Part shown: one piece after another, positions 1-64,000 of the stretch
How the letters are laid out: each line of letters begins with the position of its first letter
Numbering within the stretch: the stretch's first letter is position 1
Source of the DNA: Steroidobacteraceae bacterium
GTDB taxonomy: Bacteria > Pseudomonadota > Gammaproteobacteria > Steroidobacterales > Steroidobacteraceae
Length of the DNA stretch: 64,000 nt
Assembly: GCA_019683695.1 (NCBI GenBank)
Contig: JADGHX010000001.1
Location: 1 to 64,000, forward strand
Direction: 5' to 3'
Made by a program: the position numbers and the translations under genes
Notes under the pieces: generated by a model
The model's database searches: none
Seen by the model: the letters and a program-made list of their open reading frames with translations, nothing else
Told to the model about the DNA's origin: nothing

Positions 1-290
1 TCGTGGGCTCGGAGATGGTTATAAGAGTCTGGGATCGGCTTGTGCACGTGGAGGAGTCGTGTCGCGTGGTGGCGTGGCACTTGGGGTCGCGGGGGCGGAA
101 GCATGAGGCGGGGACGGCGTTGTTTGATGAAGACGGCGAGCTGTGTGGACGGGCTCGCGCGATTTGGATTGAGCCTGCGGGAGGCGGGTGACTGGTGTCG
201 TGTTCTGAACGTCGATCGGGCGTTGGTGCCAGTCGCTGTGAGAAGTAATACGTGATTGGCGCTCGTGTGAGGTGCGGCGCGATGGGCTGT

Positions 291-620
291 GCCGGCCAGC
301 GGAGGGGCGTGCAAGAGGATTTCCGCGGCGTGCTCGGGCGCGCTTTGAAAACTCCCTGAAGAAGAATGTTTGGCGTGGGCTGGCGCGAACGGCCGTGCCG
401 GCGAGCGGAGGCGCGTGCAAGAGGGTCCCTCGGCGGCCTACTCGGGCGCGCTTCGAAAATCGCCGGAGACGGCGATTTTCGGCGGTCCCGCATTCCCCGC
501 TACGCCGCGCTACATGCGCGCGTCCCAAGAGTCGGTGCAGAGGTGCGCGGCGCTTAACGCGGGGAACGCGGCGCCCGAGACGGCCGCCGAGGGACCCTCT
601 TGCACGCACCTTGCGCTCGC
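291..620. repeat. Mosaic repeat region: direct repeat (about 291-352 and 397-459) plus an inverted copy (about 571-620)
   Basis: gccggccagcggaggggcgtgcaagaggatttccgcggcgtgctcgggcgcgctttgaaaa (291-) resembles gccggcgagcggaggcgcgtgcaagagggtccctcggcggcctactcgggcgcgcttcgaaaa (397-); gcgcccgagacggccgccgagggaccctcttgcacgcaccttgcgctcgc (571-620) is the reverse complement of 401-449 with few mismatches. Confidence 0.75.
454..481. other. Perfect hairpin CGAAAATCGCC-GGAGAC-GGCGATTTTCG inside the mosaic repeat
   Basis: 11-bp perfect inverted repeat with a 6-nt loop. Confidence 0.8.
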
Positions 621-757
621 TGATGGGCTTCTGCGGCGCGAACGCGTGCTGAGTACACCCCTTTGCGCGTTGATGCGTCTGTGGCGAGGACGCGTGGCGA
701 GCACACCCCTTCGTTCGCTGACGCGCCTGCGCGGCACTTCATGCCGCCACGCGGGCT
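611..757. repeat. Degenerate tandem repeat, about 50-bp period, about 3 copies
   Basis: Copies begin ttgcgctcgctgatggg (611), ttgcgcgttgatgcg (about 663) and ttcgttcgctgacgcg (about 710); the junctions carry acgcgtg..gag.acacccctt. Confidence 0.6.
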
Positions 758-840
758 CGTGTGGGGACACGCGTGTGAAGAGAGAGGGCGAGGGCCAGCG
801 GCGCGCTGGGGTTTGCGCGCGCGACTGGCCGGGGGTCGTG

Positions 841-1275
841 TCAGTGTTGGGTGTGCAGGCCGCCGGGGCGGGCGATGCCCTGGAGGGCTTCGCCGGCCTG
901 CTGTGGGCCGTGCTGACGGGCGATGTCGGCGAGGGAAATGATGCCGACGAGTCGCTTGTCGCGATTGACGACGGGTAGCCGCCGGATCTGCTGCTCCGAC
1001 ATGTTCTCTGCCACTTCGATGACGTCGTCATCCTCGAAGCAGTAGCGCACCTCGGAGCTCATGACGTCCCGCACGCGGCATTGCGTCGGACTCTTGCCCT
1101 CCGCCACCGCTCGCACGGCGATGTCACGGTCCGTGATCATGCCGACGAGGCGATCGTTCTCGCCCACGGGCAGCACGCCCGCGTCGATCTTCGCCATCGT
1201 CCGCGCCGCCTGCTGAATGGTGTCGTTGGGGCTGCAGATCTCGACCTGTCGCGTCATGAGTTCGTTGATTTTCAC
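841..1275 (-). CDS. Tandem CBS-domain protein
   Basis: 144 aa from a GTG start at 1275: VKINELMTRQVEICSPNDTIQQAARTMAKIDAGVLPVGENDRLVGMITDRDIAVRAVAEG...; two CBS repeats. Confidence 0.9.
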   Translation of the reverse strand: MKINELMTRQVEICSPNDTIQQAARTMAKIDAGVLPVGENDRLVGMITDRDIAVRAVAEGKSPTQCRVRDVMSSEVRYCFEDDDVIEVAENMSEQQIRRLPVVNRDKRLVGIISLADIARQHGPQQAGEALQGIARPGGLHTQH

Positions 1276-1570
1276 GCTGCTCTCCTTCTCTCGTGCCTCT
1301 CGTGCCAACTCGAGCCCCGCGCAGGAACGTCGAAACACTCGGCGCGTCGTGCGCGATGAAGCACACGCGACAGAGCAATTATCGTGCGGCGTGAAACGGG
1401 GCCGGCGGCTGGGCCGCGTGGGCAACGACGCTCGGGTGCAAAGCCCCTGGCCCGGAGCTTGATCCTGCTGATCAGGAGGGTGCGCCCGGCTCATCACGCG
1501 CACGATGCGCATCGCCGAGAACGCTGGCGCATGAGTGAGCGCGCGCGGCGTACGCGCGAGCGTCAGCGTG

Positions 1571-2971
1571 TCAGTCAGTGGCGGGGACGGAGGTGTTTCG
1601 CTGCGGCAGCGGATGGATCTGCAATGAGCGCCAGCCGCCAAACCGGTAGTACAGGGCCGCAAGCACGACCGCGACCGACGACGAGATCGGGAAGCTCCAC
1701 CAGATGGCGTCCGCGCCCCAGGCATCCACAAGGGACAGCGCAAGCGGGAAACGCACCCCGAGAAGCGACACGGCCAGAATCGCAAGCGGCGCCATCACCG
1801 CGCCCGTGGCGCGCACGACGCCGAACAGCACCATCGAGACGCCCAGCAGGATGAAGGACCACGCCGCGATCTGGTTCAGATGCTCGGCTGTGCGCAAGGC
1901 GACCGAGCCCGCCGGCACGAAGATGCCAAGCGCCTTGGTGCTGAACAGCTCGATGAGCAGCACGATGGTGCCGGTGAGCAGCACGCTGAACAGCACGCCC
2001 GCGCGCGCCACAGCGCTCACCCGATCCCACTTCTGCGCGCCGACGTTCTGTGCGGCCATGGACGACACAGCCATGCCGATGGCGAATGCGGGCATCTGCA
2101 CGTATTGCCACACCTGGAATGCCGCGCCATAGGCGGCCGTGGTGTCGGTGCCGAACCGGTTCACCAGCGTGATCATCAGCACGCCGCTCAGCGAGATGAC
2201 CACGAGCTGCAGGCCCATCGGCACGCCCTTGACCACGAGCGTGCGCACGACCGCGAAATCGAGCTTCAGCCGGTCGAGCTCGTGCGCGCCCAGCCGCAGC
2301 GGATGCTTCACGCGATACAGGTGCCACACGAGCGCGAAGAAGGTGACCGACTGCGCAAATGCCGTCGCCCATGCCGAGCCCGCGATGCCGAGTCGCGGGA
2401 ACGGACCGAGGCCGAAGATGAGCACCGGATTGAGCACCACGTCGAGGACGACGGACATCAGCAGGAAGAGGAAGGGCGTCTTCGAGTCCCCCGCGCCGCG
2501 CAGCACGGACATGACGAACACGTACATGAAGCTGAGCGGCAACGCCACGAACATCACGCGCAGGTACGCCACGGCGAGTGGCAATGACGCGGCAGGTGTC
2601 TTCATCAAGACGAGAATGGGCTCGCACAGCACCGCGCCGAGCACGGCTGTTGCGAGCGAGAGCAGGACGAAGAACGTGGTGCTCGTCCCCACGGCGTGCT
2701 TCGCGTCCTCCACGCGCTTTCCGCCGAGATACACGCCCACGAGAATCGTGGACGCCATCGATAGCCCGTAGATGCCCGCCCAGATCAGGAACACCACGCT
2801 GTTCGCGTTCGACGCGGCTGCGAGCGCCGCCTCGCCGAGGAAGCGCCCGATCCAGAACGCGTTCACTGAAGTGTTCAGCGATTGAAGAACGTTGCCGTAG
2901 AGAATCGGCAACGCGAACAGCAGGAGTCCACGGCTGATGGACCCCTCGGTGAGAGAGTGATGTCGTCGCAT
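1571..2971 (-). CDS. MATE family efflux transporter
   Basis: 466 aa polytopic; MRRHHSLTEGSISRGLLLFALPILYGNVLQSLNTSVNAFWIGRFLGEAALAA is typical of MATE/NorM. Confidence 0.93.
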   Translation of the reverse strand: MRRHHSLTEGSISRGLLLFALPILYGNVLQSLNTSVNAFWIGRFLGEAALAAASNANSVVFLIWAGIYGLSMASTILVGVYLGGKRVEDAKHAVGTSTTFFVLLSLATAVLGAVLCEPILVLMKTPAASLPLAVAYLRVMFVALPLSFMYVFVMSVLRGAGDSKTPFLFLLMSVVLDVVLNPVLIFGLGPFPRLGIAGSAWATAFAQSVTFFALVWHLYRVKHPLRLGAHELDRLKLDFAVVRTLVVKGVPMGLQLVVISLSGVLMITLVNRFGTDTTAAYGAAFQVWQYVQMPAFAIGMAVSSMAAQNVGAQKWDRVSAVARAGVLFSVLLTGTIVLLIELFSTKALGIFVPAGSVALRTAEHLNQIAAWSFILLGVSMVLFGVVRATGAVMAPLAILAVSLLGVRFPLALSLVDAWGADAIWWSFPISSSVAVVLAALYYRFGGWRSLQIHPLPQRNTSVPATD

Positions 2972-3037
2972 GGAGAGCGCGGCAGGCTAACAGTGGCGTA
3001 CGAGCGCGTCCACAAGACCGGCGCCCACGTCAGCGCA

Positions 3038-4678
3038 TCACCGCCGCCACGTGGTCACGAGCCAGCCGGCACCGATTGCGGAAATCACCCATCCCGCCCA
3101 CACGGGCGGACGGGAGGCGATCAACCAGAAGAGACCGCCAAGCAGGATCACCGCGCCAATCGTGATCGCGTCACGCCGCCTGTTGGATGCGCGGAGTGCC
3201 GCCCTCAGCTCATCGATCTGCGGTGACTCGATTTGGACACGCAGGCCGCCGTGCTGTGCGCGCTGGATCGTGCGCGCCACGAGCGCGGGCAGAACGCGTG
3301 CCGCTTCGAACAGCTCCGGCATTTCCTTCCCCAGCGCGGAGAACACCTGCCGTACGCTCATGCGCTCGCGCATCCAGTCCCGCAGGATGGGGCTCGCCGT
3401 GTTCCAGATATCCAGGTCCGGGTAGAGGTCGCGCCCGAGCCCTTCGATGTTGAGCAGTGTCTTCTGCAGCAGGATGAGCTGCGGCTGCACTTCCATGTTG
3501 AAGCGCCGCGAGATCTCGAACAGCCGCAGCAGAATGGTGCCGAACGAGATGTCCTTCAGCGGCTTGTCGAAGATCGGCTCGCACACCGTGCGCACGGCGG
3601 ATTCCATTTCGTCCACGCGCGTGCCCGGCGGCACCCAGCCGGATTCCACGTGCAGCTGCGCGACGCGCCGGTAGTCGCGGTCGAACACGGCGAGGAAATT
3701 CTCGGCGAGATAGTGCTGATCGCGCGGGTCCAGCGTGCCCACGATGCCGAAGTCCACAGCGGCATAGCGAGGGTTCGCCGGGTCGTCCACCAGAACGAAG
3801 ATGTTCCCGGGGTGCATGTCCGCGTGGAAGAAATTGTGGCGGAACACCTGCGTGAAGAAGATCTCCACACCGTTGCGCGCGAGCTTCGCGATGTCCGTTC
3901 CCGCGGCACGCAGCGCCGCCATGTCGCTGATCGGCACGCCGCGGATCCGCTCCATCACCATCACGTCGATGCGGCAGTAATCCCAGTACACCTCGGGCAC
4001 GTACAGCAGCGGCGAGCCGGCGAAGTTGCGTCTGAGCTGCGCGGCATTGGCCGCTTCGCGCATGAGGTCCAGCTCATCGAGAATGGTCTTCTCGTACTCC
4101 GCCACGACCTCGATGGCGCGCAGGCGGCGCGCGTCCGGCCAGTACCGGTGCGCGAGCTCGGCGAGCGCATACAGCACTTCGAGATCGCGCGCGATCACCT
4201 CGCGCATGCCCGGGCGCAGCACCTTCACCACCACTTCCTGCCCGGTGCGCAGCTTTGCGACGTGCACCTGCGCGATCGAGGCTGCGGCGAGCGGCACTTC
4301 GTCGAACTCGGAGAACACCTCGCTGACGGGGCGTCCGTACGCGCGCTCGATGGCCGCCTGCGCCAGACTTCCCGGGAACGGCGGCACGCGGTCCTGCAGC
4401 TTCGCGAGCTCATCGGCAATGTCGCTCGGCAACAGGTCGCGCCGCGTCGACACCGCCTGGCCGAACTTCACGAAGATCGGGCCGAGCTCCTCGAGCGCGA
4501 GGCGCAGGCGCTCGCCGCGGGTGGCGCCACGCCGCCGGGACAGCCACAACCCCGGTGAGAGATAGAAAACGAAACGCAGCGGCCGATAAAGATGTGTGGC
4601 ACGCACGAGGTCGTCCAGCCCGTGGCGGAGCAGGACGCGCTGGATTTCAATCAGACGCGCAAGGACGCGCAGCTTCAT
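3038..4678 (-). CDS. ubiB: UbiB-family ubiquinone biosynthesis atypical kinase/ATPase
   Basis: KxGQ-type motif FVKFGQAVSTRRDLLP, HADMHPGNIFV, C-terminal transmembrane pair; next to ubiJ and ubiE. Confidence 0.96.
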   Translation of the reverse strand: MKLRVLARLIEIQRVLLRHGLDDLVRATHLYRPLRFVFYLSPGLWLSRRRGATRGERLRLALEELGPIFVKFGQAVSTRRDLLPSDIADELAKLQDRVPPFPGSLAQAAIERAYGRPVSEVFSEFDEVPLAAASIAQVHVAKLRTGQEVVVKVLRPGMREVIARDLEVLYALAELAHRYWPDARRLRAIEVVAEYEKTILDELDLMREAANAAQLRRNFAGSPLLYVPEVYWDYCRIDVMVMERIRGVPISDMAALRAAGTDIAKLARNGVEIFFTQVFRHNFFHADMHPGNIFVLVDDPANPRYAAVDFGIVGTLDPRDQHYLAENFLAVFDRDYRRVAQLHVESGWVPPGTRVDEMESAVRTVCEPIFDKPLKDISFGTILLRLFEISRRFNMEVQPQLILLQKTLLNIEGLGRDLYPDLDIWNTASPILRDWMRERMSVRQVFSALGKEMPELFEAARVLPALVARTIQRAQHGGLRVQIESPQIDELRAALRASNRRRDAITIGAVILLGGLFWLIASRPPVWAGWVISAIGAGWLVTTWRR

Positions 4679-4711
4679 CTAAGGCCGATCCCCATGGTGC
4701 GCGCGGTGCGC

Positions 4712-5341
4712 CTACTTTCGTTCCGGATTCGAGTTGTTCTGTGAGCCGCGCTCGCTCAGCGTGCGCGCGAGCAGCTCGACGCGGGCTTCCATGCGGTCCA
4801 CATCTTCCCGGATGGCGTCGACGCCCTTCAGAAACTGCTCACCTTCCGCGCGCGGCACGAGGTGCTGCCGCTCGTGCGCGAAATATTCCGCCACGTTGCG
4901 CACCGTGGTGGAGGCGGCTTTGCTCGTCCAGCTGAACGCGGCGCGTGCGAACCGGCCAAGCTGATGCGCGGGAACATCGCCGATCAGCTGCGCAAGCTCC
5001 TCTTCGAGGTCGGGCCGCAGGAGCAATGCGAGCTCGCGAAACTTGCGTGCGAGCTCGGCGTCGCCGCGCACATCCACCTCGCCGCGCTGAATGACCTCTT
5101 CGGGCGCGGACCCGACAAGCGCCAGCAGACTGAACGGGCCGCCCACCAGCTCGGCTTCGGCCGGCGCGCTGGCATCGCGCGTGATGCGCAAGGACTCGCC
5201 CGTGGATTCCATGACCCAGCGGGTGAAGCCTGTGACGTCCACCCCAACCCGGCGGCCCTGCAATTCGCGGCAGAGCTCGCGCGCACGAGGCGAGCGCGGC
5301 AGGCCGCGGTTGAGCACGTTTTCGAAGGTGGACGTCAGCAT
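4712..5341 (-). CDS. ubiJ: Ubiquinone biosynthesis accessory factor UbiJ (SCP2-like)
   Basis: 209 aa; lies between ubiE and ubiB; ends in an alpha-helical region. Confidence 0.9.
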   Translation of the reverse strand: MLTSTFENVLNRGLPRSPRARELCRELQGRRVGVDVTGFTRWVMESTGESLRITRDASAPAEAELVGGPFSLLALVGSAPEEVIQRGEVDVRGDAELARKFRELALLLRPDLEEELAQLIGDVPAHQLGRFARAAFSWTSKAASTTVRNVAEYFAHERQHLVPRAEGEQFLKGVDAIREDVDRMEARVELLARTLSERGSQNNSNPERK

Positions 5342-5354
5342 CGGCGTGCGCGGA

Positions 5355-6104
5355 TCAGTATCGATACCCCCGGTGAACGGCCACGATGCCGCCGGTGAGA
5401 TTGTGATAGCGGCAGCCCTCGAGCCCGGCGTCCCGCATCATGCCGAGCAGCGTTTCCTGGTCCGGATGCATGCGGATGGATTCCGCGAGGTAGCGATAGC
5501 TCGCTTCGTCGCCGGCGACGAGCTTGCCGAGCAGCGGCAGCACGCGGAACGAGTACGCATCGTAGAGCGGCCGGAGCGCGGCCGAGGTCGGATGCGAGAA
5601 CTCGAGGATCAGCAGCTGGCCCCCCGGCTTGAGCACGCGGCGCATGGAGGCCAGCGCCGCCGGCTTGTCCGTCACATTGCGCAGACCGAAGCCGATGGTC
5701 ACGCAGTCGAACGTGCTGTCCGCGAAGGGCAGCTTCTCGGCATTCACCTGCGCGACCCGCACATTGCTGACGAGCCCCTCGTTGATCAGCCGGTCGCGTC
5801 CGCGGGTGAGCATGGCCGCATTGATGTCCGTGAGCACGACGAGGCCGCGATCGCCCACCTGCCGCGCAAGGCCGGCCGCAAGATCGCCCGTGCCGCCGGC
5901 CACGTCGAGCGCGCGCTGCCCGGGACGCAGGTTGGCCAGGGAGAGCGTGAACTGCTTCCACAGCCGGTGCAGGCCGCCGGACATGAGGTCGTTCATCAGG
6001 TCGTAGTTGCTGGCGACGGAGTCGAAGACCCCGCGCACGCGCCGGGACTTCTCGTTCCAGGGCACGCGCTCGTAGCCGAAATCGGTGGATCGGGTGTCGC
6101 TCAT
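5355..6104 (-). CDS. ubiE: Bifunctional demethylmenaquinone/2-methoxy-6-polyprenyl-1,4-benzoquinol methylase
   Basis: [50 protein letters not shown]-type motif. Confidence 0.97.
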
Positions 6105-6368
6105 TCTTCTCGCCGGTGGCAGCGGGGCGCCATTCTAGGGCCTGTTCAAGGTTCGTGGCCGGTTTCGCCAGGTCTCGAAAGGCCCGTGCCGCATCGGGCG
6201 ACTCACCATGGCCGCTGCCGGGCCCCTGTCTTGACCTCTGGCGCGGCAGCCACCTTTCGGGCCGGGCGCAAAGTCCTTTTCCAGATACTGCAAGAATTGG
6301 TTGCTTTTTGGACTGGCCACTGCGCAGAATCCGTGCCGACTCAATTCGGGGGTCTTGAAACGTAACTG

Positions 6369-6401
6369 AGGCCGGGCGCCGCATGGGGCTCGGCCTTTTT
6401 T
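6369..6401 (+). terminator. Intrinsic terminator with no upstream + strand CDS
   Basis: AGGCCG-(16 nt)-CGGCCT followed by TTTTTT. Confidence 0.65.
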
Positions 6402-6508
6402 ATTGCCTATTGCCGCCGGCTTTGTTGCGCTTGCCGCCCGTTCTCGAAACGAAGGCGGGTGAGTCGGCGCCTGCCCCCGAGCCGGTGTCGGCCCGCGGCA
6501 CCCGACGT

Positions 6509-6655
6509 CGCGGGCTTTGGGCTCAGGAGGACTGGCGCCCCGCGGCGGCGCGATGCGCTCGAGTTCGGACTGGCGGGCGGCTCGCGGCGCCCCACTCGCG
6601 GGCCCGGGGCTCAGGAGGGTTTGCGGCCCGCGCTGGCGTGATGCGCCCGAACCCG
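6509..6655. repeat. Degenerate direct repeat (about 55 bp, 88-bp offset) duplicating the 3' end of the DUF971 gene
   Basis: cgcgggctttgggctcaggaggactggcgccccgcggcggcgcgatgcgc (6509-) resembles cgcgggcccggggctcaggagggtttgcggcccgcgctggcgtgatgcgc (6597-). Confidence 0.6.
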
Positions 6656-6979
6656 TTCCTGATAGCGAGCCCATTTGGTGGCGTGCTCGGCGCCGAGCTC
6701 GTACAGGTAATTCCACGTGTAGAGACCGGTGTCGTGGCCGTCATCGAAGACGAGCTTCACGGCGTACTGGCCCACGGGCTCCACGGCCTTGATCCCCACG
6801 TTCTCCTTGCCGAGCACCAGCACTTCCTGTCCGGGCCCATGGCCCTTCACTTCCGCAGAGGGCGAGTGCACCCGCAGATACTCGAACGGCAGCTCGAAGC
6901 GCTCGCCCCCTTCGAACGTCACTTCCAGCACGCGGGACCGGGAGCGCAGCTTGATCTCGGTGGGGATATGGTCAGCCAT
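6611..6979 (-). CDS. DUF971 (GBBH-like N-terminal) domain protein
   Basis: 122 aa: MADHIPTEIKLRSRSRVLEVTFEGGERFELPFEYLRVHSPSAEV...NVGIKAVEPVGQYAVKLVFDDGHDTGLYTWNYLYELG. Confidence 0.93.
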   Translation of the reverse strand: MADHIPTEIKLRSRSRVLEVTFEGGERFELPFEYLRVHSPSAEVKGHGPGQEVLVLGKENVGIKAVEPVGQYAVKLVFDDGHDTGLYTWNYLYELGAEHATKWARYQERVRAHHASAGRKPS

Positions 6980-7166
6980 GGGGCGCGAAGTATAGGCCTT
7001 GCGCCGCAGCCGCGCCCGAAGCGGAACGAGCTTCATGGCCCGAAAAGTCCACTCGAAGAATCAGGGAGTTGTGATCACCACAACGGAAAATGGGTCGGAA
7101 AGCGTCTTTGTCCCGCGGAAGACCCACACCACCTCCACGGTGAGACGTGGAAGATCCCGCACCGAT

Positions 7167-7263
7167 AGAAAGCCGACCCCCTCGTTGGTCCCTGATCCAA
7201 GCACGTCGCCAGACGTCACCAACGAGGTCGGGTCTTTCTAAACAAGAGTCTTTCTAAACAAGA
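7167..7263. repeat. Long imperfect inverted repeat followed by a perfect 16-bp tandem duplication
   Basis: AGAAAgccGACCCCCTCGTTGGT (7167-7189) pairs with ACCAACGAGGtcGGGTCTTTCT (7218-7239); gtctttctaaacaaga occurs twice in tandem (7232-7247, 7248-7263). Confidence 0.75.
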
Positions 7264-7385
7264 ACAACAAATGTCGTTTGCCCCTCGATATGCGCGGCTG
7301 CGCGATGGTGGCTTCGTGCTTGGTCGGGGTCTCCTCTCGATGGCAGTGGGGTCGGAGACCGCTGCGGGATTCACTTTCCAATGAG

Positions 7386-8036
7386 CTAGGTCGCGAAGAC
7401 CACACCCACCGAGCGCGCGGCGAGCGCGGCCTGCGTGCGATTGGCCACGCCGAGCACCTTGAAGATCGCGGTGACGTGCGCCTTGACCGTCTTCTCCGAC
7501 AACCCCAGCTCGCTCGCGATCTGCTTGTTCGCCTTGCCCTGGCACATGCGCGAGAGCACCTCGATCTGCCGAAGCGTGAGCAACTGCAGGTCGCGCGCGA
7601 TGCCCACGTTCGGCACGTGCGCGCTCGATGCGGGCTGGGTGGCGGCGAGCGCGCTCGGCGTGGCGTTGTTCTCGAGCACCTGACGCAGCACGTTCAGCAG
7701 AACCGTCGTGGCCGAAGACTTTGGCACGAAGCCGATCGCGCCCGCTTTCATCGCGCGACTGACGCTGGCCGCGTCATCCATGGCCGAGAGCACCACGATC
7801 GGCAGATGCGGAAACCGCTCCCGCAGTTGCCGGATCAAGGCGAATCCGCTGACTCCCGGCAACACCAGTTCGAGCAGCACGAGATCGAGGTCCGGGTGAG
7901 CGGTGGCCGCCGCCAGCCCCTTCTCGGCCGTGCGCGCGGCAACGATGTGCACACCTCCGCAGAATCCCTCCAGCGCCGCGGCAATCCCCTCGAGGATCAG
8001 AGGATGATCGTCGATGACGAGTAGTTTCAGAGCCAT
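7386..8036 (-). CDS. NarL/FixJ-family response regulator (REC + LuxR HTH)
   Basis: 216 aa: MALKLLVIDDHPLILEGIAAAL...LTLRQIEVLSRMCQGKANKQIASELGLSEKTVKAHVTAIFKVLG. Confidence 0.93.
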   Translation of the reverse strand: MALKLLVIDDHPLILEGIAAALEGFCGGVHIVAARTAEKGLAAATAHPDLDLVLLELVLPGVSGFALIRQLRERFPHLPIVVLSAMDDAASVSRAMKAGAIGFVPKSSATTVLLNVLRQVLENNATPSALAATQPASSAHVPNVGIARDLQLLTLRQIEVLSRMCQGKANKQIASELGLSEKTVKAHVTAIFKVLGVANRTQAALAARSVGVVFAT

Positions 8037-8326
8037 TGTCGTCGCGAAGTCCTTCACCGAGCCGGACACGCCTGCCGGAAAGCGGCCTTGGCGGCCCTAT
8101 GCGACCCGACGGCGTGACAATGCATCGGCGCCGCATTCTGCCTAGCTCCGGGTTCGCTGTCGTCTTTTCGTCCCACAATTTGCACCCGGGACGTCCGGTT
8201 ACCGCGCGCGCCGTGGCGCCTCCGCCCACGGCTCGACTGTCCCGCCAAAGTGACAATCGCGGTCACCTCTCTATACTTGCGGGGCGACAGGCGGCTTCGA
8301 GGGGGGCCCCGCTCACGGGGCAATCG

Positions 8327-10141
8327 ATGCAACCGACCGATACCCAGCATCCCGACTACTTCCACAAGGTCGTGGACTGCCAGTGGGCGTGCCCGGCCCA
8401 CACGGACGTGCCGGAGTACATCCGGCTCATCGCCCAGGGCCGCTTCACCGACGCGTACATGGTGAACCGGCACTCGAACGTCTTCCCCGGCATCCTCGGT
8501 CGGGTCTGCGACCGCCCCTGCGAGCCGGCCTGCCGCCGCGGCCGTGTCGAGCAGAAGCCGGTGGCGATCTGTCGCCTGAAGCGCGTCGCCGCCGATCACC
8601 GCGAGGCCGACATTGCGGCGCGGCTGCCGAAGATTCCGAAGCGCAAGAACGGCAAGCGCGTGGCCTGCATCGGGGCCGGCCCCGCATCGCTCACGGTGGC
8701 GAACGACCTCATGCCGCTCGGCTACGAGGTCACGATCTTCGAGCAGTTCGCCGAGCCGGGCGGACTCATGCGCACGAACATCCCCTCCTTTCGCCTGCCG
8801 CCGGACGTGCTGAACGAGGAGATCCAGCAGATCGTGCGCATGGGCGTGGACCTGAGGCTCAACCACCCGGTCACGAGCCTGCGGGCGCTGCTCGGCGAAG
8901 GCTTCGATGCCGTGTTCGTCGGCTCGGGCGCGCCGAAGGGCAAGGACCTCAAGCTTCCGGGCAGGCAGGAGGCGGCCGACCACATTCATATCGGTATCGC
9001 GTGGCTCGAGTCGGTGGCGTTCGGCCACGTGGACCGCATCGGCGAGCGCGTGCTCATCATCGGCGTGGGCAACACCGCCATGGACTGCTGCCGCACGAGC
9101 CTGCGTCTCGGCGCGAAGAACGTGAAGGTGATGGCCCGCAAGCCCCGCGCGTTCTTCAAAGCCTCCGCCTGGGAGCTGGAAGATGCCGAGGAGGAGAGCG
9201 TCGGCATCGTCGTGAACCGCGCGCCCAAGTCCTTCGTCACCGAGCAGGGCCGGCTCACCGGCATGCTGTTCGATCAGATGGAATACGAGCTCGACGATCA
9301 CGGCCGCATCGTCGGCGAGCGTGTGGTCGGCGAAGAGTTCTTCCCGGCGGACGATGTGATTCTCGCGATCGGTCAGGAGAACGCGTTCCCGTGGATCGAG
9401 CGCGATCTGGGCATCGAGTTCGACCGCTGGGACGTGCCGGTCGTCGACAAGGTGACCTTCCAGTCCACGCGGCCCGGCGTCTTCTTCGGCGGCGATGCCG
9501 CCTTCGGCCCGAAGAACATCATCTGGGCCGTCGAGCACGGCCATCAGGCCGCGATCTCGATTCACCGCCACTGCCAGGGCGAGTCCGTGCGGGATCGCCT
9601 GCCGCCGGGCGTCAATCTCCAGAGCCGCAAGATGGGCGTGCACGAGTGGGCGTACGCGAACGACTACGCGCCGGTCGAGCGGCGACTCGTGCCGCATGTC
9701 TCGCTGAAGGAGCGCTTCAAGAAGCTGAACATCGAGGTGGAGCTCGGCTTCACGATCGAGCAGGCGGCGCAGGAGGCGCAGCGCTGCCTCAACTGCGACG
9801 TGCAGACCGTGTTCGACGCGAAGCTCTGCATCGAGTGCGACGCCTGCGTGGACATCTGTCCGGTGGACTGCCTCACCATCACGGTGAATGGCTCCGAGCC
9901 GGACCTGCGCTCGCGCCTGCGCGCTCCGGCGAAGAATCTTTCGCAGGCCTTGTTCGTTTCCACTCCACTGAAGCAGACCGGCCGTGTGATGGTGAAGGAC
10001 GAGGACCTGTGCCTGCATTGCGGGCTCTGCGCCGAGCGCTGCCCCACCGCCGCGTGGGACATGCAGAAGTCCTTCGTCCACTGGCCGCATGCGGCCGACA
10101 ACGCGGCCGCGGACGCCGCCCGCAACCCGAAGATCGCCTGA
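8327..10141 (+). CDS. GltD-like FAD/NAD(P) oxidoreductase with C-terminal 2x[4Fe-4S] ferredoxin domain
   Basis: MQPTDTQHPDYFHKVVDCQWACPAHTDVPEYIRLI...GAGPASLTVANDLMPLGYEVTIFEQFAEPGG...; LCIECDACVDICPVDC and LCLHCGLCAERCPTAAW. Confidence 0.92.
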   Translation: MQPTDTQHPDYFHKVVDCQWACPAHTDVPEYIRLIAQGRFTDAYMVNRHSNVFPGILGRVCDRPCEPACRRGRVEQKPVAICRLKRVAADHREADIAARLPKIPKRKNGKRVACIGAGPASLTVANDLMPLGYEVTIFEQFAEPGGLMRTNIPSFRLPPDVLNEEIQQIVRMGVDLRLNHPVTSLRALLGEGFDAVFVGSGAPKGKDLKLPGRQEAADHIHIGIAWLESVAFGHVDRIGERVLIIGVGNTAMDCCRTSLRLGAKNVKVMARKPRAFFKASAWELEDAEEESVGIVVNRAPKSFVTEQGRLTGMLFDQMEYELDDHGRIVGERVVGEEFFPADDVILAIGQENAFPWIERDLGIEFDRWDVPVVDKVTFQSTRPGVFFGGDAAFGPKNIIWAVEHGHQAAISIHRHCQGESVRDRLPPGVNLQSRKMGVHEWAYANDYAPVERRLVPHVSLKERFKKLNIEVELGFTIEQAAQEAQRCLNCDVQTVFDAKLCIECDACVDICPVDCLTITVNGSEPDLRSRLRAPAKNLSQALFVSTPLKQTGRVMVKDEDLCLHCGLCAERCPTAAWDMQKSFVHWPHAADNAAADAARNPKIA

Positions 10142-10145
10142 CGCC

Positions 10146-11984
10146 ATGTCCCGCACTCCCGCCCCGCGTGTGAATGACTTCGTGATCAAGATCGCCACGG
10201 TGAATGGCACCGGCTCGGCGAGCGCGAACACGCTGCTCATGAAATCCATCTTCCGCAGCGGCGTGCCGGTGATGGGCAAGAACTACTTCCCCTCGAACAT
10301 TCAGGGCCTGCCCACGTGGTACGAGATCCGCGTGACGAAGGACGGCTACGTCGCCCGTTCCGGTCGCGTGGACATCATGGTGGCCATGAACGCGGAAACG
10401 TACGCCCGCGACGTGAAGGAAGTGATGCCGGGCGGCTATCTGATCTACGACTCCACGTGGCCGCGCCCTGCGCTGCTCAAGCGGGAGGACATCACCGTCC
10501 TCGGCGTGCCGCTCGCGAAGATGTGCAACGAGAACTTCAACGGGGTGCGCACGCGCATCCTGATGAAGAACATCTGCTACGCCGGCGTGCTGGCGGCGTT
10601 GCTGGACCTGGACATCGAGCAGATCCGTCAGCTTCTCGCAGAGACCTACGCAAAGAAGCCGCAGCTCGTCGAGAGCAACATGAAAGCGGTCCAGCTGGGC
10701 TATGACTACGCGAAGCAGAACTTCGCGTGCCCGCTGCCGTTGCACGTGGAGAAAATGACGAAGACGAGCGGGCACATCATGATCGACGGCAACACGGCCG
10801 CTGCGCTCGGCTGTGTGTTCGCCGGGGCGACCGTGGCCGCGTGGTATCCGATCACGCCCTCCACGTCGCTGATGGACGCGTTCAAGGCCTTCTGCGAACG
10901 GTTGCGCGTGGACCCGGAAACGGGCCGAAAGAATTTCGCGTTCATCCAGGCGGAGGACGAGCTGGCCGCCATCGGCATGACCATCGGCGCCATGTGGAAC
11001 GGCGCGCGCGCCTTCACGGCGACCTCGGGCCCGGGCCTTTCGCTGATGACGGAATTCCTGGGGCTTGCGTACTACGCCGAAGTGCCGACCGTGATCTTCG
11101 ACATTCAGCGTGTCGGGCCATCCACCGGCATGCCCACGCGCACGCAGCAGTGCGACCTCATCGCCGCCGCGTACGCATCCCATGGCGATACGCGGCACGT
11201 GTGCCTGTACCCCTCCAATCCCGAGGAGTGCTTCTACATGGCGGTGCAGGCGTTCGATCTGGCGGAACGCCTGCAAACTCCGGTGCTCGTGATGTCCGAT
11301 CTCGACATCGGCATGAACGACTGGATGTGCCGCGATCTGCAATGGGACGACGGCTACCGGCCGGATCGCGGCAAGATCCTGAGCGAAGAGCAGATCCTGC
11401 AACTCGACAAGTTCTATCGCTATCTCGACAAGGATGGAGATGGCATCGCCTGGCGCACGCTGCCGGGCGTGCACCCGAAGGCAGCGTACTTCACCCGCGG
11501 CTCCGGCCACACACAGTATGGCGTGTATACCGAAGATGCGGCGGAGTACCAGATCGTCATGGACCGCCTGAAGAAGAAGTGGGAGACGGCGAAGAAGCTC
11601 GTGCCGCGCGCCGTCATCGATGCCACTGCCGGCGGCGACATCGGCATCATCTCGCTCGGCAGCTGCGACGGCGCAATCCGGGAGGCGATGGATGTGCTCC
11701 AGACCGAGGGCGTGCGTGTGAACTACATGCGCGTGCGGTCCTTCCCGTTCACGGAGGACGTGGAGCGCTTTCTCGCGGCTCATCGGCTGCTGTTCGTGGT
11801 CGAGCAGAACCGCGACGCGCAATTCCGGTCCCTGCTCACGCTCGAAACGCAGGTGGACCGCTCGAAGCTGCGCTCACTCCTTCATTACAACGGGCTGCCC
11901 ATCTCCTCGAGCTTCATCGTCGAGGGCGTGCTGGAGGAAGTGCGCCCGCGCCCGCGAGAGCAGGCACTGGGCGCGGCCGGGTGA
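10146..11984 (+). CDS. 2-oxoacid:ferredoxin oxidoreductase, fused gamma-alpha subunit
   Basis: N-terminal gamma-type domain (VNDFVIKIATVNGTGSASANTLLMKSIFRSGVPVMGKNYFPSNIQGLPTWYEIR), then the alpha domain (TAAALGCVFAGATVAAWYPITPSTSLMDAF...QAEDELAAIGMTIGA). Confidence 0.92.
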   Translation: MSRTPAPRVNDFVIKIATVNGTGSASANTLLMKSIFRSGVPVMGKNYFPSNIQGLPTWYEIRVTKDGYVARSGRVDIMVAMNAETYARDVKEVMPGGYLIYDSTWPRPALLKREDITVLGVPLAKMCNENFNGVRTRILMKNICYAGVLAALLDLDIEQIRQLLAETYAKKPQLVESNMKAVQLGYDYAKQNFACPLPLHVEKMTKTSGHIMIDGNTAAALGCVFAGATVAAWYPITPSTSLMDAFKAFCERLRVDPETGRKNFAFIQAEDELAAIGMTIGAMWNGARAFTATSGPGLSLMTEFLGLAYYAEVPTVIFDIQRVGPSTGMPTRTQQCDLIAAAYASHGDTRHVCLYPSNPEECFYMAVQAFDLAERLQTPVLVMSDLDIGMNDWMCRDLQWDDGYRPDRGKILSEEQILQLDKFYRYLDKDGDGIAWRTLPGVHPKAAYFTRGSGHTQYGVYTEDAAEYQIVMDRLKKKWETAKKLVPRAVIDATAGGDIGIISLGSCDGAIREAMDVLQTEGVRVNYMRVRSFPFTEDVERFLAAHRLLFVVEQNRDAQFRSLLTLETQVDRSKLRSLLHYNGLPISSSFIVEGVLEEVRPRPREQALGAAG

Positions 11985-11990
11985 TCTCGC

Positions 11991-13046
11991 ATGACGTATC
12001 TCGCAAAGCCCAAGGTTTCCCATCCTTCGCTGCCGCGCAACGCGCTCGGGCTCACGCGGCGGGACTACGAGGGCTCGTTGTCCACGCTCTGCGCCGGGTG
12101 CGGGCACGACTCGATCACGGCGGCCATCGTCGAGGCGTGTTGGGGGCTCGATATCGAGCCGCAGAATCTCGTGAAGTTGTCGGGCATCGGCTGCTCCTCG
12201 AAGACCACGGCCTACTTCGTGAGCGGCGGGCATGGCTTCAATTCGGTGCACGGCCGCATGCCCTCGATCGCCACGGGCGCGAATGCGGCCAATCGCGAGC
12301 TGCACTACATCGGGGTGTCGGGAGACGGCGATACGCTCTCGATCGGGCTCGGCCAGTTCTGCCATGCCATCCGCCGCAATCTGAACATGCTGTACATCAT
12401 CGAGAACAACGGGGTGTACGGCCTGACCAAGGGGCAGTTCTCTGCATCCGCAGACGTGGGCACGAAAGCGAAGAAGGGCGAGACGAACTTCCAGCCGCCG
12501 ATCGATCCGGTCCTGCTCGCGATCACGCTGGGTGCAACGTTCGTGGCGCGCAGCTTCTCGGGGGACAAGAAGCAGCTCGTGCCGCTGATCCAGGCGGGCC
12601 TGCGTCACAAGGGTTTCGCCCTCATCGACGTGCTCTCGCCCTGCGTCACGTTCAACGACCACGAAGGCTCGACCAAGAGTTACGCGTATACGCGCGAGCA
12701 CTATGAGCCCGCGGTGCACGCAGACTTCATTCCGCCGGAACGCGAGATCGTGGCGGACTACAACGAAGGTGAGACGCTGCCCGTCGTGATGCACGATGGC
12801 AGTCGCATCGTGCTGCACAAGCTCGATGCCGCATACGATCCGACAAACCGCGCCGCGGCCGCCGCGCAGATTCAGGAACGCATGAGGGCTGGCGAGTACC
12901 TCACGGGCCTGCTGTACGTGGGCTCCGCAGAGAAGGATTTTCACGATCTGAACGGCACGCCCGACACGGCGCTGAACAAGGTGCCGTACGAGAAGCTCTC
13001 GCCGGGCTCGAAGGGGCTTGCGAAAATCCTCGAGCGCTATCGCTGA
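11991..13046 (+). CDS. 2-oxoacid:ferredoxin oxidoreductase beta subunit (ThDP-binding)
   Basis: STLCAGCGHDSITAAIVEA...GIGCSSKTTAYFVSGGHGFNSVHGRMPSIATGANAAN...GDGDTLSIGLGQFCHAIRRN. Confidence 0.93.
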   Translation: MTYLAKPKVSHPSLPRNALGLTRRDYEGSLSTLCAGCGHDSITAAIVEACWGLDIEPQNLVKLSGIGCSSKTTAYFVSGGHGFNSVHGRMPSIATGANAANRELHYIGVSGDGDTLSIGLGQFCHAIRRNLNMLYIIENNGVYGLTKGQFSASADVGTKAKKGETNFQPPIDPVLLAITLGATFVARSFSGDKKQLVPLIQAGLRHKGFALIDVLSPCVTFNDHEGSTKSYAYTREHYEPAVHADFIPPEREIVADYNEGETLPVVMHDGSRIVLHKLDAAYDPTNRAAAAAQIQERMRAGEYLTGLLYVGSAEKDFHDLNGTPDTALNKVPYEKLSPGSKGLAKILERYR

Positions 13047-13053
13047 GGCAAAA

Positions 13054-13086
13054 AGGACCGGGCGTTCTTCGCGAACGCCCGGTCCT
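13054..13086. terminator. Bidirectional intrinsic terminator between convergent OFOR-beta and RRM genes
   Basis: Perfect 14-bp stem AGGACCGGGCGTTC-TTCGC-GAACGCCCGGTCCT with an A-run on the left (a T-run for the minus strand). Confidence 0.85.
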
Positions 13087-13110
13087 GATCAACACATCAA
13101 CCCGAAACGA

Positions 13111-13398
13111 TTACCAGCGCTTGGCACCGGCGCCGGGGCCGCGGGGGCCTCCTGCACCGCGTTCCTGTGCCTCGTTCACGCGCAGCGGACGGCCGCCCAT
13201 GTCCTTGCCGTTCAAGGCCTGGATGGCACGGGAAGCATCCGCCCGGGACATTTCCACGAAACCGAAGCCGCGCGGCCGGCCGGTGTCGCGATCGGTGATG
13301 AGGCTCACCGACTCGACCGTGCCATGCTGCGCGAACAGGTCGCGGACTTCGCTCTCGCTCGCAGAAAACGGCAGATTGCCGACATAGATCTTCGTCAT
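13111..13398 (-). CDS. RRM-type RNA-binding protein
   Basis: 95 aa: MTKIYVGNLPFSASESEVRDLFAQHGTVESVSLITDRDTGRPRGFGFVEM (RNP2 and RNP1 motifs). Confidence 0.95.
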   Translation of the reverse strand: MTKIYVGNLPFSASESEVRDLFAQHGTVESVSLITDRDTGRPRGFGFVEMSRADASRAIQALNGKDMGGRPLRVNEAQERGAGGPRGPGAGAKRW

Positions 13399-13727
13399 AA
13401 CAGAATCAGACTCCAAAGAAGGGTACCGGCGTGGACGCTCCCAGCGTCGCAAGTTACGGCCCCGAAGACACACTCATCACTGCAGAGGGATGCCTCTGGT
13501 CGATTGCTCATCGCATCGAGGCGCTCTCTCGCACCTGGATCGAGAACGATTCGGCTTTTCTTGGTCGGAAGCCGGCGACGAGGCCAGGCAGGCGGCAGGA
13601 AAGGGAAAGGTCACGAACCGGCGCGGACGATAACCCAGGTTCCCGGGGGAGACAAGGCGATCTGTCAGCGGCGCCGTGTGCGAAGGCGGGCGGAGCCGCA
13701 ATGCGCGCGCTCGGGGATGGGATCGCG

Positions 13728-13961
13728 TCAACGGCTGCCGCGTGTCATTGATCCGTCATTCGTCATCAATCTGTCCTGTCGATCCGACAACTCGGCCACG
13801 GGATGCGTGAGCAGGGACGAAGCTTCCGCCTGAGACGGCACGTGGGCAGGTCGGGTGGCTTTCGTCCCTGCCTCATCCAGCAGCACCGTCAGCGCGACAA
13901 TGGCGAGCGCCGAGCCCAGACCTGCGGCAACGGCCCAGAAGGATCGCTGGAACACGAACAT
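13728..13961 (-). CDS. Small putative membrane protein
   Basis: 77 aa: MFVFQRSFWAVAAGLGSALAIVALTVLLDEAGTK..., one TM helix, GGAGGGC Shine-Dalgarno-like sequence upstream of the ATG. Confidence 0.5.
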   Translation of the reverse strand: MFVFQRSFWAVAAGLGSALAIVALTVLLDEAGTKATRPAHVPSQAEASSLLTHPVAELSDRQDRLMTNDGSMTRGSR

Positions 13962-14103
13962 GGGGCACGCCCTCCGGGCTCGCTGGTGAAGCGCCGCGCG
14001 CGGTGGCACGGCTTGCGGGCGCAGAGTAGGCTGTCGGCTGTTTCGGAAAAACGGGCAAATCCTGAAATCATTATTCGGCCCGGAAAGACAATACGAGGCG
14101 CGG

Positions 14104-15033
14104 ATGGATCAGCTGGCGTGCATGCGCACGTTCACGAAGGTTGCGGAGCTGAGCTCGTTCACCCGGGCCGCGGATGCACTGGAGCTCTCGCGTGCCGTGG
14201 TGAGCACGCAGATCGCCGATCTCGAGCGCCATCTCGGAGTGAAGCTGTTCCATCGGACGACGCGTCGCGTATCGCTCACTGCGGATGGCAGCGAGTATCT
14301 CGAAAGGTCACGTCGCATCCTCGCGGAAGTTGCCGCGGCCGATGAATCGGTGAAACGCACGCGGCTTCGGCCGCAAGGCCGTTTGCGCGTGGATGTGCCC
14401 GTTGCCTTCGGCAGGCATCTGCTGCTGCCGGCGCTGCCGCGGTTCACGGAGCGCTATCCGGAGCTCGCACTCGAGGTGCACTACAACGATCGCGTCGTCG
14501 ATCTGATCGCAGAAGGAGTGGACGTCGCCGTCCGCGGCGGGCCCGTGCGCGACAAGAACCTCACCGCTCGCGAGGTGTGCCACACGCGGCTGCTCACCTG
14601 CGCATCGCCGGAGTATCTGGCGAAGCACGGCGTTCCCGCGACGCCGGAGCAGCTCCGCGGGCATCGCCTCATCGGGCAGCTTTCCGGCAAAACGGGGCGC
14701 CCGCGCAAATGGCTCTTTCAGAAGGACGGGCAGCGGCAGCAGCTCAGGCTGCCCTTTTCACTCACGTTCAACTCCAACGAAGCGCCCGTGGCCGCCGCGA
14801 TTCGTGGGGTCGGCATCGTGCAGACCGTGGACGTGCTCGTGGCTGAAGCGCTTGCGAAGGGGCGCCTTCAGGTCGTGCTGAAGGACTGGTCGGCAGTCGG
14901 GGCGCACATGGCCATCGTCTACCCCTCGGCACTGCGCGGCGCCACGAAGGTGCGTGTCTTTGCGGACTTCGCCTCCGGGCTGCTCCTGCAGATGCGCCGG
15001 CACGTCGATCAGATCCTCGCTTCCGCGGTCTAG
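14104..15033 (+). CDS. LysR-family transcriptional regulator
   Basis: MDQLACMRTFTKVAELSSFTRAADALELSRAVVSTQIADLERHLGVKLFHRTTRRVSLTADG. Confidence 0.95.
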   Translation: MDQLACMRTFTKVAELSSFTRAADALELSRAVVSTQIADLERHLGVKLFHRTTRRVSLTADGSEYLERSRRILAEVAAADESVKRTRLRPQGRLRVDVPVAFGRHLLLPALPRFTERYPELALEVHYNDRVVDLIAEGVDVAVRGGPVRDKNLTAREVCHTRLLTCASPEYLAKHGVPATPEQLRGHRLIGQLSGKTGRPRKWLFQKDGQRQQLRLPFSLTFNSNEAPVAAAIRGVGIVQTVDVLVAEALAKGRLQVVLKDWSAVGAHMAIVYPSALRGATKVRVFADFASGLLLQMRRHVDQILASAV

Positions 15034-15124
15034 ACGGGTCGGGAAATCGGCTGCGGCGCTTTTCGGCGTGAACGATTAGACTTCGCGCCCTGCCGTTCGG
15101 GGCAGTGATCAGTGGAGAATGTGC

Positions 15125-15232
15125 ATGGGCAAGGGTGATATCAGAACCCGCCGGGGAAAGATCTACAGAGGCACTTTCGGCAAGTCCCGTCCGAAGGACC
15201 CGGCACGCAAGAAGAAGACGGCGAAGAAATAA
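15125..15232 (+). CDS. 30S ribosomal protein THX-like peptide (35 aa)
   Basis: [35 protein letters not shown]; absent from the supplied ORF track because it is below 60 aa. Confidence 0.88.
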
Positions 15233-15281
15233 GGCCGCAGGCACTCGCCGGCTGGCGCAGCTCGCCACCGGCGCATTGCCG

Positions 15282-16385
15282 TCACATCACCGTGCTGCTC
15301 GCGGCTCGCGTCTTGCGCGCCGATACGTCCCGGATCAGCTCGAGCGCCGTGCGGTCGGTCGGCGGCAGCTCCAGGGAGGAGGTTCCGAGCGGCGTCACTC
15401 GCTCGCCCCAGCGCACGGCGTGCGCGCAATAGCTGAGGCCGCCTCCGAAGCCGGGCAGGAGGAGCAGCGCGCCCGGTGCCACTCGCCCCTCTTCCACCGC
15501 TTCACACAATGCGACGGGCACGGTCGCCGCAGACATGTTCCCGTAGCGCTGCACGTTCACGAAGACCCGCTCCATCGGCACGCGCATCCGCTTCGCAACG
15601 GCCTCGATGATGCGGAGGTTCGCCTGGTGTGGCACGACGAGGTCCACGCCTTCCGCCGTCACACCGAGCGTGGTCAGCACGCTTTCGCAAGCGGCGCTCA
15701 TCCCGTGCACCGCGCGCTTGAAAATTTCCTGCCCTTCGAACTGCCAGCGCGTCACCCCGTAGAGCGTGCCCTGATTCGCGTATCGGCCGCCCATGCCGTG
15801 CACGCGGAGCATCTCGCGCGCATCGGCGTAGCAGCCCAGCTTTTCTGCGAGCACGCCTTCGTCGCGATCCGAAGCCTGCAGCACGACGGCCGCCGCGCCA
15901 TCGCCAAACAGCACGGCGACGTTGCGGTCACGCCAGTCCATGAATGGAGAAATGAGCTCGGCGCCGATGACCAGCGCATTGCGCACCACGCCCGAGCGAA
16001 TCATGCCGGCCGCCGAAGACAGGCCGTAGAGGAAGCTCGTGCACGCCGTGTTCACGTCCATAGCCGCGGCGGCGTGAGCACCGATGCGCAGCTGGACGCC
16101 CGAGGCCATGTTGGGGACCTGGTCGTCGTGACTGCAGGTGCCGAACACGATGAGATCGATGTCCTTGCCCTCGAGCCCTGCGCAGGCGAGGGCGCGAGCG
16201 GCGGCCACGTGAGCCATGTCGCCGAGCGGCACATGCGAGATGCGGCGCTCGCGAATGCCGGTGCGCGTGGTGATCCACTCGTCGGTCGTGTCGAGGATCG
16301 TGGTGAGATCGGCGTTCGTGAGAACCGCCGGCGGAAGGCACTTGCCCCAACCGGTAATCGCCGCGTTGATCGCCCGCCTCTGCAC
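15282..16385 (-). CDS. 3-oxoacyl-ACP synthase III (FabH-like ketoacyl synthase)
   Basis: GTG start at 16385; DEWITTRTGIRERR, DVNTACTSFLYGL, VPHQANLRIIEA, QRYGNMSAATVPVAL (Cys-His-Asn catalytic set). Confidence 0.93.
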   Translation of the reverse strand: MQRRAINAAITGWGKCLPPAVLTNADLTTILDTTDEWITTRTGIRERRISHVPLGDMAHVAAARALACAGLEGKDIDLIVFGTCSHDDQVPNMASGVQLRIGAHAAAAMDVNTACTSFLYGLSSAAGMIRSGVVRNALVIGAELISPFMDWRDRNVAVLFGDGAAAVVLQASDRDEGVLAEKLGCYADAREMLRVHGMGGRYANQGTLYGVTRWQFEGQEIFKRAVHGMSAACESVLTTLGVTAEGVDLVVPHQANLRIIEAVAKRMRVPMERVFVNVQRYGNMSAATVPVALCEAVEEGRVAPGALLLLPGFGGGLSYCAHAVRWGERVTPLGTSSLELPPTDRTALELIRDVSARKTRAASSTVM

Positions 16386-16713
16386 TGCGGCTCCTGTCGA
16401 TCTGCTGCCTGGCCACGTGAGTGAGATTTTCGCGGCGCAGGATAGCAAAAGCCCGCGTTTCAGCTCCGAATGGATGCGGCGCCGGCCGTGCTCACGCCAC
16501 CCGATCGTGCGCGTGAGGCCGCCAGAGGCGGCGCGTCGGCGGACCGCTCAGGCACAGCGGATGCTGCACAGTGTGTTCGGGAGCCTCCGAGGTGACAGCG
16601 AATCGCGACACCGGAACGGGCGTGTCGGACAGGCGTTAGCCCCATGCCCGGGTGGCGTTGGCCAGTGACCGGGAAGCGCGACCGAAACAGTGAGGGATTA
16701 GTGAGGTGAATCT

Positions 16714-17016
16714 ATGAATCGCAGTGTCCTTTTCCTGAGTGTGACCGCGTTGTTGCTCACGGCCGCCTGCGCACGGCAGGAGTCGACCTCCCCGTCCACG
16801 GATACCTCGGGTGGCGCGACGGATCAGTCCACGATGCCGCCCAGCGACAGCACCACGACCACGCCGCCGGATGCCACGACGACGACACCGGGAACGACTG
16901 AGCCTGGGACGACGACGTCGCCGGATCAGTCCACGATGCCGCCGAGCGATAGCACGACGACCACGCCGCCGGACTCGTCTTCATCCGGCACCACCACGCC
17001 TCCGCCGAACCAGTAA
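16714..17016 (+). CDS. Putative lipoprotein, Ser/Thr/Pro-rich low complexity
   Basis: Lipobox LLTAAC; two in-frame copies of DQSTMPPSDSTTTTPPD 34 residues (102 bp) apart. Confidence 0.75.
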   Translation: MNRSVLFLSVTALLLTAACARQESTSPSTDTSGGATDQSTMPPSDSTTTTPPDATTTTPGTTEPGTTTSPDQSTMPPSDSTTTTPPDSSSSGTTTPPPNQ

Positions 17017-17088
17017 GCCGCGCGGCACGTGATCTGCGCGGCGCCCCGGCGGTGCGCGCCCGGGACGGTGCGTCCGCCGGGGCGGGAA

Positions 17089-17108
17089 GGGCGGCCATGA
17101 GGCCGCCC
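17089..17108. terminator. Strong hairpin downstream of the lipoprotein gene (possible terminator)
   Basis: GGGCGGCC-ATGA-GGCCGCCC; no T-tract. Confidence 0.4.
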
Positions 17109-17434
17109 TCCCAAATCGTGTGAGGCCGCCCGCGCGGGGCGCCACGCTGCGGCCGGACGCGAGACGCCGTTGCGCCCAATCGAGCGCAAGCTGGATGCGG
17201 CCGCCGCGATCCGGGCCAGCCCGGAGAAGGGCGATACCGAAGCCCGTGCGGGCGGGTCTGGCCGATGCGGCGACCAACATGAAGTGCCGCCCCGTCAACG
17301 CATAGAATTCGCGGCCCCGGTCACGATCGAGCCGGCTGACCCCGCTGCCTGTGCGCGCGGCGGGTACAGCCGTTGCTTTGATCGGCCGCCCTGCTTCTGG
17401 CCCCGAAAGTGGCTTTTGCGAAAGAGGACTCGCC

Positions 17435-18073
17435 ATGACGAAGTACGCGCTTCCCGACCTGCCCTATGACTACGCCGCGCTCGAGCCCCATATCTCCGGG
17501 CGCATCATGGAGCTGCATCACGACAAGCACCACAAGGGCTACGTCGATGGTGCGAACAAGACGCTCGAGATGCTGGAGGAAGCGCGGAGCAAGGGCGATT
17601 TCTCGCGCATCGCCGCCCTGGAGAAGGCGCTCGCCTTCAACTATTCCGGTCACGTGCTGCACAGCCTGTTCTGGAACAACCTGTCGCCGAACGGCGGTGA
17701 CAAGCCCACGGGCGAGCTGGCGGATGCGATCCAGCGCGACTTCGGCAGCTTCGACGCATTCCGCAAGCAGATGACGCAAGCGGCGGCCACGAGCATGGGT
17801 TCGGGATGGGCCGCGCTCGTGTGGGATCCGCTCGCCTCACGCCTGCTCACGGTGCAGATTCACGACCATCAGTCCGAGATGCTCGTCGGGAGCCTGCCGA
17901 TCATGGTGATCGATGCGTGGGAGCACGCCTGGTATCTGCAGTACCAGAACGAGAAGGCGAAGTTCTTCGAGGCGATCTGGAACGTGTGGAACTGGAACGA
18001 CATCGCGAACCGCTACGCCGCAGTCCGCAAGACGAGTCTCGGTCTCGATGTCTCGAAGACCACCGCCCGCTAA
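17435..18073 (+). CDS. Fe/Mn superoxide dismutase
   Basis: 212 aa: MTKYALPDLPYDYAALEPHISGRIMELHHDKHHKGYVDGANKT...MVIDAWEHAWYLQYQNEKAKFFEAIWNVWNW. Confidence 0.95.
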   Translation: MTKYALPDLPYDYAALEPHISGRIMELHHDKHHKGYVDGANKTLEMLEEARSKGDFSRIAALEKALAFNYSGHVLHSLFWNNLSPNGGDKPTGELADAIQRDFGSFDAFRKQMTQAAATSMGSGWAALVWDPLASRLLTVQIHDHQSEMLVGSLPIMVIDAWEHAWYLQYQNEKAKFFEAIWNVWNWNDIANRYAAVRKTSLGLDVSKTTAR

Positions 18074-18282
18074 CTGCGTGCACGCCGGGCGCGTGCGCCC
18101 GGCACCCGCCCGGGAGCGTCTCATCGCGTGCGCCGGGTGGACGGATCTTCGGCGCATGCCGGGCTTTGATGGGAACGTGCCGTGCTGAACCGCGAACATG
18201 ACCGCGCGTCGGCCCGTTCCCTCGATGCCCGCTCACTCCGGATCAGTCACGCCCGCCGCCGCTGATGCGGCGACCCTGCCCG

Positions 18283-18397
18283 CCCCCCCCCCCCCCCCCC
18301 CGGGCGCCGCGGCGCCCCCCCCCCACATAGACCCGCCCCCCCGCGGCCGGGGGGCCACCCCGCCCCCCCCGGGGGGGGGGTGAGGGGGGGGGGGGGG
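18283..18397. other. Anomalous alternating poly-C/poly-G tract (likely sequencing/assembly artefact)
   Basis: C19 (18283-18301), C10 (18315-18324), C7 (18336-18342), C8G10 (18363-18380), G14 (18384-18397). Confidence 0.8.
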
Positions 18398-18432
18398 CGC
18401 GCGCCAGTCTCTTCGAGCCCGGCCGCAACTGC

Positions 18433-20547
18433 ATGCGCGTCGGCCGCGCGCATCGGGTCGGGCTCATCATCGACGGCGATGCCTACTTCAAGGCCTTCAC
18501 GTACGCGGCGCTGCGCGCCGAACGCTCGATTGTCATCGTCGGGTGGGACTTCCACAGCCGCACGCGACTTCATCACGGCATCGCGGGCGTGCCCGAGCTG
18601 CTTGGCGACTTCCTCAATTATCTCGTCCGTCGCCGGCAGCGCCTCGAAGTGCGCATTCTCACGTGGGACTACCCGGTGCTTTTCGCGAAGGGCCGCGAGC
18701 TTTCGCCGATCTACGGGCTCGGCTGGAAGCCGCGCCGGCGCGTGCGGCTCGTGTACGACGATCACTATCCGATCGGCGCCTGCCAGCACCAGAAGGTGGT
18801 CGTCATCGACGGCGCGCTCGCGTTCTGCGGCGGCCTGGATCTGACGCTCAGCCGGTGGGACACGCCCGAGCACGGCTGTCATGAGCCGCGACGGGTGAAC
18901 GACGGTGATCGCGCGCCCTACGCGCCCTTCCATGACACCGTGGTGGCGATGGACGGCGAGGCGGCGCGCGTGCTCGACGACCTGGTGCGCGAGCGCTGGC
19001 AGAGAGCCACGGGCTCACGCCTCAAACGCTTCATCCCCCCGGCGGACCTGTGGCCGGATCATCTGCCCGTGGCGATCACGAACGTGGATGTCGCCGTCGC
19101 GCGCACGCGTGCGCCGATGGGCGATGAACCTCCGGTGCGAGAGGTGCTGGAGCTGTATCTCGATATGCTGGCCGCGGCGAAGCGCGTCATCTACATCGAG
19201 AACCAGTACTTCACGGCCGAGACACTTACCGAGATGCTCGCCCGGCGACTGGCCGAACCGGACGGGCCCGAGATCATCGCCGTCCTGCGCCTGTCCACCG
19301 AGGGTTGGCTCGAGGCGCCCACGATGGGCACATTGCGCACCGTGCAGCTGAGAAAGCTTCGCGACGCGGACCGGTACGGGCGCTTTCACGCGTACTACCC
19401 GCATATTCCCGATCTGCCGAACGACCAGTGCTGCGATCTGCACTCGAAGCTGCTCATCGTCGACGATGAATATCTGCGCATTGGCTCGGCGAATTTTTCC
19501 AACCGATCGATGGGGCTCGACACGGAATGCGACGTTGCCATCGAGGCGCGCGGCGAGCCGCGCGTCGCTCGCGTGATTTGCGAGTTTCGTCATTCGCTGC
19601 TCGCGGAACATCTGGCGACAACGCGCGAACGGGTGGACGAAGCCGTACGCGAGACAGGCTCGACGAGCGCGGCCATCGAGCGGCTCGCAACGGATGGGCG
19701 GAGCCTCCGCCGTTACGATCGGTTGGATGAGCCGCCGAACGCGCTGGTGGCCGTGGCCGGCGTCGTCGCCGATCCGGAAAAGCCCGTGTCCCTCGATGCG
19801 CTGATCGAGCAGTTCTCGCCTGAGATGACGATGCGGCGCGCGTGGCCGCTATGGTTCGCGCCCACGGTGCTGATCGTGCTGCTCGGCATTCTCACGGCGC
19901 TCTGGCATGTCACGCCACTTTCGGGGTGGACGGATGCGGCGCGCGTTCTTGCGTGGGCGGAAGGCTTCGCGCGCGTGCCCGGTGCGCCGGTCGTCATCCT
20001 GCTGGCGTATACGCCGGCCGCGGTCGTTCTGTTTCCGCGGCCGCTCATCACCCTGCTCGCTGTCGCGGCGTTCGGGCCGTGGCACGGCTTCGTCTATGCG
20101 TACCTCGGCATCCTGATCGCCGCGATGGGCACGTATGCCCTGGGGCTGCGGCTCGATCGGCAAGCCGTGCGACGGATCGCGCGCGGTGGACTGAATCGTC
20201 TGAGCCAGGTCATGCGCCGGCGGGGTGTCATCGCCATGACCGCCTTGCGACTCGTGCCCGTGGCCCCCTTCGCGGTGGTGAACATCGTGGCTGGCGCGAT
20301 TCGCATCTCACCAATGCACTTTCTGCTTGGCAGTGCGCTCGGGATTCTCCCGGGCACGCTGGTCGCGACGGTGTTTGGCGACCAGCTCATCACCGGGCTG
20401 CGCAACCCCGCCTCCATCGACCCGTGGGTCGTCGCAGCGGTGATTGTGTTGGGCATACTGCTGGGCATCGCGACGTGGTCCATGCGCCGATGGTTGCTCG
20501 CGGCGAGCCCCGATACACATGGCACCCAGCCCAGACCCATCGATTAG
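18433..20547 (+). CDS. Phospholipase D / cardiolipin synthase-like protein fused to a C-terminal VTT (SNARE-associated/DedA) domain; 5' end uncertain
   Basis: Two HKD-type motifs (HQKVVVIDGALAFCGGLDLT; HSKLLIVDDEYLRIGSANFSNRS), then a polytopic VTT domain; in-frame codons upstream of ATG 18433 read ...ASLFEPGRNC, so the true start lies upstream in or beyond the GC tract. Confidence 0.9.
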   Translation: MRVGRAHRVGLIIDGDAYFKAFTYAALRAERSIVIVGWDFHSRTRLHHGIAGVPELLGDFLNYLVRRRQRLEVRILTWDYPVLFAKGRELSPIYGLGWKPRRRVRLVYDDHYPIGACQHQKVVVIDGALAFCGGLDLTLSRWDTPEHGCHEPRRVNDGDRAPYAPFHDTVVAMDGEAARVLDDLVRERWQRATGSRLKRFIPPADLWPDHLPVAITNVDVAVARTRAPMGDEPPVREVLELYLDMLAAAKRVIYIENQYFTAETLTEMLARRLAEPDGPEIIAVLRLSTEGWLEAPTMGTLRTVQLRKLRDADRYGRFHAYYPHIPDLPNDQCCDLHSKLLIVDDEYLRIGSANFSNRSMGLDTECDVAIEARGEPRVARVICEFRHSLLAEHLATTRERVDEAVRETGSTSAAIERLATDGRSLRRYDRLDEPPNALVAVAGVVADPEKPVSLDALIEQFSPEMTMRRAWPLWFAPTVLIVLLGILTALWHVTPLSGWTDAARVLAWAEGFARVPGAPVVILLAYTPAAVVLFPRPLITLLAVAAFGPWHGFVYAYLGILIAAMGTYALGLRLDRQAVRRIARGGLNRLSQVMRRRGVIAMTALRLVPVAPFAVVNIVAGAIRISPMHFLLGSALGILPGTLVATVFGDQLITGLRNPASIDPWVVAAVIVLGILLGIATWSMRRWLLAASPDTHGTQPRPID

Positions 20548-21376
20548 CGCGGCCCCGGCTCCGCCACTCGAGAGCGGCGCAGACGACGCGCCGGAAGGCG
20601 CTTCCGAACACGCGCTGCCACGGCGTGTTCCGGCGTCGCAGCCGCACGAGCCGTTGCGTATCGCCTCTTACAACATCCATCGTTGTGTGGGGGTGGACGG
20701 GCATCGCAACGTCTCGCGCATCGTGAACGTGATTCGCGAGCTGGGCTGTGACACCGTGGGCGTGCAGGAGGTGGATAGCCAGCCAGGACCGCACAGCGAC
20801 TCGCGCCAGCTCGAGTTCATCGCCCGGGCCACGGGCATGCAGGCGATTCCGGGCTCCACCATCATTCGTCACGACCGCTCGTACGGGAATGCGCTGCTGA
20901 CCACTCGGAAGATCCTCGCCGTCCGTCAGCACGACCTGAGCTTCAGGGGCTACGAGCCGCGCGGTGCGCTCGAAGTGGATCTGGACGTTGCCGGCTCGCT
21001 CATCCGCGTGTTCGTGATGCACCTTGGCCTGTGGCCGTCCGAGCGGCGATTCCAGATGCGCATCGTGCTACGCGTGCTTCGGGAGCTGTCGCCGGATCAG
21101 CCCGTTGTGGTACTCGGGGACATCAACGAGTGGCTCCCGATCGGGCGCCCGTTGCGCTGGCTGCACGGCTTGCTCGGCACGCCACCGAGGTTGCGCACGT
21201 TTCCGGTGTGGGCGCCGATCTTTGCGCTCGACCGCGTCTGGGTGCGTCCGCGTGGCTCGCTGCTGGATATGTGCGTGCATCGGAGCAAGCTGTCGAGCGT
21301 TGCCTCGGATCATTTCCCCGTGAAGGCGGTGGTCGCACCGGAAGCGGTGCCGTTGCGTGAGCGGACACGGTCATGA
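20519..21376 (+). CDS. Endonuclease/exonuclease/phosphatase (EEP) family protein
   Basis: LRIASYNIHRCVGVDGHRN...VGVQEVDSQ...VVLGDINEW...SDHFPVKAVV; overlaps the PLD gene by 29 bp. Confidence 0.93.
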   Translation: MAPSPDPSISAAPAPPLESGADDAPEGASEHALPRRVPASQPHEPLRIASYNIHRCVGVDGHRNVSRIVNVIRELGCDTVGVQEVDSQPGPHSDSRQLEFIARATGMQAIPGSTIIRHDRSYGNALLTTRKILAVRQHDLSFRGYEPRGALEVDLDVAGSLIRVFVMHLGLWPSERRFQMRIVLRVLRELSPDQPVVVLGDINEWLPIGRPLRWLHGLLGTPPRLRTFPVWAPIFALDRVWVRPRGSLLDMCVHRSKLSSVASDHFPVKAVVAPEAVPLRERTRS

Positions 21377-22290
21377 TGGTCGGCGGACTTCTCATGCAGT
21401 TGTGGCGGGGCCCGTGGGAGCTCATCCGGGACTCCGTGCTGGAATGGATGGGCGATCGCGCGTCGCGCAAGGGTGCGGCGCTGGCGTTCTACACGGTGTT
21501 CTCGCTTGCGCCCATTCTGGTGATCGCCATTGCGATCGCGGGCCTGTTCTTCGGCGAAGAAGCCGCGCGCGGCGAGATCGTCGTCCAGGTGAAGAGTCTG
21601 CTCGGGCCAGAGGGCGCGCGCGCCGTGCAGGCGATGATCCAGAGCGCGAATCGGCCCGAAGCCGGTGTGCTCGCAACCCTCGTGGGCTTTGCCACGCTGC
21701 TCGTGGGCGCCACCACCGCGCTCGCGGAGCTGAAGGACGGCCTCGACCAGATCTGGGACGCGCCTCCCGAACGCACGCAGGGGTTCTGGTATTTCCTGCG
21801 CAAACGTCTGCTGTCGGTGGGATTGATCCTGTCTCTGGGATTTCTGCTGCTGGTGTCGCTCGCGCTGAGCGCCATCCTGGCCGCGCTGTCGCGGACGTGG
21901 GGGCCTGATCAGGCCACGACCGCCATGGTGTTGCAGGCGCTGAACGCGCTCTTCTCGTTCGGGCTCGTCGTGCTGTTGTTCGCCATGATCTACAAGATCC
22001 TGCCGGCCGTGAGCATCGCCTGGCGCGACGTGATCGTCGGCGCCGTGGTGACGGCCGTTCTGTTCAGCGTCGGCAAGGTGATGATCGGCCTGTATCTCGG
22101 CAACAGCGCGATTGCATCGACCTATGGCGCCGCAGGCTCCGTGGTGCTCGTGCTCATCTGGGTGTACTACTCGGCGCAGATCTTCCTGCTGGGTGCCGAG
22201 TTCACGAAGGTGTACGCCCATCGGTACGGATCGCGGCGCGGGCTGCCGCTGCCCTCGCACGCTCCACCGCATGAGGTGGCAAAAGCCTAG
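21373..22290 (+). CDS. YihY/BrkB family inner-membrane protein
   Basis: DRASRKGAALAFYTVFSLAPILVIAIAIAG...GSVVLVLIWVYYSAQIFLLGAEFTKVYA. Confidence 0.95.
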   Translation: MMVGGLLMQLWRGPWELIRDSVLEWMGDRASRKGAALAFYTVFSLAPILVIAIAIAGLFFGEEAARGEIVVQVKSLLGPEGARAVQAMIQSANRPEAGVLATLVGFATLLVGATTALAELKDGLDQIWDAPPERTQGFWYFLRKRLLSVGLILSLGFLLLVSLALSAILAALSRTWGPDQATTAMVLQALNALFSFGLVVLLFAMIYKILPAVSIAWRDVIVGAVVTAVLFSVGKVMIGLYLGNSAIASTYGAAGSVVLVLIWVYYSAQIFLLGAEFTKVYAHRYGSRRGLPLPSHAPPHEVAKA

Positions 22291-22349
22291 AGGCAGCGGA
22301 ATCTCCGAACAAACGTCGGCTGCTACACTGCCCCATCACGGAGGTCATC

Positions 22350-24488
22350 ATGCGGGCTGATATGACGTTGCGCTCACTCATCCGGGCGCGCGCCGCCACA
22401 TTCGTCACCCTCTGTGCGTCGCTTTCGCTTGCGCACGCACAGGAGACCAGCGGCGGCTCCCCCGGGTCCGTTGCGCCATCGCCTCGCATGCAGGTTGCGC
22501 CGGACCGGCCGTACACGGAGCTGCCGTATACGCCGAGTCTCGACCTGAGCGCGATGGACCGTTCCGCGGATCCTTGTGACGACCTGTATCAGTACGCGTG
22601 CGGCGGCTGGATGAAGAACAATCCGATCCCGCCGGATCAGACGCGCTGGAGTGTGTACTCCAAGCTCGCCTTCAACAATCAGCGCTACCTCTGGGGCATT
22701 CTCGAAGAAGCGGCAAAGAACACGCCCGGCCGTTCACCCACGCAACAGCAGATCGGCGACTACTTTGCCGCCTGCATGGATGTGGATGCCATCGAGCGAG
22801 CGGGCCTGTCGCCGTTGCAGCCGGATCTGGATCGCATTGCGCGGCTGCGAAGCAAGGAGGATCTGGCGCCGTTGCTCGGCGAATTGCACCAGCGCGTGAG
22901 CGGCTCCGGCCTGCTGTTTGGCGTAGGCGTGCAGCAGGATGCAAAAGATGCCACGAAGGTGATCGCAGTCGTGGACGCGGGCGGCCTGGGGTTGCCGGAT
23001 CGGGATTACTACGTGAATACCGACAGCAGGTCGGTCGAAGTGCGCGAGCGGTACCGGGAACACGTCGCGAGGATGTTCAGTCTGCTCGGCGACTCTCCTG
23101 CCGTGGCGAAGGCGAATGCGGCCACGGTGTTACGCATCGAAACGGCGCTGGCGCGCGCCTCGCTGACCAAGGTGGACCGGCGCGATCCTTACAAGGTGTA
23201 CCACCGCGAGACCCTGCGCTCGCTGCCCAGGATCGCACCGGCATTTCGGTGGCGTGCCTATTTCGATGCCGCGGGCCTGCAGCCGCAGCCGTGGCTGAAC
23301 GTGGCGGAGCCCGGGTTCTTTCGGGAAATGAGCGCGCGCCTCGCCGGCGAGAGCCTCGATTCGCTCAAGACCTACCTGCGTTGGGGTCTCATCGATGCGA
23401 TGGCGCCGTACCTCGCCTCGCCCTTCGTGAAGGAGGATTTCGCGTTCAACCGGGCGTATCTGCGCGGCGTGGAGGCCGACCGCCCGCGATGGCAGAAGTG
23501 CGTCGGCTGGGTGGATCGGGATCTGCGCGATGCGCTCGGCCGCGAATACGTCGCGCGCACGTTCTCGCCGGAGACAAAGGAGAAGACGCTCACCCTGACG
23601 CGCCAGATCGAGCAGGCGATGAAGGCCCGCATCGAGCGGCTCGACTGGATGTCGCCCGAGACGAAGCGCGCGGCGATCGAGAAGCTCGCGAAGGTGCGCA
23701 ACAAGGTGGGCTATCCCGATCTGTGGCGCGACTACTCGGGCTTGCGTATCGACCGATCGGATTTCTTCGGAAACGTGAGCCGCGCATTGCAGTTCGAATC
23801 CCGCCGCCAGGCCGCCAAGATCGGCAAGCCGGTGGACCGCGGCGAGTGGCACATGAGCGCGCCCACGGTGAACGCGTACTACGACCCCTCGCTGAACGAC
23901 GTGAACTTTCCCGCCGGTGTGCTGATGCCGCCGCTGTACGACCCGAAGATGGATGACGCGCCGAACTACGGCAACACAGGCGGAACCATCGGCCATGAGC
24001 TGACGCACGCCTTCGACGATGAAGGCCGGCAGTATGACGGCGACGGCAATCTGCGGGACTGGTGGACGAAGGAGGACGCGGAGAAGTTCGAGCAGCGCGC
24101 GCAGTGCATCCGTGATCAGTATTCGCAGTACACCATCGTGGACGACATCCGGATCAACGGCGCGCTCACCTCCGGAGAGGACATCGCGGACCTGGGAGGT
24201 GTGCTCCTCGCGTGGATGGCCTGGCAGGAGCAGACCAAGGCGATGCGGCTCACCGAGCGTGACGGGCTCACCCCCGCGCAGCGCTTCTTCGTGGGTTTCG
24301 CGCAATGGGCCTGCTCGAACGAGCGCCCCGAGGAGCTGCGGGTGAACGCCATCGTGGACCCGCACTCCCCACCCCGGTACCGCATCAACGGCGTCGTGGT
24401 GAACATTCCCGAGTACGCGGCCGCCTTCAACTGCAAGGCAGGCGACAAGCTGGTGAAGCGCCCCGAGGACCTCTGCTCGGTCTGGTAG
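22350..24488 (+). CDS. M13 family (neprilysin/PepO-like) zinc metallopeptidase
   Basis: Signal peptide; GGTIGHELTHAFDDEGRQYDGDGN; SGEDIADLGGV; GFAQWACS; ends CSVW. Confidence 0.96.
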   Translation: MRADMTLRSLIRARAATFVTLCASLSLAHAQETSGGSPGSVAPSPRMQVAPDRPYTELPYTPSLDLSAMDRSADPCDDLYQYACGGWMKNNPIPPDQTRWSVYSKLAFNNQRYLWGILEEAAKNTPGRSPTQQQIGDYFAACMDVDAIERAGLSPLQPDLDRIARLRSKEDLAPLLGELHQRVSGSGLLFGVGVQQDAKDATKVIAVVDAGGLGLPDRDYYVNTDSRSVEVRERYREHVARMFSLLGDSPAVAKANAATVLRIETALARASLTKVDRRDPYKVYHRETLRSLPRIAPAFRWRAYFDAAGLQPQPWLNVAEPGFFREMSARLAGESLDSLKTYLRWGLIDAMAPYLASPFVKEDFAFNRAYLRGVEADRPRWQKCVGWVDRDLRDALGREYVARTFSPETKEKTLTLTRQIEQAMKARIERLDWMSPETKRAAIEKLAKVRNKVGYPDLWRDYSGLRIDRSDFFGNVSRALQFESRRQAAKIGKPVDRGEWHMSAPTVNAYYDPSLNDVNFPAGVLMPPLYDPKMDDAPNYGNTGGTIGHELTHAFDDEGRQYDGDGNLRDWWTKEDAEKFEQRAQCIRDQYSQYTIVDDIRINGALTSGEDIADLGGVLLAWMAWQEQTKAMRLTERDGLTPAQRFFVGFAQWACSNERPEELRVNAIVDPHSPPRYRINGVVVNIPEYAAAFNCKAGDKLVKRPEDLCSVW

Positions 24489-24510
24489 CGGGGCCCGTCA
24501 GCCCAGCGAG

Positions 24511-24602
24511 AATCTATTCACGGCCCGGGTTTTATTCAACGTAAATTGTTGAATCATCGACCGTAAATCTATTCAGAAATCTATTCAAAGCTGATCTAGA
24601 AT
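24511..24602 (+). promoter_or_regulatory. AT-rich operator/promoter-like region upstream of the HipA-like gene
   Basis: Direct repeats (A)AATCTATTCA at 24511, 24565 and 24577; inverted repeat ATTCAAC-N7-GTTGAAT (24534-24554); TAGAAT -10-like box at 24597-24602, 7 bp before the ATG. Confidence 0.65.
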
Positions 24603-24608
24603 GCTCCC

Positions 24609-25970
24609 ATGGCTGACCCGAGCATCCCCGTGGCCGTGGAGCAGCTGCTGGGACGCGGCCCGGCATCCGCGCGCGAGCTGGCTCAGGCGCTGGGGCTGTC
24701 GCAGCCCTCGCTGTCGCGCGTCCTGCGGCAGCTCGAGTCACAGCAGCGCGTCGTCCGCATCGGCAGCACTCGCGGGGCGCAATATGCCGTGCGTCGTCTG
24801 GTCGGCGACATCGGCTCTTCTTGGCCGCTGTACCGCATCGATGCCCAGGGCGCGGCCCATGAAGTGGGCGAGCTGATTGCGATCGAGCGCAACAGCTATC
24901 TCGCCCGAAGCACGAGCCCGCGTCTTCGTGGCCTCTTCGAGGGGTTGCCGTACTACCTTCAGGACGCACGGCCGGAAGGCTTTCTCGGCCGGGCCGTGCC
25001 CGCCGCCTATCCCGAGCTGCGCCTGCCCGCACGTGTTGTCGACTGGACTGATGCCCACGTGCTCACGTACCTGGTCCGGCGCGGATCTGAGAGTCCAGGC
25101 GATCTGATTCTCGGCACCGAGGCGCTGGACCGTTATCTCGCAGGCACTCACGGCCCACCGGTCGTCGCCGCTGCCGATCGCATGCAGAGCTATCCCGCGC
25201 TCGCCGATGCCGCCATGGCCGGCGCTCCGCCTGGTTCATCCGCTCACGGGGAGCATCCGAAGTTCATCGTCTGCATCGCCGAGGGCGAGTCGCGCACGCA
25301 CATGCTCGTGAAGTTCTCGCCGCCACGAACGAGTGCGGTCGGTCAGCGGTGGGCGGACCTTCTCATTGCCGAGTACGAGGCGCACCGCGTTCTCGAGGCG
25401 CATGGCGTGCCCGCGTGTGTGTCACGGCTGATCGAGAGCGGCGAACGGCTGTTTCTGGAATGCGAGCGCTTCGATCGCGTAGGGCTTGCGGGCCGACGCG
25501 GTGTCGTGTCGCTCTTCGCGCTGGACGTCTCGCTGTACGGAAGATTCGATAGCTGGACAGCATCGTCCCAGCGGCTGCTGCAGGACTCGCTGCTCTCGCC
25601 CGAGGATGCGGCCCGCATCCGGCTGCTCGATACGTTCGGGAATCTCATCGCGAACACGGATCGGCACTTCGGCAACATCACGTTGTTCGATGCATACGAA
25701 GGGCGGTTTGAGCTGGCGCCGGCGTACGACATGCTTCCCATGCTCTTCGCTCCGCAAAACGATCAGATCATCGAGCGTGTCTTTGCGCCGGCACCGCCGA
25801 CCGCTGCCTCGTTGCCCGCGTGGAGCGAGGCGCGCGCGCTTGCGGAAACGTACTGGGCACGGCTCGCGCAACACGAGCGTCTGTCCGCCGGCTTCAGGGA
25901 ACTGTGTGCGCGCTGCTTGCAAGCCGTGCAGGCCTTGCCACGGCAGGCAGCGCGTGTGGACGCCCGCTAG
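24609..25970 (+). CDS. yjjJ: HipA-family kinase with N-terminal winged-HTH (YjjJ-like)
   Basis: N-terminal HTH (ARELAQALGLSQPSLSRVLRQLESQQRVVRIG); HipA core HPKFIVCIAEG..MLVKFSPP, LECERFDR, NLIANTDRHFGNITLFD, LAPAYDMLPMLF. Confidence 0.88.
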   Translation: MADPSIPVAVEQLLGRGPASARELAQALGLSQPSLSRVLRQLESQQRVVRIGSTRGAQYAVRRLVGDIGSSWPLYRIDAQGAAHEVGELIAIERNSYLARSTSPRLRGLFEGLPYYLQDARPEGFLGRAVPAAYPELRLPARVVDWTDAHVLTYLVRRGSESPGDLILGTEALDRYLAGTHGPPVVAAADRMQSYPALADAAMAGAPPGSSAHGEHPKFIVCIAEGESRTHMLVKFSPPRTSAVGQRWADLLIAEYEAHRVLEAHGVPACVSRLIESGERLFLECERFDRVGLAGRRGVVSLFALDVSLYGRFDSWTASSQRLLQDSLLSPEDAARIRLLDTFGNLIANTDRHFGNITLFDAYEGRFELAPAYDMLPMLFAPQNDQIIERVFAPAPPTAASLPAWSEARALAETYWARLAQHERLSAGFRELCARCLQAVQALPRQAARVDAR

Positions 25971-26020
25971 CTCGTCGAGCGGAATTCATAGGTGGCAGCC
26001 GGCACGATCACCGCGCCGTT

Positions 26021-27046
26021 TCAGCGAGGCGCGTAATCGAACGAATCGAAATGCAGGCGATCGGCGCGCACACCCTGCGCAGGAAAGGACGCGCGAATCG
26101 CTTCGATGAGCGCGGGAGGGCCGGCGGCGTAGATATCGAATGCGTCGAGGGAGGGGTGATCCGCCAGCACGGTCTCGTGAACCCATCCGAGCCGCCGGTG
26201 CGCGAAGCCCTCGTCGAGAGACCGAGCCTCCGACAGCACCGCCGTGAAGCGCAGTTGCGGGTACCGCCGGGTCCATTCGAGCACGAGCTGTTCTTCGTAG
26301 ACGTCGATGGCCTCGCGAGCGCCCCAGTACAAGTGAATCCGGCGCTGCGAACCCCGCTCCAGCGCATGTCGCAGCATCGATTTCAGCGGCGCGAATCCTG
26401 TGCCGCCCGCAATCATCAGGGCTGGCGTTTCACTCTCGCGATAGACGAATTGCCCGATCGGCCCTTCGATTTTCAGCAGCGCGCCTTCGTGCACACGGTG
26501 AAACAGTGCTTCCGTGAAGCCGCCCCCTGGCACATGGCGCACATGAAGCTCGAGCAACTCGCTGTCGTGCGGCGGGCTCGCAATCGAGAAGCTGCGTCGG
26601 CGGCCATCGTCCAGCAGCACGTCGAGGTACTGGCCCGGCTCGAAGCGAAGGGCCTCCACGGCGGGCAACCGAAGGAACACCTGCATGACATCCGGCGCCA
26701 GACGCCTGAGCTTTGCAATTCGGCAGGGCAATGTCTTGATCTCGACGTCCTCGATGCTGGCGACGACACGCGCTTCCACGACGAGGTCCGATCGAGGCTG
26801 CGCCTGACAGAGCAGAACGTACCCTTCGCGAGCCTCCTGTTCGGTGAGACCGGCCGTTCGCCCTCGGGGGTAGTGGATCTCGCCGGACAGCAGGCGGGCG
26901 CGGCAGGATGCGCAATGGCCGGACTTGCAGCTGTGCGGCAGGTTGAGCCCGGCCTCGAGTGCCGCCTCCAGCACCGAGCGGTTCTCGGGCGCTCGCAGGG
27001 TGCGCCCATGGGGCAGGATCCGGATCGTGTACTCGCGCGCGGTCAC
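26021..27046 (-). CDS. 2Fe-2S ferredoxin / FAD / NAD(P) reductase (CDP-6-deoxy-delta-3,4-glucoseen reductase-like)
   Basis: CKSGHCASCRARLLSG...C 2Fe-2S motif, RRSFSIAS FAD motif, GGTGFAPLKSML; GTG start at 27046. Confidence 0.9.
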   Translation of the reverse strand: MTAREYTIRILPHGRTLRAPENRSVLEAALEAGLNLPHSCKSGHCASCRARLLSGEIHYPRGRTAGLTEQEAREGYVLLCQAQPRSDLVVEARVVASIEDVEIKTLPCRIAKLRRLAPDVMQVFLRLPAVEALRFEPGQYLDVLLDDGRRRSFSIASPPHDSELLELHVRHVPGGGFTEALFHRVHEGALLKIEGPIGQFVYRESETPALMIAGGTGFAPLKSMLRHALERGSQRRIHLYWGAREAIDVYEEQLVLEWTRRYPQLRFTAVLSEARSLDEGFAHRRLGWVHETVLADHPSLDAFDIYAAGPPALIEAIRASFPAQGVRADRLHFDSFDYAPR

Positions 27047-27166
27047 CCCGTGGACTTTACGCGCCTGTCGTCGGGCGCATGCAGTCGATTCATCATTCCG
27101 CCGCCGTGGTCGCAGGTGAGACGTCCGGTGACGATGGGCGGAAGCGATTTCGGGTATTCTCGCGCC

Positions 27167-27997
27167 ATGCGCATCGACTTCACGAAGATGCACGGGCTCG
27201 GCAACGACTTCATCGTCTTCGACTCGCCGGCCGGTGCGCCGCTGCCCTCCGCTGCGCAGTGGCGGCGACTCTCCGCGCGTCATACGGGCATCGGCTTCGA
27301 TCAGGCGCTGGTGCTCGAGCCGCCGCGCCGCCCGGATACCGCCGTGTTCTATCGCATCTTCAATGCGGATGGCGACGAGGTGGAGCAGTGCGGGAACGGC
27401 GCGCGATGCATCGCCGCGCTGCTTCATCGCCGAGGGCTCGCGCCTTCCGGAAGCCTCACGATGGACAGTCCCGCGGGGCTCATTCGCGCGCGTATCCAGA
27501 ACGACTCGCTCGTGTCGCTGGACATGGGCGTCCCCAACTTCGATCCGGCCTCGCTGCCTTTCGAGGCTTCGGGCGAAGCGGCCATGTACTCACTGGATGT
27601 CGCCGGCACGTCCGTCGAGATCGGTGCAGTCTCCATGGGCAATCCACATGCGGTCCTCACCGTGGAATCGGCGGAGCGCGCTCCGGTGGAGCGCCTCGGT
27701 CCCGCCATCGAGCGGCATCCCCGCTTTCCGAAGCGAGTGAACGTGGGATTCATGGAAGTGGTCGACCGCACACATATCAATCTGCGCGTGTACGAGCGCG
27801 GCGCGGGTGAGACGCTGGCGTGTGGCACCGGTGCTTGCGCGGCAGTGGCGGTGGGCCGGCGCAATGGGAAACTCGACAACGAAGTTCACGTGCGCGTCCG
27901 TGGCGGCGAGCTGCGCATAAACTGGGGTGGCCCCGGCGAGCACCTGTGGATGACGGGACCGGCCGAGGTTTCGTTCGAGGGTCGGGTAGAGCTTTAG
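27167..27997 (+). CDS. dapF: Diaminopimelate epimerase
   Basis: MRIDFTKMHGLGNDFIVFD, EQCGNGARCIA, ERGAGETLACGTGACA. Confidence 0.97.
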   Translation: MRIDFTKMHGLGNDFIVFDSPAGAPLPSAAQWRRLSARHTGIGFDQALVLEPPRRPDTAVFYRIFNADGDEVEQCGNGARCIAALLHRRGLAPSGSLTMDSPAGLIRARIQNDSLVSLDMGVPNFDPASLPFEASGEAAMYSLDVAGTSVEIGAVSMGNPHAVLTVESAERAPVERLGPAIERHPRFPKRVNVGFMEVVDRTHINLRVYERGAGETLACGTGACAAVAVGRRNGKLDNEVHVRVRGGELRINWGGPGEHLWMTGPAEVSFEGRVEL

Positions 27998-28019
27998 AAG
28001 CCTCGAGGAGCATTCATCG

Positions 28020-28724
28020 ATGACGACAAGAGACGCGCGGGGTCTGGCCACCACGGCCGAGTCGGAAGAGGAATCCGTCGCCCGTTACCTGCAGCACAAC
28101 CCGGATTTCTTTGAGCGCCATCAGGCGCTGCTCGCGCATCTGCGCCTGCCGCACGCGCGCACCGGCGCCACCATCTCCCTCGTGGAGCGGCAGGTGGAAG
28201 TGCTGCGTGAAAGGCACGCCGGCGTCGAGCAGAAGCTCGCGGAATTCGTCCGCGTGGCCCGCGCGAACGACGCGCTGGCCGAAAAGGTGCATCGCTTTAC
28301 CCGGCGCCTGCTGCGCGCCCGCTCGCGGGCGGAAGTGCTCGAGCAGCTCGAAGCCAGCCTGCGCGAGGATTTCGACGCGTTCCATTCCACCCTCGTGCTC
28401 ATCGGCACGCCCGCTCCGGACGAGGCGGACCAGCACTTCGTGCGCACCGTGCGCGCGGACGACCCGTGCCTGCGCTCGTTCGAAACGCTGTTCGCGAGCG
28501 GCAAGCCGCGTTGCGGGCAGGTGCGGGATTCCCAGCGCGAGATGCTGTTCGGCGCGGAGGCGCCCACCATCGGGTCCGTCGCGCTCGTGCCGCTGGGGGA
28601 CAAGGGCTCGGTCGGCCTGCTTGCGCTCGGCAGCCCCGATCGGGACCGCTTCCATCCGGGCATGAGCACCGAATTCCTCGCCCGCATGGCGGAGCTGATC
28701 GCGGACGCGCTCACCTCGCGCTGA
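28020..28724 (+). CDS. DUF484 family protein
   Basis: VARYLQHNPDFFERHQALLAHLRLPHARTGATISLVERQVEVLRER; lies between dapF and xerC. Confidence 0.95.
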   Translation: MTTRDARGLATTAESEEESVARYLQHNPDFFERHQALLAHLRLPHARTGATISLVERQVEVLRERHAGVEQKLAEFVRVARANDALAEKVHRFTRRLLRARSRAEVLEQLEASLREDFDAFHSTLVLIGTPAPDEADQHFVRTVRADDPCLRSFETLFASGKPRCGQVRDSQREMLFGAEAPTIGSVALVPLGDKGSVGLLALGSPDRDRFHPGMSTEFLARMAELIADALTSR

Positions 28725-28736
28725 TCGCCGCGCCTC

Positions 28737-29699
28737 ATGACACCCGCCGCGCTCGAGTGGCTCCGGCGCTTCCGGTCCTACATGACCACGGAGCGCCGGC
28801 TCTCGGCTCACACGGATTCGAACTACGCACGCGATCTGGCGGCGCTCGTGGCGTATTGCGATCAGGAAAAGCTCGCGGACTGGAACGCGCTGGACAGCCA
28901 TCACGTGCGCACGTTCGCCGCGCGTTCCCACGCGGCCGGACTTTCCCCCAGGAGTATTCAGCGCCGGCTGTCGGCCGTCCGGTCGTTCTTTGACTTCCTG
29001 ATGCGCGAGACACTCGCCGCGCGGGATGCGCGGGCACGCGACCGGCATGGCGAAGCGGCGGTCGAATCCCCGCAGGTGCTCGCCAACCCCGCAAGAGACA
29101 TCCGCGCGCCGAAGGCGCGGCGCTCGCTGCCCGGCACGCTCGATGTGGACCAGATGAGCCGCTTGCTGGAGCTGCCGCCCGGGGATGCGCTCGTCACGCG
29201 CGACCGCGCGATGATGGAGTTGTTCTACTCCTCCGGGTTGCGGCTCGCCGAGCTGATCGCGCTGAACGTCTCCGACCTGCTGCCCGATCGCACCGTGCAG
29301 GTGCTGATGGGCAAGGGCGGCAAGGCACGCATCGTGCCCGTGGGCAGCAAGGCCATCGAGGCGCTTCAGGCGTGGCTGAAGGAACGGCCGGCGCTGGCCC
29401 GCGCCGACGAAACGGCGCTGTTCGTCGGCCGCAACGGTCGCCGGCTGGGCCCGCGCGCGGTGCAGAAGCGGGTGGAATACTGGGCACGCCGCCAGGGGCT
29501 CGGCGGGCAGGTGCACCCGCACGTGTTCCGCCACTCGTTCGCGTCGCATCTGCTTGAATCCAGTCAGGACTTGCGCGGCGTGCAGGAGCTGCTGGGGCAT
29601 GCGAACATCGCCACGACCCAGATCTACACTCATCTTGATTTCCAGCACCTGGCCCGCATCTACGACGCCGCTCACCCCCGGGCAAGAAAAAAGGTCTGA
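28737..29699 (+). CDS. xerC: Tyrosine recombinase XerC
   Basis: LFYSSGLRLAELIAL...HPHVFRHSFASHLLESSQDLRGVQELLGHANIATTQIYTHLDFQHLA. Confidence 0.96.
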   Translation: MTPAALEWLRRFRSYMTTERRLSAHTDSNYARDLAALVAYCDQEKLADWNALDSHHVRTFAARSHAAGLSPRSIQRRLSAVRSFFDFLMRETLAARDARARDRHGEAAVESPQVLANPARDIRAPKARRSLPGTLDVDQMSRLLELPPGDALVTRDRAMMELFYSSGLRLAELIALNVSDLLPDRTVQVLMGKGGKARIVPVGSKAIEALQAWLKERPALARADETALFVGRNGRRLGPRAVQKRVEYWARRQGLGGQVHPHVFRHSFASHLLESSQDLRGVQELLGHANIATTQIYTHLDFQHLARIYDAAHPRARKKV

Positions 29700-29793
29700 C
29701 GGGTGGGCAAGGTGCCCCGCCCGTATCCGGCGCGGGCGAGACATCTGCCTGCTCGAGCGGCATCTTGGGCAGGCCAGCTGACCCGGGAGGCCC

Positions 29794-30342
29794 ATGTCCG
29801 ACGCGTCCTTTTTCAATCCCCACAGCACCACGATCCTCGCCGTGCGCAAGAACGGCGCCATTGCCATGGGGGGTGACGGGCAGGTCACGCTCGGCAACAC
29901 CGTCATGAAGGGCAATGCGCGCAAGGTGCGCCGCATCTACAACGACAAGGTGCTCGCCGGCTTCGCAGGCGGCACGGCAGATGCGTTCACGCTCTTCGAG
30001 CGCTTCGAAGGCAAGCTCGAGAAATACGGCAACCTCACCCGCGCGGCCATCGAGCTCGCGAAGGACTGGCGGTCCGACCGCTACCTGCGGCGGCTCGAAG
30101 CTCTGCTGCTCGTGGGGGACAAGGACAAGCTTTTCATCGTCTCCGGCAACGGGGACGTCATCGAGCCCGAGCATTCGGTCGGCGCCATCGGCTCCGGCGG
30201 CGCATTCGCGCTGTCCGCCGCGCGCGCCCTGGCCGAGAACACGGACCTCGATGCCCGCACCATCGTCGAGAAGGCGATGAACATTGCCGGCGATATCTGC
30301 ATCTATACGAACCGCAATCTCGTCATCGATGAGCTCAGGTAA
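29794..30342 (+). CDS. hslV: ATP-dependent protease subunit HslV
   Basis: [62 protein letters not shown]. Confidence 0.98.
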
Positions 30343-31683
30343 ATGACACCCGCACTCACGCCCCGCCAAATCGTCCAGGAGCTCGACAAGCACATCATCG
30401 GCCAGCAGGCCGCCAAGCGCGCGGTGGCCATTGCCCTGCGCAACCGCTGGCGCCGCATGCAGGTGCCCGAGCCTCTGCGTCAGGAGATCACGCCGAAGAA
30501 CATCCTCATGATCGGGCCCACGGGCGTCGGCAAGACGGAGATTGCGCGTCGTCTTGCAAAGCTTGCGAACGCGCCGTTCGTGAAGGTGGAAGCCACGAAG
30601 TTCACCGAAGTGGGCTACGTCGGGCGCGACGTCGACTCCATCGTGAAGGAGCTGGCGGACGTCGCCGTGAAGATGACCCGCGAGCAGGAAATGGAAAAGG
30701 TGCGCGAGCGCGCGGCCGATGCCGCCGAGGAGCGCGTGCTGGACGCGTTGCTGCCGCAACCCCGCCGCATGGGCTTCTCCACAGACGAGCCGCTGCAGGC
30801 GCGCGACAGCGAAACGCGGCAGAAGATGCGCAAGATGCTGCGTGAGGGCGCCCTCGACGATCGCGAGATCGAGATCGAGGTGCGCGCCATGCCCATGGGC
30901 GTGGAGATCATGGCTCCGCCCGGCATGGAGGAAATGCAGCAGCAGCTGCAGTCCATGTTCGCGAATCTCAGCGGGAACCGCACGCGCACCCGCAAGATGA
31001 AGGTGAAGGACGCGACCAAGCTCCTCATCGAGGAGGAAGCCAGCAAGCTCATCAACGAAGACGAGCTGAAGGTGCGCGCACTGCGCAATGCCGAGCAGAA
31101 CGGCATCGTGTTCATCGACGAGATCGACAAGGTGACCCGGCGTCAGGAAACCCTGGGCGCCGATGTCTCGCGCGAAGGCGTGCAGCGGGATCTGCTGCCG
31201 CTCGTGGAAGGCTCCACGGTGACCACGAAGTACGGTCCCGTGAAGACCGATCACGTGCTGTTCATTGCCTCCGGTGCGTTCAGCCTCTCCAAGCCCTCGG
31301 ATCTCATTCCGGAGCTGCAGGGGCGTCTGCCCATCCGCGTGGAGCTGGATTCGCTGAAGGTGGACGACTTCGTCCGCATTCTCACGGAGCCCGATGCGTC
31401 TCTCACCACGCAGTACCGCGCGCTCATGGAAACCGAGGGAGTGGAGGTGCATTTCGAGGAGAGCGGCGTCCGCCGCATCGCCGAGATCGCGTATCACGTG
31501 AATGAGCGCACCGAGAACATCGGGGCGCGTCGCCTGCACACTGTGATGGAGCGGCTGCTGGAAAGCGTGTCATACGAGGCTACGGAACAATCCGGCGCCG
31601 TCTATACGATCGACGCAAAGTACGTGGACGAGCACCTGGGCAATCTCGTCAAGGACGAGGACCTGAGCCGCTACATCCTGTAG
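30343..31683 (+). CDS. hslU: ATP-dependent protease ATPase subunit HslU
   Basis: [33 protein letters not shown]...[16 protein letters not shown]-terminal DLSRYIL. Confidence 0.98.
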
Positions 31684-31727
31684 CCCATCGATTCCGGGCG
31701 AATTGCTGCGCCCCCTGCAGCAGCCAG

Positions 31728-31759
31728 GAGCCGTCCGTGCGTGAGCCGGGCGGCTCTTT
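31728..31759 (+). terminator. Possible weak intrinsic terminator downstream of hslU
   Basis: GAGCCGTCC...GGGCGGCTC stem (one G-U) followed by TTT. Confidence 0.4.
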
Positions 31760-31773
31760 CGCGTTTGAGTGCC

Positions 31774-32511
31774 TCAGATGCGGAACCGGTCCCGCAGCTC
31801 CGCCGCCATGCGTCGGCTCACTTGCAGCGGTCCTTCGCAGCCGCGCACACGCACGAAGTACTGCCCCTCCGCATTGCGCTCGATGCGCTCGAGATAGCGC
31901 ACGCTCACAAGCGCGTTCCGGTGGATGCGCACGAAGGCCGGGCCGAACTCATCCTCGAGAGAACGGAGCGAATCCTCGATGAGATCCTCGCCGTTGAGGT
32001 GGCGCACGGTCGTGTACTTCTGATCGGCGAAGAAGAACAGGATCTCCTCGATGGGGATGAGTCGCAGGCCTTCGCGGTTTCGTGCGGCGATGTGCGTGCG
32101 GCGTGGAGGAGCTTCGCTTGTCGCGGCAATTCGCTGCAGCTGCGGGCGGGTGAGCCGGCCGGCCTGACTCAGTGCGGCGGCAAGCTTTTCCTTGCGAATC
32201 GGCTTCAGCAGGTACCCCACCGCCTGCGCATCGAATGCATTGATGGCGTACTCGTCATAGGCGGTGGTGAAGATGACCGCAGGCGGCTCCACGAGTGAAT
32301 TGAGCTGCCGAGCGGCTTCGATCCCGTCCATGCCGGGCATGCGAACGTCCAGCAGCACCACGTCGGGGCTCAGGTCCACCGCGAGCTTCAGGGCCTGCGT
32401 GCCGTTCGCGGCATCCCCGATGATGTCGACGTTGCCGATCTCCTCGAGCAGGCTTCGCAGTCGCTCGCGGGCTGGCGGCTCGTCATCCACGATCAGCACC
32501 CGGAGTTTCAC
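31774..32511 (-). CDS. LytTR-family response regulator (AlgR-like)
   Basis: MKLRVLIVDDEPPARERLRSLLEE... then the LytTR domain HIAARNREGLRLIPIEEILFFFADQKYTTVRHLNGEDLIEDSLRSLEDEFGPAFVRIHRNALV. Confidence 0.94.
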   Translation of the reverse strand: MKLRVLIVDDEPPARERLRSLLEEIGNVDIIGDAANGTQALKLAVDLSPDVVLLDVRMPGMDGIEAARQLNSLVEPPAVIFTTAYDEYAINAFDAQAVGYLLKPIRKEKLAAALSQAGRLTRPQLQRIAATSEAPPRRTHIAARNREGLRLIPIEEILFFFADQKYTTVRHLNGEDLIEDSLRSLEDEFGPAFVRIHRNALVSVRYLERIERNAEGQYFVRVRGCEGPLQVSRRMAAELRDRFRI

Positions 32512-32524
32512 GCGGCCTCCCGTC

Positions 32525-33607
32525 TCATGCCGGCAGCTTCCTTCGATCCTCCACGTGCGGGAAGCGCAACGTGACGATGTATTCGGAGTCGAAACGGCCT
32601 GCCTTCACGAGCGCGCGCTCACCGTACATCAGGACAAGCCGCTCGCGGATGTTCGCAAGGGCGAGCCGATTGCCCTCGCGTGTCTGCTGCTGCTCGACCA
32701 CGGGATTGCGCACCACGATCGTGATGAGCCCGTTGGACAGCTCGCCGCTCACGCTGACCACACCACCCTCGGGCCGCGGCTCGATGCCGTGATAGATCGC
32801 ATTTTCCAGCAGCGGCTGCAAAAGCAGCCCGGGCACGAGCGCGTTCGGCGGAACCTGCCCGATGTTCCACATGACCCGCAGGCGTTCCCCGAGCCGCAGC
32901 GCCTCGATGCGCTGGTAGATGCGTGCGACTTCCAGCTCCTGTTCCAGCGTGATGATGTTGCGCTTGTCGCTGAGACTTGCGCGGAACAGATCCGCCAGAT
33001 CCTGCACGGCCTGTTCCGCCTGGGCCGGGTCGGAACGCGTGAGGGAGGCAATGGTGTTCATGCTGTTGAACAGGAAATGCGGCCGGATGCGTGCCTGCAG
33101 CGCATGCACACGCGCTCGCGCCTGCATCTCCACATTCCGCTGCCATTCATGCGCGACGTAGAAGTAGCGGAGCGCAAGCGCCGTGATCACCAGCCCGATC
33201 GCAAGGTTGCGCAGCACGAACCCCGACAGCTCCTGCGGAAAGAGTGACTGAACGTCCAGCGCCTGAGCGGCGGCCGTGCGCCCAGCAGCCCACGCGAGCG
33301 CGGAAACGACAGTGATCAGTGCGGCGATCAATGCGAGCACGGCGAGCGAAATCCGCGGAGCGCTGAGCCGCCGCAACGGACGGCTCAACGCGCAGAGCAG
33401 TGCGGCCCCTGCGAGCCCGATCCAGATGAGGAACGCCGAAAGGCGCGCGAGATCGAGCCAGAACCCCAGTTGCGGGTTCCAGCTCGCGAGCGCCAGAACG
33501 AACGCGGTCAGCTCGACGATGAGCACCACCGCGAGCGCGGCCCGCGACGTGCAGAAATCAGGCAGATAGTAGGTGTCGGCAAGCTCGCTCGGCGCGTCGG
33601 TCTTCAT
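32525..33607 (-). CDS. LytS/AlgZ-like sensor histidine kinase
   Basis: HALQARIRPHFLFNSMNTIASLTRSDPAQAE...VPGLLLQPLLENAIYHGI. Confidence 0.94.
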   Translation of the reverse strand: MKTDAPSELADTYYLPDFCTSRAALAVVLIVELTAFVLALASWNPQLGFWLDLARLSAFLIWIGLAGAALLCALSRPLRRLSAPRISLAVLALIAALITVVSALAWAAGRTAAAQALDVQSLFPQELSGFVLRNLAIGLVITALALRYFYVAHEWQRNVEMQARARVHALQARIRPHFLFNSMNTIASLTRSDPAQAEQAVQDLADLFRASLSDKRNIITLEQELEVARIYQRIEALRLGERLRVMWNIGQVPPNALVPGLLLQPLLENAIYHGIEPRPEGGVVSVSGELSNGLITIVVRNPVVEQQQTREGNRLALANIRERLVLMYGERALVKAGRFDSEYIVTLRFPHVEDRRKLPA

Positions 33608-34500
33608 GGCTCGCGAGCAGGACGCGCGCTCCGGTCGAACATCTCCGACTTCAGCCGGAAGGTGGCGGAGATGTCCTCGTCGCCGAACCCGCGGCTCACG
33701 AGCTCCGCGTACTCGCCCAGCATGCGCTCCACCACCGGAAGCGTCACGCCGAAGCGCGCCGCCATGTCACGGCAGATGGCGAGATCCTTCGCATGCAGCC
33801 GCACACGAAAGCCTGCAGGGTAGGCGCCGCGCACCATGTTCGGCGCGCGATGGACGAAGTACCAGCTCGAGCCGGCGCCCTTGCCGAGCGTGTCGATGAG
33901 CTTGTCGAGCGGCAGGCCCTGTGCGCGAGCGAAGGCCATCGCTTCGGCCACCGTCTCGATGATCCCCGCGCACATGATCTGGTTGGTGGCCTTCGCCGCC
34001 TGACCGCTGCCGGTGGGGCCGAAGTGCGTGATCGTGCGGCCCATCGCGTTGAGGATGGGCTGCGCGCGGGCGAAAGCTTCCGGGCTGCCGCCCACCATGA
34101 TGGCGAGCGTTCCATCCCTTGCGCCCTCAACCCCGCCACTCACCGGGCAATCGAGGAATTCCGCGCCACGTGAGTGCGCGATCTCTGCGCCGCGGCGTGC
34201 CGTTTCCGCGCTCACCGTGGAGCAATCGAGCACGAGAGCGCCGGGGGCGAGGCCGGGCGCGAGCGCGTTCACGACTTCGAGCACGTCCTGATCTGCGGAC
34301 ACACAGATCACGACCGCGTCGAGGCCACGCGCAAGGTCCTCGGGAGATTCGGCCGCGCGCGTGCCGAGCTCGGCCGCAAGCGCACGCGCCTTCTCAGCCG
34401 TGCGATTCCAGACGCCGGCGAGCAGCCCCGCACGATGCAGATTGCGCGCCATGTGCGCGCCCATGGCACCCAGACCCGTGAATCCGACCCGCATGGCCAC
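33604..34500 (-). CDS. NAD(P)-dependent beta-hydroxyacid dehydrogenase (3-hydroxyisobutyrate dehydrogenase family)
   Basis: MRVGFTGLGAMGAHMARNLHRAGLLAGVWNRT...DCPVSGGVEGARDGTLAIMVGG...GSGQAAKATNQIM. Confidence 0.94.
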   Translation of the reverse strand: MAMRVGFTGLGAMGAHMARNLHRAGLLAGVWNRTAEKARALAAELGTRAAESPEDLARGLDAVVICVSADQDVLEVVNALAPGLAPGALVLDCSTVSAETARRGAEIAHSRGAEFLDCPVSGGVEGARDGTLAIMVGGSPEAFARAQPILNAMGRTITHFGPTGSGQAAKATNQIMCAGIIETVAEAMAFARAQGLPLDKLIDTLGKGAGSSWYFVHRAPNMVRGAYPAGFRVRLHAKDLAICRDMAARFGVTLPVVERMLGEYAELVSRGFGDEDISATFRLKSEMFDRSARPAREP

Positions 34501-34566
34501 CTCGTACCCGTGTCATCAACAGCGGGCGAACTATAGAGCCTTCAGGGGTCGGGCGGGACTTCGAAA

Positions 34567-35004
34567 TCAGTTCCCGCAGGCTTCCTTGCGCGCCGTCAGC
34601 AGCCGCACGCGGTAGGCGTCGGCTTCGGCGTCGGAGACGTACTCGCGCTCGCCGTTCGGCAGCGTCCGATACAGGCGGCGGGACTGCACGGCCTGCTCAT
34701 ATTCCGCGGTGAGCTTCTTGCACTGTTCCGCGCGGCTCTTTGCCACATCCTCACGCACCTTCTGCTCGGCCGCGCGCTGCTGCTGCTGTTCGGCAATGTT
34801 GCGCTCGGAGGCCGCGAGCTTTTCCTGGTCCGTGCCCGGTGCGCGATTGGGGCTGCTCCGGGTCGTCTTCACAAGCACCGAACCGGGCACCCAGCGATCG
34901 CTGTATTGCACGTGCCCCTCGGGATCGATCCAGCGATAGACATCCGCATGGGCGGCGGACATGGCCCCGATCAGGGCCGCGGCGATGGCTAGAATGCGGA
35001 ACAT
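34567..35004 (-). CDS. DUF4124 domain-containing exported protein
   Basis: Signal peptide then DVYRWIDPEGHVQYSDRWVPGS; C-terminal coiled coil. Confidence 0.85.
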   Translation of the reverse strand: MFRILAIAAALIGAMSAAHADVYRWIDPEGHVQYSDRWVPGSVLVKTTRSSPNRAPGTDQEKLAASERNIAEQQQQRAAEQKVREDVAKSRAEQCKKLTAEYEQAVQSRRLYRTLPNGEREYVSDAEADAYRVRLLTARKEACGN

Positions 35005-35092
35005 ATGCGGAAGGCCTCCCCCGTTGGCCGGAGTATCGCCGGTCCAGCCCGTTCCGCTGGGTGAAACGCGTCACAGTCAGGGTAAGAGCGAG

Positions 35093-36838
35093 ATGCATCA
35101 CGATACCGCGCTCATCGCGCTGCTGGCGGTGGGGTTCGTCCTCGCCTGCGCGCTGGGATTCTTCGCAATCCGGGTGCGGTTGCCCCCGATCGTCGGCTAT
35201 CTCCTGGCCGGCATTGCCGTGGGGCCCTTCACGCCGGGGTTCGTCGGGGACCTCGACATCGCCTCCCAGCTCGCCGAGATCGGGGTGATCCTGCTCATGT
35301 TCGGCGTCGGGCTGCATTTTTCGGTACCGACGCTGCTGTCCGTGCGCTGGATCGCCATCCCGGGTGCGATCGCCCAGATCGCTGTCGCCACAACTATCGG
35401 CACCGCAATGGCGCTCCACTGGGGCTGGAGTTTGGCGAGCGGGCTCGTTCTGGGCCTCGCGCTTTCCGTGGCCAGCACGGTCGTGCTCCTGCGGGCGCTC
35501 GAGCAGCGCAACGAGCTGGGCTCTCCGCACGGGCGCATCGCAGTCGGCTGGCTCATCGTGGAGGACCTCGTCACGGTCCTTGCGCTCGTGTTGCTGCCGG
35601 CCCTGGCGCATTCGGTGCCGGGGGGCGCGCGCGATGAGCTCGATGTGCCTCTGCTGCTCGAGAATCTGGGTCTCACGATCGGGAAGATCGGGCTCTTCAT
35701 CGGCCTCATGCTGATCGGCGGCCGGCGCATCGTGCCGTGGCTGCTGGAGCAGGTCGCGCGCACGGGCTCGCGCGAGCTCTTCACGCTGGCCGTGCTCGCG
35801 TGTGCCCTGGGCATTGCATACGGGTCGGCGGCGCTCTTCGACGTCTCTTTCGCGCTTGGCGCGTTCTTCGCCGGCGTGCTGCTTTCGGAATCCGACCTCA
35901 GCCATCAGGCCGCGGCGGATTCGCTTCCGCTGCAGGATGCGTTCGCGGTGCTGTTCTTCGTCTCGGTGGGCATGCTCTTCGATCCGCGGATCCTGGTGGA
36001 GCAGCCGTTTGCCGTTCTGGCCGTGCTGCTGGTCATCGTGATCGGGAAGTCCGTGGCTGCATTCATCATCGTGCTGCTGTTCAGGCACCCCGTATCGACC
36101 GCGCTCACGATCTCCGCAAGCCTTGCGCAGATCGGCGAGTTCTCGTTCATCCTCGCAGCGCTGGGCGTGAGCCTGGGGCTGCTGCCCACGGAAGGGCGTG
36201 ACCTGATTCTGGCGGGCTCGCTCATCTCGATTACGCTCAATCCATTTGTCTTCGCGGCCATCACGCCGCTCACGCGATGGGTGCGCGAGAGACCATGGCT
36301 CTCGTCGAAGCTCGAGCACGGGGCCGCGCGGCTTGCGACACTGCCGGATCACCTGCGTTCCAACGGATTGCGTGACCACGCCATCATCGTGGGTTACGGG
36401 CGAGTAGGCAGCATGATTGGTACGGCGCTCGCTGGTGAACGCGTGCCGTTCGTCGTCATCGAGCGCGATCTGCACCTGGTGGAATCACTGCGCCAGCGCG
36501 GCGTGAAAGCCATCTACGGAGATGCCTCCGCCACAGGCGTGCTGGAGCATGCTGGCATCGACTCTGCCAAGCTGCTGGCGGTGGCCTCGCCAGACAGCTA
36601 CGCGGCGCGCCGCGCGCTGGAGCTTGCCCGCAAGCGCAACCCGCGCATCGACACAGTGGTGCGCACGCATAGCGAGCACGAGCTCTCGTATTTCGAGCGG
36701 CAGGGCGTGGGCCGCGTCGTCATGGGCGAACTCGAGCTGGCGCTCGGAATGACGGAGTACGCCCTGCAGAGTCTCGGTCTCACGGAGCAGCGTTCGCGAA
36801 TGGTGGCGCAGGGCCTGCGCGCCGCGCCCGAAACATAA
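35093..36838 (+). CDS. Kef/YbaL-type cation:proton antiporter with TrkA-N domain
   Basis: CPA2 transporter domain MHHDTALIALLAVGFVLACALGFFAIRVRLPPIVGYLLAGIAVGPFTPGF; RCK domain DHAIIVGYGRVGSMIGTALAGERVPFVVIERD. Confidence 0.95.
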   Translation: MHHDTALIALLAVGFVLACALGFFAIRVRLPPIVGYLLAGIAVGPFTPGFVGDLDIASQLAEIGVILLMFGVGLHFSVPTLLSVRWIAIPGAIAQIAVATTIGTAMALHWGWSLASGLVLGLALSVASTVVLLRALEQRNELGSPHGRIAVGWLIVEDLVTVLALVLLPALAHSVPGGARDELDVPLLLENLGLTIGKIGLFIGLMLIGGRRIVPWLLEQVARTGSRELFTLAVLACALGIAYGSAALFDVSFALGAFFAGVLLSESDLSHQAAADSLPLQDAFAVLFFVSVGMLFDPRILVEQPFAVLAVLLVIVIGKSVAAFIIVLLFRHPVSTALTISASLAQIGEFSFILAALGVSLGLLPTEGRDLILAGSLISITLNPFVFAAITPLTRWVRERPWLSSKLEHGAARLATLPDHLRSNGLRDHAIIVGYGRVGSMIGTALAGERVPFVVIERDLHLVESLRQRGVKAIYGDASATGVLEHAGIDSAKLLAVASPDSYAARRALELARKRNPRIDTVVRTHSEHELSYFERQGVGRVVMGELELALGMTEYALQSLGLTEQRSRMVAQGLRAAPET

Positions 36839-36861
36839 CGCGAAGCGGCTCCGCGCCCGGC

Positions 36862-37176
36862 CTACAGGCCGGGATCGATGACGTCGTTGCCGGCTGATGA
36901 GCCCGGTGCGCCCGCGGGCCCGGTGGGCGACGTGCCGGCCGCGAGACCCTCCAGCGCTCTCACCTTCTCCTCGAGCGCCTCGAGCTTGGCGCGAGTGCGC
37001 TCGAGCACCTTCGTCTGCGCATCGAATTCGTCCCGGGTGACCATGTCGAGCTTCGCGAGGCTGGAGCGGAGCACCGCCCGGAAGTTGGCTTCGAGGTCCT
37101 GCTGCATGCCCCGCAATGCCGGCGGCACGCTCTCGAACAGTCTGCGGGCGATCTCGTCGATCCGGATTTGCTCCAT
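36862..37176 (-). CDS. ubiK: Ubiquinone biosynthesis accessory factor UbiK (BMFP domain)
   Basis: MEQIRIDEIARRLFESVPPALRGMQQDLEANFRAVLRSSLAKLDMVTRDEFDAQTKVLERTRAKLEALEEKVRALE. Confidence 0.93.
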   Translation of the reverse strand: MEQIRIDEIARRLFESVPPALRGMQQDLEANFRAVLRSSLAKLDMVTRDEFDAQTKVLERTRAKLEALEEKVRALEGLAAGTSPTGPAGAPGSSAGNDVIDPGL

Positions 37177-37434
37177 GACGCTTCACTCCCGGGGCACGCG
37201 CTGCCCCGTCTTGACGCATGCGCACCGCAGCTGGCGCCAAAACGGTGCGCCACCCGCGGCTCGACGCGCGCAAGGCTTGGAAACTTCACCAGAAATACAC
37301 ATGGCACGGAATCTGCACTTTGCCTGCGCGCTTCGCAAGCATACGCACGCCCGATGCGCGCGTCTGCGGGTGTTCGTGGCGCGAAGCACTCGACAACGCA
37401 GATTACGAACTCGAACAGCCCTCCGGGAGAGACC

Positions 37435-38871
37435 ATGCGCACTGTTCCAACGAAAACGACATTACAGCGACTCAGCCTGGTAACAGGTGTCGCTCTCGCG
37501 GCACTCGCCCCCGCTCTCGGCCTCGCGCAGGACGCGGCGCCCCCCACACCGGACAAGGGCGACACGGCGTGGATGCTCACATCCACCGCTCTCGTGCTCT
37601 TCATGGCGGTGCCCGGCCTGGCCTTGTTCTACGGCGGCCTGGTGCGCTCGAAGAACATGCTCTCGGTGCTGATGCAGGTGTTCGTCACCTTCGCGCTCAT
37701 CAGCGTTCTGTGGTTCGTCTACGGCTACTCGCTGGCGTTCACGGGCGGGAATGAGTTCATCGGCGGCTTCGACCGGCTGTTCCTGAGCGGCGTGTTCAAT
37801 TCCGAGAGCGGCGCGTTCTCGCTCGGGGCCACGTTCAGCAAGAACACCCCGATGTACGAGGTGGTGTTCGTGGCGTTCCAGGCCACGTTCGCGGCCATCA
37901 CCTGCGCGCTGGTCGTGGGCTCGCTCGTGGAGCGCGTGAAGTTCTCGAGCATCCTGCTCTTCCTCGTGATCTGGTTCACCTTCAGCTACCTGCCGATCGC
38001 GCACATGGTGTGGTTCTGGGCGGGCCCGGACGCCTACACGAGCGCGGATGTGGTGGACGCCCAGAACGCCACGGCGGGCCTCATCTGGCAGTGGGGCGGC
38101 CTCGACTTCGCGGGCGGCACGGTCGTGCACATCAACTCGGGCGTCGCCGGCCTCGTCGCCGCGTTCGTGCTCGGCAAGCGCCTCGGGCTCGGCAAGGAGT
38201 CGTTCACTCCGCACAGCCTCACGCTCACGATGGTGGGTGCCGCGATGCTGTGGTTCGGCTGGTTCGGCTTCAATGCCGGCTCGGCGCTCGAAGCGGGTGG
38301 CTCGGCTGCTCTTGCGTTCCTCAACACCTACATCGCGACCGCAGCTGCCATCGTGGCGTGGGTCCTGGCGGAGTGGATCATCAAGGGCAAGCCTTCCATG
38401 CTCGGTGCCGCGTCGGGCGCTGTCGCGGGTCTCGTCGCGATCACACCGGCCGCGGGCAACGTCGGTGTGCCGGGAGCCTTCATCATCGGCATCGGTGCGG
38501 GCCTCGTGTGCCTGTGGGGCGTGACGGGTCTCAAGCGGCTCATCGGTGCGGACGATGCGCTCGATGTGTTCGGCATTCACGCGGTGGGCGGCATCTTCGG
38601 CGCCTTGATGACGGGCATCTTCAACGCCCCGAGCCTCGGCGGCCCCGGTCTGGTGACGGACTGGGTGAACGTGACGGTCGGCTATCCGGGCATCGGCACG
38701 CAGTTCCTCATCCAGCTGAAGGCCGTGCTGCTGGCGGTGGTCTGGTCGGCGGTCGTCGCCGGCGCCGCCGCGCTGATCGTGAAGTACACGCTGGGCCTGC
38801 GTGTGTCGGAGGAAGAAGAACGCGAAGGCCTCGACATCACCGCGCACGGCGAGCGCGCGTACACCAACTGA
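37435..38871 (+). CDS. amtB: Ammonium transporter
   Basis: Signal peptide; DTAWMLTSTALVLFMAVPGLALFYGGLVRSKNMLSVLMQ...DFAGGTVVHINSGVAGLVAA...FGIHAVGGIFGALMTG. Confidence 0.97.
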   Translation: MRTVPTKTTLQRLSLVTGVALAALAPALGLAQDAAPPTPDKGDTAWMLTSTALVLFMAVPGLALFYGGLVRSKNMLSVLMQVFVTFALISVLWFVYGYSLAFTGGNEFIGGFDRLFLSGVFNSESGAFSLGATFSKNTPMYEVVFVAFQATFAAITCALVVGSLVERVKFSSILLFLVIWFTFSYLPIAHMVWFWAGPDAYTSADVVDAQNATAGLIWQWGGLDFAGGTVVHINSGVAGLVAAFVLGKRLGLGKESFTPHSLTLTMVGAAMLWFGWFGFNAGSALEAGGSAALAFLNTYIATAAAIVAWVLAEWIIKGKPSMLGAASGAVAGLVAITPAAGNVGVPGAFIIGIGAGLVCLWGVTGLKRLIGADDALDVFGIHAVGGIFGALMTGIFNAPSLGGPGLVTDWVNVTVGYPGIGTQFLIQLKAVLLAVVWSAVVAGAAALIVKYTLGLRVSEEEEREGLDITAHGERAYTN

Positions 38872-38926
38872 TCGCATGCTGACAGATGCGGCGGGCTGTT
38901 CCCGCCGCACCGCGCATCGACTCGCA

Positions 38927-38952
38927 GGGGGCGGAAAACCGCCCCCTTTTTT
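38927..38952 (+). terminator. Intrinsic terminator of amtB
   Basis: GGGGGCGG-AAAA-CCGCCCCC followed by TTTTTT. Confidence 0.9.
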
Positions 38953-39301
38953 ATTGTGCGCCCAGCATGAGCACATACCTTGAGGCGCAAGTTCTCTCTC
39001 TCAGATCGTCGAAACCGATGCGAAGCGCAACCGGTCAACCGGCGCGGGAAGAAAGCGCAGAGCAAACCTGCAAGCCGACGGTGTGGCCGCGGCTCGCCGC
39101 GTGCCTCCGCGCCCCCGATGCCGATTGAAGCAATCGATTACCACCGCACGCGGCCGCCTTGACGCGGTGAGTCCGGCCGCGATCAACGCATTTCTGCGCG
39201 TTTCCATCGCGTATGCACGCGGCGAAGGAGTGCGCGGCGACCTAGCCTGTGCGCACTGGACACCGCGCAATCTCGCGCGCAAGCGATCTCATCGAATCAC
39301 G

Positions 39302-40867
39302 ATGCAAGTTGCCCGAATTGCCAGCCGCGCACAGCTTGGTCTGCATGCACCGCTCGTGCACGTGGAAGTGCATCTGGACAGCGGGCTGCCCACGTTCTCC
39401 ATCGTGGGGCTCGCGGCCACTGCAGTGAAGGAAAGCAAGGAGCGCGTGCGTTCCGCTCTCGCGAACTCGAGCTTCCAGTTCCCCGCGGGCCGCATCACCG
39501 TGAATCTCTCGCCGGCGGATATTCCCAAGGAAGGCGGTCGATTTGATCTGCCCATCGCGCTCGCGCTTCTCATCGCCTCCGGGCAAATGAAGCTGGCAGA
39601 GGCCGCAGGCGGCCAGGCGCTCGAGCGCTGCGAGTTCTATGGCGAGCTTGCGCTCAGCGGTGAGCTGAAACCGGTGAAGGGCCTGCTGCTGGCGGCCGCG
39701 CATGCGGCGCAAGTGGGGCATCAGGTCATCGTGCCGCATGAGAACGTCGCCGAGGCCTGCATCACGGCACGCACGGGCGTCTTCGGCGCCCGTCATCTGC
39801 TGGAGGTGTGCCGGCACGTGCAGGGAATCGAGCTACTCACTGAAGCGCGGAAGAACGGTGCACTCCACGCCATCGCATCGGAAATTCACGATCAGGCAAC
39901 GGGCCCGCAGACAGGAGACCCCGAGCCCGACCTGCACGACGTTCGCGGCCAGTTGCAGGCCAAGCGCGCGCTGCTGATTGCGGCGGCGGGCGGCCACAGT
40001 CTGCTGCTCGTCGGGCCGCCGGGCTCTGGCAAGAGCATGCTCGCGCAGCGTCTGCCTGGCTTGCTGCCGCCTCTGGATGATGCGGAGGCACTCGAAGTGG
40101 CGATGATCGCATCGGCGAGCACAGCCGGTTTCGATCTGCGCACGTATGGCCGCCGGCCGTTCCGCTCGCCCCATCACTCCGCGTCGATGTACGCGATCAT
40201 CGGCGGCGGTTCACAGGCGCGGCCCGGAGAAGTGAGCCTCGCGCACCGTGGTGTGCTCTTTCTGGACGAGCTGCCGGAATTCGACCGCCGCGCGCTCGAA
40301 GCGCTGCGCGAGCCGATGGAAACCGGCGCTGTCGCGGTTTCGCGCGTGGCGTTTCAGGCCGAGTATCCGGCGGAATTTCAGCTCGTGGTGGCCATGAACC
40401 CGTGCCCCTGCGGCTATCTCGGCGATGTGAACGAACGCTGCGAATGCCCGCCCGGCCGCATCGCGCAATATCGTGCGCGTGTGTCCGGCCCCTTGCTGGA
40501 TCGCATCGACCTGCGCATCGTCGTCCCCACGCTGCGCGGTCATGAGTTGATGCACGACTTGCCGCCGGGCGAGTCCACGGCCGAAGCCGCGGCACGTGTG
40601 CGCGCCGCGCGCGCCATTCAGCTCGCGCGTGCTCGGGTGCTGAATGCGCGGCTGCCGATCAACGATCTGCATCGCTTCTGCCAGCTCGATTCGGAAGGAG
40701 AACAGCTCTTCTGGCGGAGCCACGCGCGGCTTGGCGTGTCCGCGCGTGCGTACCATCACACGCTGCGCGTCGCCCGCACCATCGCGGACCTGGAGGGCAG
40801 CGAGCCGATCCGCGCGATCCACGTTGCCGAGGCCTTGCAGCTGCGCCGCGGCCTCGAGCCGGGGTAA
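39302..40867 (+). CDS. YifB family Mg-chelatase-like AAA ATPase (ComM-like)
   Basis: VHLDSGLPTFSIVGLAATAVKESKERVRSAL...GPPGSGKSMLAQRLPGLLP...FRSPHHSASMYAIIGGG. Confidence 0.95.
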   Translation: MQVARIASRAQLGLHAPLVHVEVHLDSGLPTFSIVGLAATAVKESKERVRSALANSSFQFPAGRITVNLSPADIPKEGGRFDLPIALALLIASGQMKLAEAAGGQALERCEFYGELALSGELKPVKGLLLAAAHAAQVGHQVIVPHENVAEACITARTGVFGARHLLEVCRHVQGIELLTEARKNGALHAIASEIHDQATGPQTGDPEPDLHDVRGQLQAKRALLIAAAGGHSLLLVGPPGSGKSMLAQRLPGLLPPLDDAEALEVAMIASASTAGFDLRTYGRRPFRSPHHSASMYAIIGGGSQARPGEVSLAHRGVLFLDELPEFDRRALEALREPMETGAVAVSRVAFQAEYPAEFQLVVAMNPCPCGYLGDVNERCECPPGRIAQYRARVSGPLLDRIDLRIVVPTLRGHELMHDLPPGESTAEAAARVRAARAIQLARARVLNARLPINDLHRFCQLDSEGEQLFWRSHARLGVSARAYHHTLRVARTIADLEGSEPIRAIHVAEALQLRRGLEPG

Positions 40868-40918
40868 TCAACACAAGCGGCCGCCGCCACTGCCCCGCCC
40901 GGATCAGTGGCGCCTGTT

Positions 40919-41614
40919 TCAGGCGGCCGATCTCGTTTCCGCCTCGATGAGCTGGCCCTTGTCGAGGTGCACTTGCCGGGACGCGTACTCGGCCGCTTTC
41001 GGATCGTGCGTGACCATGATGATGGTCTTGTTCTGTGTGCGGTTCAGCGTGCGCATGAGGTCCAGGATTTCCTCGGCGGTGTGCCGGTCGAGATCGCCGG
41101 TGGGCTCGTCGCACACGAGGAGCCGCGGGTCCGCGACGAGCGCGCGCGCGATCGCGACGCGCTGCTGCTGACCGCCGGAGAGCTCTGAAGGCTTGTGGGT
41201 CGCGCGTTCGCTCAGACCGACGAGCTGCAGTGCCGCCTGCACGTTCTGCCGGCGGCGCGCGCGAGAGAGGTTCGTGAGCAGCAGGGGCAGCTCCACGTTC
41301 CGCTCGGCAGAGAGCATTGGCATGAGGTTGTAGAACTGGAACACGAAGCCCACGTTCCGCGCCCGCCACTTCGCGAGCTGGCGATTGGAGAGCTGATCGA
41401 TGCGCTCGCCGCCCACGAGGATCTCGCCTTCATCGGGCCGGTCCAGGCCGCCGATCAGGTTGAGCAACGTCGTCTTGCCGGAGCCGGAAGGTCCCATGAG
41501 CGCGAGGAACTCGCCCGCCTCGATCTCGAGATTCAGCCCATGCAGCACTTCCACCTTCTGCTTGCCGCGGGTGTAGCGCTTCACCACATTCTTCACGGAC
41601 ACGAGCGTCGTCAT
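40919..41614 (-). CDS. ABC transporter ATP-binding protein (MacB/LolD-like)
   Basis: LMGPSGSGKTTLLNLIGGLDRPDEGEILVGG..., LSGGQQQRVAIARALVADPRLLVCDEPTGDLD. Confidence 0.95.
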   Translation of the reverse strand: MTTLVSVKNVVKRYTRGKQKVEVLHGLNLEIEAGEFLALMGPSGSGKTTLLNLIGGLDRPDEGEILVGGERIDQLSNRQLAKWRARNVGFVFQFYNLMPMLSAERNVELPLLLTNLSRARRRQNVQAALQLVGLSERATHKPSELSGGQQQRVAIARALVADPRLLVCDEPTGDLDRHTAEEILDLMRTLNRTQNKTIIMVTHDPKAAEYASRQVHLDKGQLIEAETRSAA

Positions 41615-42906
41615 GAGCGTTCTCCTTCCTGAGCGGCTTCGTCGGTTACGACATGGATCTTCGCGCCATCACTGAGTGCATCGAGATTTCCCACGGCCAC
41701 GCGCATGCCCCCCACCAGGCCGGACAGCACGAGCTGCCCGTCCTGCGTCCGCGCGCCGAGGCGCACGACCCGTCGTTCGACGGTGTCGTCGCTGGTTATG
41801 ACGAACACCGTGCCGTTGTCCCCATTCGCCTTCACGGCTTCCGCCGGAACGATCACCGCATGCACGGGCTGGGTGCTGTTGCCCTCGGTGGTCGTCGGTG
41901 TACTGAGGAACGACACGCGCGCACCCATGTCCGGCAGGATGCGGGCATCGCGCTCCTTGAAGCCCACCCGCACTTTCACGGTGGCTTTCGAGCGATCCGC
42001 CGTCGGGATGACGGCGATCACGTTCGCGGGAATCTCCCAGTCCGGGTACGCGTTGAGCTTGATGGTGGCGGGCTGGTCGGGATGGACGCGATTGATGAAG
42101 TTCTCGCTCACGTCCACTTCCACCTCGAGCGAGTCCATGTCCACGATCGTGCCGATGCCGGTGCGCGTGAAGCCGCCGCCCGCCGTCGAAGGCGAGACGA
42201 TCTCACCGGGCTGCGCGGCTTTCACGGTCACGATGCCGCCGAACGGTGCGCGCACGATGGTGTCTTCGAGATTGCGCTCGGCCACCTCGACACCGGCGCG
42301 CGCCAGCTCCACCGCCCGAAGTCGCACTTCGTAATCCGCCTGCGCCGCATTGAACGTTGCGCGTGCGGTGTCGAAAGCCTGCGCACTGATGACGCCAGCT
42401 TTCATCTGCTGCTCATTGCGCTGGAAGATGGGCGTGGCGTCAGCAAGTGCGATTCGCGCTGCTTCGAGGCTGGCTTCCGCCTGCGCAAGCTGGGCGCGCG
42501 CCTGATCCAGCATCGCACGGGCGTTTGAGTCGTCGAGCCGTGCGATGATCTGATCCTTCTCGACGCGCTGGCCCTCCTCGATCGCCACTTCCACGACCCG
42601 TCCGATGGTCTTCGCAGACACCGTCGCGAGGCGGCGCGCCACCACGTATCCCGAGGCATCGAGCATCGATGCGCCGGCGGAGGCCGACCCGGAAGACTCC
42701 CCCGAGCGGGCGACCTCCCGTGCGACGGCCGCCTGCACGGGAATGCCCGACGGCCGACCGAACGCCCACCAACCCGCCGCAGCAGTCAAGGCGAGCACGA
42801 GCACGATGCTGCCGACGATGAGAATCCAGGGCCGTGACTCGCCATCGGCGACCTCGGTCGTGCGATCGATACGCAGCTGATCCAGTAATACGTTCTTGTC
42901 GTCCAT
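41611..42906 (-). CDS. RND/MacA-type periplasmic adaptor subunit (membrane fusion protein)
   Basis: N-terminal TM; GRVVEVAIEEGQRVEKDQIIARLDDSNARAMLDQARAQLAQAEASLEAAR; hairpin and beta-barrel domains. Confidence 0.93.
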   Translation of the reverse strand: MDDKNVLLDQLRIDRTTEVADGESRPWILIVGSIVLVLALTAAAGWWAFGRPSGIPVQAAVAREVARSGESSGSASAGASMLDASGYVVARRLATVSAKTIGRVVEVAIEEGQRVEKDQIIARLDDSNARAMLDQARAQLAQAEASLEAARIALADATPIFQRNEQQMKAGVISAQAFDTARATFNAAQADYEVRLRAVELARAGVEVAERNLEDTIVRAPFGGIVTVKAAQPGEIVSPSTAGGGFTRTGIGTIVDMDSLEVEVDVSENFINRVHPDQPATIKLNAYPDWEIPANVIAVIPTADRSKATVKVRVGFKERDARILPDMGARVSFLSTPTTTEGNSTQPVHAVIVPAEAVKANGDNGTVFVITSDDTVERRVVRLGARTQDGQLVLSGLVGGMRVAVGNLDALSDGAKIHVVTDEAAQEGERS

Positions 42907-43229
42907 CAGCCCATCAGCTCCGAGGCGCGAGGAACCCCCGCGGGAGACCGAGCCGTTGTCGTCCCCCGCAAATGGCGAGCCAGCTGTCCTGTGTCTACGG
43001 TTCGATCCGGGCGAGCCGATCGATGTTGAGCAGGAGCAGACCGTGGAAGTGCATGACGCGAGCCTCGTCCCGCAGGCTCCGGATATCCGCCACCGTCTGC
43101 TGTTTGCGCTGACGCCTACCCCCCGGGACGAAGCATAGTCAATCATCCCTGCCCTCGACAAAGTCGATACGACCAAGGGCAACATGTGGATCCGTCGATG
43201 CGACGCCGGTGACGCGGGTCGCAACCCGT

Positions 43230-43350
43230 ACGCCTGCCATCGAGTTGAGTGAGCGTGCTCACCAGCCAGTCGCGCGCAATGGCGCGTCTCCGGCGGCCGC
43301 TCGTGGGGTCGAGGAAGTACGTTGCACCCACGTGAATCCGACGCCTGCCG
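43230..43350 (-). pseudogene. Possible remnant of a small exported protein (YFxDPxxGRRRRA motif)
   Basis: RRRIHVGATYFLDPTSGRRRRAIARDWLVSTLTQLDG resembles a motif seen in short BON/YtxH-like proteins; no convincing intact ORF. Confidence 0.25.
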
Positions 43351-43573
43351 GTGCGCGCACTCATTTCCAGCGCTGTGTCGGGACGATCTGCGGCGGCGGA
43401 CTATCCACCCATTGCCCGGCCCGGTCTGCGGGAACTGCGGAACTTCGCCGGGGCGAAGGGTTGCGCCTTGCCGGCCACCCGCGGGAGCGCCAAAAGAATG
43501 CGGCCGCCGACGCTCGAGCGCGGGCGGCCGCGGGTTCATCTCGAGAGCCGCCTCGAAACGGCGGCTCGTGTCT

Positions 43574-44095
43574 TTACTGAACCATCTCGACCATGTGGTC
43601 GACGGCCTGCTTCACGACATCATCCGGCACGTCCGTGCGGCCGCCCTTGGGAGGCATCATGCCCGCGCTGCCCGTGAAGCCGTGGATGGCGTGGTCGTAC
43701 AGCACGGCCTTGCCTTTGGCGATGCGCGGCTGCCACGCGGCCGCGTCCCCGGCCTTGGGTGCGCCGCCAATGCCCGCGCCGTGGCAGGCCTTGCAGGCCT
43801 GCTCATAGAGCTCCGTGCCATTCGTCGGAACGGCAGGGCCCGCGCCCGCTCCGCCCGCGCTGCTCGTGGGCTTGATGGCCAGCGCCGAGTTGTCCTGCCC
43901 CGCGACGGCGACGCGCGCGAACGGCTGCAAGCGCTGGTTCACGCCCTGCAGGTATTCCTTCTCCACGAGCACCTGGCGCTCCTGCGTGTGGCTCGCGACC
44001 ACGCGCGCCAGCGCGAACAGACCGATGGCGATCGCCACCAGAAGACCGATGACGAGGCTGAAAACATTGAAAAAATGGGTGTCCTGCTTGCTCAC
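43574..44095 (-). CDS. Cytochrome c5 family protein
   Basis: N-terminal TM anchor; YEQACKACHGAGIGGAPKAGD (CxxCH), MMPPKGG. Confidence 0.92.
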   Translation of the reverse strand: MSKQDTHFFNVFSLVIGLLVAIAIGLFALARVVASHTQERQVLVEKEYLQGVNQRLQPFARVAVAGQDNSALAIKPTSSAGGAGAGPAVPTNGTELYEQACKACHGAGIGGAPKAGDAAAWQPRIAKGKAVLYDHAIHGFTGSAGMMPPKGGRTDVPDDVVKQAVDHMVEMVQ

Positions 44096-44301
44096 AATGC
44101 TGCTCGTGACGAAGGGCTGGGCTCTGATCGGCGGCGAAGTATAGCGGCACCGGGCATTCCCCGTAAGAAACCGCGCCTCGGCGGTCGCGATCGGCTGCCG
44201 GGCGCTTCAAGGCCCGGTAGCCCCGTGACTCGTGCCCGGCACGCGCCCCAGGCATGCGCTCGCGTTCGCGTCCATCGCACGGCCGCGGTCAGGCAGAGCG
44301 G

Positions 44302-45570
44302 TCAGGCAATGAGGCCCTGGAGCGGCCGCGCGGCCCCGCTCTCGGGGAAAACCGTCCGCTCCAGCGCCTCCGCAGGCACGTGCAGGTGGTCGTGCAGGAC
44401 CCCTTTCAGGATCGAGCGAATGTCGAGCGTGGGGGCGAGATCGCGGGATTGGTACAGCGCCCGCGCCGACAGGCCCGGCCAGTCCGCAATCACCCGCCCG
44501 CCGCGCACGGCGCCGCCGAGCAGAAAGGCGGCCGCGCCGGTGCCATGGTCCGTGCCGCGCGTGCCATTCCTGGCGGCGGTGCGCCCGAACTCGGTGGCGA
44601 TGAAGACGGCGGTATCGCGCCACGCGGGCCCGAGTTCCGTGCTCAAGGCGCGCAGCCCCGCGTCGAGCGCCGCCAGGCGCAGGGCGAGTTGCCCTTGTGC
44701 TGCGCCTTCGTTCGCATGCGTATCCCAGCCCGTGGCATCGAAGACCGCGACCTGTGGGCCATCCTCACGCCGGAGGAACCGCGCGGTCGCCCGGACCACC
44801 TCCAGATAGCGCGCTCCGCCGCGTCCGCGCGCTCGATCGCGCCTGGCCAGCATGCGGGATTCCGCAGGCTCGTCGTCGGCGTCCTGTGCGTCCTGCGCGA
44901 TTTCGTCGGCCGCGAGCGCGTCCGCGAGACGTCTGGAGAGCAGGGGGTCTTTCGCATACAGGTCAGTGATGCGCTCGAGCGTGTCCTCATCCAGCGCGGC
45001 CAGCCGCGAAGGCGACCAGGACGTCACGGGTGCCTCGCCGCGCATGACGAGCGGAATGTTCTCCCCGAGCGCGACACCGAGCTCTTCCTGTCGCGCCGAT
45101 GAGCCCCGGGGCAGCACGGCGAGCGCGCGGTTCAGCCATCCGGTCTGCACGGCGTGCGGCCGCGCATAGCCGTTCTCGAGCACGTTCTGTCCGTCGAAGT
45201 GCGACCGCTCGCGATACGGACTCGCCACCGCGTGAAATGCAACGAGCTCGCGCGCCTCGAACCGCTCCGCCATGAACTTGAGGCTCGGGTGCAGACCGAA
45301 GAGGTTGTCGAGTCGTACAGCGCCGTTCGGCGTACCTGGCGCACTCAGCGCGAGATCGCCGCGGAGGCGTGCGTAATCAGCGTCCCCGTATGGCGGTAGC
45401 GCACTCAGTCCATCGAGTGCGCCGCGAAGAATCACAAAGACGAAGCGGGACCGAGTCGCCGCCGATGCAAGTGCCACACGAGAAATCGTGAGAAGGCTCG
45501 CGCCCGCGAGCACGCTGCTCGCAAGGAACTGGCGGCGATCCATACGTTTGCTGTTGGAAGCATTCGGCAT
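44302..45570 (-). CDS. DUF1501 domain-containing exported protein
   Basis: Twin-arginine-like MDRRQFLASSVLAGASLLTI; DTHANEGAAQGQLALRLAALDAGLRAL; TDHGTGAAAFLLGGAVRGG. Confidence 0.93.
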   Translation of the reverse strand: MPNASNSKRMDRRQFLASSVLAGASLLTISRVALASAATRSRFVFVILRGALDGLSALPPYGDADYARLRGDLALSAPGTPNGAVRLDNLFGLHPSLKFMAERFEARELVAFHAVASPYRERSHFDGQNVLENGYARPHAVQTGWLNRALAVLPRGSSARQEELGVALGENIPLVMRGEAPVTSWSPSRLAALDEDTLERITDLYAKDPLLSRRLADALAADEIAQDAQDADDEPAESRMLARRDRARGRGGARYLEVVRATARFLRREDGPQVAVFDATGWDTHANEGAAQGQLALRLAALDAGLRALSTELGPAWRDTAVFIATEFGRTAARNGTRGTDHGTGAAAFLLGGAVRGGRVIADWPGLSARALYQSRDLAPTLDIRSILKGVLHDHLHVPAEALERTVFPESGAARPLQGLIA

Positions 45571-45573
45571 GTG

Positions 45574-46998
45574 CTATCGCCTCATGAATTCTGGCGCCGT
45601 GAGGAGTAGCGTGACCGCCTGTGCGCCACTTGCGGCACGTGCGATTGCCTCGCGCGTATCCGCGCTCAGTGTTGGGCCGAGGAGTTCTTCCGCGAGCCGC
45701 ACGGCATCGACGCGTGTCCCTATGCGCTGCCCCACGGCATCGGCCCACTCGATGCGCTTCAGCAGAGCCGACGCGCCATCCCAGTCCGCACTTCGATCCG
45801 GCCAGCCGGCCGGCGATCCCGGGCTGTAGGTACGCTGACCGAGCACCTCGAAGGAGGCCAACGCACGCTGGCCTTGCTCGACCGGCAGCGCCAGACCGCG
45901 GAACGTCGAAATCACGTAATCGCTCGGCGTCTTGTATTTCGCGAAGGGTGTTTGCCACGCTTCCGGCGCATCGATCAGCGCGCGGTAGACACTCGGAAGG
46001 TCCCCTCCGCTTCGCATGAACGCCTGCTCGATACGCGCCACGGCCGCTGCGGGAGGCTCATCCGCAATGAAATGGCGAGCGAGCTTTGTGGCGATGAAGC
46101 GAGCTGTCGCGGGCGATGCGGCCAGCGCTTCAAGCACAGCAATTCCCTGTTCGACGCCGTCCTGCGAATACGTCTTTCCCAGCACGGTCTGCGCGCCCGG
46201 CTCGTGAATCTGCTCGCGGAACGTGAACTTCCCCGGCTCTCCACCGCGCGCCGGGCCGACGTTGCCGCCAATGGACCAGCCGGTGAGTACCTTGGCGAAC
46301 GATGTCACGTCCTTCTGCGTATAGCCGCCATTCACGCCCAGCGTGTGCAGCTCGAGGATTTCTCGAGCGAGGTTCTCGTTGATGCCGGCCTGCCGCCCAC
46401 TGCGTCGGCGCGAGAGCAGCCGCGCTGCGCGTGAGCCCGGGCCTACCGACACATGATTGTCGAGGTACAACAGCATTGCGGGGTGCTGTTCCGCGGCGAG
46501 CAGCAGATCCCTGAAGCGGCCGAGCACGTGCGGACGGATGGCCTCGCGCTCGAACGCGCCGGCAAGTCCGAGCACGGCGAGCTTGTCGATCGATACCGCG
46601 AAGTGGTTCGTCCAGAAATGCGTGAGTCGCTCGACGAAGGGCCGCTCCGTTGCCACGGCGTGACGGAATCGCGCGTTCGCTTCGGCGATGTAGATGGGCC
46701 GGTACAGAGCGGGAAGCTTCAGAAGGGCACGCACGGCCTTCGCGTTCGCGGAGGGTGCGTCCGCCTCGCGCTCGGCATCGGCGTTGCGCGCCTCGCGCTG
46801 CTTCCGTCGCAACTCGAAGGTTTCCACGAGCACGTCGGCGGACGAGCGCAGGCCCGAATCCGCGAGCGTCGGCGCACCACCCTTGAGCTGCGCGGTAAGC
46901 CAGTCGCGCGCATCCGGGCCGATGCGCGCGAGCTCGCCGGGCCGGGCGCCCAGCCCGAAGCGATTTGCAGCAATCGCAGGCGCAAAGGGCTCTTGCAT
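45574..46998 (-). CDS. DUF1800 domain-containing protein
   Basis: NRFGLGARPGELARIG...RLTHFWTNHFAVS...NENLAREILELHTLGVNGGYTQKDVTSFAKVLTGWSI. Confidence 0.94.
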   Translation of the reverse strand: MQEPFAPAIAANRFGLGARPGELARIGPDARDWLTAQLKGGAPTLADSGLRSSADVLVETFELRRKQREARNADAEREADAPSANAKAVRALLKLPALYRPIYIAEANARFRHAVATERPFVERLTHFWTNHFAVSIDKLAVLGLAGAFEREAIRPHVLGRFRDLLLAAEQHPAMLLYLDNHVSVGPGSRAARLLSRRRSGRQAGINENLAREILELHTLGVNGGYTQKDVTSFAKVLTGWSIGGNVGPARGGEPGKFTFREQIHEPGAQTVLGKTYSQDGVEQGIAVLEALAASPATARFIATKLARHFIADEPPAAAVARIEQAFMRSGGDLPSVYRALIDAPEAWQTPFAKYKTPSDYVISTFRGLALPVEQGQRALASFEVLGQRTYSPGSPAGWPDRSADWDGASALLKRIEWADAVGQRIGTRVDAVRLAEELLGPTLSADTREAIARAASGAQAVTLLLTAPEFMRR

Positions 46999-47229
46999 GC
47001 GCTTGGCTCTCACCTCAATCAGCGTTGCGTCAGGCGCGCCAGAGCGCGCTGGGGCGTCGCGGGTTGACGGTGCTCTTCAGCGAATTGGCCGTCGCAGGGA
47101 AGCAGATTCGTGCGCGGATCGGTGTGTGGCCGCGCCGAGCGTCGCCAATCGCCATCACCTGCCGCTTCGCGCCCGGCACGGCCACGTCCTTCGCTATACT
47201 TCGCGACCGTTTCCCCACGCCGCACCGAC

Positions 47230-50034
47230 ATGACCCCCGCTCCCGATCTCGTCCTCGTCGACGGCTCGTCGTACCTGTACCGGGCGTTCCACGCGCTGCC
47301 CGCGTTCTCGAACTCGCGCGGCGAGCCGACGGGCGCCGTGTTCGGCGTGCTGAACATGCTGCTCAAGTTCGTGAAGGACTACAAACCGCGGCGCATGGCC
47401 GTGGTCTTCGACGCGAGCGGCAGAACGTTCCGCGATGAGCTCTTCGCGGAATACAAGGCGCATCGTTCGCCGATGCCGAACGATCTGCGCCCGCAGATCG
47501 AGCCGCTCATCACGATCCTGCGCGCGCAGGGCCTGCCGGTGCTGCGTGTGGAAGGCGTGGAGGCCGACGACGTCATCGGCACACTCGCGTGCCGTGCGGC
47601 CCGCGCCGGCCAGCGCGTGCTCATCTCCACCGGCGACAAGGACATGGCGCAGCTCGTGGATGGCTCCATCACGCTGATCAACACGATGAGCAACACGGTG
47701 CTTGATCGCGCGGGCGTGAAGGCGAAGTTCGACGTCTATCCCGAGCAGATCATCGACTATCTCGCGCTCGTCGGGGACAGCTCGGACAACATCCCCGGCA
47801 TCGAGAAGGTCGGCCCGAAAACCGCCGCGAAGCTGCTCAACCAGTACGGCACGCTCGATGAGCTGATCGCGCATGTGAACGAAGTGAGCGGCAAGGTGGG
47901 CGAGAACCTGCGTGCGGGCGTGGCCACCCTGGAGCTGTCGCGCAAGCTCGCCACCATCCGGACGGATCTCGAGCTGCCGGGCATCCCGGAGGATCTCGCG
48001 CCCAGCGAGCCGGACATCGAGCAGCTCCGCGCGCTGTACACACGTTACGAGTTGCGCTCGCTGCTTCGTCAGCTCGAAACGACGTATGGAGCATCGGGCG
48101 CCAATGGCTCTGCAGAGACGACCGCGCGCGGCAGCGCTGCCGCTCACGCAGAAGCTACCGGGGAGGCGCACCCCGCGGCATCTGCGGGCGTTGTGGGTCA
48201 GCCCGCTCCCGCGGCCGCGGTGGAACGACGTTACGAGACCCTCACGGAGTGGTCGCAACTCGAGGGTTGGATCGAACGGCTGCGGCAGGCCGAGCTGTTT
48301 TCCTTCTCGCTGGCGACCACGAATCCGGACTACATGAAGGCCGAGATCGTCGGCGTGTCGTTTTGCGCGGGAGAAGCGGGCGTCGCGGCATACGTGCCCC
48401 TCATGCATGACTACGCGGGCGCACCGTCTCAGCTGGATCGCGAGCGCGTGCTCAATGCCCTGAAGCCGCTGCTGGAAGATCCGGAGAGGCCCAAGATGGG
48501 CCATCACCTGAAGTACGACTGGCACGTGCTGCTCAAGTACGGCATCCGGCTCGCGGGCGTGCGGTTCGACAGCATGCTCGAGTCATACGTGCTGAACAGC
48601 GTCGCCACCCGGCACGACCTTGAAACCAGCGCGGATCGGTACCTCGGCGTGAGAACGCTCAAGCTCGAGGATGTGGCCGGCAAGGGTGCAAAGCAGCTCA
48701 CGTTCAACCAGGTGCCGGTCGACCGCGCCGCCGAATACGCCGCTGAAGAAGCGGATATCGCGTACAGGCTTCACTGCGCGCTGTGGCCGCAGATTCAGGC
48801 TGTCCCTGCGCTCGAACGGCTCTACCAGGAAGTGGAGCAGCCGCTCGTGCCCGTGCTCATGCGTATGGAGCAGCGTGGCGTGCTGGTGGATCGCGAGCTG
48901 CTCAAGACACAGAGCCGCGAGATATCCGCTCAGCTCGAGGAGCTGCATGCCGCCGCATGCAAGGAAGCGGGCTACGACATCAACGTGGATTCGCCGAAGC
49001 AGCTTCAGCAGGTTCTTTTCGAGAAGCTGCAGCTCCCCGTGCTGCGCAAGACGCCGACCGGCCAGCCTTCCACCGCTGAAGATGTGCTCGAGGAGCTCGC
49101 GCAGTCCTACGCCCTGCCGCGCATCGTGCTCGACTACCGCGCCCTGGCGAAGCTCAAATCCACGTACACGGACAAGCTGCCGGAGCAGATCAACCCGCGC
49201 ACGGGCCGCATTCACACGAGCTATCACCAGGCCGTGGCGGCCACCGGCCGACTGTCCTCGTCCGATCCGAACCTGCAGAACATCCCGATCCGCCGGGCGG
49301 AAGGGCGCCGCATCCGGCAGGCCTTCATCGCGCCGCCCGGGCACGTGCTGCTCGCCGCGGACTACTCCCAGATCGAGCTGCGCATCATGGCGCACCTGTC
49401 AGGCGATGAGGGGCTGCTGCGGGCTTTCGCAGAAGATCTGGACGTGCATGTGGCGACGGCCGCGGAAGTTTTCGGCGTGCCGCTGGACGCCGTGAGCGAG
49501 GACCAGCGGCGGCTGGCGAAGACCATCAACTTCGGTCTGATTTACGGCATGTCCTCGTTCGGTCTGGCGCGCAACCTCGGCATCGAACGCGGTGCTGCGC
49601 AGAAGTATGTCGAGCGCTACTTCGCCCGCTATCCCGGCGTGAAGCAATTCATGGATCGCACGCGCGTGCAGGCTCGCGAGGTCGGGTACGTGGAAACCGT
49701 GTTCGGCAGGCGCCTTTACCTGCCAGACATCCGCTCCGGCAACAAACAAATGCAGCAGTACGCGGAGCGCAGCGCCATCAACGCCCCCATGCAGGGCACG
49801 GCAGCGGACATCATCAAGCGCGCCATGATCGAAGTGGACGCCTGGTGCGAGCGCGACGAAGTGCCCGCGCGGCTCATCATGCAAGTGCACGATGAGCTTG
49901 TGTTCGAAGTGCCACAGCACGCCGTTGACGCGGTGAGGAACGGCATCCGCGAGCGCATGGTGCAGGCCGCCGAACTGAAAGTCCCGCTTCGCGTGGACAT
50001 CGGCGTCGGGGCGAACTGGGACGAAGCCCACTAG
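47230..50034 (+). CDS. polA: DNA polymerase I
   Basis: 5'-exonuclease, 3'-5' exonuclease-like and polymerase domains; DYSQIELRIMAHLSGD, RRLAKTINFGLIYGMSSFGLA, QVHDELVFEVP. Confidence 0.98.
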   Translation: MTPAPDLVLVDGSSYLYRAFHALPAFSNSRGEPTGAVFGVLNMLLKFVKDYKPRRMAVVFDASGRTFRDELFAEYKAHRSPMPNDLRPQIEPLITILRAQGLPVLRVEGVEADDVIGTLACRAARAGQRVLISTGDKDMAQLVDGSITLINTMSNTVLDRAGVKAKFDVYPEQIIDYLALVGDSSDNIPGIEKVGPKTAAKLLNQYGTLDELIAHVNEVSGKVGENLRAGVATLELSRKLATIRTDLELPGIPEDLAPSEPDIEQLRALYTRYELRSLLRQLETTYGASGANGSAETTARGSAAAHAEATGEAHPAASAGVVGQPAPAAAVERRYETLTEWSQLEGWIERLRQAELFSFSLATTNPDYMKAEIVGVSFCAGEAGVAAYVPLMHDYAGAPSQLDRERVLNALKPLLEDPERPKMGHHLKYDWHVLLKYGIRLAGVRFDSMLESYVLNSVATRHDLETSADRYLGVRTLKLEDVAGKGAKQLTFNQVPVDRAAEYAAEEADIAYRLHCALWPQIQAVPALERLYQEVEQPLVPVLMRMEQRGVLVDRELLKTQSREISAQLEELHAAACKEAGYDINVDSPKQLQQVLFEKLQLPVLRKTPTGQPSTAEDVLEELAQSYALPRIVLDYRALAKLKSTYTDKLPEQINPRTGRIHTSYHQAVAATGRLSSSDPNLQNIPIRRAEGRRIRQAFIAPPGHVLLAADYSQIELRIMAHLSGDEGLLRAFAEDLDVHVATAAEVFGVPLDAVSEDQRRLAKTINFGLIYGMSSFGLARNLGIERGAAQKYVERYFARYPGVKQFMDRTRVQAREVGYVETVFGRRLYLPDIRSGNKQMQQYAERSAINAPMQGTAADIIKRAMIEVDAWCERDEVPARLIMQVHDELVFEVPQHAVDAVRNGIRERMVQAAELKVPLRVDIGVGANWDEAH

Positions 50035-50202
50035 ACAAACCGGCCACTTAGCGGCCTTCGGTGCTTTCGGCCCGATTCGCGCCGTTACCGCCCGCAACGG
50101 CTAGGCTTGCGGGCACGCTGCTGGCTAGGCTGTGTGTCGTCGTGTGGCTTTACGTCCACAGGAGCCCCGGCAACGTTCACAAGGCAACACTGGAGAAGAC
50201 TC

Positions 50203-50757
50203 ATGCGAATTCCATTGCCCGCGGTCCTGCTCGCACTGGCCGGCACGGCCGCCCATGCGGCGGATAACGGGTTCTATCTTGGCGCCGGCGTGACCCAGGT
50301 GAAGCTCGACGATATCGGGCAGGACTTCGACACCGGGAGCATCGGCAACTTCAAGATCGACGACACGTCGTGGAAGCTCATCGCGGGCTTCCGCCCGCTC
50401 GACCACTTCGCCGTCGAGTTCAACTACATGGATCTCGGCAGCGAGAGCCGCAACATCGGCGGGGTGCAGTTCGATGCGGATGGCAAGGCGTATGCCGGCT
50501 ATCTGGTCGGGTTTCTGCCCATCACGCTCATCGACCTGTATGCGAAGGCCGGGCTCGTGCAGTGGGAAGGCGATGCGCGCGGCCGAGGCCCGCTGAACTT
50601 CGATTTCGATGAGGACGGTACCGAATTCGGTTACGGGTTTGGCGTGCAGGCGCGTCTTGGAAGTCTGGCAGGACGCCTCGAGTACGAGCGCTTCGACGTG
50701 GACGGAACGGATGGCGTGGAGCTCCTGACGCTCGGCGCCACCTGGACCTTCCTGTAG
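50203..50757 (+). CDS. Outer-membrane beta-barrel protein (OmpA/OmpX-like barrel)
   Basis: Signal peptide ...TAAHAADNGFYLGAGVTQVKLDD; beta-strand periodicity; C-terminal aromatic ATWTFL. Confidence 0.85.
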   Translation: MRIPLPAVLLALAGTAAHAADNGFYLGAGVTQVKLDDIGQDFDTGSIGNFKIDDTSWKLIAGFRPLDHFAVEFNYMDLGSESRNIGGVQFDADGKAYAGYLVGFLPITLIDLYAKAGLVQWEGDARGRGPLNFDFDEDGTEFGYGFGVQARLGSLAGRLEYERFDVDGTDGVELLTLGATWTFL

Positions 50758-50809
50758 CGCCGTACCAACAGGGCGACGCTCAAGGCGCTGATCTACTTAG
50801 GGAAGTTTC

Positions 50810-50966
50810 TTCCGAAATGTTCGGAACTTCAGCGGAGGTGGTTCGTCTAACCTCGCGAGTGCCACGGCACTCCCCGCTTCCCTCCCTGAGCGGGTCAACC
50901 CGGTTCATGAGACCTGTGCCGGGTTAGTCTGCCCCGGTGATCTCCACGAGGTCGCCGGGGTTTTTT
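50810..50966 (+). ncRNA. Candidate trans-acting sRNA in the polA-engB interval (positional analogue of Spot 42 / ErsA / sX13)
   Basis: Hairpins: TTCCGAA-ATG-TTCGGAA (50810-50826), GAGTGC-CACG-GCACTC (50857-50872), CCCGCT-TCCCTCCCTG-AGCGGG (50873-50894; C-rich loop), AACCCGG-N15-CCGGGTT (50897-50925), then an intrinsic terminator (50932-50966). The 5' end is not determined. Confidence 0.55.
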
Positions 50967-51553
50967 ATTCCCTTGAGAAACGCGAGCAGCACGCGCTGTG
51001 CCTCGGCCGCTCCGGTTTTGTCGAGCGAGGAGAAGAGCTGAGCGGTCGCGATGCCGGAGAGCTGCGCATTCGCCTCGCGCAGCGCCCGGGTGCTCTCGCT
51101 GCGATTGAGCTTGTCGGCTTTGGACAGCAGCACGTGCACCGGCAGGTCGCGCCCGCCGGCCCGCGCCCATTCGATCAGCGCATGGTCCTCGCGGCCGAGC
51201 CCGCGCCGGGCGTCGACGATGAGCACGAGACCTCGCAGGCTTTGCCGCTCCCGCAGCGCGTTGATGAGCGGAGCCCACGTGCGCCGCTCCTCTTCCGGAG
51301 CCGCGGCGTACCCGTAGCCCGGCAGATCCACGATGCGCTTCTGCTCCCCCACCGAAAAGAAGTTCAGCAGCCGGGTGCGGCCGGGGGTCTTGCTCACGCG
51401 GGCCAGACCGTTCCGCTGCAGCAGCGTGTTGATGGCGCTCGATTTGCCCGCGTTCGAGCGCCCGGCAAAGGCCACCTCCGCGCCGTGGTCGGGCGGAAAG
51501 TGCGCCGGCTGGGCCGCGCTCAGCAGGAACTGGACATTCGGGAATACGCTCAC
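50924..51553 (-). CDS. engB: Ribosome biogenesis GTP-binding protein YihA/EngB
   Basis: GAEVAFAGRSNAGKSSAINTLLQRNGLARVSKTPGRTRLLNFF...VDLPGYGYAAAPEEERRTW...LSKADKLNRSE; GTG start chosen at 51553. Confidence 0.94.
   Translation of the reverse strand: MSVFPNVQFLLSAAQPAHFPPDHGAEVAFAGRSNAGKSSAINTLLQRNGLARVSKTPGRTRLLNFFSVGEQKRIVDLPGYGYAAAPEEERRTWAPLINALRERQSLRGLVLIVDARRGLGREDHALIEWARAGGRDLPVHVLLSKADKLNRSESTRALREANAQLSGIATAQLFSSLDKTGAAEAQRVLLAFLKGIKNPGDLVEITGAD
50932..50966 (+). terminator. Strong intrinsic terminator, antisense within the engB 3' coding end
   Basis: CCCCGGTGATCTC-CAC-GAGGTCGCCGGGG (13 bp with G-U pairs) followed by TTTTTT. Confidence 0.88.
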
Positions 51554-51643
51554 GGTTGCCGATGGGGCCTCGAGCAGCTCAGGCAATTCAGTAGTGTACA
51601 ATTCGCCGCCCTTCGCACCGGCGGATATGCGGAAAGACGAGAA

Positions 51644-52312
51644 ATGCGGAAGACGATGAGAGTCGCCTCGGTGGGTTCGATCGTGCTCGCAGCCTGGCTG
51701 GCGGGCGCTCAGGCCACGGCCCAGGAAGCGCTGCCCGTTGAAGGCGGCAGCCTCGAGAACGGCGCATCCAAGGCGGCCGTGTGCACCGCCTGCCATGGCC
51801 CGAACGGCAACAGCGTGAATCCGGAATGGCCGAACCTTGCGGCCCAGTCCGCCGTGTACACGTTCTCGCAGCTGAAGCTGATCAAGGAGAACGTGCGCCA
51901 GAACCCCGTGATGGCGCCCATCGTGCAGCCGCTCACGGACGCGGATTTCAAGGATCTCGCCGTCTACTTCGCCGCCCAGACGCCGCAGGGCCTGGAAGCC
52001 GATCCCGCGTACTGGAAGGATGGCGAGCGGCTCTATCGGGCCGGTGATCCGGAACGGGACATTCCCGCCTGCATGGCCTGCCATGGCCCGGTCGGCCAGG
52101 GCAATCTCGCCGCCGGCTACCCGGCGCTTCGCGCGCAGCACTCTGTGTACACGGTGAAGCAGCTCAACGACTACGCCTCCGGCAAGCGCTATCCAGGCGC
52201 CGATGCGGAGCATCCGGTGAGCGCGAACGCACAGACCATGACGACGATTGCGAAACGGCTCACGCCGGAAGACATCCGCAACGTAGCGTCCTATCTCCAG
52301 GGCTTGCGCTAA
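51644..52312 (+). CDS. Cytochrome c4 (diheme)
   Basis: Signal peptide; two CxxCH motifs (CTACHGPNGNS; CMACHGPVGQG). Confidence 0.95.
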   Translation: MRKTMRVASVGSIVLAAWLAGAQATAQEALPVEGGSLENGASKAAVCTACHGPNGNSVNPEWPNLAAQSAVYTFSQLKLIKENVRQNPVMAPIVQPLTDADFKDLAVYFAAQTPQGLEADPAYWKDGERLYRAGDPERDIPACMACHGPVGQGNLAAGYPALRAQHSVYTVKQLNDYASGKRYPGADAEHPVSANAQTMTTIAKRLTPEDIRNVASYLQGLR

Positions 52313-52324
52313 ACGAGGTCACTG

Positions 52325-53173
52325 ATGATTCGCCTGCCCGTCGCACTCGGACTCATCCTGCTCAGCATTTCCGCGTGCGCGCGGGAAACCGCTCCGCCGG
52401 TCGCGCAGCCCGCGACAGATGCCGCCGCGGCCCCTCCCGCGGGCGCAGCACCTGCAGCGCCCGAAGCGCAGACCGATGAGTCGGCGCAGGCAACCGCCTC
52501 TCAGGAATCCACCACCGAGGCGAACGCGGAAGACAAGCGCGACGTGACGCTCGAGCGGCTCGCCGCGATGCCGTCCGATCAGCAGCTGCCCGCGGGCAAG
52601 TGGAAACCCGGTGTCAACTACACGCCGCTCGTGCCCGCGCAGCCCACGAATGTTCAGGCCGGCAAGGTGGAAGTGGTGGAGGTGTTCTGGTTCGGCTGCC
52701 CGCACTGCTACGCGCTCGAGCCGTACATCTCCAGCTGGCTGAAGAACAAGCCGGAGTACATCGAGTTCGTGAAACTGCCCGTGATGTGGGGGCCGGTGCA
52801 TCGCGCGCACGCGCGGCTGTTCTACATCCTCGAGACGCTCAACCGCAGAGACCTCGAGCCCAAGGTGTTCGACACGATCCATAACCAGCGCAACATGCTT
52901 GCGGCCAGCGACGAGCAGGCCACGCGCAAGATGCAGCAGGATTGGGCCACGGCGAACGGCATCAGCGCCGCGGATTTCAACAAGGCCTGGGACTCCTTCA
53001 GCGTCAACTCCGCCCTGCAGCGGGCCGAGCAGCTCACGCAGCGCTATCGCGTCGAGGGCGTGCCGATGATCGTCGTGAACGGCAAGTACAAGACCGACGT
53101 CGGCCAGGCGGGCGGCCCGAGCCAGCTCATCTCCCTCATCAACGATCTGGCGGCGAGCGAGAGGCGCCGGTAG
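52325..53173 (+). CDS. dsbA: Thiol:disulfide interchange protein DsbA-like, with lipoprotein-like N-terminus
   Basis: Lipobox-like LLSISAC; Ala/Pro/Gln-rich linker; VFWFGCPHCYALEPYISSWL (CPHC), VEGVPMIVVNGKY. Confidence 0.92.
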   Translation: MIRLPVALGLILLSISACARETAPPVAQPATDAAAAPPAGAAPAAPEAQTDESAQATASQESTTEANAEDKRDVTLERLAAMPSDQQLPAGKWKPGVNYTPLVPAQPTNVQAGKVEVVEVFWFGCPHCYALEPYISSWLKNKPEYIEFVKLPVMWGPVHRAHARLFYILETLNRRDLEPKVFDTIHNQRNMLAASDEQATRKMQQDWATANGISAADFNKAWDSFSVNSALQRAEQLTQRYRVEGVPMIVVNGKYKTDVGQAGGPSQLISLINDLAASERRR

Positions 53174-53228
53174 CGGGCGGCAACATCGCGGCGGTGCGAG
53201 GCGCGACTCGACACTGGAGCCGCGGAGC

Positions 53229-54203
53229 GTGCTGAGCGCATTCGTTCCGGGCGCACAGGGGCTGGTCCGGCTCATTCAGGCGCCTCCCGATCCGTTTCCG
53301 CCGAACACGCTCTGGTACGACCTGCTCGAACCCACGCCCGAGGAAGAAAAGGCCGTCGAGCAGCGGCTGCGCGTGGACGTGCCCTCGCTCGAGGAAATGC
53401 GCGAGATCGAAGCCTCGAACCGGCTGTACGAGGAGAACGGTGCGCTCTACATGACGGCGACGATCGTCACGAAGCTCGACACGGAGCTTCCGCAGGTCTC
53501 GCAGGCGACGTTCATCCTCTCCGAGCAGTTCCTCATCACGAACCGGTACACGGATCCGCTGCCGTTCCGGCGGTTCATCACGTACGCGGAAACACATCCC
53601 GCGGCGGTCGCGTCCGCTTCCCTGGTGCTCGCGGGGTTGCTGGAATCGATCGTGAATCGCATTGCGGATGTGATCGAGCGCGTCGCCGCGGACCTCGATC
53701 GCATTTCGGCCGAAGTGTTTGCGTATGGGCGGCGCAGATCGCGCGTGTCGCAGGATTTCCGGCAGGTGCTCGGGCGCGTGGGGCAGAACGGAGAGCTGGT
53801 TTCGAAGGTGCGCGAAAGCCTCGTGAGTCTCGCGCGCCTGCTGGCATTCGTTCAGCAAGCCGGCAACACACATCTGACGCCGGAGGCGCGCGTGCGTTTT
53901 CGCACGCTGACGCGCGACATCGCCGCCCTGTCGGACCATGCATCCTTCCTCGGAGACAAGGTCCAGTTTGCACTGAATGCCACCCTCGGCATGGTGACCA
54001 TCGATCAGAACAACATTCTCAAGATCTTTTCGGTCGTGACCGTGTTTCTGCTGCCGCCGTCGGTGATTGCCGGCTTTTACGGCATGAACTTCGAGCACAT
54101 CCCGTGGCTCAGCGCGCCCTGGGGCTGGTGGGTGGCGCTTCTGATGATGGCGCTCTCGGCGGTGCTGCCGTGGCTGTGGTTCAAGCGAAGAGGGTGGTTG
54201 TAG
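53229..54203 (+). CDS. corA: CorA family Mg2+/Co2+ transporter
   Basis: C-terminal YGMNFEHIPWL (GMN motif) between two TM helices. Confidence 0.96.
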   Translation: MLSAFVPGAQGLVRLIQAPPDPFPPNTLWYDLLEPTPEEEKAVEQRLRVDVPSLEEMREIEASNRLYEENGALYMTATIVTKLDTELPQVSQATFILSEQFLITNRYTDPLPFRRFITYAETHPAAVASASLVLAGLLESIVNRIADVIERVAADLDRISAEVFAYGRRRSRVSQDFRQVLGRVGQNGELVSKVRESLVSLARLLAFVQQAGNTHLTPEARVRFRTLTRDIAALSDHASFLGDKVQFALNATLGMVTIDQNNILKIFSVVTVFLLPPSVIAGFYGMNFEHIPWLSAPWGWWVALLMMALSAVLPWLWFKRRGWL

Positions 54204-54566
54204 GGGCAAGCTCACGTCCCGTCAGCTCGCCGACGCATGCGGCGCGGCTGGCGTGGTCATTTGCCCTCTTGGCCGCCAACGTGGCGCGTGCTCAGGCGGT
54301 CCGCAGGGGCAGGTATGGACTGATCCGCACGCACGCGGTGTCAGGCGAAGGGCAGCGTCGGGACTTTCGGCTGGAGAGCGCCTCGGCTGACCCGTCTGAC
54401 GCCGCGCTGAGGTTCCGGCTGTGGCTGGAGGTCCGGTAAGCGGCGGAAGCTGCCGCCCATGTGACGGGATAGACCCATGCCGGGGATTACTCAGGCATCC
54501 GGGATGACGCGTGTCCGGGATGATCTGTTGCCGGCGTGCGCGGAACAGACCCTACCGATGTGCAGA

Positions 54567-54584
54567 AACAAATCCTGCAGGATT
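54567..54584 (-). terminator. Possible weak terminator hairpin just 3' of tRNA-Arg
   Basis: Perfect palindrome AATCCTGCAGGATT (54571-54584), then TGTTT on the minus strand. Confidence 0.45.
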
Positions 54585-54660
54585 GGCGCGCCCGACTGGA
54601 TTCGAACCAGCGACCTGCAGCTTCGGAGGCTGCCACTCTATCCATCTGAGCTACGGGCGC
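54584..54660 (-). tRNA. tRNA-Arg (anticodon CCG), CCA encoded
   Basis: Reverse complement GCGCCCGTAGCTCAGATGGATAGAGTGGCAGCCTCCGAAGCTGCAGGTCGCTGGTTCGAATCCAGTCGGGCGCGCCA; anticodon loop CTCCGAA; 7-bp acceptor stem. Confidence 0.97.
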
Positions 54661-54671
54661 GTGAGGCGGGG

Positions 54672-54701
54672 ATTCTACGGACCTTCGGTTGTCGCCGCCA
54701 A
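54672..54701 (-). promoter_or_regulatory. Sigma70-like promoter for tRNA-Arg
   Basis: Minus strand TTGGCG-18 nt-TAGAAT about 12 nt upstream of the tRNA 5' end. Confidence 0.55.
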
Positions 54702-54747
54702 CCGCTTGAGTCCCGGCGGCAATTGCCATCGACACCCGCGACGGACC

Positions 54748-55290
54748 GAGCCTCATCCGGCCTGAAGACGGCTACAACAGGATCCCACGGCCGCAACAGA
54801 GATGAGCGGCGAGGTGGGGCGTCGCGAGGTGGCGTGGACTGTCTGGAGTCGGCACCTGACTGCCGGGACTGAGCGGCAAATCCGCCCGCGCGGAGAACCG
54901 GAGCCTGCGGACCTGAAGACGGCACGGATACGCAAGATCCCGCGAGCCGCACAAATTGAGCCGCGAGCCGGCGTCGCACGTGAGCGTGGGCCTGCTGTGG
55001 TCGGCGCCCGACTTGCGCGAACCGGGCGGCCGTTCCGCACGCGCGGAAAGCCGGAGCCTGCGGACCTGAAGACGGCACGGATACGCAAGATCCCGCGAGC
55101 CGCACAAATTGAGCCGCGAGCCGGCGTCGCACGTGAGCGTGGGCCTGCTGTGGTCGGCGCCCGACTTGCGCGAACTAGGCGGCCGTTTTCCGCACGCGCG
55201 GAGAGCCGAGGGCCTCTAGGCCTCAACACATCACGGGTACGCAGATCCCGAAGCCGCACAGAGTGAGGTACGAGGTGATGTGAGCGTGCG
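54748..55290. repeat. 153-bp tandem repeat array, about 3.5 copies (two near-identical internal copies, degenerate flanking copies)
   Basis: gagcctgcggacctgaagacggcacggatacgcaagatcccgcgagccgcacaaattgagccgcgagccggcgtcgcacgtgagcgtgggcctgctgtggtcggcgcccgacttgcgcgaa occurs at 54901 and 55054; degenerate copies begin at 54748 and about 55209. Confidence 0.93.
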
Positions 55291-55406
55291 GCGTTTGCAT
55301 GACTCAAAAAATGGACGGCGCGATGCGCGGTTTCCCGCCGGGGTCAAGTTTTCTCGTCGGCAAACGAATTACTGGCAGACCCTGTCTGCCACGCAAGAGG
55401 ACGAGC

Positions 55407-55817
55407 TTGAGCGAATTTTTCAGATGGGATCCGGCAAAGCTGTCGCTGCAGATCCCGGAGATGGACGACGAGCACAAGGTGCTCATCGGCATGATGAATG
55501 ACCTGCACACCCTGAACGAGTCCAGCAGACCGGTTGCCGAGCAGCTCTCGGCGCTCGACAGGCTGGTGCGCTACACGGCAAAGCACTTCGCGGACGAAGA
55601 GGTCTACATGGAGCGCATCGGGTTTCCCGGTCTGCGCATCCACAAGGGCGTGCACAAGCAGTTGCTGGACAGGCTGGGAGAATTTCTGTCTGCCGCGCGC
55701 TCGAGCCAGAAACTGCCGGAAGACCTCTTCGTGTTCTTCAAGATGTGGCTCAGCGCTCACATCTGCGGCATCGACACCAAGTACGCGCAGCACGCGAGGA
55801 CGCTGAAATCGGCGTAG
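55407..55817 (+). CDS. Bacteriohemerythrin
   Basis: LSEFFRWDPAKLSLQIPEMDDEHKVLIGMMNDLH...HFADEEVYMERIGFPGLRIHKGVHKQLLDRL...WLSAHICGIDTKYAQH; TTG start at 55407 preceded by AGAGGA (the in-frame ATG at 55299 gives an implausible N-terminus). Confidence 0.88.
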   Translation: MSEFFRWDPAKLSLQIPEMDDEHKVLIGMMNDLHTLNESSRPVAEQLSALDRLVRYTAKHFADEEVYMERIGFPGLRIHKGVHKQLLDRLGEFLSAARSSQKLPEDLFVFFKMWLSAHICGIDTKYAQHARTLKSA

Positions 55818-55872
55818 ACGCTGCGGCGATCTGAACGGCGGCCTTCCGCGAGGCCGCCGATCCCGTACCACG

Positions 55873-56508
55873 CTACAGCCAGTGGAATCCGCGCGCCATC
55901 ACGCCCAGGAGGGAGGCGGCCAGCGCGACCTGGAGACCGATCGCCCAGAGTCGGGCTTTCCACAGGTCCGCCTTGACGCCGTCGATCTTGTCGGTGACTT
56001 CCTTGTGCGTGCCGTCCAGCCGCCTGGACAGGTCGTCGATCCGGCCGTCGAGCCGCTTGCCGAGACCCTCCACGCGGCTGGAGATTTCGCCGCTGAGTTT
56101 TTCCAGCAGGTCGCGCCGCCCGCTTTCCACATTGGCGGCCATGCGCTCGAACCGGGCGCTGAGCTCCTCGCGCACGCTTTCCGTACGCGCGGTCAGTTCC
56201 TTGCGCTCGTTGTCCATTCGCGTTGCCATCGTCTCGATCTTGGCGATCACCTCGGCACGCACACTGTCGGACTTGTCGGAAAGCTCCCGTCGCACGCCAT
56301 CGATCCGGCCGGCGAGATCATCGAACCGGGCGTTGGCCGCGGTCGCGGCTGCATCGACACGCCGGTTCAGCTCGATGCCGTTCTGTTCAAGCTTCTCGCG
56401 CAGAGCCGTGAGGCCGCTGCCCGTTTCACGAACAGCGGCCTTGATGTCCACCGTGTCGGACTGGATGTGGCGGACATCCGAGCGCAGCTCCGCAAACTGC
56501 ACTTCCAT
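55873..56508 (-). CDS. Coiled-coil protein with C-terminal TM anchor
   Basis: MEVQFAELRSDVRHIQSDTVDIKAAVRETGSGLTALREKLEQNG...RLDGRIDDLSRRLDGTHKEVTDKIDGVKADLWKARLWAIGLQVALAASLLGVMARGFHWL. Confidence 0.8.
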   Translation of the reverse strand: MEVQFAELRSDVRHIQSDTVDIKAAVRETGSGLTALREKLEQNGIELNRRVDAAATAANARFDDLAGRIDGVRRELSDKSDSVRAEVIAKIETMATRMDNERKELTARTESVREELSARFERMAANVESGRRDLLEKLSGEISSRVEGLGKRLDGRIDDLSRRLDGTHKEVTDKIDGVKADLWKARLWAIGLQVALAASLLGVMARGFHWL

Positions 56509-57013
56509 ATCGTCCCCTTCACCGAACGACACGGAGTATCGACCCGCCCAGTCGGCTGTGGGAAGCAGCGCGGCTCTCATGTGTCACCGCGACCTCTCTT
56601 CGGGATTGGCCTTTGGCATGGCCGTGATTGTAGATTATATCCATCAGACAAGGAAAGCGGGATCAACGAACGAGGCACGCTTCACGGCCTCATGCAATCG
56701 CCTTCAGGGAAGGCAGCAGAGCCTCCAGAGGAAGAGCAGAAGCCAAAGAGCTCGAGGGTGCGCAGGACGCACCCGGCACGTTTCACGTACAGCAATCTGC
56801 CCTTGGGCCCAACTCCGATGGATCGGTTGCGATACGACGCCAGCCGATGGATGTCGCGCTCGCCGTATGAGATTCGCTGTCGAGGGGCGCGGGAGCGGCC
56901 CTGGCGAAGGATCGTTGCGGACTACTGCAAGGTGAACTTGTCGATTCTGCTGTTGAAGCCGCCGTGGCAGCCGAAGGTGTAGGCTTGAGCTATCGTGCGC
57001 GAGAGGGCCAGTC

Positions 57014-57760
57014 ATGACGATCGAATCGGATCAGGATCTGCAGGGACTTCGCAGCGCGGGCCGGGTGGTCGCGCTGGCTCTCGCCACCATGCGAAGCAGC
57101 GCCCGTGCGGGGATGACCACCGCAGAGCTGGACGCAATCGGAGAGAACATCCTCCGCGCGCACGGCGCACGGTCTGCTCCCCGCGTGACGTACGGCTTTC
57201 CGGGCACCACGTGCATCAGCATCAACGAAGAGGTCGCGCACGGTGTGCCGGGAGAGCGGGTCATTCAGCCCGGGGACATGGTCAATGTCGACGTGTCGGC
57301 CGAGCTCAACGGTTACTTCGCAGACACGGGCGCAAGCTTCATCGTCCCGCCGAGCACGCCGGAGAAGGAGCGGCTGTGCCGGAGCACGCAGATGGCTCTG
57401 GAGCATGCGATGGAGCACGCCGTCGCCGGCGGTCCATTGAATGCCATCGGCAAGGCCATCGAGGCCACCGCCAAGCGTCAGGGTTTTCGTGTGATTCGCA
57501 ATCTCGGCAGTCACGGCGTGGGCCGCGCGCTGCACGAGGAGCCCTCATGCATCCTGCCGTACTACGAGCCGCGCGACAGGCGGCGTCTGCACGAAGGCAT
57601 GGTCATTACCATCGAGCCGTTTCTCTCCACCCGCGCGCGCCACGCCACCGAAGCGGACGATGGATGGACGCTCAAGGGGCCGCCGGGCACGTTCGCGGCT
57701 CAATATGAACACACTCTCGTCATCACGCGCGGCAAGCCGCTGGTGATGACGGCTTTGTGA
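57014..57760 (+). CDS. map: Type I methionine aminopeptidase
   Basis: VTYGFPGTTCISINEEVAHGVPGERVIQPGDMVNVDVSAELNGYFADTG...GSHGVGRALHEEP...GMVITIEPFLS. Confidence 0.95.
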   Translation: MTIESDQDLQGLRSAGRVVALALATMRSSARAGMTTAELDAIGENILRAHGARSAPRVTYGFPGTTCISINEEVAHGVPGERVIQPGDMVNVDVSAELNGYFADTGASFIVPPSTPEKERLCRSTQMALEHAMEHAVAGGPLNAIGKAIEATAKRQGFRVIRNLGSHGVGRALHEEPSCILPYYEPRDRRRLHEGMVITIEPFLSTRARHATEADDGWTLKGPPGTFAAQYEHTLVITRGKPLVMTAL

Positions 57761-58016
57761 TCCGCGCAGTCTGACAGCACCCGCTCGCGTCCAGCGTCAC
57801 GCTGAGCACGGAACGTGATCGAGTGTTGCTTCGTGCGGCCGCAGCCGATTCACGGTGTCGAGCCTCGCTGCCACCGAGTCATCGCTCGTGCGCGAGATCT
57901 ATGCCCGGCAGACGCGCCGTCGCCCGGGAAACTCCGTTCAGTCGCAAATCGTGTATCGCATGGACTGCGGCCAGGGCACCGAGCGGACAGCGCCCTGATC
58001 AACGCGCCCGGCCCGA

Positions 58017-58241
58017 TCAGCGTGGTGGCGTCGCGGATTTGTCTTCCTCGTCGGGCGAGGCTCGCCGTTCGGCAGGGCTCTGCTGAGGCGGCGGCGAGCT
58101 CTGCGGCGACTGGGGGCTTCCGGCCTGGCCCGGGCGCGTCACGACCTCCCCACCGGAGTCCGGCAGGTAAAGCGGCCCCTTCTGACCACACGCGGCGGTG
58201 ATCAGCAGGACTGTGGCAGCCAAAGCGGTTCTCAGCAGCAT
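58017..58241 (-). CDS. lptM: LPS translocon maturation chaperone LptM (YifL-like small lipoprotein)
   Basis: MLLRTALAATVLLITAACGQKGPLYLPDSGGEV (lipobox plus CGQKGPLYLP). Confidence 0.9.
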   Translation of the reverse strand: MLLRTALAATVLLITAACGQKGPLYLPDSGGEVVTRPGQAGSPQSPQSSPPPQQSPAERRASPDEEDKSATPPR

Positions 58242-58391
58242 GTTCAGCTCTCTCGAAGCACTACGTCGCAGGCAACGTTCGCGGTGATGTCCCCGTGATC
58301 GGGGCGGGTCGGAGCCGAGCTCCCTGTCGAGGTCCGCTCTCATTGTGGCGCTGGGCGCCAGCGAGAATCGCGACACGATCCACCCCGGTGT

Positions 58392-58820
58392 TCACACATA
58401 CATCGGCCGGCGGTCGCGCAGCGCGAACCAGCCGCGCGCTACGCGGTAGATGACCCACACACCCAGCGCCAGCGCGCCGATGATCCACGTAACGATACCA
58501 ATGAGGATGAAGGCGAGTACGAAAGACACAGCCCCGATCACCAGCCCCCAGAGCAGCGCGTACCAGAATGTGCGGATCTGCCAGCTGAAGTGCGAATCGA
58601 GGAACGTGCCGCGCACCGCCGAGCGGCGCGCGTAGTTCATGATCACCGCGATGATGGAAGGCAGCCCGAAAACGAAGTTGCCAACGATGGTGGCGCTCGT
58701 CACCACACCCACCACCACAGACAACGCGTGCAGCGCGTAGATGATATGGGTGTACGTGATGAGAGACGGATCAACACCCTGTGCCGCCGGGATGCCGGGT
58801 GTGAGTGTGTCGTTGGCCAT
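58392..58820 (-). CDS. DUF4870-like four-TM membrane protein
   Basis: ITYTHIIYALHALSVVVGVVTSATIVGNFVFGLPSIIAVIMNYARRSAVRGTFLDSHFSWQIRTFWYALLW. Confidence 0.85.
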   Translation of the reverse strand: MANDTLTPGIPAAQGVDPSLITYTHIIYALHALSVVVGVVTSATIVGNFVFGLPSIIAVIMNYARRSAVRGTFLDSHFSWQIRTFWYALLWGLVIGAVSFVLAFILIGIVTWIIGALALGVWVIYRVARGWFALRDRRPMYV

Positions 58821-58924
58821 GACGTGCACCTCCGTACCGTGCGCTTGAAGCAAGCCGGCTGCCCGATTGCTGTCCGGCTTCAGTTTGCCCGGGCTTCACC
58901 GGGATCGGTGGGCCCCATGAAACT

Positions 58925-59377
58925 TCAGCTTGCGCTACCGCCATTCGTGCCGGACTGACGCTCCAACACTGCCATCGTGAGTCTCGAGACGCAGACGAGG
59001 CGCTCCTGCTCATCCCGGATCTCGATATGCCACACGTGGCTGCGGGTGCCGATGTGCCAGGGGCGCGCCGTCGCGGTGACGACACCGGAGGCCACCGGAC
59101 GCAGGTGATTCGCGTTGATTTCCTGCCCCACACAGTAGACGCGCGCCTGGTCCACACACAGGTTCGCCGCGAAACTGCCGATGGTCTCGGCGAGCGCGAC
59201 GGATGCTCCCCCGTGAAGAATACCCATGATCTGCCGCGTGCGCGCGTCCACCGGCATGGTCGCCCGGAGAAAGTCCGGCCCCACTTCGGTAAAGCGAATG
59301 CCCAGATGATCGACCATCGTGTTCGCGCCACGATGGACGATGTCCTCGAGTCTCACGTCCGTGAACCAGATGCTCAT
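58925..59377 (-). CDS. PaaI-like hotdog thioesterase
   Basis: HLGIRFTEVGPDFLRATMPVDARTRQIMGILHGGASVALAETIGSFAANL. Confidence 0.92.
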   Translation of the reverse strand: MSIWFTDVRLEDIVHRGANTMVDHLGIRFTEVGPDFLRATMPVDARTRQIMGILHGGASVALAETIGSFAANLCVDQARVYCVGQEINANHLRPVASGVVTATARPWHIGTRSHVWHIEIRDEQERLVCVSRLTMAVLERQSGTNGGSAS

Positions 59378-59469
59378 GGGCGCGCAGTGTACCGGCTTTG
59401 CATGCGCGACGTGTTCCGAAGCGCTCCCCGGAGTGGCAAGCTGGGGTGCCTCGTTCGGAGGACGGGCCC

Positions 59470-60111
59470 ATGAAGCTGTACACGTATTACCGGAGCACCG
59501 CCGCCTGGCGCGTTCGCATTGCCCTGAACCTGAAGGGCGTGGCGTACGAGTCTGCATTCACGCATCTGCGCACCGGAGAGCATCGCGGCCCAGGGTTCCT
59601 CGCCACGAATCCTCAAGGCCTCATCCCTGTGCTCGATGACAACGGCGTCGTGCTCTCACAGTCGCTCGCCATCATCGAATACCTGAACGAAAAGTATCCG
59701 GAGCCTCCGCTCCTGCCCGCGGACCCTGCGGCGCGTGCACGAGTGCGTTCACTCGCACTCGCCGTGGCGTGCGACATGCATCCGCTCAACAACCTTCGGG
59801 TGCTGAAGTTTCTGCAACAGCGGCTCGGGCTGGATGAGCAAACCGTGACGACAACGTGGTATCACCACTGGATCGCCGAAGGTTTCCGCGGATTGGAAGA
59901 GGAAGCCCGGCGGACCTCTGGCGACGGCCGCCACATGTTCGGCACGAGCCTCACGATGGCGGACGTGTTCATCGTTCCGCAGATGTACAACGCCATGCGC
60001 TTCAAGTGCGACGTGAGCGCGTATCCCACGCTGCGGGGCATTTGTGCTTATCTCGAAACGCTGCCCGCCTTCGCAAAGGCGGCGCCCGAAGCACAGGCCG
60101 ATGCGGAGTAG
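59470..60111 (+). CDS. maiA: Maleylacetoacetate isomerase (zeta-class GST)
   Basis: MKLYTYYRSTAAWRVRIALNLKGVAYE...NPQGLIPVLDDNGVVLSQSLAIIEYLNEKYPEPPLLPADPAARARVRSLAL. Confidence 0.95.
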   Translation: MKLYTYYRSTAAWRVRIALNLKGVAYESAFTHLRTGEHRGPGFLATNPQGLIPVLDDNGVVLSQSLAIIEYLNEKYPEPPLLPADPAARARVRSLALAVACDMHPLNNLRVLKFLQQRLGLDEQTVTTTWYHHWIAEGFRGLEEEARRTSGDGRHMFGTSLTMADVFIVPQMYNAMRFKCDVSAYPTLRGICAYLETLPAFAKAAPEAQADAE

Positions 60112-60214
60112 CTGACGGGCTTGCCGGCCGTCACGGCGGCCGCGCGCGGTTTTCCGACGCCAGCGCACGTGAATGAGTGCGACGAGCGGCCGCGCCTCTA
60201 TGAGCTCCAGCCGC

Positions 60215-60336
60215 ATCTCGCGCATCAGCTGGCCCAGGAGGAATACGGCTTCAAGAAGCGAGGTCTTCCCCGAGGCATTCGCGCCCCAGGTCAGGTTTTG
60301 TCCCGGGTTCAGCCGCGCCGTTCCCGGCACGCCGCC
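60215..60336 (-). pseudogene. RecF/SMC-like P-loop fragment (gene remnant)
   Basis: Minus-strand reading LNPGQNLTWGANASGKTSLLEAVFLLGQLMREMRLELIEARPLVALIHVRW; the Walker A (GxNxSGKTSLLEA) is RecF-like but no full-length ORF follows. Confidence 0.55.
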
Positions 60337-60410
60337 GGCAACAGTGTGGCCCCTTCAGGCGGAGCCGAAGGCTTTGTCGGCAGAACCAGCGCAGGAAACG
60401 CTTGGGTGCG

Positions 60411-61601
60411 TCAGCGCTTGTTCTTCAGTTTCGCGCCCACGCGGCGATATGCCTCGCGGAACGGAATGCCTTCCTTCACCACGAGCGCATTCGCCTCTTC
60501 TGCCGCATGGATGGCCGGGTCCAGCTCGATGTTCTCGGGCCGGAATTTCATCGCGTCGATGGCCGGCGGAAGAATGTCGAGCGTGCGGGACGCCAGGTCG
60601 ATACCGCGGAACAGCGGCACTTTCAGCAACTGCAGGTCCCGCTGATACCCGGAGGGCAGCTTCGCGCAGATGCCGAGCGCTTCCACGAGACACGCCTGCG
60701 CACTGGCCGAGCGCCCGCGGATGAGCTCGAAAACATCCGGATTGCGCTTCTGCGGCATGATCGACGAGCCGGTGGTGAATGCATCCGGCAGCTCGATGAA
60801 CGCGAACTCCTGCGTGTAGAACAGCAGCACGTCCGCCGCGAATCGCCCGAGGTCCTGCATCAGCAAGGCGATTTCGAAGAGCACCTGCGCTTCCGCCTTG
60901 CCGCGCGAAAGCTGCACGGCCGTGACAGGCTCGTGCGTGACGGTGAACCCGAGCTTCTCGCGCGTGGCATTCCGGTTCAGCGGGAGCCCGGGCGTGCCGT
61001 AGCCCGCCGCCGAGCCCAGCGGGCTCTTGCCGATGCGGCGCTGAGCGAGCAGCAAGCCTTCCGCGTCGTCCCGGATCTCCGCGGCGAATCCGCCCGCCCA
61101 CAGCGCCACGGAGCTCGGCATGGCTTGCTGCATGTGGGTGTAACCGGGCAACACTGTGGCGGATTCGCGGGCAGCCAGCCGATCCAGTGCATCCGCCACA
61201 CTTCTTGCACCTTTGCTCAACGCCTCGACGGCATCTCGCAGATAGAGACGCAGAGCCGTGAGCACCTGATCGTTGCGAGAGCGGCCCAGATGCACGCGCC
61301 CGCCAGCGGCACCGATGCGTTGGGTGAGACGCCTCTCGAGCGCGGTCTGGCCATCCTCGTCGGCGAGCTCGATGTGCCACAACCCTTTCGCATGCTCCTC
61401 GCCGATGGCCAGGAGCCCGCTGCGAATGGCTTCCAGATCCTCTGGCGACAGCAGCTTCTGCGCGCAGAGCATTTCCGCGTGCGCGATGGACGCTCGCACG
61501 TCGTATTGGACGAGCCGCTCGTCCAGCGAATAGTCCTCGCCGGCCGTGTACTCGAGCACGCGCTCATCGAGCGGTGCGCCCTTGTCCCAGAGACGGGTCA
61601 T
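60411..61601 (-). CDS. argH: Argininosuccinate lyase
   Basis: HLGRSRNDQVLTALRLYLRD, PGYTHMQQAMPSS, FTTGSSIMPQKRNPDVFELIRG. Confidence 0.97.
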   Translation of the reverse strand: MTRLWDKGAPLDERVLEYTAGEDYSLDERLVQYDVRASIAHAEMLCAQKLLSPEDLEAIRSGLLAIGEEHAKGLWHIELADEDGQTALERRLTQRIGAAGGRVHLGRSRNDQVLTALRLYLRDAVEALSKGARSVADALDRLAARESATVLPGYTHMQQAMPSSVALWAGGFAAEIRDDAEGLLLAQRRIGKSPLGSAAGYGTPGLPLNRNATREKLGFTVTHEPVTAVQLSRGKAEAQVLFEIALLMQDLGRFAADVLLFYTQEFAFIELPDAFTTGSSIMPQKRNPDVFELIRGRSASAQACLVEALGICAKLPSGYQRDLQLLKVPLFRGIDLASRTLDILPPAIDAMKFRPENIELDPAIHAAEEANALVVKEGIPFREAYRRVGAKLKNKR

Positions 61602-62551
61602 GCGTCCGGCGCCGCGCCTCCGCCCGTCTGCTGCTCGTCCGGCGGAATGGCATTGATGTCCGCAACGATGAGCGTGCCCGTGCCCTCGTTCGTGAAGACT
61701 TCGCCGAGAATGCCTTCCGGCGACTTGTACGAGACCACGTGCACGCGCCGCACACCTCCGCGGATCGCATCTTCGATGGCCTTCGCCTTGGGCAGCATGC
61801 CATCGACGATGCGTTTCTCGTCCTTCAGGCGCTTGAGTCCGCGCAGGTCCGTGTACGAGATGAGGGAGCCGGGGTCTTCCACGCGCTCGAGTATGCCGGG
61901 TGCTCCCGTGCAAAGAATGAGCTTTTCCGCGCCCAGCGCGGCGCCAATGGCCGCGGCAACCGTATCCGCATTGATGTTGAGCAGCGTGCCCGTCTCATCG
62001 GCGGACAGCGGGCTCACCACGGGCATCAGGCCGTTGTCGAGGAGCTTGCGCAGCACCGTGGTATCCACGCCATCGATATCGCCGACGAAGCCGAAATCCA
62101 CGAGCTCGCTGCTGCCATCGACCTTCACGGGCGGCCGCTTGTGAGCGCGCACGAGCCCCGCGTCCACGCCGCTGATGCCGATGGCATCGATGTTCAGATC
62201 CCGGCAGATGCCGAGAATGCGCGTGTTGATGAGGCCATTCAGCACCATGGCGGTGACATCGATGGACTTTTCGTCCGTGACGCGCCGGCCCTGCACCATG
62301 CGGCTCTGTACGCCGAGCGCTTCCTGCAATTCCGTCACCTGCGGACCGCCGCCGTGGACCATCACCACCCGCACGCCGAAGTAGTGCAGGATGGCGATCT
62401 GCTCGATGAGCACGCGCGTGGAGTCCGTGTCCGCGAAGACACCGCCGCCGGCCTTCACCACGAAGGTCTTGCCCTTGTACATGCGGATGTACGGCGCGGC
62501 GCTCTTCAAAGCGTGGATCGCCTGGGCCTGGTCGCCTCGATTCAAAATCAT
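61598..62551 (-). CDS. argB: Acetylglutamate kinase
   Basis: KTFVVKAGGGVF, VMVHGGGPQVTELQEALG, NINADTVAAAIGAALGAEKLI. Confidence 0.96.
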   Translation of the reverse strand: MILNRGDQAQAIHALKSAAPYIRMYKGKTFVVKAGGGVFADTDSTRVLIEQIAILHYFGVRVVMVHGGGPQVTELQEALGVQSRMVQGRRVTDEKSIDVTAMVLNGLINTRILGICRDLNIDAIGISGVDAGLVRAHKRPPVKVDGSSELVDFGFVGDIDGVDTTVLRKLLDNGLMPVVSPLSADETGTLLNINADTVAAAIGAALGAEKLILCTGAPGILERVEDPGSLISYTDLRGLKRLKDEKRIVDGMLPKAKAIEDAIRGGVRRVHVVSYKSPEGILGEVFTNEGTGTLIVADINAIPPDEQQTGGGAAPDA

Positions 62552-62554
62552 CGT

Positions 62555-63556
62555 TTAGATTCCCTTGAGCAGCTTGTAGAGCACCGCCATCTGCACGGTC
62601 AGGCGGTTGTAGGCTTCACGTTGCACGACGCTGCGCGGGCCGTCGAGCACTTCGTCGGCCACGGCAGTGTTTCGCCGCACGGGCAGGCAATGCATGAGGC
62701 GGCAATCGAGTGCCGCGTGGGCGAACCAGTCGTTGCGCACGCACCAGTCGGTGAGCCGGGCGCGGAGCTCGCCGTCAGCCGCGGCGTCGCCGTAGTACGT
62801 GGTCGAGCCCCATTCCTTCGCGTAGAGCACCTGCGCGCCCTCGAGCGCCTCGCGACGGTCGCTCGTTTCGCGCACGGAGCCGCCGGAGAGCGCGGCCGCG
62901 GCGCGCGCCTTCTCCATGATCTGGGGCGGAAGCGCAAAGCCTTCCGGGCGCAGCACCACCACCTCCATGCCGCGCATCGCGGCCATGTGCGTGGTCGCAG
63001 CCGGCACCGCAAGCGGGAGCGCGCGCGGATGCCACACCCAGGAGAGCACGAACTTCGCGTTCCTCGGCACGCCGAGGTCGTCCATCGTCTTCCAGTCGGC
63101 GAGCGCCTGGCAGGGGTGGTTCACGGCCGACTCGAGGTTCACGAGCGGCTTGTCCACCACCGCAGCCATTGCGTTGAACGCGGTCTCGGCCAGGTCGTAG
63201 CGCAGATCCTTGCCGTCCGCGAAAGCACGGATGCCAAGGGCATCGCAGTAGGAGGCGAGCACGGGAATGCCTTCGCGCACGTGTTCTGCAGCGGCACCGT
63301 TCATCACGGCGCCGAGGCGCGTTTCGAGCTGCCACGTGCCCTGGCCCGGCGTGATCACGAACGAGGTGCCGCCGAGTTTCGCCATGCCCGCCTGGAAGGA
63401 GGCGAGCGTTCGCAGGGACGGGTTGAAGAAGACCATGCCGAGGATCTTGCCGGCCAGCGCCTGCGGCTCGGGGTGCGCTTCGAGCCGGCGGGCGAGGTCG
63501 AGCAACTCCTGCACCTCCTCGCGCTGCAGGTCTGCGAGATCGAGGAAGCGTTTCAT
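62555..63556 (-). CDS. N-acetylornithine carbamoyltransferase-like transcarbamylase
   Basis: MVFFNPSLRTLASFQAGMAKLGGTSFVITPGQGTWQLETRLGAVMNGAAAEHVREGIPVLASYCDALGIRAF; HPCQALADWKT; adjacent to argB/argH/argD; resembles the AOTCase/SOTCase branch more than canonical OTCase. Confidence 0.88.
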   Translation of the reverse strand: MKRFLDLADLQREEVQELLDLARRLEAHPEPQALAGKILGMVFFNPSLRTLASFQAGMAKLGGTSFVITPGQGTWQLETRLGAVMNGAAAEHVREGIPVLASYCDALGIRAFADGKDLRYDLAETAFNAMAAVVDKPLVNLESAVNHPCQALADWKTMDDLGVPRNAKFVLSWVWHPRALPLAVPAATTHMAAMRGMEVVVLRPEGFALPPQIMEKARAAAALSGGSVRETSDRREALEGAQVLYAKEWGSTTYYGDAAADGELRARLTDWCVRNDWFAHAALDCRLMHCLPVRRNTAVADEVLDGPRSVVQREAYNRLTVQMAVLYKLLKGI

Positions 63557-64000
63557 GGGAGATGCGCCAGTGCGTCGCGCAGCAGATCCACGTGCTGCTC
63601 TTCGAGAATGTAGGGCGGCAGCAGGCGCAGGATGTTCGGGTCGGTGCTCGTGCCCGCGAGGATGCCGACCTCCAGCAGCTGCGCGTGAATCTCCCTGGCC
63701 GGGCGCTTCGTCCGCAGGCCGAGGAGGAAGCCTTCGCCCTGAAAACCGGTCACGGGCCCGACGGCGCAGGTTTCGCGAATGTACGCGGACACGCGTCGCA
63801 CCTGCTCGAGCAGCTTTTGCGACTCCACGGCCTCGATGAAGGCCTCCACGCAGGCGCACGCCATGGGGCCGCCGCCGTACGTCGTGCCGAGCGAATCGAG
63901 CTTGATGGCCTGCGACACCTTCGGCGAGGTGAGCAGCGCCGCGACCGGAAAGCCGTTCCCGAGCGCTTTCGCGGTGGTGATCATGTCCGGCTGCACGCCG
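63553..64000 (-). CDS. argD: Acetylornithine aminotransferase-like class III aminotransferase (truncated by window end)
   Basis: PDMITTAKALGNGFPVAALLTSPKVSQAIKLDSLGTTYGGGPMACACVEAFIEAVE (PLP-Lys AKALGNGFP). Confidence 0.9.
   Translation of the reverse strand, partial: GVQPDMITTAKALGNGFPVAALLTSPKVSQAIKLDSLGTTYGGGPMACACVEAFIEAVESQKLLEQVRRVSAYIRETCAVGPVTGFQGEGFLLGLRTKRPAREIHAQLLEVGILAGTSTDPNILRLLPPYILEEQHVDLLRDALAHLP

Follow-up and report, generated by a model that had tools for sequence, protein, structure and literature searches.

Positions 50856-50966 (+ strand) of the window, the whole 64,000-nucleotide stretch of Steroidobacteraceae DNA analysed here (contig JADGHX010000001.1), probably carry a free-standing regulatory small RNA gene that would be transcribed by RpoE and whose C-rich loop would pair with G-rich Shine-Dalgarno regions and lower translation. 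A conserved promoter, four covarying hairpins, a nearly invariant C-rich loop, a terminator and conservation next to the 3' end of engB in Beta- and Gammaproteobacteria can all be read directly from the sequence. The gene belongs to a known Rfam family, RF02837 (anti-hemB), with a sigma-E-type promoter and a covarying 5' hairpin that lie beyond the Rfam match. No paper giving RF02837 a sigma-E-type promoter, or tying it to sX13 or ErsA, was found in the open-licence literature. The source organism groups with Steroidobacteraceae in a PolA tree. The features of the locus are as follows.

47110-50034, + strand: polA, upstream and co-directional (open reading frame, start codon uncertain; DNA_pol_A 1.6e-163)
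50203-50757, + strand: outer-membrane beta-barrel protein gene, between polA and the small RNA (Pfam OMP_b-brl 1.1e-14)
50823-50850, + strand: predicted sigma-E/AlgU-type promoter, -35 GGAACTT at 50823-50829, 16-nt spacer, -10 TCTAA at 50846-50850
50856-50966, + strand: predicted small RNA of about 111 nt, 5' end placed from the promoter and 3' end from the terminator
50857-50872, + strand: 5' hairpin H1, 6 pairs, loop CACG, outside engB (fold and covariation)
50873-50894, + strand: hairpin H2, C-rich loop CCCUCCCU at 50880-50887, proposed target-pairing site
50897-50925, + strand: hairpin H3, overlapping the engB stop codon of the other strand (fold and covariation)
50931-50966, + strand: intrinsic terminator, H4 plus T6, antisense within the 3' coding sequence of engB
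50924-51607, - strand: engB, a GTPase of ribosome biogenesis, which converges on the small RNA and anchors the family's position (open reading frame limits; Pfam MMR_HSR1 1.9e-17)

The barrel gene is found at the equivalent place in many close relatives and could possibly be linked in function to an envelope-stress small RNA. Elsewhere in the window, a tRNA-Arg(ccg) gene (54584-54660) lies close to a 153-bp tandem repeat (54861-55267, about 2.5 copies, the first two 93% identical).

The four hairpins stand back to back with hardly any residue unpaired between them. The fold of 50856-50966 reaches -61.2 kcal/mol against -39.5 +/- 3.6 for dinucleotide shuffles (z = -6.0, 0/200). H2 folds with 7 pairs and an 8-nt loop and holds the only C-rich loop of the element. 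A first-pass annotation, made from the letters alone, had already described a chain of + strand hairpins including a CCCGCT/AGCGGG stem that presents a pyrimidine loop, and this stem is indeed present at 50873-50894. It had also described a strong intrinsic terminator with T6 at 50961-50966, which both the terminator scan and the fold recover, the stem (50931-50961) counting 14 pairs by the scan instead of 13. engB ends at 50924 on the - strand, so that its stop codon (TAA, 50924-50926) overlaps the 3' arm of H3 and the terminator falls inside its coding sequence; the open reading frame limits thus bear out both of the positions given earlier. The annotated interval began at 50790, but the transcript most likely begins near 50855-50858, and the promoter at 50823-50850 and the covarying fourth hairpin at 50857-50872 had escaped that annotation. 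The H3 loop (about 50905-50917) reads GAGACCU in the window and in several of its nearest kin, and other relatives carry a CCCC loop in its place; this difference may possibly correspond to the switch of a second pairing site.

Compensatory changes support the fold. When 29 relatives are aligned with MAFFT, 91.5% of the cells pair against 82.8% in shuffles, with 73 two-sided changes against 20, and slid controls all fall far below the observed pairing. RNAalifold missed H3 on this alignment as a result of misalignment; a hand-written structure was used instead, and the sequences were fitted to it by realignment. The model-fitted alignment (30 relatives) gives 95.8% pairing and 103 cells changed on both sides, counts which the realignment biases in favour of the fold; with the unfitted MAFFT alignment the verdict does not change. 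Among the listed matches of a species-genome scan, 78 distinct rows show 93.5% pairing and 569 cells changed on both sides, only H1, H3 and H4 being independent there since the set was picked by the promoter and part of H2. In each of the four helices, no shuffle and no slid control reaches the observed covariation. All five modelled pairs of H1 changed on both sides, in the relatives as well as in the beta- and gammaproteobacterial scan set. For H2, whose covariation the first-pass annotation had proposed as a check, the relatives show compensatory changes at 5 of the 6 pairs around nearly invariant CTCCCT loop columns. The corresponding figures are 5/7 (relatives) and 7/7 (wider scan set) for H3 and 8/12 (relatives) for H4. 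H1 and H2 lie outside engB, so codon constraint does not explain their covariation; H4 and part of H3 overlap the gene and provide weaker evidence.

The RF02837 model matches the window over 50871-50968 with 56.7 bits (gathering score 49.5; model positions 1-81 of 81; E = 1.4e-10 in the whole-window search), and the organism's own genome carries this single copy. At E <= 0.001 a match is present in 34 of the 40 relatives and, across the class, in 168 of the 369 genomes sampled, 21 of which score above the gathering threshold. The earlier view of a lineage-specific RNA has to be abandoned, since the match lies above the RF02837 cut-off and the family is widespread in the class. By comparison, the sX13 model RF02232 gives the window 31.0 bits, below its gathering score of 50, and neither RF01719 (Pseudomon-1/ErsA, up to E = 10) nor RF02278 (Betaproteobacterial toxic sRNA, bdhR1) matches it. 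A covariance model made from the window's relatives (hereafter R2) scores 105 bits over 50855-50968, as expected by construction.

Several loci of the sample show particular arrangements. At L190 (G208), L191 (G300), L192 (G186), L158 (G358) and L155 (G299) the small RNA is repeated in tandem, with two to five copies per array. The L191 copies also give weak scores with the betaproteobacterial toxic sRNA model. The four tandem copies of L190 give sub-threshold scores on the anti-hemB, sX13, ErsA and ar14 models; one of them (L190:1602-1704, - strand) reaches 38 bits with ar14, an alphaproteobacterial model, a hint of similarity to alphaproteobacterial C-rich-loop small RNAs. The top RF02837 score of the class sample (65.7 bits) belongs to L150 (G145:C1:4219089-4219176), whose flank contains neither engB nor a sigma-E-type promoter, as if this copy had moved elsewhere and been rewired; this locus speaks against the proposed reading.

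The exact promoter motif GGAACTT-N15-17-TCTRA occurs twice in the 5.18-Mb genome, the second match lying inside a coding frame. At loci of the order picked through the RNA model alone, GGAACTT-N16-TCNNA recurs at a fixed distance upstream, with scores of at least 9/11 in 29 of 30 against 69 of 1500 shuffles. Class-wide, 62 of 79 loci score at least 9 at the expected position, compared with 1% of shuffles and with 0/79 for a control shifted further upstream. The same genome carries rpoE (292 bits, TIGR02939) followed by frames resembling rseA and rseB, and upstream of this rpoE stands TGAACTT-N16-TCTAT, of the same architecture as the small RNA promoter, as would be expected of an autoregulated sigma-E gene. 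The likeness between the two promoters, together with the match of GGAACTT-N16-TCTAA to the known RpoE/AlgU consensus, suggests that RpoE drives the small RNA. It is unlikely that the element is a C-rich-loop small RNA whose promoter is served by another ECF factor or a housekeeping sigma factor, outside the envelope-stress response. In favour of that possibility, the RpoE model finds 22 matches in the genome, all but one of them below the cut-off and probably representing other ECF factors, and sX13 loci have no sigma-E-type promoter. However, the small RNA promoter carries the RpoE/AlgU signature at a conserved distance, the same arrangement precedes the organism's own rpoE operon, and a sigma-70 promoter was rejected for the small RNA after a scan for one came out empty.

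A scan of species genomes with a pattern combining the promoter and CCTCCCTRRGCG returned at least 119 stretches. Among the matches listed, EngB is convergent within 700 nt in 90 of the 102 loci with enough flank, HemB lies upstream on the opposite strand in 74 of 119 and PolA upstream in 23 of 98. Two pattern matches, L097 and L110, are unmatched by R2, and L110, from a Sphingomonas record, was taken as a chance match. Gammaproteobacterial copies usually sit between polA and engB (Steroidobacteraceae and Wenzhouxiangella, for example) and betaproteobacterial copies between hemB and engB (for example Aromatoleum toluvorans, L038, and Nitrosospira briensis, L039). Of the 78 loci in the class-wide RF02837 set, 45 have a convergent EngB and 45 an upstream PolA; about one third of the set has no EngB in the flank retrieved, so the engB linkage is common and not universal. 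The 3' end of engB is the constant feature, and the name anti-hemB describes a single neighbourhood: hemB, which gave RF02837 its name, is no part of the family's defining covariance model.

These neighbourhoods bear on two further explanations. The hairpins could merely be the untranslated 3' end and the terminator of a transcript of the barrel-protein gene or polA, and have neither a promoter nor a regulatory role of their own. The region does follow the barrel gene immediately, is read from the same strand and closes with a terminator. However, the promoter, the 5' hairpin and the C-rich hairpin are kept behind different upstream genes: the barrel gene, polA by itself or hemB pointing away. 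Most betaproteobacterial loci have hemB upstream on the opposite strand, from which read-through could not yield the small RNA. This explanation is highly improbable. It is also very unlikely that the element acts mainly as a cis-antisense regulator of engB, the convergent transcript overlapping the 3' end of the gene and controlling its mRNA by forming a duplex or through colliding polymerases. The last engB codons do lie opposite H4 and part of H3, and no neighbourhood is conserved as well as the place beside the engB 3' end; yet what is conserved best, H1 and H2 with its loop, falls outside that gene, antisense action needs no invariant CTCCCT loop, and engB is on the other side or further off in L149, L179, L182, L190, L199 and L225.

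The earlier proposal of a C-rich-loop small RNA of the polA-engB positional class, ending in an intrinsic terminator, is supported by these results, and the nearest known small RNAs can be compared with it in turn. RF02837 itself (Burkholderia RNA 7; ncS04 of B. cenocepacia) has the three 3' hairpins and the CCCUCCCU loop in common with the window, and its betaproteobacterial loci adjoin the 3' end of engB as here. They differ in their upstream neighbours, which here are polA and the barrel-protein gene and not hemB, and both the covarying 5' hairpin and the sigma-E-type promoter fall outside the Rfam match, which begins at 50871. The literature searched yielded neither a promoter type nor a target for anti-hemB. 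ncS04 showed no significant change under any tested condition (PMC5688073), a point against the proposed mechanism. sX13 of Xanthomonas (RF02232) resembles the window element in its place 3' of polA, its successive hairpins and its C-rich loops, although it has three such loops (PMC3771888) instead of one and its loci lack the sigma-E-type promoter. Its C-rich loops repress mRNAs carrying G-rich motifs near the start, in an Hfq-independent manner, and its authors raised the question of related small RNAs at the polA locus of other bacteria (PMC3771888). Three bona fide sX13 loci, which score 103-125 bits with RF02232, are recovered by R2 with E values of 2.1e-6 to 2.4e-7, at their exact position 3' of polA.

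ErsA of Pseudomonas (RF01719, Pseudomon-1) shares with the window an AlgU/RpoE-type promoter and the interval between polA and engB (PMC8575079), and is reported to be strictly sigma-22-dependent (PMC7565897). The ErsA locus examined (121.3 bits, RF01719) carries TGAACTT-N17-TCATA and lies 104 nt past the PolA match; it is unmatched by R2, and EngB was not detected in the flank retrieved. Four loci of the RF02837 group (L153, L160, L190 and L214) give weak scores on the ErsA model. Spot 42 (spf, E. coli; 111 nt), under CRP control, also lies between polA and yihA/engB, and its locus gives no match to R2. It requires Hfq (PMC3771888). The CU-rich single-stranded sites of bdhR1 (RF02278) and Bordetella S17 pair with ribosome-binding sites (PMC5688073, PMC11722255), but both are encoded at other loci; S17 adjoins coq7, has a sigma-A promoter and is processed by RNase E (PMC11722255). 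Of the three relatives named in the first-pass annotation, then, sX13 holds, its homology being detected by R2 and common descent being supported; common descent with ErsA is suggested by locus and promoter type, while the likeness of Spot 42 is one of locus only. On balance we lean slightly towards a single ancestral sigma-E-driven C-rich-loop small RNA that would have become fixed beside engB before the split of Beta- and Gammaproteobacteria. anti-hemB, sX13 and, less certainly, ErsA would be its descendants, with the promoter (sX13), the neighbour (hemB or polA) and the loops rewired in each lineage.

In the proposed mechanism, envelope stress would free RpoE from its anti-sigma factor and RpoE would transcribe the small RNA, whose CCCUCCCU loop may pair with GGGAGGG-like G-rich Shine-Dalgarno regions of target mRNAs in trans. 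Pairing would block ribosome binding, and under envelope stress a set of proteins would be made in smaller amounts. Control would thus be ErsA-like (sigma-22-driven, polA-engB) and action sX13-like (a C-rich loop against G-rich ribosome-binding sites). Candidate targets were sampled by pattern. AGGGAGG-N3-12-ATG occurs at 48 sites in the organism's own genome and the reversed pattern at 16, an excess for which ordinary Shine-Dalgarno signals suffice. Thirty AGGGAGG-type sites were inspected, many of which open only short frames; the candidates include a TonB-dependent receptor and a lipoprotein-like protein. At TonB-receptor loci of the same genome GGGAGG precedes the candidate start in 3 of the 30 inspected, with no clear enrichment. 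Recurrent target families are nearly absent across 24 genomes, a three-member TonB-receptor cluster being the only one. Signal peptides are predicted for 22 of 43 genes whose ribosome-binding site carries AGGGAGGG and for 11 of 30 with a control Shine-Dalgarno (one-sided p = 0.16, crude predictor), so that no target class is established.

Several small RNAs of this engB-side spot had been described separately, and anti-hemB, sX13 and probably ErsA are now tied together, which answers the question of the sX13 authors on polA-locus small RNAs for much of the Beta- and Gammaproteobacteria. RF02837 gains a testable control circuit through the envelope-stress sigma factor. No sigma-E small RNA was found for Steroidobacteraceae, Rhodocyclaceae or Nitrosospira in the literature searched; if confirmed, these groups, among others, would possess an ancient, positionally fixed one. 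If the common-ancestor reading is true, the gene would rank among the most widespread envelope-stress small RNAs.
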